Shown piece after piece: positions 1-34,389 of a stretch of DNA of 34,389 nucleotides. The stretch covers positions 1 to 34,389 of the forward strand of contig VBLP01000211.1 of assembly GCA_005887925.1 (NCBI GenBank), in the 5' to 3' direction. The notes under the pieces were generated by a model that was given only the letters and a program-made list of their open reading frames with translations, had not been told where the DNA came from and ran no database searches. How positions within the stretch are numbered: the stretch's first letter is position 1; each line of letters opens with the position of its first letter. The translations under genes were made by a program, and so were the position numbers. The DNA comes from Deltaproteobacteria bacterium (lineage in GTDB: Bacteria > Myxococcota_A > Polyangia > Haliangiales > Haliangiaceae).

Positions 1-2
1 GT

Positions 3-776
3 GACGAGGGCGCGCCCGACAGCGGCCTGCCGGCGCCGCCGCTGCCCGGCCTGCCGCCCGTGCCTGCCTCGCCGATCGCCGCGCCCGGCCCGCGGCCGCG
101 CCTGCACAGCGTGCAGCTCGCCAAGATGTTCGATGACTCCGAGGCGCTCGAGCTCGACGCCGAGGACCTGATCGACACGCTCGACTCCGACGACGCCGCG
201 CCCGCCGAGGCCGCGCCCCGGGCGACCCCCTTGCCTCCGACCGGGCCGACCACGGCGCCCCGCGCCGCCAGCGCCCCGCTGTCACCCGTCCCGCGGCTGC
301 CCGACATCGCGCTGCGCGAGCTCGCCAAGGCCACCGATCGCAACCGCATCGTCGACGTCCTGCTCGGCTATGCCGCCGCGACGTTCGACGCCGCCGTCGT
401 GTTCACCGTGCGCGACAACATCGCGTTCGGCTGGAAGGCGATCGGCGACCTCCCCGGCCACGCCAACGTCGAGCACCTCCTGATCCCGCTCGGCGCCCCC
501 TCGGTCATCCAGGCGGCCGTCGCCGCCGAGACCGGCGTGTTCCACGGCCCGCTGCCGCCGTCGACCGTCAACTCGTACCTCTACAAGGTCCTGTGCTGCG
601 CCGAGCCGCCGATCGTCACCGCCGGCGCGATCACGATCGGCAAGCGCGTGGTCAACGTGCTCTACGGCCACTCGCCGGCGCTATCGCCGCTCCAGCTCGA
701 GATCCTGCAGCAGATCTGCCGGCTCGCCGCCGAGGCCTACGCCCGGCTGATCGCGGTGTCCAAGCAGCGCCGGTGA
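3..776 (+). CDS. C-terminal part of a GAF-like regulatory protein (5' partial)
   Basis: The frame is open from the first bases, so the gene starts outside the window; a GTG at 60 is the first possible start inside it but lies in a Pro/Ala-rich linker. About 95 residues of low-complexity linker contain an acidic stretch (LELDAEDLIDTLDSDD) and are followed by a compact domain of about 150 residues (from LPDIALRELAKATDRNR to the end). That domain looks like the GAF-like sensory module found at the C-terminus of many myxobacterial FHA, PilZ or GspE-N-type proteins: a helix, then FDAAVVFTVRDN, a GPLPPS turn and a last strand VVNVLYG. No catalytic motif is visible. It probably senses a ligand or partner for a signalling protein whose N-terminal domains are not in the window. 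The family assignment rests on pattern only. Confidence 0.7.
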   Translation, partial: DEGAPDSGLPAPPLPGLPPVPASPIAAPGPRPRLHSVQLAKMFDDSEALELDAEDLIDTLDSDDAAPAEAAPRATPLPPTGPTTAPRAASAPLSPVPRLPDIALRELAKATDRNRIVDVLLGYAAATFDAAVVFTVRDNIAFGWKAIGDLPGHANVEHLLIPLGAPSVIQAAVAAETGVFHGPLPPSTVNSYLYKVLCCAEPPIVTAGAITIGKRVVNVLYGHSPALSPLQLEILQQICRLAAEAYARLIAVSKQRR

Positions 777-803
777 GCCGCGCGACCGTCCTCGACGATG
801 CGC

Positions 804-1310
804 TCAGAGCTGGATCGGCGTGGTCGTGCCGCCGGTCTGGGCGTGGCACAGGTTGCAGCTGTTCGCGCCGGCGCCGCCCCCGCCACCACCGACGAGCGCG
901 CCGCCCATCGAGGTGATGGTCGGGCATCCCGATACGTTGGTGTTCGCGTTGAACGTGCCCTGCAGCGTGCCGGCCTGGAAGTGGAAGTTGCCGTCGGCGT
1001 GGGCGTAGGTGGTCTGGATATTGGTGCCCGACTTGATGCGGATCACCGCGCCGGGGTACGGGTTGGTGGTGCCGGTCTTGTAGACGGTGCCGGCGAACTG
1101 GTAGCCGGGCGCCCCCGGACCGAGGTTGTTGTTGAGGTGGCAGCCGGCGACGATGCAGTTCAGGCCCTTGTTGCTGGTGCCGCCGGTGATGTGAAGGTGC
1201 GCCGGGTCGGGCTCGGGATTCCCCCCGTCGGTGGTGGTGTTGTTGCTCGTGCCGACCTCGCCTACGGTGCAGGCTGCCATCAGGAAGCTAGTGAGCAGGA
1301 CGATGCGCAT
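804..1310 (-). CDS. Lipoprotein with haem-like CXXCH motif and carboxypeptidase-regulatory-like fold
   Basis: 168 aa. The N-terminus MRIVLLTSFLMAAC is a lipoprotein signal with the lipobox cysteine at residue 14, so the protein is probably anchored in the outer or inner membrane facing the periplasm. An Asn/Thr/Gly/Pro linker follows. The mature part has two haem-like cysteine motifs, CIVAGCH (CX4CH) in the middle and CNLCH (CXXCH) near the end. Between them, PGAVIRIKSGTN...TYAHADGNFHF resembles carboxypeptidase-regulatory-like (transthyretin-like) domains. Myxobacteria carry many lipoproteins with this combination, often annotated as cytochrome-like. A run of glycines precedes the last motif. 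Covalent haem attachment is inferred from the motifs; the CX4CH spacing is non-standard. Confidence 0.75.
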   Translation of the reverse strand: MRIVLLTSFLMAACTVGEVGTSNNTTTDGGNPEPDPAHLHITGGTSNKGLNCIVAGCHLNNNLGPGAPGYQFAGTVYKTGTTNPYPGAVIRIKSGTNIQTTYAHADGNFHFQAGTLQGTFNANTNVSGCPTITSMGGALVGGGGGGAGANSCNLCHAQTGGTTTPIQL

Positions 1311-1565
1311 CGTGGTACCCCGGGTGGCGACTGGTAACGCGGGTCTTCATGCAAGGCGCAGCGCACCCCGCATGTGACATCCTCTGCACAGTGGAAACCG
1401 AGGAATCTTGACGCGTTGTCAGGCCGGCGTGCGCCGGCCGCCAGGTCGGGGCCGGCGGCGTTGGCGAGTCCACACCCCAACCCGAGGCCGACGTACCCAA
1501 GCGTTCAAGCCCGCGGGAGCAGGGGCTTTCCGCATACAAGTAGGCAGATCCCGGCGGGGCCCGGA
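1311..1565. other. Intergenic region with a GC-rich hairpin
   Basis: 255 bp between the hisC stop and the start of the lipoprotein downstream of it on the same strand. It holds a perfect hairpin at 1422-1439 (GGCCGGC, loop GTGC, GCCGGCC), which could end the his transcript, but no T-tract follows on either strand. The stretch next to the lipoprotein start is less GC-rich. I see no convincing promoter or coding sequence here. Confidence 0.45.
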
Positions 1566-2690
1566 TCACAGCGCCGCGAGCAGCGCGGCGTTGTCCGCCG
1601 GCGTGCCGACGGTGACGCGCAGACAGCCGGCGAGCGGGCCGGCGTCGAACAGGCGGACCATGACGCCGACGTCGGCGAGGCGGTGCCACAGCGCGGTGGC
1701 GCCGGTGGTCCGGATCAAGAGCAGATTCGCCTCGCTGGGGAACACCTCGAAGCCGCGCGCGGCGAGCGCCGCGGCGAGCCGGGACCGCTCGGCGACGACC
1801 TCGGCGGCGCGGGCCGCGCACCACGCCGAGGCGCGCTCGAGGACGAACTCGGCGGCACACTGGTCGAGCGCGCTGAGGTTGTACGGCGGCCGCAGCTTCT
1901 CGAGCAGCGCTGCGATCGCCGGCGACGACACGGTGTAGCCGACGCGCAGACCGGCCATGCCGATCTTGGACAGCGTCCGCATGATGACGAGGTTGGGATG
2001 ATCGGCGAGCACCGGCAGCGCGGTCGCGCCGCTGTACGCGAGGTAGGCCTCGTCGGAGACGATCACCACGTCGCGGTGGCGGGCGGCGAGCTCGGTCGCG
2101 AACGACATGCGCCACAGCGTGCCGGTGGGGTTGTTGGGCAGCGCGAGGAACACCACGCGCGGGCGCTGCTCGTCGATCGCGCGGAGCATCGCGGCCTCGT
2201 CGAGCTCGAACGCCGGCGTCAGCGGCACCTCGATCGGCTCGACGCCGCGCGCGATCGCGGCGAGCCGGTAGTACACGAAGCTCGGCGACGGCGCGAGGAC
2301 CGAGGCCGGGCGGCCGCCGCGCGGGGCCGAGAACGCCGAGCACAGCATCGCGATCAGCTCGTCGGAGCCGTTGCCGAACACGATCTGGTCGCCGGTGATC
2401 GGCGCGCGCGGCGCGGCCGGCCCGGGCGCCGACAGCTGGCGCACGACGACGGCGCGCAGGCGGCGCGCGGCGGCGTCGGGGTAGCGCTCGAGGGCGACCT
2501 CGGCGAGCGCGCGGCCGAGCTCGGCACGGAGATCGCCGGGCAGGCCGTACGGCAGCTCGTTGGCGTCGAGCTTGGCGACGGTGCGGGGCGGCTGCGGCAC
2601 GTGGTAGGCGGCGGTGCCGCGCAGCAGGGCCGGCACGTGCGGCGCGAGCGGCCCGAGACCGGCGCCATCGCGGGGATCCGGGGCGGTCAT
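1566..2690 (-). CDS. hisC: Histidinol-phosphate aminotransferase
   Basis: 374 aa, fold-type I PLP aminotransferase converting imidazole-acetol phosphate plus glutamate to L-histidinol phosphate in cytosolic histidine synthesis. Visible motifs are NELPYG near residue 44, FGNGSDELI (105-113, phosphate/cofactor region), NNPTG (186-190), SDEAYLAY (212-219, Asp to the PLP pyridine nitrogen), the Schiff-base lysine in [14 protein letters not shown] (K242) and its following Arg. The length is normal for HisC. The ATG at 2690 overlaps the hisD stop by four bases (ATGA), which fixes this start and implies translational coupling. The frame stays open far upstream of this ATG, but that extension lies antisense-in-frame-shadow inside hisD and is not part of the protein. 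Confidence 0.95.
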
Positions 2691-3982
2691 CGCCGGCTCC
2701 GCAGCAGCGCGGACCGGCCGTGGCCGTCGAGTCCCTCGCACGCGGCGAGCGCGGCGATCGGCGCGGCGTGGGCCGCCGCCGCGGCCGCGTCGTACTCGAT
2801 CAGCTGCGTGCGCTTGCGAAAGTCGTGGACGCCGAGCGGCGAGGCGTAGCGCGCGGCGCCTCCGGTCGGCAGGACATGGTTGCCGCCGGCCAGGTAGTCG
2901 CCGGCGGCCTCCGACGAGTACGCGCCGACGAAGATCGCGCCCGCGGTGGTGCACGCGGCGGCCACCGCGCGGGCATCGGCGCACTGCAGCTCGAGGTGCT
3001 CGGGCGCGAAGCGGTTGGCGAACGCGATCGCGTCGGCGATCGAGTCGACGATCACCGCGGCGCCGTGGCTCGCGATCGCGCGCTCGGCGATGTCCCGGCG
3101 CGGCAGGGCCTCGAGCTGGCGCACCAGCTCGGCATCGACCGCGCTCGCCAGCGCCTGCGACGGCGTGACCAGCACGGCCCGGGCCTCGGTGTCGTGCTCG
3201 GCCTGCGCGATCAGGTCGGCGGCGATCCACGCCGGGTCGGCGTCGCCGTCGGCGATGATCAGGATCTCGGACGGCCCGGCGATCGAGTCGATGTCGACCT
3301 CGCCGTAGACCTGGCGCTTGGCCGACGCGACCCAGGCGTTGCCCGGCCCGACGATCTTGTCGACCCGCGGCACGGTCTCGGTGCCGAACGCGAGCGCCGC
3401 GACGGCCTGCGCGCCGCCGAGCTCGAACACGCGGTCGACCCCCGCGATCCGCGCGGCGAGCAGCGCCTCGTCGGACGCGCCCGGCGTGACCATCACGACC
3501 TCGGGGACGCCGGCGACCTTGGCCGGGATCGCCGTCATCAGCACGCTCGACGGGTAGCGCGCGGTGCCGCCCGGCACGTACAGCCCGACCCGCGCCAGCG
3601 GTGTCACCCGGAGCTCGAGGCGCACGCCGTCGAGCGCGACGTCGATGTCGGGCTCGCGCTGGCGCTCGTGAAATGCCCGGATCCGGTCGGCGGCGAGCCC
3701 CAGCGCATCGCCGAGCGCCGGAGCGACCGCGGCCGCGCGCGCATCCCAGCGCTCGCGCGACAGCTCGTAGCTGCCCGCGACGGGCTCGCGCCTGTCGAAC
3801 CGCCGCGTGTAGTCCGCGACGGCGGCATCGCGGCGCGCGCGCACGTCGGCGAGGATCGCCGCGACCGCATCGTCGACACCCGGCGCCATGCGCGTGGTGC
3901 GGTCGAGCAGCGCTGCGACCTCGGGGGAGGCGCCGCCCGGCGCGGATCTGGAATACAGCTGCCGCAGCATGCGCGGCAGCAT
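2687..3982 (-). CDS. hisD: Histidinol dehydrogenase
   Basis: 431 aa, the usual HisD length. It is a zinc enzyme that oxidises L-histidinol to L-histidine with two NAD+ in the last two steps of histidine synthesis. Visible landmarks are [44 protein letters not shown], the zinc-ligand pair in [10 protein letters not shown] (Q260, H263), [10 protein letters not shown] and the C-terminal GHGRS His. The ATG at 3982 is one base from the stop of the upstream lipoprotein gene; a second Met at residue 5 (3970) is an alternative start. The gene sits between that lipoprotein and hisC, all on the minus strand with touching ends, so they are probably co-transcribed. Other his genes are not in this window. 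Confidence 0.96.
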
Positions 3983-3983
3983 G

Positions 3984-4472
3984 TCACGGCGTCGACCTGG
4001 GCACGACGATGCAGATGTGGTTGCTGGCGTACGGCGGTGTGTAGCCGCAGGCGTCGATCCACCCGGTCGGGCACGTCAGCGCCGCTCCCTGGGCGCAGGG
4101 CGCACCGGCCTTGGCGTCCGCGGCCACGCACACGTGCACCGAGGTGAGACCGCCGGTGCAGCCATCGGTCTGACCGGCGTCGCAGTGCTGCGTGGTTGGA
4201 TTCGCGCACCCCGCGGGGGTCGGCGTGGTCGCCCCCGGCGCGCCGGGCGTGCCGGCGGTCGGCCCGACGGGCGTCGCCCCGGGGGCTGCGCCGCTCGCTG
4301 ATCCGCCGGTGGCCTCGGCGGTTCCGCCCGGACCCGCGCTGCCGACCGCGGGCGCCGCCGGTGCCCCGGCAGGAGCGGGCGGCGCGGTCAGGGGCTCCTT
4401 GCCCTCCTCGTCCTTCTTCTTCGAGCAGGCGGCGAGGCCGACGCACAGAACGATCACGAAGAGCTTGGTCAC
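3984..4472 (-). CDS. Small Cys-containing lipoprotein, Pro/Ala/Gly-rich linker
   Basis: 162 aa starting at GTG 4472, preceded by a good Shine-Dalgarno (AGGAG, six bases before the start), which decides the start. The signal sequence [16 protein letters not shown] has the lipobox cysteine at residue 16 followed by a KKKDEE stretch. About 70 residues of Pro/Ala/Gly/Thr linker lead to a C-terminal domain of about 70 residues with eight cysteines (first in AGCAN, last in HICIV), probably forming disulfides in the periplasm or at the cell surface. Function is not recognised. Its stop codon is one base from the hisD start, an unexpected partner for histidine genes; it is the first gene of the apparent operon. 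Confidence 0.78.
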
Positions 4473-4644
4473 GCAGTTCTCCTGACGCTACGGGGACGCT
4501 GGATTCTGGCCCGTCCGGATCGCGAAGCCAAAGCGCGGCGGTGACTTCTTCACGGCGCAGTGGCCGGCGAGCGCGCCTCGCGCGCCCACGCCCGTCACCA
4601 GCCGGCCACGAGCGGTGCGCGGTGCCCGCCGAGACGCCACATCG

Positions 4645-5478
4645 TCACCTGTCCGGGCTGGCCGGCGGCTTCGTGCGACGCTTCTTGGACTTGACCGGCT
4701 TGGCATTGTCCGACTTGGCCTTCGCGGGCCTGGCATCGTCCTCGCTCGGCCTGGGCGCGGCCGAGCCGGCCGCGTCGTCGGTCGCCTCGCCGCCGCTGTC
4801 CTTGGCAGCCTTCCCATCCGGACCATCCGGCAGCACGACCTTGCTGGGGTCGTAGTGCTCGGCGTCGGGCCGCGGGTTGTTCGGATCGTACTCCGGCTTC
4901 TCGAGCTTGCGCGAGCGCGCCGGCGTGTCGTCGCGGCCGGGCGGCAGCGGCCCCTCGAGCGAGCCGCCCGGCAGCTGCGACGGATAGCGGTCGACGTAGT
5001 ACTCGACCATCGACTTGGGGACGTCGCTGCGGCCGCGCGCGCCGACCTTGACCACGTGCTGGTTGGACGGCCACATCACCCAGGCCTCGCCGCGGCCGGT
5101 GATGCTGAGCAGGCGCGCCCCGGCGATCTTGTCCTCCTCGACCTGATAGCCGCTGTCCTGGGCGAGCCGGCGGGCGAGCTTGACGGTGGCCCGGACCACA
5201 CCGTCGGCGGTCTGGTAGCGGGTGACCGACACGTTGACCAGGTCCTTGTCGTCGATGTGGCCGCGCTTCTCGGCGTCGGCGGTGACGTAGCTCGCGCTGT
5301 AGGCCTCGGCCTTGTTGCCCTCGACCCAGACCTCGACATCGAGCAGCGGGCCCTGGAACCGCCGGAACTTCCACGAACCCACGTCGGCCTCGACCACGCC
5401 GCGCCTGGGGATCGGCGGCTGGCCGCCGCACGCCGACACCAGCAGGACCCAGGCAAGCAGCGCTCGCATGTTCGCCAT
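4645..5478 (-). CDS. Lipoprotein of unknown function with a basic Lys/Ala/Pro tail
   Basis: 277 aa from ATG 5478. The frame is open to a GTG at 5535 but that would put 19 hydrophilic residues before the signal peptide, so 5478 (MANMRALLAWVLLVSAC) or 5469 (MRALL) is preferred; AAGGGG lies six bases before 5478. The lipobox is VSAC, with Cys near residue 15. The mature N-terminal domain (about 150 residues) has alternating strands such as GPLLDVEVWVEGNKAEAYSA and GEAWVMWPSNQHVVKVG. The rest is charged and low-complexity, ending in a basic Lys-rich segment (KSKKRRTKPP). Divergent from metK with 59 bp between the starts. No family recognised. Confidence 0.75.
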   Translation of the reverse strand: MANMRALLAWVLLVSACGGQPPIPRRGVVEADVGSWKFRRFQGPLLDVEVWVEGNKAEAYSASYVTADAEKRGHIDDKDLVNVSVTRYQTADGVVRATVKLARRLAQDSGYQVEEDKIAGARLLSITGRGEAWVMWPSNQHVVKVGARGRSDVPKSMVEYYVDRYPSQLPGGSLEGPLPPGRDDTPARSRKLEKPEYDPNNPRPDAEHYDPSKVVLPDGPDGKAAKDSGGEATDDAAGSAAPRPSEDDARPAKAKSDNAKPVKSKKRRTKPPASPDR

Positions 5479-5498
5479 ATCGTACCCCTTTTGCAACG

Positions 5499-5527
5499 TT
5501 GACAGCGGAGTCCCGTCACTGAATAGT
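5499..5527 (+). promoter_or_regulatory. Candidate sigma-70-type promoter of metK, nearly leaderless
   Basis: A perfect TTGACA at 5499-5504, a 17-base spacer, and AATAGT at 5522-5527 (four of six matches to TATAAT). Transcription would start around 5533-5535, only a few bases before the metK ATG at 5538, and no Shine-Dalgarno is present. It lies inside the 59-bp divergent spacer shared with the minus-strand lipoprotein. Confidence 0.5.
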
Positions 5528-5537
5528 CCCGCCACCC

Positions 5538-6841
5538 ATGGCCAGCTACCTGTTCTCGTCCGAATCCGTCACCGAGGGGCACCCTGACAAGCTGTGCGAT
5601 CAGGTGAGCGACGCGATCCTCGATGGTTGTCTCACAGTGGATCCGCTGAGCCGCGTCGCGTGCGAATCGGTGGCCAAGACCGGCTTCGTGCTGATCGCCG
5701 GCGAGATCACGACCAAGGCGCAGCTCGACTTCCAGCGCATCGTCCGCGGCGTGGTCCGCGATGTCGGCTTCACCAGCTCGCAGGTCGGCTTCGACGCCGA
5801 CACCTGCGCGGTGATGGTCGCGATCGAGCAGCAGTCGCCCGACATCGCCCAGGGCGTCGACCGCGGCGATCCGGCCCGGCAGGGCGCCGGCGATCAGGGC
5901 CTGATGTTCGGCTACGCCTGCGACGAGACCAAGGAGCTGATGCCGCTGCCGATCCAGATGGCGCACCAGCTCGCGCAGAAGCTCGCCGAGGTCCGCAAGA
6001 AGAAGACCAGGGGCATCGACTGGCTCCGCCCCGACGGCAAGACCCAGGTCTCGGTGCGCTACGAGAACGACCTTCCCGTCGGCATCGACACCATCGTCGT
6101 CTCCACGCAGCACTCCGAGGACGTCAAGTACAAGACGCTCCGCGAAGCCATCATCGACGAAGTGATCAAGAAGGAGCTGCCCAAGGAGCTCCTCGCCAAG
6201 ACCAAGTTCTTCATCAACCCGACCGGGCGCTTCGTCGTCGGTGGGCCGATGGGCGACTCGGGCTTGACCGGCCGCAAGATCATCGTCGACACCTACGGCG
6301 GCGCTGCCCGGCACGGCGGCGGTGCTTTCTCCGGCAAGGATCCAACGAAGGTCGACCGGTCGGCCGCGTACGCGGCGCGCTATGTGGCGAAGAACATCGT
6401 CGCGGCCGGCCTCGCGAGGTCGACCGCTCGGCGGCGTACTACGCGCGCTACATCGCGAAGCACATCGTCGCGGCCGGCCTCGCGCGCCGCTGCGAGGTGC
6501 AATTTGCCTACGCAATTGGAGTCGCCGAGCCGGTCTCGATGCTGGTCGACACCTTCGGCACCGGGACGGTCTCCGACGAGAAGCTCACCAAGGCCGTGCT
6601 CGCGACGTTCGACGCGCGCCCCGGCATGCTGATCAAGGAGCTCGATCTGCGGCGGCCGATCTTCCGCAAGACCGCCGCGTACGGCCACTTCGGCCGCGAC
6701 GACGCCGACTTCACCTGGGAGAAGACGCCGCTCACCGACAAGCTCAAGGACCACGCGCGCGCCGGCAACGGCGCCAGCAACGGCAAGACCGCCGCCGACA
6801 AGAAGCCCAAGGCCAAGCCGGCCGCCGCGGCGCGGCTCTAG
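5538..6841 (+). CDS. metK: S-adenosylmethionine synthetase, frame broken by an internal 68-bp duplication
   Basis: Makes S-adenosylmethionine from methionine and ATP. The first frame begins [10 protein letters not shown] and shows GHPDK (14-18), the [10 protein letters not shown] loop, [12 protein letters not shown], and [19 protein letters not shown]. After [24 protein letters not shown] the frame is lost. The same segment then recurs in another frame as [23 protein letters not shown], followed by [15 protein letters not shown] and the normal C-terminus with a Lys/Ala-rich tail. The two copies (6351-6418 and 6419-6486) are 68 bp each, so the frame shifts. Removing one copy gives an intact 411-aa MetK. 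As read, the first frame ends at 6632 after a nonsense tail. Since MetK is normally essential, either the sequence is misassembled here or a second copy exists elsewhere. No leader long enough for a SAM riboswitch is present. Confidence 0.9.
6351..6486 (+). repeat. Diverged 68-bp tandem duplication inside metK
   Basis: Copy 1 is 6351-6418 and copy 2 is 6419-6486, directly abutting. They match at 58 of 68 positions (about 85%) without gaps. Both encode the same conserved MetK segment, differing at only three residues (Ala/Tyr, Val/Ile, Asn/His); several of the base differences are silent. The unit is not a multiple of three, so it shifts the frame. Confidence 0.9.
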
Positions 6842-6847
6842 CCAGCG

Positions 6848-6903
6848 CGCATCGCTGTCAGCGCATCGCTGTCAGCGCATCGCCGTCAGCGGATCGCGGC
6901 CAG
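6848..6903. repeat. Four tandem 14-bp units
   Basis: Units CGCATCGCTGTCAG at 6848-6861 and 6862-6875 are identical, 6876-6889 differs at one base, and 6890-6903 (CGGATCGCGGCCAG) is more diverged and lies inside the 3' end of the minus-strand lipoprotein gene. The array fills the space between the ends of metK and that gene and supplies the latter's stop codon. Confidence 0.8.
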
Positions 6904-7344
6904 CCGCTCGTCGAGCAGGTGGCCGTCGCGATCGGCCTCCGACCGCATGCCGAAGTACACCTGCGGCCCGCGCGGGTCGTTCGCGATCGTGAGCTTCAGA
7001 TCGAACGGCCGCGGTCCGGACACCCGCTCGATCGTGAACTGGCTGGCGACCCGCTCGTGGGTCTCGGGCAGGTCGAACACGATGTGGTCGCCCTCGACCT
7101 TGAACATGAACAGCTCGAACGTGCCCTTGAACAGCGTGCGATCCTGGTACACGCCGCCGCCCATGCTCGGCACGAAGCGGTAGACGTGGAGCTTGTCGCG
7201 CGGCGTCTCCGGCATCCGGTCGAGCCAGTTGCGATCGATCAGGACATCCCGGGCATCGCTCGCGGACAGCTGCGGCGAGGACTTCAAGGAGCAGGCCGCG
7301 AAGGCGAGCGCCCACACGGCCGAGGTCACGAGCAAGGTGCGCAT
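6886..7344 (-). CDS. Small lipoprotein, unknown function
   Basis: 152 aa. The signal sequence MRTLLVTSAVWALAFAAC has a lipobox (FAAC) with Cys18. The mature protein looks like a single beta-rich domain (YRFVPSMGGGVYQDRT, GTFELFMFKVEGDHIVFDLPET, FTIERVSGPRPFDLKLTI), with a spacing that recalls lipocalin-like or plain beta-barrel lipoproteins, but I do not recognise a named family. The start is ATG 7344; a TAGCCT hexamer ends six bases before it. The gene ends convergently with metK, within a 14-bp repeat array. Confidence 0.75.
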   Translation of the reverse strand: MRTLLVTSAVWALAFAACSLKSSPQLSASDARDVLIDRNWLDRMPETPRDKLHVYRFVPSMGGGVYQDRTLFKGTFELFMFKVEGDHIVFDLPETHERVASQFTIERVSGPRPFDLKLTIANDPRGPQVYFGMRSEADRDGHLLDERLAAIR

Positions 7345-7350
7345 GGCACA

Positions 7351-7356
7351 AGGCTA
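7351..7356 (-). promoter_or_regulatory. Candidate -10 element six bases before a start codon
   Basis: TAGCCT (minus strand) ends six bases before the ATG at 7344. It is a weak match to TATAAT on its own, listed because the same arrangement recurs at several genes here. No clear -35. Confidence 0.25.
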
Positions 7357-7414
7357 CACCCAACGCGTCGCGCCGGCAGCTCGCTCCCCCGCGCGCCGGC
7401 GCCCGGCGCGGCGC

Positions 7415-7708
7415 TCACTCCGCGACGCTGAAATCGCACATGTGGTTGGTCTTGCAGGCCACGTAGTACGTGATCTGATAGCCGCAGCCGTAGGCGACGA
7501 GGTTGCCGCTCGAGCCTGCCCACGGGCCCCGCGCGACATCGATCATGCCGACCTGGCATCGCAGGCGCGGCGAGGCCGCCTTGCGGACGTCGCGCAGCAC
7601 GAAGTAGTCGGGGAACACGGTGATCACCGGCGGGCTCTCGGTCGCGCCCAGCGATCCGCCACAGCCGACCACGACGGCGAGCGACAGCATGGCCAGAGCG
7701 ACGTTCAT
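7415..7708 (-). CDS. Small Cys-rich lipoprotein
   Basis: 97 aa with signal MNVALAMLSLAVVVGC (lipobox VVGC, Cys16). The mature part of about 80 residues has RCQVGMIDVARG and VAYGCGYQITYYVACKTNHMC. This matches the pattern (C...V...GCG...TY.C) of a large family of small myxobacterial lipoproteins of unknown function. The remaining cysteines probably form disulfides outside the cytoplasm. The start is ATG 7708; TACGTT ends six bases upstream. Same strand as the genes on both sides, but with its own likely promoter. Confidence 0.72.
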   Translation of the reverse strand: MNVALAMLSLAVVVGCGGSLGATESPPVITVFPDYFVLRDVRKAASPRLRCQVGMIDVARGPWAGSSGNLVAYGCGYQITYYVACKTNHMCDFSVAE

Positions 7709-7768
7709 AGTCTCAACGTACCATCGCCGCTCCGGTTGCGGGATAGCGTGTATGTGCCGGGTGATCGG

Positions 7769-8146
7769 TCAGACCGCGCCCAGGATCCGCCGGGTGCCGC
7801 GCGCGCCCCGCGCGATCTGGCGCCGGCGCTGGGTGTCGCTCCCGCCGATCGCGCACACCATGAGCGCGCTGCCGTCGACCAGGACCTTGGTCATCTCGAC
7901 CGGCCAGTGCTCGCCGCCGCGCAGCAGCGTGCCGCTGAATGCGTCGGTGCGCGCCCCGACATGCGCCATGCTGGCGGCGATCTCGTCGCAGGTCTGCGCG
8001 TCGCCGGAGACGGCCAGCGGCAGGCCGTCCTCGTCCGCGACCACCATGGCGTGCATCTTGCCGTCCTCGCAGCAGGCGAGCAGCTGATAGGTGAGAGCTT
8101 GCGTGATGAAGTCCGATCGGCGGCGCCGACGTTCCATGGTGGGCAT
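7769..8146 (-). CDS. Roadblock/LC7-like small protein
   Basis: 125 aa from ATG 8146 (a second Met at 8137 is possible). A basic N-terminus (MERRRRRSDF) is followed by a helix ITQALTYQLLACCEDG, a strand MHAMVVADEDGLPLAVSGD, a helix TCDEIAASMAHVG and strands TKVLVDGSALMVCAIGG. This order and the VADEDGLPLA turn resemble Roadblock/LC7 domain proteins, which in bacteria usually regulate small GTPases or kinases. No partner MglA-like GTPase is nearby. The frame stays open for 2 kb upstream, but that is antisense to the peptidase gene and not real. The family assignment is by pattern only. Confidence 0.6.
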   Translation of the reverse strand: MPTMERRRRRSDFITQALTYQLLACCEDGKMHAMVVADEDGLPLAVSGDAQTCDEIAASMAHVGARTDAFSGTLLRGGEHWPVEMTKVLVDGSALMVCAIGGSDTQRRRQIARGARGTRRILGAV

Positions 8147-8245
8147 CCGGCAATCGTCCCGGGCCGCCGCGCCTCGGGCAAGAAATCGGCGTGCCGCGCT
8201 GCCAACCGGCCACGCGATCCAACCACCTCGAACAGGCTCTGGGAG

Positions 8246-8251
8246 TACGCT
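8246..8251 (+). promoter_or_regulatory. Candidate -10 element six bases before a GTG start
   Basis: TACGCT ends six bases before the GTG at 8258, in the 111-bp divergent space between the Roadblock-like gene and the peptidase. The match to TATAAT is weak; no clear -35. Confidence 0.25.
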
Positions 8252-8257
8252 GCACGC

Positions 8258-10441
8258 GTGCCGTACGCCCGGATCGCCCTTCCCCTCGCCGTCGCGCTCG
8301 CGGCGTGCCACCCACAGGCCACCGCCATGACCTCCTGGCCCAAGCTCGATGACAAGCTCCTCGCCGACGCCGCCGCGACCTTCAACTGGCGGCTCGGCAC
8401 CCCCACCGCGCTGGCGATCACCCGCGACGGCGCCGTGCTGTTCCGGCGCACGCCGCCGCGCGACTTCGCGTCCGACCTCTACGAGCTGTCGGCCGACGGC
8501 GCGCTGCGAACGCTGGTGACGGCGGCCGACCTGCTCGGCGCCGCCGACGAGCACCTGTCCGACGCCGAGAAGGCGCGCCGCGAGCGCACGCGGACCGCGA
8601 CGCGCGGCGTGGTCGACATCGGCGTGTCCGAAGACGGCGTGACGGTGATGGTCCCGCTCGGCGACAAGCTGCACCTGATCCACCGCGGCTCCGGCGTGCG
8701 CACGACGATCGATCCCGGCGGCCCGGCCTACGACCCGCACCTGTCGCCCGACGGCACCACCGTCGCGTTCGTCCGCGACGGCGACGTCTGGGTCGTCGCG
8801 GCCGGCGGGAAGGCGCGGCAGCTGACCCATCACCCCGCGGGCTTCGAGTACGGCGTCGCCGACTTCGCCGCCCAGGAGGAGCTGCGGCGCACCCGCGGGT
8901 TCTGGTGGGCGCCCGACAGCAAGCGGATCGTCCTGCAGCGCAGCGACCTGCGCAAGATCGAGACCCTCTACGTCGCCGATCCGCGCCACAACGATCGGCC
9001 GCCGGTGCCGTTCCGCTATCCGCGCGCCGGCACGCCCAACGCGATCGTCGACCTCGGCGTGGTCGACATCCGCTCGCCCGGCGAGATCCGCTGGCTGACC
9101 TGGGATCACGTCAGGTACGAGTACCTGGTGTCCGTCCACTGGGAGCCCGGCGCGCCGCTCTCGGCGCTCGTGATCGATCGCGATCAGCAGGACCTGGCGC
9201 TCCTGGTGTTCGATCCCGCGACCGGCGCCAGCAAGCCGATCGTGACCGAGCACGACGACGCGTGGCTCAACGTCGACGTCGGCGCGCCGCACTGGCTCGA
9301 GGATGGCTCGGGGTTTCTGTGGATGACCGAGGCCAGCGGCGGCTGGGTGCTCGAGCGCCGCGCCGCCGACGGCGCGCTGGTCCGCGCGCTGACCGCGCCG
9401 GAGCTCGGCCTGCGCGAGCTGATCGGCGCCGACGCCAAGGGCGCGATCGTGTCCGCGTCGGCCGACCCGGTGCGCCAGGACGTCTGGCGGATCCCGCTCG
9501 ACGGCGGCGCGCCGGTGCGGCTGTCCGACGGCGACGGCGTGGCCCACGCCACGATCGCCAAGCACGGCAGCCTGGTGATCGACACCCTGCTCCACGCCGG
9601 CGGCCACAAGATCGTCGCGATCACCCGCGCCGGCGTGCGCGACCTGCCGAGCGCCGCCGAGCGCCCCGGCCTGGTCCCGACGACCGTGCTCGAGACCGTC
9701 GCGCTCGCCGGCCGCACCCACCACGTCGCGGTCACCCGGCCGCGCACCTTCGATCCGGCGCGGCGCTACCCGGTGCTGCTCAAGGTCTACGCCGGCCCGC
9801 ACTTCGTCATGGTCGAGGACGGCCTCGACGCCTACGTCATGGACCAGTGGTACGCCGACGCCGGCTTCATCGTCGTCCGCGCCGACGGTCGCGGCACCCC
9901 GCACCGCGGCCGCGCCTGGGAGCGCACGATCCTCAAGGACCTCATCACGATCCCGCTCGAGGATCAGGTCGCCGCGCTGCAGGCTGTCGGCGCGCGCCAC
10001 CCCGAGCTCGACATGGCGCGCGTCGGCGTGTTCGGCTGGTCGTTCGGCGGCTACTTCTCGACGCTGGCCATCCTGCGGCGGCCCGACATCTTCAAGGCCG
10101 CCATCGCCGGCGCGCCGGTGATCGACTGGACGCTCTACGACACCGCGTACACCGAGCGCTACATGAAGACCCCGCAGGCCAACCCCGACGGCTACAAGAC
10201 CACGAGCGCCTTGACCTACGCGGCCCAGCTCGAGCGGCCGCTCCTGGTCATCCACGGCATCACCGACGACAACGTCCACTTCGCCCACACGCTCGCGCTG
10301 ATCGAGGCGCTCTACGTCGCCGGCAAGCGCGCCGAGGTCATCACGCTGTCGGCGACCCACATGGTCCCCGATCCCAAGCTCAACTTCGCCCGCGAGCAGG
10401 TCCAGGTCGACTTCTTCCGCCAGCACCTCGGCGCGCCGTGA
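8258..10441 (+). CDS. Dipeptidyl peptidase IV-family (S9B) serine peptidase, lipoprotein
   Basis: 727 aa from GTG 8258, chosen because it begins a lipoprotein signal (VPYARIALPLAVALAAC); the upstream open frame has no sense. Residues about 60-460 form the beta-propeller typical of S9 peptidases, with the paired glutamates in AAQEELRRTRGFWWAPDS that bind the substrate N-terminus in DPP-IV-type enzymes. The C-terminal alpha/beta-hydrolase domain has the catalytic Ser595 in GWSFGGYFS, Asp670 in HGITDDNVHF and His701 in SATHMVPD. It should release dipeptides from peptide N-termini at the cell envelope. The triad and propeller landmarks are complete and the length is usual for the family. An antitoxin gene follows after 14 bases. 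Confidence 0.92.
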   Translation: MPYARIALPLAVALAACHPQATAMTSWPKLDDKLLADAAATFNWRLGTPTALAITRDGAVLFRRTPPRDFASDLYELSADGALRTLVTAADLLGAADEHLSDAEKARRERTRTATRGVVDIGVSEDGVTVMVPLGDKLHLIHRGSGVRTTIDPGGPAYDPHLSPDGTTVAFVRDGDVWVVAAGGKARQLTHHPAGFEYGVADFAAQEELRRTRGFWWAPDSKRIVLQRSDLRKIETLYVADPRHNDRPPVPFRYPRAGTPNAIVDLGVVDIRSPGEIRWLTWDHVRYEYLVSVHWEPGAPLSALVIDRDQQDLALLVFDPATGASKPIVTEHDDAWLNVDVGAPHWLEDGSGFLWMTEASGGWVLERRAADGALVRALTAPELGLRELIGADAKGAIVSASADPVRQDVWRIPLDGGAPVRLSDGDGVAHATIAKHGSLVIDTLLHAGGHKIVAITRAGVRDLPSAAERPGLVPTTVLETVALAGRTHHVAVTRPRTFDPARRYPVLLKVYAGPHFVMVEDGLDAYVMDQWYADAGFIVVRADGRGTPHRGRAWERTILKDLITIPLEDQVAALQAVGARHPELDMARVGVFGWSFGGYFSTLAILRRPDIFKAAIAGAPVIDWTLYDTAYTERYMKTPQANPDGYKTTSALTYAAQLERPLLVIHGITDDNVHFAHTLALIEALYVAGKRAEVITLSATHMVPDPKLNFAREQVQVDFFRQHLGAP

Positions 10442-10443
10442 GC

Positions 10444-10449
10444 TAGACT
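10444..10449 (+). promoter_or_regulatory. Candidate -10 element of the toxin-antitoxin-truC operon
   Basis: TAGACT (four of six to TATAAT) ends six bases before the antitoxin ATG at 10456. It would give a leaderless transcript. No clear -35, which would lie inside the end of the peptidase gene. Confidence 0.35.
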
Positions 10450-10455
10450 GCAGTC

Positions 10456-10701
10456 ATGGCGCTCGAACAGATCCTGCGAGACGCGCTCGGGCTCAGCGAC
10501 GAGGATCGAGAGAAGCTCCTCGTGGCCCTTCACCAGAGCTTCGAACCCGATGACGACGAGATCCTGAGTCAGCCGGAGTGGGAAGCTGCGTGGGCCGCCG
10601 AGATCGATCGCCGTTTGAAGGACCTCGCAGAAGGCCGGGCCAAGACCTACACGCACGAGGAAGTCATGACCGAGCTGTGGTCTAGCGTGCGCCGTCGTTG
10701 A
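10456..10701 (+). CDS. Antitoxin, putative addiction module component family (TIGR02574-like)
   Basis: 81 aa, acidic and helical: LGLSDEDREKLLVALHQSFE, then EWEAAWAAEIDRRLKDLAEGRAKTYTHEEVMTELW. This is the pattern of the short 'addiction module component' family that pairs with RelE/ParE-type toxins. The stop codon overlaps the next gene's ATG by one base (TGATG). The product should bind and neutralise the toxin. AT content is slightly higher here than in neighbours, consistent with a mobile module. The family call is by pattern, supported by its neighbour. Confidence 0.8.
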   Translation: MALEQILRDALGLSDEDREKLLVALHQSFEPDDDEILSQPEWEAAWAAEIDRRLKDLAEGRAKTYTHEEVMTELWSSVRRR

Positions 10702-10961
10702 TGCGTCGGATCCGGTATCTCGATGCGACCGGTGCGGAGATCAAGGCCGCGGTCACGTGGTATCGGGCTCATCGAACGACGGGGACCGCGGAAATGTTCC
10801 TGCGCGAAATCTCCGACTCGATCACGCAAATTGCAGAGCTACCTAACGCCTGGCCAATTTCCAAGGTGGATCGGCGCGTACGTGTCCGCGATCTGATCAC
10901 CGTTGTCGCCGTGGCGCACACGAGCCGTCGTCCCGGCTACTGGCTCGATCGACTCCGATGA
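10701..10961 (+). CDS. ParE/RelE-family toxin, apparently shortened
   Basis: 86 aa from ATG 10701 (a TTG at 10698 is one codon earlier). The N-terminal half fits ParE-type toxins: EIKAAVTWYRAHR, a helix AEMFLREISDSITQIAELPNAWP, then VDRRVRVRD. The C-terminus ITVVAVAHTSRRPGYWLDR is the typical last strand. Between RVRVRD and ITVVAVAH, family members usually have a further strand with an FPYxIxY-like motif; that segment of roughly 10-14 residues is missing here, in frame. The core sheet may be incomplete, so the toxin could be inactive. The stop overlaps the truC start by four bases (ATGA). Colour of codon use is more AT-rich than in flanking genes. Confidence 0.72.
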   Translation: MRRIRYLDATGAEIKAAVTWYRAHRTTGTAEMFLREISDSITQIAELPNAWPISKVDRRVRVRDLITVVAVAHTSRRPGYWLDRLR

Positions 10962-11602
10962 TCGTCCACCGCGATGCGCGGTGCGTGGTGGTGGATAAGC
11001 CGTCGGGGCTGTCGACGCACCGGGGCTGGGACGGCGGCGACGATGCGCTGCTGCAGCGGGTGCGCGATGCCGTCGGCTGCTACGTCTATCCGATCCACCG
11101 GCTGGATCGCGGCGCGTCGGGGCTCGTCGTGTTCGCGCTCGATGCCGACGCGGCCCGCGCGCTGTCCGCCGCCTGGCCCGACGCCGACAAGCGCTACCTC
11201 GCGATCACGCGCGGCCATCCTCCCGAGCACCTGGCGATCGATCATCCGATCCCGCGCGGCCCCGGCGAGGACCGCGTAGACGCGCGCACCGAGATCTGGC
11301 GGCGCGAGACGTTCGGTCGCTACGCCCTGGTCGAGGCCCGGCTGCACACCGGCCGGCTGCACCAGATCCGCCGGCACCTCAAGCACATCAGCTGCCCCTT
11401 GATCGGCGATGTCCGCTACGGCAAGGGCGAGCACAACCGGATCTTCCGCAGCGAGCACGGCCTTTCCCGGCTGGCGCTGCACTGCACCCGCCTCACCGTC
11501 GCTCACCCCGACGGCGGCGAGCTCGCGGTGAACTCGCCGTTGCCCGTCGATCTCGAAGCCGCGATCGCGAGCTGCCGGCAGCGCCACGCCGCCGCCCCGT
11601 GA
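10958..11602 (+). CDS. truC: tRNA pseudouridine(65) synthase TruC-like
   Basis: 214 aa, RluA-family pseudouridine synthase. The catalytic motif HRLDRGASGL carries Asp50. The segment GRLHQIRRHLKHI followed by IGDVRYGKGEHNRIFR is characteristic of TruC, which modifies U65 in tRNA, rather than of RluA/C/D. There is no S4 domain. The length is slightly short of the E. coli protein. It overlaps the toxin gene by four bases, so it appears to be translated with the toxin-antitoxin pair. Its last 12 codons are duplicated downstream (see the repeat at 11561-11779). Confidence 0.85.
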   Translation: MIVHRDARCVVVDKPSGLSTHRGWDGGDDALLQRVRDAVGCYVYPIHRLDRGASGLVVFALDADAARALSAAWPDADKRYLAITRGHPPEHLAIDHPIPRGPGEDRVDARTEIWRRETFGRYALVEARLHTGRLHQIRRHLKHISCPLIGDVRYGKGEHNRIFRSEHGLSRLALHCTRLTVAHPDGGELAVNSPLPVDLEAAIASCRQRHAAAP

Positions 11603-11779
11603 TCGACCTTCGATGCCCCGTCGAGGTCGCGAGGCGCCAACGCGAGACTCGCCGGGGGCGACCGCGACTGTGATCGCAAGCTGCACGCAACGGCATGCCG
11701 CCGGCCCGTGATCGACGTTCGATGCCCGTCGAGGTGCGGTCGCGAGACGTCAACGCGAGACTCGCCGGGGCGACCGCGG
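11561..11779 (+). repeat. Diverged direct repeat of the truC 3' end and its flank
   Basis: Copy A (11561-11667) contains the last 12 codons of truC plus 65 bp downstream. Copy B (11670-11779) repeats this, and keeps a reading frame IASCTQRHAAGP-stop against IASCRQRHAAAP-stop. In the coding part 7 of 39 bases differ; four of the seven are silent and the others fall in two codons. The downstream part is also similar, with small indels. The silent bias shows that copy B diverged while it was part of a coding sequence. Confidence 0.85.
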
Positions 11780-11949
11780 AGCGGATGGGGTCGGGGGCCG
11801 CGACCGTGATTAGGATTGGCAGGCCTTGCTCCGCACATACCTCGCGGGGTCCGCGCAGGAACCGGTGGTTCTTCGGCGGGCGCGCGCCCCGACGCCCATC
11901 CGCGCAGCAGCCCCCGGCGGGGCGCGCGTGTACGCGTTCTCCTGGCCCC
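11780..11949. other. Non-coding stretch after the truC repeat
   Basis: Together with copy B of the repeat this makes about 350 bp without a gene between truC and the next convergent gene. The stretch includes an AT-richer patch around 11808-11822 and a GC-rich run near 11910-11935 (CCCCCGGCGGGG) that could form a short hairpin. I see no gene or clear promoter. Confidence 0.4.
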
Positions 11950-12354
11950 CTAGGCGACCAGCGTGTCGTCCTGCGCGTCGTCGAGCGCGCGGGCGCTGGC
12001 GTCGAACACCGCGTAGATGATCGCGGCGATCACGGTGGCGACCGCGTCCTCCTCGCGCGCGGTCAGCACGACGCGCAGCTGCCGGATCTGGTCGCGGATC
12101 GAGCGCACCGTGCCGCGGTCGCAGCGGCCGCTGCGGACGGCGACCAGGCCGGTGTTGAGGGTGTTGTGGTCGAGCCGGAGGTCGCCGAGCGGGCGGCGCC
12201 CGCCGAGCACGCGGCAGGCGAGCTCGAGGCCGGCGGCGAGCGCGTCGCCGTCGGGTGCGGCGAGCTCGCGCTCGATCAGGCGCATCACGGCGGGGTGGCG
12301 GATCGCAAGCCAGCTCACGTCGTCGGTCGCGCACTCCCGAGCGTCGAGGATCAT
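11950..12354 (-). CDS. Hypothetical protein
   Basis: 134 aa, no family recognised. It looks all-helical and charged: LIERELAAPDGDALAAGLELACRVL, then RTVRSIRDQIRQLRVVLTAREEDAVATVIAAIIYAVFDASARAL. A single hydrophobic helix (VATVIAAIIYAVF) is not a clear membrane span. TAGGGT ends five bases before the ATG at 12354, like other starts in this window. Convergent with truC and divergent from the following kinase gene. The composition and codon use look like a real gene, but the function is unknown. Confidence 0.55.
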   Translation of the reverse strand: MILDARECATDDVSWLAIRHPAVMRLIERELAAPDGDALAAGLELACRVLGGRRPLGDLRLDHNTLNTGLVAVRSGRCDRGTVRSIRDQIRQLRVVLTAREEDAVATVIAAIIYAVFDASARALDDAQDDTLVA

Positions 12355-12576
12355 GGGTGACCCTAGGCGCCGGTGGATCCGCCGCGCCAGTTTTCGGATG
12401 TCGCGGTGGTAAGCTCCCGCTCACGCATGGCGCTCCGGTGATGCAACTCACTGAAATCCCGCGTGTCGTGGCGAGGCCATCCCGCGCGATCGGTCGCACC
12501 GACTCGCGCAGCCGGGCTCGCGGTCGAGTTACTGTGGAAGGTGGAGCATGATCTCGGCGCCGGCTGCACGTGACGG

Positions 12577-15500
12577 GTGGACGACGTGAGTCACGTCCAG
12601 GACCAGGTCAACAAGTCACTGAAGCTGGTCGGGCGCGTCCTCGGCGACAAGTTCAAGCTCACCGCCTGCATCGGGATCGGCGGCAGCGGTGCGGTGTATC
12701 GCGCCGACCAGATCGCGCTCGGCCGCACCGTCGCGGTCAAGATCCTGAACGAGGAGCTGTCGGCCGACTCGCGGATGATCAAGCGGTTCCGCGACGAGGC
12801 GATGAGCGCGTCGCGGCTCAACCACCCCAACTGCGTCTCGATCATCGACTACGGCCAGACGCCGGACGGCCTGCTCTACCTCGCGATGGAGTACGTCAAG
12901 GGCCCGACCTTGACCCAGCTGCTGGTCACCCAGAACCCGCTCGGCGTCGACCGCGTGATCGACATCGTGATGCAGGGGCTCGCCGGGATCGAGGAGGCCC
13001 ACCTCGCCGGCGTCGTCCACGCCGACCTCAAGGCCGACAACATCATCCTCGACCAGCGCCGCGCCGGGATCGACGTGGTCAAGATCGTCGACTTCGGGAT
13101 CGCGCGGCTGATCACCGGCGTCCGCGACGAGGATCGCTCGATCAGCGGCACGCCGGAGTACATGGCGCCCGAGGTGATCAGCGGCGCGCCGCCGAGCTTC
13201 GCGTCGGATATCTACGCGGTCGGCATCATCCTGTACGAGCTCCTGGCCTACAAGACGCCGTTCTTCGCCGGGTCGACGACCGAGATCCTCGCCAACCACC
13301 TCAAGGCCGCGGTGCCGTCGCTGGCGCAGCGCCGCGAGCACGTGCCCAAGGAGCTCGAGGGCATCGTGGCCCGCGCGCTCGCCAAGCACCCCCACGATCG
13401 ATTCGCGTCGGCCGCCGACATGCGCCAGGCGCTCGCCGGCCTGGCTACCCGGACCCGGAAGGTCACGACCCGCGACATCTGCAGCGAGTGCGGCACGACG
13501 TGTGCGCCGAGCTTCAAGTTCTGTCCCGAATGCGGAACATCGCGGCAGCGCGTCGCGCAGACCTTCCCGTCGACCGAGGTCACCGAGCCGACGGCGGTGC
13601 TCGACCGCATCCTGCCGCTGCCGTTCACCGGCCGCGCCGACGAGCTCGATGCGCTGCTGACCCACATGCGGCGTGCGCCCGGCAAGGACGTGGGTCTCTT
13701 GATGATGGGCAACGAGGGCTCGGGCCGCAGCGCGCTGCTCCGCCACGGCTATCACAGCCTCGCGAGCGACACGCGGACGATCTATCAGATCGGCCCCGAT
13801 CCGACCGGACTCGCCGCGCCGTTCTATCCGATCCGCTCGCTGCTCGCCGCGATCCTGCAGCTGCCGCCGGTGTCGAGCGACGCCGAGCTGCGCGACGCGG
13901 TGCTCGCCAACGGCCTCAACGAGCGCGACGTGCCCGGGATCTCGCAGCTGTTCGGACACCCGACCACGTTGCTCGAGCTCGAGCCGCCGGTGCGCCGCCG
14001 CGAGATCGTGTGGTCGACCCTGCGCGCGCTCGAGCGCGCCGCCGCGCTCACCCCGGTGACGATCGTGTGCGAGGACATCGATCGCTTCGATCACCCGAGC
14101 CTCGAGATCCTGCGCCGCGCGACCGAGGCGGTCGACCTGCTGCTGCCTCCGATCGTGATGACCGCGCACACCTCGTTCGGCTCGCAGTGGCCGGCGTCGG
14201 TGCCCCGGCTCGAGATCGCCGCGCTCGATGCCGGTGACCTCCGCGAGATCGCCGCGCGGCTCGACAAGGCCGGCCTCAAGGGCCTGCCGTCGGCGCAGCA
14301 GCTGTTCGAGACCACGCGCGCCTACCCCGGCCACATCGAGCACGTCGTGCGCTACCTGCTCGAGGGCGGCAAGGCCGAGGACACCAACATCTCGCTGCCC
14401 GACCTGATCGCCGCGCGGCTGTCGATGCTCAAGCAGTCGACCCGCGACGTGCTGCAGGCCGCCGCGGTGCTCGGCCTCGAGCCCCAGGTCGACCTGCTGC
14501 GCACGATGCTGCCCAGCGACACGCTCGAGGCGGCGATGGCCGACGCCGAGCGCGCCGGGCTGTTCAGCCACGACCCGTCGGGCGAGCTCACGTTCACCAG
14601 CCGGTTGGTCCGCGACATCGTCTACGACGCCACGCCGGCCGACGTCCGCCGCTCGCTGCACGCCGCCGCCGCATCGGCGGTCGAGTCGCTGTCGCCGGAC
14701 ATCGCGTTGCTCGGCCACCACCACGACCTCGCCGGCCACGCCAAGGAGTCGATCATGCTGCTGCGGCGCGCCGGCGACCACGCGGCGGAGCAGCTCGACG
14801 ATGTCGGCGCCGGCCAGTTCTACCACCGCGCGCTGCTCGCGGTCCGCCAGGCGGTGCTGAGCGGCGACGACGACGGCAGCGCCGAGGGCCAGTTCGTCAT
14901 GCTGTCGGTCAAGCTCGCCGACGTGCTGCGCGCCCGCGGCGAGACCGCGCTGGCCCGCGGCGTGCTGGCCGAGGCGCGCGACTGGTCCGGCGCGCCGATG
15001 CTGGTCGCGCTGATCGACCGCTCGGGCGCGGCGATCGCGCTCAGCGAGGGCGATCTCGAGGGCGCCATCGCGGCGCTCCACCGCGGCGTCGGCCGCGCGA
15101 TCTCGACCGGCGACATGAACCTGGTGTGCGAGCTGTATCTCGATCTATCGACGGCGCTGCTCCGCGCCGGCGATCCGGCCGGGGCGCTGCGCGAGCTGGT
15201 CGAGTGCATCGACCTCGCCACGCTCGGCGAGGGCTTCACCGCGATCGACGGCCCCGAGCCGTTCTGGCGCGTGCTGCGCGCGCAGGCCCAGATGGTCGAT
15301 GCCAGCGGCGATTCGTACCGCGCGCTGCGGCTGGCCGAGGCCGCGCTGTTCCACGCCCAGCGCGTACGGTCGCGGCTCGGCGCCGCCCGGGTCCAGCACC
15401 TGCTCGCCCAGCTCTGCGACAGGACCGGCCTGAGCGGCAAGGCCGACCGCTACCGCCAGGCCGCGATCAACGAGATGCGAAGCCTGGGCGACCGCCGCGC

Positions 15501-15654
15501 CACGGCCGAGATGCTGCTCCACGACACGCCGACCCGGTCCGCCCTCGTGGTCCCCAGCCGGCTCGATGACGCAGCGCAGCTGACCAAGGAAATCGGCTGG
15601 TCCGAGGGTCACGAGAGCGCCAAGCGCAAGTCGAGCCCGCCCTCGGTCAAGTAA
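12577..15654 (+). CDS. Ser/Thr protein kinase fused to zinc ribbon, AAA-type ATPase and TPR-like region
   Basis: 1025 aa from GTG 12577; an in-frame TGA six bases upstream fixes the limit. The kinase domain (about 25-290) has GIGGSG, Lys55 in VAVK, Glu74, HADLKADN (Asp150, Lys152, Asn155; the usual Arg before Asp is Ala, so a non-RD kinase), DFG at 172 and APE. A zinc ribbon CSECG...CPEC follows at 302-319. Then comes an AAA/STAND-like ATPase: FTGRADELDALL and a P-loop GNEGSGRS (378-385) in which the usual Lys is Arg, with a Walker-B-like IVCEDID. The last 400 residues are helical repeats like TPRs. No membrane span. This resembles kinase-ATPase-TPR regulators in which the C-terminal half controls or scaffolds the kinase. 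Cytosolic; substrates unknown. Confidence 0.9.
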   Translation: MDDVSHVQDQVNKSLKLVGRVLGDKFKLTACIGIGGSGAVYRADQIALGRTVAVKILNEELSADSRMIKRFRDEAMSASRLNHPNCVSIIDYGQTPDGLLYLAMEYVKGPTLTQLLVTQNPLGVDRVIDIVMQGLAGIEEAHLAGVVHADLKADNIILDQRRAGIDVVKIVDFGIARLITGVRDEDRSISGTPEYMAPEVISGAPPSFASDIYAVGIILYELLAYKTPFFAGSTTEILANHLKAAVPSLAQRREHVPKELEGIVARALAKHPHDRFASAADMRQALAGLATRTRKVTTRDICSECGTTCAPSFKFCPECGTSRQRVAQTFPSTEVTEPTAVLDRILPLPFTGRADELDALLTHMRRAPGKDVGLLMMGNEGSGRSALLRHGYHSLASDTRTIYQIGPDPTGLAAPFYPIRSLLAAILQLPPVSSDAELRDAVLANGLNERDVPGISQLFGHPTTLLELEPPVRRREIVWSTLRALERAAALTPVTIVCEDIDRFDHPSLEILRRATEAVDLLLPPIVMTAHTSFGSQWPASVPRLEIAALDAGDLREIAARLDKAGLKGLPSAQQLFETTRAYPGHIEHVVRYLLEGGKAEDTNISLPDLIAARLSMLKQSTRDVLQAAAVLGLEPQVDLLRTMLPSDTLEAAMADAERAGLFSHDPSGELTFTSRLVRDIVYDATPADVRRSLHAAAASAVESLSPDIALLGHHHDLAGHAKESIMLLRRAGDHAAEQLDDVGAGQFYHRALLAVRQAVLSGDDDGSAEGQFVMLSVKLADVLRARGETALARGVLAEARDWSGAPMLVALIDRSGAAIALSEGDLEGAIAALHRGVGRAISTGDMNLVCELYLDLSTALLRAGDPAGALRELVECIDLATLGEGFTAIDGPEPFWRVLRAQAQMVDASGDSYRALRLAEAALFHAQRVRSRLGAARVQHLLAQLCDRTGLSGKADRYRQAAINEMRSLGDRRATAEMLLHDTPTRSALVVPSRLDDAAQLTKEIGWSEGHESAKRKSSPPSVK

Positions 15655-15704
15655 CCAGAAATTGGCTGATTTCGCAGAAACGTGTGACCGATCTGACTTT
15701 ACTA

Positions 15705-15735
15705 TTGAAGTAGGCACAGTGAAACGGGATACAGT
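15705..15735 (+). promoter_or_regulatory. Candidate promoter of the REC protein gene
   Basis: TTGAAG at 15705-15710, then either GATACA (15728-15733, 17-base spacer) or TACAGT (15730-15735, 19-base spacer). TACAGT ends six bases before the ATG at 15742. The whole 15655-15741 gap is much more AT-rich than the surroundings, as expected for a promoter. Confidence 0.45.
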
Positions 15736-15741
15736 TGTGTC

Positions 15742-16188
15742 ATGGGCAGCATTCTTCTGGTCGAAGCCGACAGCGCCATCTGCGATGCCTGGTCGACGGC
15801 GTTGGCCGCCGGCGGCCACGCGGTGCTGACCGCGAGCCGGATGCGTGAGGCGTTGATGACGGTGCGCGACGGCGGCATCGACGTGGTCGTGATCGACGCC
15901 TACGAGCCCCGCGCCGGTATTGTCGAGCTGGCGCAGCGGCTCAACGCGCTGCCCGACGCGCCGCCGATCATCCTGGTCTCGCAGTCGCCGGACGCGCCCC
16001 GGATCTCGGTCCAGATCGGCGCCTCGGCGTTCGTTCCCAAGCCGTGCGAACCGAGCGAGGTTGTCACGGCGGTGGGTCGCCTGCTGGGGCGACCGCGCCC
16101 GGTGTTCTGGATCGAGGACGAGCCGACCGGCCGTGCCCTGCCGACCTGGGCGGCGGCGCGGGCACGCGAAGCGCTGCAGGTCCGCTGA
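15742..16188 (+). CDS. Single-domain response regulator (REC only)
   Basis: 148 aa. A receiver domain with the acidic pair at E8/D10 (LLVEADSAI), the phosphoacceptor Asp52 in VVVIDAY, Ser80 after the fourth strand (IILVSQS) and Lys100 in FVPKPCEP. There is no output domain; a short tail of 40 residues (RPVFWIEDEPTGRALP) ends the protein. It would pass phosphate or act through protein contacts, as CheY-like proteins do. No histidine kinase lies nearby; the preceding gene is a Ser/Thr kinase, so a link is possible but not shown. The 87-bp AT-rich leader suggests its own promoter. Confidence 0.85.
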   Translation: MGSILLVEADSAICDAWSTALAAGGHAVLTASRMREALMTVRDGGIDVVVIDAYEPRAGIVELAQRLNALPDAPPIILVSQSPDAPRISVQIGASAFVPKPCEPSEVVTAVGRLLGRPRPVFWIEDEPTGRALPTWAAARAREALQVR

Positions 16189-16274
16189 TCGAGGATCGTC
16201 GCATGGCGGCCCTGAGCGGTCTGCCGGGACCGAGGCGCTGCGGCACGCCGCTTGCGATGCAATAGTGCCACGCG

Positions 16275-17648
16275 GTGACTTCCGATCGAGATTCCGTTCC
16301 GGCGCCGGGCCCCGGCTCGCCACGCGACCGCGAGCCCGCCGGCCTGCGGATCGAGCTGGCGCCGCGGACGATCGTGCACCTGCTGCTCGTGATCGCGGGG
16401 GTCTGGGTCGCGTTCCAGCTCCAGACCGTGCTGATCGTGGTGACGGTCGCGCTCGTCATGGTCGGCACGCTCGATCCCGCGGTGACGTGGTTCGAGCGCC
16501 ACGGGATCCGCCGCGGCCGCGCGCTGGTGCTGATCTTCCTCGCGATCGCCGTGGTGATCGCGGGCGTCCTCCTGCTCACGGTGCCGCCGCTGGTCGGCCA
16601 GCTGCTCCACCTGATCGAGGACGCGCCGCGCGGCCGCGACAAGCTGATCGAGTGGCTGCGCCAGTACAAGCTGGCGCGGCCGCTGGTCCAGACCGTCCGC
16701 GCGATCCCGCTCGACAACCTGGTCACGCGCGCCGGCAACACGATGGTCGGCTACTCCTCGGACCTCCTGACGATCGCCGGCTACGCGATCTCGACGACGT
16801 TCCTCGCGATCTACCTGCTCGCCGATCCGGTGCGCGCCCGCGGCCTGGTGTTCGCGATGGTGCCGCGCCACTACCACATCAAGCTCGCCCGGATCCTGAT
16901 CGAGCTCAAGGTCATCGTCGGCGGCTACATGCGCGGCCAGCTGATCACGTCGGTCGCGATCGCGGTGTTCACGTTCGGCGTGCTGACCGCGTTCCGGGTC
17001 GACGACGCGCTGGCGCTCGCGCTGTTCGCCGGGATGACCGACATCATCCCGTTCATCGGCGGCTACGTCGCCAGCCTGCCGGCGGTCGTCGCGGTCACCG
17101 GCTCGGGGATGGCCGCGGTCGTGATCGTGTTCCTGCTGATGTTCGCCTACCAGGAGTTCGAGAGCCGCATCCTGGTGCCGCGGGTCTACGGCAAGGTGCT
17201 GCGGCTGCCGCCCGCGGTCGTGGTGGTGTCGCTGCTCGTCGGCGGCACGCTGCTGGGGATCATCGGCGCCCTGCTCGCGCTGCCGATCGCCGCGGGGCTG
17301 CAGATGCTGGTCCGCGAGCTCCGCGTCGAGCTTCCCGGCGAGACGCCGCCCGACGCGTCGACCCGCGCGCGCGACCAGCGCGCCGAGCACATCTACGAGC
17401 AGCTGTCCGAGGGCGCGACCGCCGCCGACGCCGGCGTGATCGCCGCCGAGCTCGCCCACAAGCTGCGGCAGAACGAGCAGTCCGGCGCGGCGCTGACCGG
17501 TGAGCTCCCCGCCGTGCTGGCCGAGCTCGCCGTGCGCGAGACCGACGACGAGCCGCCCGGCCACGGCCCGGACGACCGGACGGGCGCGAGCGACCCCGAC
17601 GCGCCGGTTGCGCCGGCCGCCGCGACGACCGAGGATCGCTCGCGATGA
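16275..17648 (+). CDS. AI-2E family transporter (PerM/TqsA-like membrane protein)
   Basis: 457 aa from GTG 16275. About 35 polar residues precede a chain of hydrophobic helices: paired spans near 30-80 and 75-110, a soluble central part, then LLTIAGYAISTTFLAIYLLADP, a cluster with GGYMRGQLITS and FAGMTDIIPFIGGYVASLPAVV, and two final spans (VVVVSLLVGGTLLGIIGALLALPIAAGL). The GQ and IPxIG motifs are hallmarks of the AI-2E/PerM family, inner-membrane exporters or channels of varied substrate. The C-terminal 110 residues are hydrophilic and Asp/Ala-rich, longer than usual. AATAGT ends eight bases before the start. The stop overlaps the next gene by four bases (ATGA). Confidence 0.9.
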   Translation: MTSDRDSVPAPGPGSPRDREPAGLRIELAPRTIVHLLLVIAGVWVAFQLQTVLIVVTVALVMVGTLDPAVTWFERHGIRRGRALVLIFLAIAVVIAGVLLLTVPPLVGQLLHLIEDAPRGRDKLIEWLRQYKLARPLVQTVRAIPLDNLVTRAGNTMVGYSSDLLTIAGYAISTTFLAIYLLADPVRARGLVFAMVPRHYHIKLARILIELKVIVGGYMRGQLITSVAIAVFTFGVLTAFRVDDALALALFAGMTDIIPFIGGYVASLPAVVAVTGSGMAAVVIVFLLMFAYQEFESRILVPRVYGKVLRLPPAVVVVSLLVGGTLLGIIGALLALPIAAGLQMLVRELRVELPGETPPDASTRARDQRAEHIYEQLSEGATAADAGVIAAELAHKLRQNEQSGAALTGELPAVLAELAVRETDDEPPGHGPDDRTGASDPDAPVAPAAATTEDRSR

Positions 17649-18160
17649 GGATCTGGAAGCTGCTGGTCCTGCTCGCCGGGATCGCCGGCGTGATCGGGTT
17701 CTTCACGCCGCTGGTCGACTACCGCACGCCCGACGGCAAGCTCACCGGCGACGCCAGCGCGTTCCAGGTCGCGCGCGGCGGCGACAGCCTGCGCGACCTG
17801 CTCGCGCAGGGCCAGCAGCTCGGCCTGTCGCGCGCCGACAGCGAGCGGTTCGCAAAGGCGTTCGACGCCGGCCTCGACGCCTACCGCGGCGCGATGGTCG
17901 TGAGCTTCGCGCCCGCCGGCCTGCTCGCCGCGCTGGGCATCCTGCTGACGCTGCGCGACCGCATGGGCCGGCTCTCCGGGCTCCTGGCCGTCGCGCTCGG
18001 CGCGGCCTGCGGCGCCGCGTTCGCGCAGTTCTGGCTCGCCGATCAGGCCTCGCACGATCCCGGCGCCTCGCTCGGCCTCGGCGTGTACCTCTTGCTCGCG
18101 GCCGGCCTGGGCGGCGTGCTCGCCGGACTCGGCGCGCTGGTCAGCCCCGACCGCGGGTAA
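17645..18160 (+). CDS. Small membrane protein, unknown function
   Basis: 171 aa with about four hydrophobic segments: one at the N-terminus (LLVLLAGIAGVIGFFTPLV), then VVSFAPAGLLAALGILLTL, LLAVALGAACGAAFAQFWLA and LGVYLLLAAGLGGVLAGLGALV. A periplasmic loop of about 60 residues with charged residues follows the first span. It starts within the stop of the AI-2E family gene (ATGA) and is probably translated with it, so a role alongside that transporter is plausible. No family recognised. Confidence 0.75.
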   Translation: MRIWKLLVLLAGIAGVIGFFTPLVDYRTPDGKLTGDASAFQVARGGDSLRDLLAQGQQLGLSRADSERFAKAFDAGLDAYRGAMVVSFAPAGLLAALGILLTLRDRMGRLSGLLAVALGAACGAAFAQFWLADQASHDPGASLGLGVYLLLAAGLGGVLAGLGALVSPDRG

Positions 18161-18165
18161 CCGCG

Positions 18166-20103
18166 TCAGCGATCGACGATCAGCATGCGGATGCCGCGCG
18201 CTTCCAGGGCGATCGACGCGCGGCCGTCGCCGGCGGCGATGCGCTCGTGGTTGAAGGGATCGCGTAGCGCCCGGGTGTCGGCATCGACCAGCAGCACCGC
18301 CGTGGCGGGCCTTGCCAGATCGCTGGCGACGAACACGACGCGGACCGGGCCGCCCGGCGCCGCGTGGGCGTAGGCGTGGACCTCGTCGGGCCGCTCGATC
18401 TGCCAGGCGTCGCTCGGCTCGCCCGCGAGCGCCGCGAGATCATCGGCGAGGCCGGGTAGATCGTCGAGCGAGCCGGCCTTGAGCCGGCCGACCCGGCGGG
18501 GGAGCGCGTCGCCCAGCGGCTGGCCCAGCTCGTCGTGGCTCGGGGTGCCCGGACCGATCACCACGATCGCTCGCTTGTGCTCGGCCAGCGCGCGCAGCGT
18601 GTGGGCCAGGCCGCGGTCGATCCGATCGAGGGTCGGCACGATCACCGCGCGGTAGCCGGCCAGCTCGTCCTCGGTCGCGGACTCGTCGACGATCGCGTAG
18701 GGAACGCGCGCGAGGTCGAGCGCGCGGGCGAGCGCGGCGTGCCAGCGCCGCTGGGTCACCGCGGCGGGATCGCTGCCGAGCTCGGCCGCGCCCCCCGGTC
18801 CGAGCCCGAGCATCTCGCCGACGACCGGCGTCATCGGATCGAGCGCCGAGGTTGCCAGGCCGAACCGCGCATCGGCGCGGGTGTCGACGACCGCGACCGC
18901 CGCGGGCCGGCGCAGCGCGGGCCAGTCGAGCGCCGCCAGCGCCGAGGTCAGCGTCGCGATCCACGCCGCGTGCGGCTCGACCGCGCCGCCGCGATCGATC
19001 GCCGCGCCGTAGTAGCGGTCGCGCTCGACCGCCATGACCAGGTTGAACCCGCGGATCCCGGCGGCGAGCAGGCTCAGCAGCTGGTCGCGCTCGCGGTGCG
19101 GATCGTCGCCGGCATCGAGCGGCGGCCGCCACGCGGCGAAGCCGACGCCGACCTCGAACGCGATCGGGATCGGCGCGGCGTTGCCGACCGCCGCGGTCGC
19201 GCGCCGGCGCAGCTCGCGCAGCTCGGTGCGCCGGGTGTAGGCGTCGATCCCGACCGGCCCGCCGATCGCGCGCTGGATCCCGCGCAGGTCGTAGAGCCCG
19301 TGGTGCCCGGGCGGCAGGTTGTGGAACCGCGCGACGCGGCCGAGCCCGACCTCGTCGAGCGAGCGCGCGAACGCACCGAGCGCGTGCGCGACGTACTGGT
19401 CCTTGAACCGCACCCACGAGATGCAGCGCGCGGCGTCGTCGGGCAGCCAGGCGCGCGGCGGCTCGCCGTCGAGGCCGCTGGCCTCGCGCCACGCCGCGAT
19501 CGCCTCGGGGTGATAGTCGTGGTCGTAGGCGCCGAGCCGGTGGAACATCTGCGCCTCGTTGTCGACGCCGATCGCGACGACCGGACCGCCGGGCGCGAGG
19601 TAGGGCGCGACGACCTCGGCGGCCGCCGCGTACCACGCGTGGACGCGCGCGCGGAACGCCGCGGAGGCGTACGACGGCACCGGCCAGGCGCGCGGCGGCG
19701 ACGGCAGCCACACCGGGGTGCCGCTCGCGGTCCGCGCCTGACACGCCGGATCGCCGGCGACGTGGTCCGGGATCCCGAAGCCGGTCAGCTCGGCGTTGAC
19801 GTTCGGCCCGGGGCGGAGCACGACGGCGAGCCCCGCGGCGTGCGCCGCCTCGAGGAAGCGCGCCAGGTCGCGCTCGCGGCTCCACGCCGTCGCGCCCGGG
19901 CGCGGCTCGTGGATCCGCCACGGCACGTAGGTCTCGACCAGCGTCAGCCCGAGATCGTGGATCGCGCGCAGGCAGCGCGGCCACCGCGCCGGATCGACCC
20001 GCCAGTAGTGCATCGCGCCGGCGTAGAACGCAATCCGGCGCAGGGCGCTGCCCTCGACGACTAGCCCGCGGTCGTCGAACCAGGTGCGGCGACGTGTCTC
20101 CAC
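18166..20103 (-). CDS. Beta-galactosidase-like glycoside hydrolase (GH35/GH42 type)
   Basis: 645 aa from GTG 20103, which has a Shine-Dalgarno GGAGG seven bases upstream; a longer in-frame reading to 20928 would run antisense-frame through the Nudix gene and is not used. The first 330 residues form a (beta/alpha)8 barrel: FYAGAMHYWRVDP at 26-38, ETYVPWRIHEP, LRPGPNVNAELTGFGIP (97-111), IGVDNEAQMF with the likely acid/base Glu183, and IAFEVGVGFAAW with the likely nucleophile Glu317. The C-terminal part has a Rossmann-like domain (ALARVPYAIVDES...VIVPTLDRI) and a final beta domain, as in multi-domain beta-galactosidases. No signal peptide, so it acts inside the cell or in an atypically exported form. 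It overlaps the Nudix gene by 43 bp. Confidence 0.82.
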   Translation of the reverse strand: METRRRTWFDDRGLVVEGSALRRIAFYAGAMHYWRVDPARWPRCLRAIHDLGLTLVETYVPWRIHEPRPGATAWSRERDLARFLEAAHAAGLAVVLRPGPNVNAELTGFGIPDHVAGDPACQARTASGTPVWLPSPPRAWPVPSYASAAFRARVHAWYAAAAEVVAPYLAPGGPVVAIGVDNEAQMFHRLGAYDHDYHPEAIAAWREASGLDGEPPRAWLPDDAARCISWVRFKDQYVAHALGAFARSLDEVGLGRVARFHNLPPGHHGLYDLRGIQRAIGGPVGIDAYTRRTELRELRRRATAAVGNAAPIPIAFEVGVGFAAWRPPLDAGDDPHRERDQLLSLLAAGIRGFNLVMAVERDRYYGAAIDRGGAVEPHAAWIATLTSALAALDWPALRRPAAVAVVDTRADARFGLATSALDPMTPVVGEMLGLGPGGAAELGSDPAAVTQRRWHAALARALDLARVPYAIVDESATEDELAGYRAVIVPTLDRIDRGLAHTLRALAEHKRAIVVIGPGTPSHDELGQPLGDALPRRVGRLKAGSLDDLPGLADDLAALAGEPSDAWQIERPDEVHAYAHAAPGGPVRVVFVASDLARPATAVLLVDADTRALRDPFNHERIAAGDGRASIALEARGIRMLIVDR

Positions 20104-20879
20104 GTCTGGCCCTCCAGGACGAAGCGACTCGGCCCCACCGCCCAGCGCGGCCGGTAGGCCAGCGGGGTGGCATCGCCGCTGCCGGCCTCGGTGTACTCGG
20201 GGTCCCACGGCAACAGCAGGCACAGCGGCTCGCCCGGCGCCGCCATCCGCACGCGCGGCATCACCGGATGCGGCTCCTCGCCGCGCGCCCGCCCCGCCGC
20301 GAGCACCTCCTCGACGGTGTCGAGCTGCGACAGCTCCCAGAACGTGCGGATCTGCGGCGGCGGCAGCCGGAGCTCGCCGGCGCGCTCGAGCGCCTCGCGC
20401 GGCCGCACCCAGGCCTGGTCGACCGTCTCGATCGCGTCGAAGCTCGGCACCTGGCCGTTCGGCAGCTCGCAGGCGAAGAACCGCGCCGAGAACCGCCGCG
20501 GCTCGATCGACGGCGTGATCCAGTGCGCCCACGGCACCAGCACCTCGGTCGTCCACGCCAGCCCCGCCGCGACCAGCACCGTCGCGGCGTCGGCGCCGTC
20601 GAGGATGCGGCGCCGCAGCATGGCCTGGATCGGCAGCTCGAGCGTCTGGGCCTCGAGCGCCGCGTCGGCGTGGCCCAGCAGCACGCCCGCCTCCTCGAAC
20701 AGCTCGCGCGCCGCCGTGGTGCGCGCATCCTCGCCGGGCTCGGCGCCGCCACCGGGGAACACGAACGCCGAGGCCATGAACGAGGCCTTGCGGTGGCGGC
20801 GCAGGAGGAACACCTCGAACCCCGGGTCGGCCCGCCGCAGCAGGATCACCGATGCCGCCTCGCGGAGCGGCGCGCTCAT
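20061..20879 (-). CDS. Nudix hydrolase (NUDT19-like)
   Basis: 272 aa from ATG 20879; earlier in-frame codons encode an unlikely leader. A perfect Nudix box lies at 44-66: Gly44, Glu50, then REL at 58-60, EE at 62-63 and GV at 65-66 (G-x5-E-x7-REUxEExGU). The N-terminus AASVILLRRADPGFEVFLLRRH and the middle segment WAHWITPSIEPRRFSARFFAC are typical of the NUDT19/acyl-CoA diphosphatase-like group, which cleaves CoA-type substrates. Its last 43 bp overlap the start of the glycosidase gene, so the two are probably co-expressed. Substrate not certain. Confidence 0.88.
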   Translation of the reverse strand: MSAPLREAASVILLRRADPGFEVFLLRRHRKASFMASAFVFPGGGAEPGEDARTTAARELFEEAGVLLGHADAALEAQTLELPIQAMLRRRILDGADAATVLVAAGLAWTTEVLVPWAHWITPSIEPRRFSARFFACELPNGQVPSFDAIETVDQAWVRPREALERAGELRLPPPQIRTFWELSQLDTVEEVLAAGRARGEEPHPVMPRVRMAAPGEPLCLLLPWDPEYTEAGSGDATPLAYRPRWAVGPSRFVLEGQTWRHVAAPGSTTAG

Positions 20880-20940
20880 CGGGTCCGCGCTCCAGCGCTC
20901 CGCACTCGCATGACCGCGTTCGTACCACGCCTGGCGATCG

Positions 20941-21390
20941 TCAATCCACCCGCAGCTCGCCGCGCACCGGCTCGTCGGCCAGCCCGAGGCGATCCTCGAT
21001 CGCACGCTCGACGAAGCGCGCCACCGGCCCGTCCGGCGTCTCGAGCAGCAGGCGATCGGACATCCCGCGGCAGCGCGCGAACACGCCGAACCAGGTCAGG
21101 AACCCGTGGCGCGGCTGGCGCTCGACCACGAACAGCGCATCGATCGCGCCGGCGCCGACCACGAACCCGGTGTCCTCCTCGCGGACCTCGACCGCGAGAT
21201 CGTCGACCTCGACGATGACCTCGTGGGGCGCGACGCCGCGCGGGGCGATCACCACGCGGAGCCGGAGGACCGTCCGTCCGGTCTCGATGCCGCGGTACGG
21301 GCTGCGCAGCCGCTGGTCGCAGCTCACCACCTCCGAGGACACGTGCGCCGGAGGAGAGCGTCGGGAGCACCGCGAGCGAACGGCCCGCAT
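20941..21390 (-). CDS. Hypothetical protein, PilZ-like length and beta pattern
   Basis: 149 aa from ATG 21390, chosen because TACAAT (five of six to TATAAT) ends exactly six bases upstream. The frame continues to an ATG at 21450, but that reading crosses a palindrome and a promoter-like region. The protein starts MRAVRSRCSRR and is mainly beta: GRTVLRLRVVIAPRG, EVIVEVDDLAVEVREEDTGFVVG, AIDALFVVERQPRHG. It ends with a helix FVERAIEDRLGL. No RxxxR/DxSxxG PilZ signature is visible, so no function is assigned. Confidence 0.6.
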   Translation of the reverse strand: MRAVRSRCSRRSPPAHVSSEVVSCDQRLRSPYRGIETGRTVLRLRVVIAPRGVAPHEVIVEVDDLAVEVREEDTGFVVGAGAIDALFVVERQPRHGFLTWFGVFARCRGMSDRLLLETPDGPVARFVERAIEDRLGLADEPVRGELRVD

Positions 21391-21396
21391 GCGGCG

Positions 21397-21436
21397 ATTG
21401 TACTCCTCCTCCGCTAGGAGACCGTACTTCGTACGG
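21397..21436 (-). promoter_or_regulatory. Candidate promoter with an overlapping palindromic operator
   Basis: On the minus strand TACAAT (21402-21397) ends six bases before the ATG at 21390. The expected -35 position overlaps a perfect palindrome CCGTACTTCGTACGG at 21422-21436 (six-base arms, three-base centre), which could be a repressor site. Further upstream, a TATAAT at 21454-21449 touches an alternative ATG at 21450. Confidence 0.4.
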
Positions 21437-21480
21437 CCTCCGTCGCTCATTATATTCCGCCGATCCTCGCTGCGCTGGTC

Positions 21481-21520
21481 CGGGACCTCGGCCTTCCTGG
21501 CCGGAAGGTCCGAGCTCCCG
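21481..21520 (-). terminator. Long imperfect hairpin after the FHA-DUF4388 gene
   Basis: Inverted repeat of 40 bp: CGGGA and CTCGG and CCTTCC-type arms (21481-21497) pair with 21503-21520 with one mismatch and one single-base bulge, about 16 base pairs, loop TGGCC. It begins 20 bases after the stop of the FHA-DUF4388 gene (minus strand). There is no T-tract, so it may be a terminator of the GC-rich type or a dispersed hairpin element. Confidence 0.45.
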
Positions 21521-21539
21521 GGTTTCGCTCGGTCTCGGC

Positions 21540-22472
<933 letters not shown>

Positions 22473-22520
22473 GGAGTGGGCGCTGACCATGGAGCGTGGA
22501 CCAGCTGCAAGGACTCGAAA

Positions 22521-22550
22521 ATTCTAGTTCTCAAGATGCCACAGGCGCAA
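22521..22550 (-). promoter_or_regulatory. Candidate promoter of the FHA-DUF4388 gene
   Basis: On the minus strand, TTGCGC (22550-22545), an 18-base spacer, and TAGAAT (22526-22521, five of six to TATAAT). It lies in the AT-rich 88-bp gap between the alpha/beta hydrolase and the FHA gene and would give a leader of about 40 bases. Confidence 0.4.
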
Positions 22551-22560
22551 GCAAAGGAGG

Positions 22561-23253
22561 TCAATCGGTGGCGGGCGTTTCATCGTTCGCCGCCTCGTGC
22601 GGCGGGCGTAGCGTGCTGACAACACGGCGGTAGACTTCTTCCGATACCACGAGGCTGGAGTGGCCGAGCGGGACTGTGGTTGCGACGGCCCCGGCGAGCC
22701 GCGTGGTGGGCAGCGGCACGACCCAGTCGCGGGCCGCCGCGATCGTGTACATCTCGACCCCCGGCGGCATCGGCCCCTGGGCGAGCTCGTCCAGAAAACG
22801 GCTTCGGGGCAACAGTTGCCAGGACGACGTCGACCACAACCCGAGCGTCATCACCCCCATGAGCGCTGCCCAGGTGCCGCGGATCGGCGTCCCCATCATG
22901 ATCAGCTTGCGCACCCGGGCGTGGCCGCCGAGCTTCTTGACATAGTACAGGCCGATCAGGCCGCCCATCGAGTGGCCGATGATGTCGATGCGCTGCGACG
23001 GTGTCTGCGCGAGGATGCGCTCGATCTTGCGGTGGATCAGAAACGCCGAGCGCCGGATGTCGCGGACGTTGAGCGTGCCGAGGTTGAACGACACCACGAC
23101 GAAGCCGTCGTCGACCAGCCGGCGCTCGAGCATGTACATCGAGCCGCGCGTGCCCAGGAAGCCGTGGATGATCAGGACCGGCGGCGCGTCGGGGCTGACG
23201 TCGTCGAACGCGGCGCCGCGGCGGATCCGGTTGCCGCGCGCCAGGTGGCGCAC
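22561..23253 (-). CDS. Alpha/beta hydrolase, lipase/esterase-like
   Basis: 230 aa from GTG 23253. The fold landmarks are PPVLIIHGFLGTRGSM (oxyanion-hole region, 25-39), the nucleophile elbow IIGHSMGG with Ser95, a likely acid Asp176 in AARDWVVP and His198 in LGHSSLVV. The pattern fits lipase-type or PGAP1-like esterases acting on lipids or esters. The frame is open for 28 more codons upstream (to a stop near 23340) without a start codon, and those residues look protein-like, so the true start may have been lost or lie in another frame. No signal peptide in the present reading. Confidence 0.82.
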   Translation of the reverse strand: MRHLARGNRIRRGAAFDDVSPDAPPVLIIHGFLGTRGSMYMLERRLVDDGFVVVSFNLGTLNVRDIRRSAFLIHRKIERILAQTPSQRIDIIGHSMGGLIGLYYVKKLGGHARVRKLIMMGTPIRGTWAALMGVMTLGLWSTSSWQLLPRSRFLDELAQGPMPPGVEMYTIAAARDWVVPLPTTRLAGAVATTVPLGHSSLVVSEEVYRRVVSTLRPPHEAANDETPATD

Positions 23254-23365
23254 ATACGACAGCCCGTCTGCGCCGCCCGCGACGTCCTGGCCGATCGTGC
23301 TGCGCTTGCCGAGCCATCGCCGCGGCGCTTCGAGCGCTCAGCGCTTGAGCCACGACGAGCGTCGA

Positions 23366-24256
23366 TCAGCCACCGCCTTCACGATAGTCCGAGAATCCCT
23401 CGGAGACGAACCGGCTGCACTCCTTCGCGTACGCGTGGCTCGCCATCGCCGGGGTAGGGTACTCGACCACCCGCCACACGCCGCGCGTGCCGACTGCGCC
23501 AACCCGGCTGATCACGTACGTCTGGATGCGATAAACCAGCGCAAACTCGTACGCTCCCCGTGTCACGGAGGCGAGCGCTCCAGCCTCCTGGCGGGCGTGC
23601 TCGTTGCGCCGCCGCATCGAGCGCGAATCACCTCGCGGCACGAGGCCCGGCGGTGGGGCCGGATCTCCTGGCTCGCCTCCCGGGATCTCTCGCGGGCCCG
23701 GCATGTGGGTCGGAGCCTCGACGCTCTTGACATCGACCTGCGCGCTGACCTGCGCCGGCGCCGGCATCGCGGGCGGCGCGCCGATCGAGATCGGCGCCAT
23801 CTTGATCGTGTCGGTCTCGGCGCGCGGCGCGATCGGCGCGGCGGGAGGTGCGGCTTCGGTCCCCGGCACCGGCGCGCCCCCGATCGACTCCTTGGCGCCG
23901 CTGATGCCCGCGGCGCCGGCCGCGCTGGGCCCCTGCGAGCCGGCCACGCCGGCTGCGATGTCGATCGATGCGGCGGCTACCCCCGCTGCACCGGCCTCGC
24001 TCTCCGCACCGGCGGCGCTGGACTCCTGCGAGCCCGCCACGCCGGCTGCGATGTCGATCGATGCGGCGGCTGCCCCCGCTGCATCGGACTTGTCCGCAGG
24101 CGCTTCGGCGCTCGCCGCCGCGTCGTGTCCATCATCGTCGTCGCCGCGGCCTGCGCCCTCGCCGCCGTCGGCGCTGGGCTTTTGCTTGCGCGCGTACGCC
24201 AGCGTCCGGCCGCGCGAGATCCTCGACACCTTGGGGGTCCGTTTTCCGCTCGCCAT
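23366..24256 (-). CDS. Ala/Pro-rich protein with internal 31-residue repeats, unknown function
   Basis: 296 aa from ATG 24256 (MASGKRTPKVSRISRGRT). A basic N-terminus, an acidic patch (GRGDDDDGHD), and a long Ala/Gly/Pro-rich centre containing two copies of AAASIDIAAGVAGSQ 31 residues apart. The last 75 residues form a possible small folded domain (YEFALVYRIQTYVISRVGAV...SHAYAKECSRFVSEGFSDY). The centre looks disordered, and the repeat is an exact in-frame DNA duplication. No signal peptide or membrane span is clear. Divergent from the pseudokinase gene. I do not recognise the family. Confidence 0.6.
   Translation of the reverse strand: MASGKRTPKVSRISRGRTLAYARKQKPSADGGEGAGRGDDDDGHDAAASAEAPADKSDAAGAAAASIDIAAGVAGSQESSAAGAESEAGAAGVAAASIDIAAGVAGSQGPSAAGAAGISGAKESIGGAPVPGTEAAPPAAPIAPRAETDTIKMAPISIGAPPAMPAPAQVSAQVDVKSVEAPTHMPGPREIPGGEPGDPAPPPGLVPRGDSRSMRRRNEHARQEAGALASVTRGAYEFALVYRIQTYVISRVGAVGTRGVWRVVEYPTPAMASHAYAKECSRFVSEGFSDYREGGG
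23932..24083 (-). repeat. 59-bp direct repeats with a 93-bp period inside the Ala-rich gene
   Basis: Copies at 23932-23990 and 24025-24083 are nearly identical. The period is 31 codons, so the frame is kept and the repeat encodes two copies of an IDIAAGVAGSQ-type segment. Confidence 0.8.
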
Positions 24257-24331
24257 GATTCCCAGGTGCCATGTGAACCCGCCATGGCGCAAGTAACCAG
24301 CAACGCGTCGCGTCAGCTGGCAAACATCGTA

Positions 24332-24337
24332 TACAGT
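24332..24337 (+). promoter_or_regulatory. Candidate -10 element of the pseudokinase gene
   Basis: TACAGT (inside GTATACAGT) ends eight bases before the GTG at 24346, in an AT-richer divergent spacer of 89 bp. The overlapping hexamer TATACA also matches TATAAT at four of six. No clear -35. Confidence 0.35.
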
Positions 24338-24345
24338 CGGCTCCG

Positions 24346-27300
24346 GTGACGACCCCCTCGAGCCCGACGGAGCGCGTCGGTCGATATCAGCTGCTGGAGC
24401 CGATCGGGATCGGCCCCAGCGGAGCGGTGTCGCGCGCGAAGGTGTTCGGCGTGGCCGGCTTCGAGCGCCAGTTCGCGGTCAAGCGGTTCCACACCGAGCT
24501 CACCGCGACCGCGGCGATGGCGGCGATGCTGTCGGCGGCCGCGCGCGCCTACGGCAGCCTCGAGCACCCGCGGATCGCGCGGATGAGCGAGTTCGGCGTC
24601 GCGCAGGGCTCGACGTTCACCGCCGTCGAGTACGTGCCCGGCCTCGACGCGCTCCGCCTGATCAGCGAGGCGCGGCTCGCCGGCGTCACGCTCGCGGCAG
24701 GCGGCGCGCTCGCGCTGGTCTCGCAGGCCGCGCGCGCGGTCGGCTACGCCCACGGCCGCGGCCTGGCCCACCTCGGTCTCGCACCGACCAACGTGATCGT
24801 CACCGCCGATGGCGACATCAAGATCACCGACTTCGGCATCCTGTCGGCGACCTTGCCGCCGCGCCCGATCGAGGTGCCGCGGCTCGCCCAGCGCATCCCG
24901 TACCTCGCGCCCGAGCAGCTCGCCAACGAGCAGGCCACGGCCGCCACCGACGTGTTCGCGCTCGGCGTGCTCGCCTACGAGCTGGTCACCGGCACCCGCA
25001 CGTTCCGCGGCGACACGCCGCAGCAGGTCGCGTCGGCGATCATGGCCGGGCCGCCCAGCGAGCCTGCGCTGCCGCGGCCGATCGTGCGGGTGCTGCAGCG
25101 CTGCCTGGCGCGCTCGCCGTTCGAGCGATTCCCCGACGGGCGCGCGCTCGCCGATGCGCTCGACGCCGCGCTGCGCGTCGCGCCGGTCCCCGGCACGCGC
25201 AAGGACATCGGCGTCCAGGTCAAGGACACGCTCGATCGGCTCGCCGCGCTCAACGAGGGCCAGATGTCCGGCATGGTCGCGCTCCACCTCGGCACCGGGC
25301 CGGTCCGGCGGCTCGACGAGGACGACATCCGGCGCCCGGCGACCGCGCGCGAGCCCGAGGTCGCGCCCGATCCGAGCGTCGCCGCGCCCTACGAGATCGG
25401 TCCGGCCGATCCGCTCGGCCCCGCCGGCACGATGCCCGATCTGCCGCGCCCGATCACCACCGTGCCGGGCCTGCCGCCGCCGCCGATCCCGGTGCCATCC
25501 GGTCTCGCAGGTCCGGGGAACCCGCCGCCGTCCGGACCATCCGGCGCCGGCACGCTGCTCGGGCTGGGCAGGGCCACCCCGCCGGCGATTCCGACGATCA
25601 AGCCGCGCGCCGGCTCGGTCAGCGGGATCCCGCCGGTGCCACCGGCCGCCCGCCGCGCGCAGACCCGGCCAGGCGCCGATTTCGCGATCCCGATCGAGCC
25701 GGTCGCGCCGACCCCGCTCCGCGATGCCTCGACGGAGAGCGCGGTGCACCCGCTCGATCCGAGCGATCTCGAGTCGGTCGATCCGGCCTCGCTCGACGAG
25801 ACCGTCGCCGAGCCCTACCGCCCTGCGACCGATGACGCCGCGGACGGTGACGCCGGCGAGCCGGTCTCGGGGCCGACCGTGTCGCTGGGCCCGCGCGCAG
25901 CCGATCCGTCCATGGCGCCCCCGGCGGCCGACGACTTTCAGGACGCACCGACCCACGCGCTCACCGCTGCCGCGGTCGCCGAGGGCCGCCGCGCGGCGAG
26001 GTACCGGCTGGATCCGAGCTCGATCGAGACCAAGCCGATCCCGCCGGTCACTCTCGAGCCGCTGCTGTTCGATCCCATCGATCCCACGGGGGAGGACCCC
26101 CGCCCCGCCGGCAGAGCCGTCGGGGGCCCCACCCCCCGCGATCGGGCTGCGCCGATCGATCCCCCGACGGAGCTACCGCTGGAGCGCTCGCTGGAGCGAC
26201 CGACCGAGCGAACGCTCGATCGCGCGGCCGAGCGCGCCCGCGCGATCGCCACCGATCCACCGACCGAGCGAACGCTCGAACGGCCCGACGATCGACTCGC
26301 GCGCGCGACCGATGCGCCCGGCGAGCCGACCGCGCGGTCCTTCGGACGACAACAGCTGGTCCGAAGAGTCCGCGAACCGGGCTCCCACCATGCCCGCGCG
26401 CGAGGCCCCCGCACCCGGCCACATTCCGGCCCCGGTCGCCGCCGAGCGCTCCGGCGCCGTACCCGGCTCCGGCCGCGTCGCCAGCCCGGTCGCCACCGAG
26501 CGCTCCGGCGCCGTACCCGGCTCCGGCCGCGTGCCGTCCGAGCCGAAACAGAGCCAGACCCTCCTGGGCTACCCGGCGACCGCGCTTCGCCCGCCGACGC
26601 CGTTCCCCCCGCCTCCCGTGGTCCCTCCCGAGCACCGGCTGCCCGATCCGCTGTCGGCGATGATGCTCGAAGGATTCCGCCCCGCACCCACCCCGCCGGC
26701 GCCCGAGCCGCCGACGCCGTTCCATGACCCGGGCGTGGTGCCGCCGGCCGAGCCGCCCGACAGGCCGGCCCTGCGCGTCTCCGAGGTCGCCCCAATGCCG
26801 CCCGGCTGGATCGGCGCTCCGCCCAGCGGTCCGACACCGCCGCAGCCACGCCGCCGCGCGCTCTGGATCATCGCCGGCATGCTCGGCGCGGCGGTGGTCG
26901 GGATCGGCGCCTGGCAGCTCTACGTCCAGGTGATCGCACCGCCCTCCGGTGGGCCTGCGCAGGTCATCGCCGCCGCGAGCGACGCCGGGCCCGCGACCCC
27001 GCCCGACGCCGCCGCCGAGCTCGCCACGGTACCGCCCGACGCCGACGCCGTCGCGACTGCGCCCGCCGACGCCGCCCGCATCGCCACGGCCTCCGACGCC
27101 GCGACCCGGCCCGCCGATGCCGCCCGGGTCGCCGCCGTCACGCCCGATGCCCGCGCTCCGGGCGATGCGCGGTCCGTCCCGGGCGACGCCGCCCGGGTCG
27201 CCGCCGTCACGCCGACACCTCCGATCTCATCGGCCCCCGGCGACAGCCTTACGATCTCCTCGTCGCCGCCCGGCGCGCGCGTGTTCCTCGACGGCGCCGA

Positions 27301-27664
27301 CTCCGGCGTGACGCCGCTCAAGCTGCCCGGCTCTCCCGACCGCCACACGATCGCGCTCCTGCTCGCCGGACACGACCTCTACCTCGCGCAGGTCGATGGC
27401 CACGGCACGTTCCAGATCCCGCTCAAGGAGGTCACCCCGAACAACGGCCCCGCCGGGATCAAGGTCCTGCGCTGCAAGGACACGGAGCGCTACTACGTCT
27501 ACGTCGACGGCAAGCCCACCGGCCAGACCTGCCCGACCGAGCGCATCGGCTGCGAGATGGGGCCGCACACCGTCGAGGTCTACGACGTCGTGTCCGAGAC
27601 GCGACGCAAGTGGGACATCGTGGTCAAGGAGACCCGGCTCTCGTTCCGCGTCCGCGTCGAGTAG
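24346..27664 (+). CDS. Membrane-anchored pseudokinase with PEGA domain, frameshifted as read
   Basis: The kinase-like domain (about 10-285) keeps GIGPSG, Lys46 in FAVK, DFG at 162-164 and APE. It lacks the catalytic triad: the loop is HLGLAPTN, so the catalytic Asp is Gly144 and the Lys is Ala146, and the helix-C Glu is Ala. It can hardly phosphorylate anything. A 370-residue Pro/Arg/Ala-rich linker follows. The reading frame then changes near 26341: one extra T in TCC-T-TCG would restore it. The second frame encodes SDDNSWSEE, a proline-rich stretch, a membrane span (ALWIIAGMLGAAVVGIGAW), an Asp/Ala-rich linker and a C-terminal PEGA domain (SSPPGARVFLDGADSGVTPL), likely periplasmic. Corrected length 1105 aa; uncorrected, the first frame ends at 26727 without the membrane part. 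Confidence 0.85.
26432..26532 (+). repeat. Two 47-bp direct repeats in the pseudokinase linker
   Basis: 26432-26478 and 26486-26532 differ at one base; the 54-bp period is in frame and encodes ERSGAVPGSGRV twice, just after the frameshift position. Confidence 0.8.
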
Positions 27665-27765
27665 CGCCGCGTCGCGCGGTCGATCTACCTCAGTCGTCCG
27701 AGTGCTCGGCTTCCTCACCGTCGAGCTTGTGCCGCGGATCGAGGCCGTACTTCCGGGTCGATCTC

Positions 27766-27787
27766 GAGGGGGCCTTCCCGCCCCCTC
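27766..27787. terminator. Bidirectional hairpin between convergent genes
   Basis: GAGGGGGC, loop CTTCCC, GCCCCCTC: an eight-base perfect stem between the ends of the pseudokinase and sigma-54 activator genes. No T-tract; its place between convergent genes suggests a terminator for both. Confidence 0.55.
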
Positions 27788-27816
27788 CGCGCGTCGCGTC
27801 GCGCGGTCGATCTACC

Positions 27817-29122
<1,306 letters not shown>

Positions 29123-29178
29123 CTGTCCCGAGCTTTGGTCATCGTAGCCGCGGGTCGGGGCACTGTAAATACGCCGCG

Positions 29179-30891
29179 CTACTTGCTGTGCTGCACCGCG
29201 ACGTCAGGCCCTGACATCGCAATGACCACACCCACCGCCGCCGCCGCGAGAATGATGGCAACGATCACCATCCACGGCTGGAGAAATGATCGCTTCTTGC
29301 CTTGCGATCCGGCGCGACTTGGCGCTTGGAGATGCGGCACCCACCGTGACTCCAGCACGCCCGGCGAGGGCGGCACCGGCATCGGTGGCACCGGCATCGC
29401 CGGCAGCGGACGCGGCTGCGTCGGTATCAGATCGCTCACGTCGACGTGCGGCTGCATCGGCTGCATCGGCTGCATCCCCGGCGACATCGCCCGCGGCGGC
29501 TGCGGCTGCATCGGCTGCATCGGCTGCATCACCGGTTGCATCGGTTGCCTCGGCTGCCGCTCCTGCATCCCCGTCGTGCGCGGCCGCGGCTGCATCCCCG
29601 CGGGCGGTGGCTGCAGCGGTGCGATCGCCGGCCCCGGCCTGGTCACCGACGGGCGCGCGCCGAACAGCGGCGGCGCAGCCGGCCCGCCGGCGTCGATCTC
29701 GGCCCGCGCCTTGTTCGCCATCGCCTCGCGATGCTGGTGCTCGAGATCGATCATGTTGATGATCGACGTCAGCTCGACGACGCCGCCGACCTTGGCGATC
29801 TCGGTCTTGGGCCGCGAGATCCGCGAGCTCGACTGCCGGCTCGCCAGGCCGTGGATCGACAGCGGTCCCGCCTCGTCCTCGTCCTCGTCGCCGCCGTCGT
29901 AGACCTCGGTCGCCGCGCGGTGGACGTACCCCAGGTCGTCGTCGTCGTCCTCCCCGCGCCACTGGTCCGGCGGCCCGCACAGATCGACCAGCTCGCGCGC
30001 GACCTCGGGCGCCGACACCAGCAGCCCGTTGCGGTGCGCGCAGCGGGTCAACGCCTCCTGGAACTCGCCCGCGGTCTGGAACCGCGCGTCGGGCGACAGC
30101 GCGAGCGCCTTGTACATGATCGCGTCGAGGTCGGTCGTCAGGCCCGCCACCTTGCGCGACACCTGCGGCACCGGCTGCGAGTAGATCTCGTCGGCCGACG
30201 TGGTGAGCCCGGCGTGGACGAACAGGCGCTCGCCGGTCAGCACCTCGTACATGCACACCGCGAGCGAGTACAGATCGGCGCGATGGTCGATCGCCTCGCT
30301 CTTGGCCTGCTCCGGCGACATGTACCCGATCTTGCCCTTGACCTTGTAGAACAGCGAGTTGTGCGTCGCCGCCTTGGCGATCCCGAAGTCGGTCAGCTTG
30401 ACCTCGCCGGCGTGCGAGACCAGGATGTTCGACGGCGATACGTCGCGGTGGATCAGCCGCAGCGGGTTGCCCTCGAAGTCGCGCTTGACGTGGGCGTAGG
30501 CCAGCGCCGACAGCACCTCGCGGCTGATGTGGATCGCCGCCGCGGGCGAGAATCGCTTGCCGCGCCGCTTGGCCTTCTTGAGCAGCGTTCTGAGGTCGCC
30601 ACCCGGCAGGTACTCCATCACGATGAAGTACTCGCCGCCCGCGGTCACCAGGTCGATCGTGTGGACGATGTTGGCATGGTCGAGCGTGGCCGACAGCTTG
30701 GCCTCGCGCAGGAACAGGTCGATGAACTCCTCCTGCTGCGTGAACTCCGGAAGTAGCTGCTTCAGCACGACTTCCATCTCGAAGCCGCCGGCGCCGAGCT
30801 TCTTGCCGACGTAGATCGCCCCCATGCCGCCCTCGGACAGGTGTTCGAGGACAACGTAGCGATCGATCGGAGCCGCCCCGACATCGACCAT
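29179..30891 (-). CDS. Membrane-anchored Ser/Thr protein kinase (RD type)
   Basis: 570 aa from ATG 30891; the frame is open further upstream but without sense. The kinase domain (10-300) is complete: GGMG, Lys44 (VVLK), Glu63, HRDVSPSN with Asp150 and Asn155, DFG at 168-170, then KGKIGYMSPEQ. It is an active RD kinase of the PknB-like kind common in myxobacteria. A linker of about 230 residues has acidic runs (EDDDDD) and MQP repeats. One membrane span follows (about 540-560, PWMVIVAIILAAAAVGVVIAM) and ten residues end the protein outside. It lies 56 bp upstream of the FHA sigma-54 activator gene on the same strand; together they look like a kinase-activator pair. Confidence 0.93.
   Translation of the reverse strand: MVDVGAAPIDRYVVLEHLSEGGMGAIYVGKKLGAGGFEMEVVLKQLLPEFTQQEEFIDLFLREAKLSATLDHANIVHTIDLVTAGGEYFIVMEYLPGGDLRTLLKKAKRRGKRFSPAAAIHISREVLSALAYAHVKRDFEGNPLRLIHRDVSPSNILVSHAGEVKLTDFGIAKAATHNSLFYKVKGKIGYMSPEQAKSEAIDHRADLYSLAVCMYEVLTGERLFVHAGLTTSADEIYSQPVPQVSRKVAGLTTDLDAIMYKALALSPDARFQTAGEFQEALTRCAHRNGLLVSAPEVARELVDLCGPPDQWRGEDDDDDLGYVHRAATEVYDGGDEDEDEAGPLSIHGLASRQSSSRISRPKTEIAKVGGVVELTSIINMIDLEHQHREAMANKARAEIDAGGPAAPPLFGARPSVTRPGPAIAPLQPPPAGMQPRPRTTGMQERQPRQPMQPVMQPMQPMQPQPPRAMSPGMQPMQPMQPHVDVSDLIPTQPRPLPAMPVPPMPVPPSPGVLESRWVPHLQAPSRAGSQGKKRSFLQPWMVIVAIILAAAAVGVVIAMSGPDVAVQHSK
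29450..29549 (-). repeat. 9-bp repeats encoding Met-Gln-Pro
   Basis: Several CATCGGCTG-type units on the plus strand encode repeated MQP in the kinase linker. The array is interrupted in the middle. Confidence 0.75.
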
Positions 30892-30900
30892 CGAGCGCTC

Positions 30901-30906
30901 AGTGTA
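30901..30906 (-). promoter_or_regulatory. Candidate -10 element of the kinase gene
   Basis: TACACT (minus strand, four of six to TATAAT) ends nine bases before the ATG at 30891. No clear -35 and no Shine-Dalgarno. Confidence 0.3.
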
Positions 30907-31029
30907 ACATCGACCGCAAGGCGGCGCGGTAGCGCCAGGTGCCCCCCGACCGGGCCCCGGCGAGCCGCCGGCGCGGGGATCTCCGGCCACCCGATGGCAA
31001 CTCGCAACCTGCGCCGGTGTCTACCCAAC

Positions 31030-31326
31030 ATGCGCAGCATGCTCGTTGTCCTGATCGCCGGCTCCGCGTCGCTGTCGTCCGCCGACCCCGCGCCCCGGCC
31101 CCGCCTCGCTCCCGACGCCCAGCGCATGGTCACCGACGACTGTGCGCTGGCTCGCAAGGCGGGTAAGACCTGCGAGCTCCGGCTCGCGGCCGAGGACGTC
31201 GACGGCTCGGCCGCCGGCCCCGGCGACCTCAGCGTCCGGGTGCTGCGGCCGGGCAGCGAGCCGTCGCTGATCCATATCCGGCGCGACTTCGTCGTCGAGA
31301 TCGTCAAGTCGGCCGAGGACCTGTGA
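31030..31326 (+). CDS. Small exported protein, unknown function
   Basis: 98 aa from ATG 31030 (31039 is an alternative). The start MRSMLVVLIAGSASLSSADPAP is a signal peptide with a likely cleavage after Ser/Ala near residue 18. The mature part of about 80 residues has two cysteines in DDCALARKAGKTCELRL, then AEDVDG and a strand-rich end (LSVRVLRPGSEPSLIHIRRDFVVEIV). No family recognised. It is divergent from the kinase gene and followed after 41 bp by a Cys-rich lipoprotein gene on the same strand. Confidence 0.65.
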   Translation: MRSMLVVLIAGSASLSSADPAPRPRLAPDAQRMVTDDCALARKAGKTCELRLAAEDVDGSAAGPGDLSVRVLRPGSEPSLIHIRRDFVVEIVKSAEDL

Positions 31327-31351
31327 AGCAGCGCTGACCCGGCGCCGGCGC

Positions 31352-31357
31352 TATACT
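31352..31357 (+). promoter_or_regulatory. Candidate -10 element of the Cys-rich lipoprotein gene
   Basis: TATACT (five of six to TATAAT) ends ten bases before the ATG at 31368. No Shine-Dalgarno follows, and no clear -35 is visible. Confidence 0.45.
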
Positions 31358-31367
31358 GCCGCGCGTC

Positions 31368-31631
31368 ATGCGCTTCCTGCTCGCGATCGCCGCGCTCGCC
31401 GGGGTGGCCGGCTGCACCGAGCCCCGGAGCACCGCCTGCAAGGAGGTCTGCAAGCGCGAGGCGGAGTGCATCGACTCGACGGCGAGCAAGCTGCCCTTCG
31501 ACGAGAAGGAGTGCATCGCCGCGTGCGCCGCGCTCGAGCACGACGTCGAGAACAGCGCCGCCAAGGTGCAGCGCCACATCGCGTGCGTCAACCAGCAGAC
31601 GTCGTGCCCCGCGGTTCTCGAGTGTAAGTAG
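31368..31631 (+). CDS. Small Cys-rich lipoprotein
   Basis: 87 aa. The signal MRFLLAIAALAGVAGC has a lipobox (VAGC, Cys16). The mature part has eight further cysteines in pairs: CKEVCKREAEC, CIAAC, IACVNQQTSC and LEC. This is the pattern of small Cys-rich lipoproteins frequent in myxobacteria, whose function is unknown. Disulfide bonding outside the cytoplasm is expected. The stop codon TAG shares its last base with the GTG start of the AraC-family gene, so the two are probably translated together. Confidence 0.78.
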   Translation: MRFLLAIAALAGVAGCTEPRSTACKEVCKREAECIDSTASKLPFDEKECIAACAALEHDVENSAAKVQRHIACVNQQTSCPAVLECK

Positions 31632-32500
31632 TGCTGTCGGCGACCAGCCATCTCGAGTTCGGCGGGAGCACGCTGCGCTCGACCGTGTTCCTCGAGCGCC
31701 GGCTGCGCCTGCACATCGTTCGCCGCGACCGCCTGCTGTTCGACACCTCGTTCGCGCCGCCGATCCGCGCGCCGGGCGCGTTCGCGCACCTGTTCGCCCA
31801 GCTGTCCGGGACGTTCATCCCCACCGGCGCCGCGCCGATCGCCGCCCCGTGCGCGTTCGTGCTCGCCGAGACCGAGTTCGACCGCGTCGTGCCCGGCGCG
31901 CGGACGTTTCGCTCGTTCGGGGAGCGCTGCACCATCGTCGAGATCCGCGTCCCCGCCGGCGACGTCCGGCGGCCGGTCGGGCTCGGCCACGGCGCGCTCC
32001 GGCTCGACGACCGCGTGTGGCAGGCCTATCGCGTCGTCGCGGCCGACCCGACCGAGGACGCGGTGCAGTCGCTGCTCGGCGCGCTGTGCGCCACCGGCGT
32101 CCTGACCGGCGACCTCGCGGCGAGCGTGGTGACCAGCGAGCCGGAGCGCTTCCAGCGCCTGTGGGCGGTGATGCGCCCGCTGTACGGCAACCTCGCGACC
32201 TCGGCATCGCTCAAGCAGATCGGCGACCTCGCCGGGCTGTCGCTGCGCCAGCTCGGCCGCGACATCGCCGATCTGACCCGGACGTACGGCCTGTTCGGCA
32301 CCGGGTTCCGCAGCGCGATGCGCGTGCTGCGGCTGCGCGCCGCGGTGCTGCTGCTGTCGGCCCCCGACGGCACGCCGGGCGACGTCGCGCGGGTCGTCAG
32401 CTACGGCAGCCTCGACGCGATGGGCCGCGCGTTCCGCGATGCCCAGCTCCCCGCGCCGAGCGTGGTCCACAGCGCCGTGCGCTACCGCGACCTGCCCTGA
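31631..32500 (+). CDS. AraC-family transcriptional regulator
   Basis: 289 aa from GTG 31631, overlapping the previous stop by one base. The N-terminal 190 residues form a beta-rich sensor region (STVFLERRLRLHIVRRDRLLFD, CTIVEIRVPAGDV). The C-terminal 100 residues fit an AraC double HTH: SLKQIGDLAGLSLRQLGRDI, then FRSAMRVLRLRAAVLLL and a second helix pair GDVARVVSYGSLDAMGRAFRD. The spacing matches AraC, though the typical FxxxxG ending is degenerate. It ends convergently with oppC (19 bp overlap). A link to the neighbouring permeases is possible but the orientation does not support an operon. Confidence 0.75.
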   Translation: MLSATSHLEFGGSTLRSTVFLERRLRLHIVRRDRLLFDTSFAPPIRAPGAFAHLFAQLSGTFIPTGAAPIAAPCAFVLAETEFDRVVPGARTFRSFGERCTIVEIRVPAGDVRRPVGLGHGALRLDDRVWQAYRVVAADPTEDAVQSLLGALCATGVLTGDLAASVVTSEPERFQRLWAVMRPLYGNLATSASLKQIGDLAGLSLRQLGRDIADLTRTYGLFGTGFRSAMRVLRLRAAVLLLSAPDGTPGDVARVVSYGSLDAMGRAFRDAQLPAPSVVHSAVRYRDLP

Positions 32501-33366
32501 GGCGCCCGGATCGCGCGATGCCGGCCGCGCTCGGTCCCCGCCAGCGCATCGCGGATGCCGTCGCCGATGAAGTTGAGCGACAGGATCGCCACCGCCATCA
32601 CCAGCCCCGGGCCGACCAGCAGCCAGGGATACACCACGATCTGCGTGCTGCCCTCGGTGACCAGCGTGCCCCACGACGCGAGCGGCGCCTGGACCCCGAG
32701 ACCCAGGAACGACAGCAGCGCCTCGGTCACCATCACCTGCGGCAGCGCCAGCGTCGCGTACACGATCACCGGCCCGGCGGCGTTGGGCAGCACGTGGCGC
32801 GTCAGGATCCGCGCCGGCGACGCCCCGAGCGCGCGCGCCGCGTCGACGAACTCGCGCCGGCGCAGCGCGAGCACCTGGCCGCGCGTGATCCGCGCCATCG
32901 TCAGCCACGAGATCGCGCCGATCAGCGCGAACAGCGCGAACAGCGAGCGCGTCCCGGTCACCGCCATCACCACCATCACCAGCACCAGCGTCGGGAACCC
33001 GTAGAGCGCATCGACGACCCGCATCATCGCGCCATCGACCGCGCCGCCGGCGTACGCGGCGATCGCGCCGTAGCTCACCCCGATCGCGACCGCGATCGCC
33101 GTCGTCCCCGCCGCGATCAGGATCGCGATCCGGCCGCCGATCATCACCCGGACGAGCAGGTCGCGGCCCAGCGTGTCGGTGCCGAGCCAGTGCGCGGCGC
33201 CCGGCGGGGATGCGCCCAGCTCGGTATCGATCGCGGTCGCGTCGATGCCCAGCGCCGCCGCGATCGCCGGCCCCACGAAGCACGCCGCAGCGACGACCAC
33301 GAACACCGCGCCGGACACCACCGCCATCCGGTTGCCGCGCCAGCGCGCCCAGGCCCCGGCCGTCAT
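32482..33366 (-). CDS. ABC transporter permease, OppC/DppC type
   Basis: 294 aa. An N-terminal membrane span (MAVVSGAVFVVVAAACFVGPAI) is followed by the periplasmic HWLGTDTLGRDLLVR motif typical of DppC/OppC, then four to five spans and the EAA loop (FVDAARALGASPARILTRH) that contacts the ATPase. It would form a channel with the OppB-like subunit to import peptides or nickel-type ligands. The ATG overlaps the stop of the upstream oppB-like gene (ATGA). No ATPase or binding-protein gene follows on this side, so they must lie beyond the right edge or elsewhere. Confidence 0.92.
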   Translation of the reverse strand: MTAGAWARWRGNRMAVVSGAVFVVVAAACFVGPAIAAALGIDATAIDTELGASPPGAAHWLGTDTLGRDLLVRVMIGGRIAILIAAGTTAIAVAIGVSYGAIAAYAGGAVDGAMMRVVDALYGFPTLVLVMVVMAVTGTRSLFALFALIGAISWLTMARITRGQVLALRRREFVDAARALGASPARILTRHVLPNAAGPVIVYATLALPQVMVTEALLSFLGLGVQAPLASWGTLVTEGSTQIVVYPWLLVGPGLVMAVAILSLNFIGDGIRDALAGTERGRHRAIRAPQGRSR

Positions 33367-34283
33367 GGCAACCCCTCACGCATGCGGGGGTCCAGGATTC
33401 CGTAGGCGACATCGACCGCGAGGTTCAGCACCACCAGGAGCGCCGCGTAACACACGAACACGCCGGTCACCACCGGGTAGTCGCGCTCGGTCACGCTGGT
33501 CAGGAAGTAGGTCCCCAGGCCCGGGATCTGGAAGATCTTCTCGACGACGAACGAGCCCGAGATCAGCGCCGCGGTCGCCGGTCCCAGGTAGGTCACCACC
33601 GGCGTGATGCCGACCCGCAGCGCGTGCCGCCCGACCACGCGGCGCTCCGGCACGCCCTTGGCGCGCGCGGTGCGCACGAAGTCCTGATCGAGCACGTCGA
33701 TCAGACCGCCGCGGGTCAGCCGCGCGATCGTGCCGAGGTAGACCCCGCCGAGCGTGATCGCCGGCAGGATCAGCGAGCGAGCGCCGTCGACGCGCGCCGG
33801 CGGCAGCCAGCCCAGGTCGAGCGCGAACGCCGCGATCAGCAGCGGGCCGAGCACGAACGCCGGGATCGACACGCCGATCAGCGCGCCGGCCATCACCAGC
33901 GCGTCGATCCACGTGTTGCGCCGCCACGCCGCGATCGCGCCGAGCGTCGCGCCGATCACCAGCGCCACCGCCAGCGCCAGCGCGCCCAGCAGCGCGCTGA
34001 TCGGCCCGTGCTCCGCGATCAGCCGCGCCACTGAGACGTCGTGCTTCATCGAGGCGCCGAGGTCGCCGCGGGCGAGCTGCGCCATCGCGCGGCCGTACTG
34101 CTGCCACAGCGGCTGGTGCAGCCCGTAGCGGTCCTCCATCGCGCGCGCCACCGCCGGCGAGCGCCGCTCGTCGGTGTCGAATGGCCCGCCGGGGGCAGCG
34201 TGCAGCAGCAGGAAGCTCGCCGTCGCGACCGCGAACACGATCGCGACGCTCGCCAGCAGCCGACCCACGAGGAATCGGATCAC
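33363..34283 (-). CDS. ABC transporter permease, OppB/DppB type
   Basis: 306 aa from GTG 34283. It has the DppB/OppB layout: MIRFLVGRLLASVAIVFAVATASFLLLH span, a periplasmic loop with PGGPFD and RYGLHQPLWQQYG, GDLGASM, then further spans and an EAA loop (DFVRTARAKGVPERRVVGRH), ending in VEKIFQIPGLGTYFLTSV and a final span. It pairs with the OppC-like permease through a four-base overlap. The stretch just upstream of its start is a run of 18-bp repeats, so the preceding gene of the operon is either separated by them or outside the window. Confidence 0.92.
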   Translation of the reverse strand: MIRFLVGRLLASVAIVFAVATASFLLLHAAPGGPFDTDERRSPAVARAMEDRYGLHQPLWQQYGRAMAQLARGDLGASMKHDVSVARLIAEHGPISALLGALALAVALVIGATLGAIAAWRRNTWIDALVMAGALIGVSIPAFVLGPLLIAAFALDLGWLPPARVDGARSLILPAITLGGVYLGTIARLTRGGLIDVLDQDFVRTARAKGVPERRVVGRHALRVGITPVVTYLGPATAALISGSFVVEKIFQIPGLGTYFLTSVTERDYPVVTGVFVCYAALLVVLNLAVDVAYGILDPRMREGLP

Positions 34284-34300
34284 GGACGGCCACCCGCCCC

Positions 34301-34389
34301 GCTCGACCCACCTGCCCCGCTCGACCCACCTGCCCCGCTCGACGCCCCCGCCCTGCTCGACCCACCTGCCCCGCTCGGCCCACCTGCCC
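34301..34389. repeat. 18-bp tandem repeat array at the right edge
   Basis: Five units of GCTCGACCCACCTGCCCC (34301, 34319, 34337, 34355, 34373), the third diverged at several bases and the last cut by the window edge. The array starts 17 bases upstream of the oppB-like start and continues past the window. It would encode six-residue repeats in any frame; whether it is coding cannot be seen here. Confidence 0.85.

Follow-up and report, generated by a model that had tools for sequence, protein, structure and literature searches.

A mosaic metK with a 68-bp imperfect repeat in a metagenome bin most likely reflects a local assembly error

S-adenosylmethionine synthetase, MetK, is needed by nearly all bacteria and consists of three domains (PF00438, PF02772 and PF02773). 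The metK gene analysed here lies in a stretch of 34,389 nucleotides (C762:1-34389), hereafter the window, belonging to a metagenome bin (G000) of 12.2 Mb and 778 contigs that is 81% complete and 3.4% contaminated; its closest named match was found in a Kofleriaceae metagenome bin (locus L032, 71% amino acid identity), which indicates its affiliation only loosely. The gene resembles described metK genes in its three domains and in having the upstream neighbours of the same-genus loci but, unlike them, it is split over two reading frames, is mosaic in origin and has no continuous frame. Homology-facilitated illegitimate recombination leaves one end that is homologous and another that is flush, and the window is similar in having a seamless end in common sequence together with a flush end. 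However, such recombination would predict a single donor and a working metK elsewhere, and neither was seen in the window or in the bin.

Another type of event has been described in metagenome-assembled genomes by Chen et al. 2020 (PMC7111523), part of whose account deals with local assembly errors, that is, sequence that has no local support; these were suspected to occur more prominently when one particular scaffolding assembler is used, and duplicate sequence was described as remaining at scaffold joins although the flanks overlap. The window has in common with the errors covered in that part of the account what looks like locally wrong scaffold sequence, a duplicate at an overlap and a broken protein-coding gene. 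It differs from the second type described there, which keeps Ns, in that its join contains none and in that its overlap is diverged, as the filler looks foreign.

Analysis of metK (all positions are on the forward strand) showed an imperfect direct repeat of 68 bp, the copies of which abut at 6349-6416 and 6417-6484 and are identical at 59/68 bases (87%). A previous reading of the sequence alone had described two abutting 68-bp copies with 58/68 identical bases, which is what we obtained when the repeat was placed in the shifted phase 6351-6418 and 6419-6486. It had also claimed that the MetK segment encoded by the two copies is the same, read in different frames and with three residue changes, and this was confirmed by the translations (YAARYVAKN versus YYARYIAKH). 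Since 68 is not divisible by three, the frame that begins at 5538 departs from MetK at the junction 6416/6417, after which MetK resumes in the frame starting at 6419. Accordingly, the Pfam matches in the frame 5538-6416 comprised the N domain, the M domain and positions 1-60 of the C domain, and those in the frame 6419-6841 comprised positions 39-138 of the C-domain profile (S-AdoMet_synt_C); no single open frame spanned all three domains, the C domain being split at 6416/6417. When the codons of metK were shuffled (n=500), the best abutting pair with a period of 60-80 reached an identity of 0.583, and none of the shuffled sequences reached the 0.868 that was observed.

Comparison with relatives showed that metK is a mosaic of, in this order, genus-like sequence, sequence similar to the metK of family f21, a tract fitting neither and again genus-like sequence. 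In the alignment with the 12 same-genus genes, the 5' part and the sequence from 6417 onwards matched the genus and the middle part did not. Over residues 1-175, identity to the 12 same-genus genes was 78-89% and genes of the genus filled the top ten places, whereas residues 176-293 were closest to a gene from another family (L021 of G039, 87%) and the best genus gene reached 75%. Read from 6419, the first 110 amino acids of the 3' part were 85-91% identical to the 11 genus genes found among the 14 best matches listed. When 6060-6416 was used as a DNA query against 317 genomes of the class, 286 of them matched, the best being two members of family f21 (G130, 88%, and G129, 85%) and G039 (84%); the same-genus matches, among the matches listed, were at 76-79%.

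The position of these changes was followed in 60-nt segments. The best genus gene exceeded G130 in every segment up to 6018-6077, and the f21 gene of G129 was slightly above the best genus gene in two conserved segments at 5558-5637. In the four segments over 6098-6217, the mean identity to the 12 genus genes was 57-72% versus 95-97% to G130, and from about 6198 onwards conservation was so high that the genus and f21 differed little. We also scored diagnostic sites, defined as positions at which at least 9 of the 12 genus genes agree on one base and at least 2 of the 3 f21 genes on another. Of the 78 sites in 5538-6043, 70 were genus-type, 7 were f21-type and one was neither; in 6044-6310 there were 31 f21-type, 7 genus-type and 5 neither, and in 6311-6416 the sites were mixed (8 genus-type, 5 f21-type and one neither).

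The native 5' part thus extends over 5538-6044, site 6044 also being genus-type. The first foreign-type site is 6056, so that the first switch lies between them (6045-6055), in sequence common to the genus and the foreign source; an exact run of 21 nt (6045-6065) is common to the window, genus gene L012 and G130. The tract 6056-6302 resembles the f21 gene of G130, to which it is 93.9% identical over 247 nt and with which it has a one-codon deletion in common. It ends with a block that is identical across lineages (6265-6302), an exact 38-nt run common to the window, genus genes L005 and L008, and G129, and the second switch is at the end of this block. The two runs are the longest exact ones common to the genus and f21 references at the respective switches, and both changes of source therefore fall in shared sequence; 21 and 38 nt are short for an assembly k-mer, which speaks against a pure graph walk, although the actual community members may share more. 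The tract 6303-6416, which fits neither the genus nor f21, carries the first copy of the repeat (6349-6416), 92.6% identical to L197 and 86.8% to the best genus gene. This copy is therefore not genus-like and forms the end of a longer, genus-foreign tract at approximately 6056-6416. The third join, at 6416/6417, is flush and has an overlap. The second copy (6417-6484) is native, with 97.1% identity to a genus locus (L009/L123), and belongs to the native 3' part of the gene, 6417-6841, which is read in the frame from 6419 and to which both the amino acid identity to the genus genes and the S-AdoMet_synt_C match refer. Comparing both halves with relatives, as the sequence-only reading had proposed, identified the 5' part and the 3' part of the gene as native and also revealed the longer foreign tract, which that reading had missed.

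In an attempt to localise the source of 6303-6416, we found that its best matches among the compared loci were L197 (89.5% over 114 nt) and L198 (91.4% over 105 nt), both from genomes of the order that includes Achromobacter, which we take to be Burkholderiales; the best genus gene was 85.6% identical over 111 nt. Searches with 6285-6416 gave no closer source in its own phylum (334/377 genomes matched, best 85%), in 20 named genomes drawn from the 79 non-myxobacterial-looking loci L033-L111 (17/20 matched, best 86%) or in 300 genomes of the Achromobacter order (best 89%), and nothing was obtained at E 1e-37 in 13 genomes from the same family as G402. A good chance match is easier to obtain in the Achromobacter order, because 300 of its genomes were searched and the piece is short and conserved. 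In the genomes searched, the best identities were 94% for 6056-6302 and about 89-91% for 6303-6416, and the source organisms themselves were not found. Phage-borne metK was considered as the origin of the foreign tract and dropped, as the 57 phage records that matched were all at 60-80% identity and none covered 80% of the query.

The gene order on both sides of metK was compared with that of the same-genus loci. Immediately upstream, all 12 same-genus regions with a full-length metK, as well as the contig of G001 that carries the 5' part of its gene, matched the window in order and orientation, and in 11/12 regions the matches extended to genes at about 1.6-3.9 kb. Downstream, 7/12 regions (L114, L115, L116, L117, L120, L122 and L123) contained the genes that come next in the window, with their orientation preserved; in L119 the later genes had a different arrangement, in L118 and L121 there were none, and L124 and L125 ended soon after metK. 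As both flanks match the gene order of the genus, they point to a patch of about 360 bp between two stretches of one genus. The possibility that the left and right sides of the join come from different organisms was considered and found no support, the gene order of both sides fitting same-genus loci. The distance from the end of the metK match to the next shared gene was 3.0-7.8 kb in the seven regions versus 43 bp in the window, and this short distance may be due to a loss in the lineage or to another assembly collapse. In L115, the interval after metK encodes a Radical_SAM/SPASM protein and a protein kinase. The segment 6842-6902 of the window contains three near copies of a 14-bp repeat within the 43-bp distance to the next gene.

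Signs of assembly were found in this bin and in its relatives. In stretches of 40 of the 778 contigs (564,707 bases) there were 27 runs of N with lengths of 1-344; such varied lengths fit scaffold gaps, and the assembly looks scaffolded, although withheld or masked stretches also read as N. Scaffolding, together with parts of one gene that trace to different organisms, fits a chimeric assembly. The window contained no run of N, which implies that any join there is closed. In G001, of the same genus, metK is cut between the ends of contigs C115 and C235 (L126 and L127), which have an exact overlap of 70 bp, and the alignment of C115 ends at window position 6302, that is, at the second switch point. 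In G131 (L145, C48, about 4690-4700), metK contains an NN join about 30 bases past the conserved block, together with a short overlap that is repeated. In the bin itself, a hydantoinase A gene on contig C620 is split by an exact tandem repeat (L186, 1749-2179) with a 172-bp unit and about 2.5 copies, so that PF01968 positions 1-148 fall in one frame and 92-290 in another; being exact, this repeat could be real slippage. A census listed 26 abutting tandem pairs in 599,096 bases of the bin versus 8 in 239,123 bases of relatives, with a period that was not a multiple of three in 8/26 and 2/8 of them, respectively. The rates are similar, so the census lends no support to a general excess of duplications. 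The bin has seven further pairs whose period is not divisible by three; the sequences of six of these were viewed and the frames were inspected around two (C620 and C300); no conserved gene was recognised by eye around the 245-bp pair of C300.

Taken together, these results suggest that the broken metK arose in a scaffolded metagenome bin through an error of local assembly or gap filling that left an overlap unmerged, and we assign to this reading, which is based on sequence comparison, a probability of about 0.86. Two native stretches of one genome would have been joined across metK, the gap between them being filled with metK fragments from other community members. The filler would change source inside blocks that the species have in common, and its last 68 bp would overlap the beginning of the native stretch on the right. 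Differing by 13%, the overlapping ends would have been left unmerged, so that both versions would stand side by side and break the frame. We infer that the joining took place in software and not in the cell. An assembly join is favoured because it accounts at once for a diverged repeat that breaks the frame and for a foreign tract set between native flanks, and the patchwork is most likely no real biological feature.

The other explanations place the event in a cell or between close relatives. Slippage in the organism that simply duplicated the segment in tandem, with the copies diverging afterwards, would give abutting copies in direct orientation, as observed. The second copy, however, is native and the first is most similar to other lineages and forms one piece with a longer foreign tract, and divergence in place would not produce such a tract upstream of the first copy; slippage thus retains hardly any probability, and its rejection in the sequence-only reading, on the grounds that fresh copies would be identical, proved justified. 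That reading had proposed instead a join between two metK alleles. A join of this kind between the same or closely related strains, whether in a cell or during assembly, would be consistent with two diverged copies that abut and with flanks from one genus on both sides, but the sequence upstream of the first copy is not genus-like (the genus mean over 6098-6217 lies far below the identity to G130), and 6056-6302 follows a gene of another family; we consider this join very improbable. The chimeric assembly of two related strains, which had been suggested along with it, is retained as to the chimera, the best supported explanation, and abandoned as to the related strains, given the similarity of 6056-6302 to the other-family gene of G130.

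Natural recombination between families would mean that foreign metK DNA entered the cell, aligned with the resident gene through homology near 6050 and became linked non-homologously at 6416/6417, leaving a dead gene with a 68-bp repeat and an intact metK elsewhere in the genome. One homologous and one flush end would fit homology-facilitated illegitimate recombination, and with 94% identity to G130 the tract is near a real lineage. Nevertheless, 6303-6416 does not fit an f21 donor and a second source seems to be needed within 360 bp, so that this route would require foreign DNA, probably from two donors, to have joined seamlessly at one end and flush at the other, and a further metK to exist. 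We looked for a second metK in the bin, as had been recommended, by protein search and with PF02773, and both returned just the two pieces of the window's own gene; a second copy could be missing from a bin that is 81% complete. With a query of 293 residues, 12 of the 15 same-genus bins had one full-length match each, one (G001) had the gene split over two contigs and two had none. In 11 of the 12 full-length genes the open frame had 418 to 471 residues, and in the remaining one (L013) it was open for 488 residues, where the contig ends. The breaks at the same metK block in G001 and G131 likewise point to assembly, and we regard natural recombination between families as unlikely. It is also unlikely that the mosaic is real DNA in which a short metK tract of another family, possibly from two donors, recombined into the essential gene, the second end being non-homologous and giving a 68-bp duplication that killed the gene while a replacement metK took its place.

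If an assembly error is indeed the cause, the locus shows how a conserved housekeeping gene in a public metagenome bin can turn into a patchwork of several species. A patchwork metK can mimic a broken essential gene or a transfer between families, and studies of trees, essentiality and transfer that rely on such genes could be misled; the mosaic would have biological importance only if reads confirmed it. With regard to the bin as a whole, its size of 12.2 Mb at 81% completeness compares with 4.8-9.8 Mb in the 15 same-genus bins, and it may contain foreign contigs.
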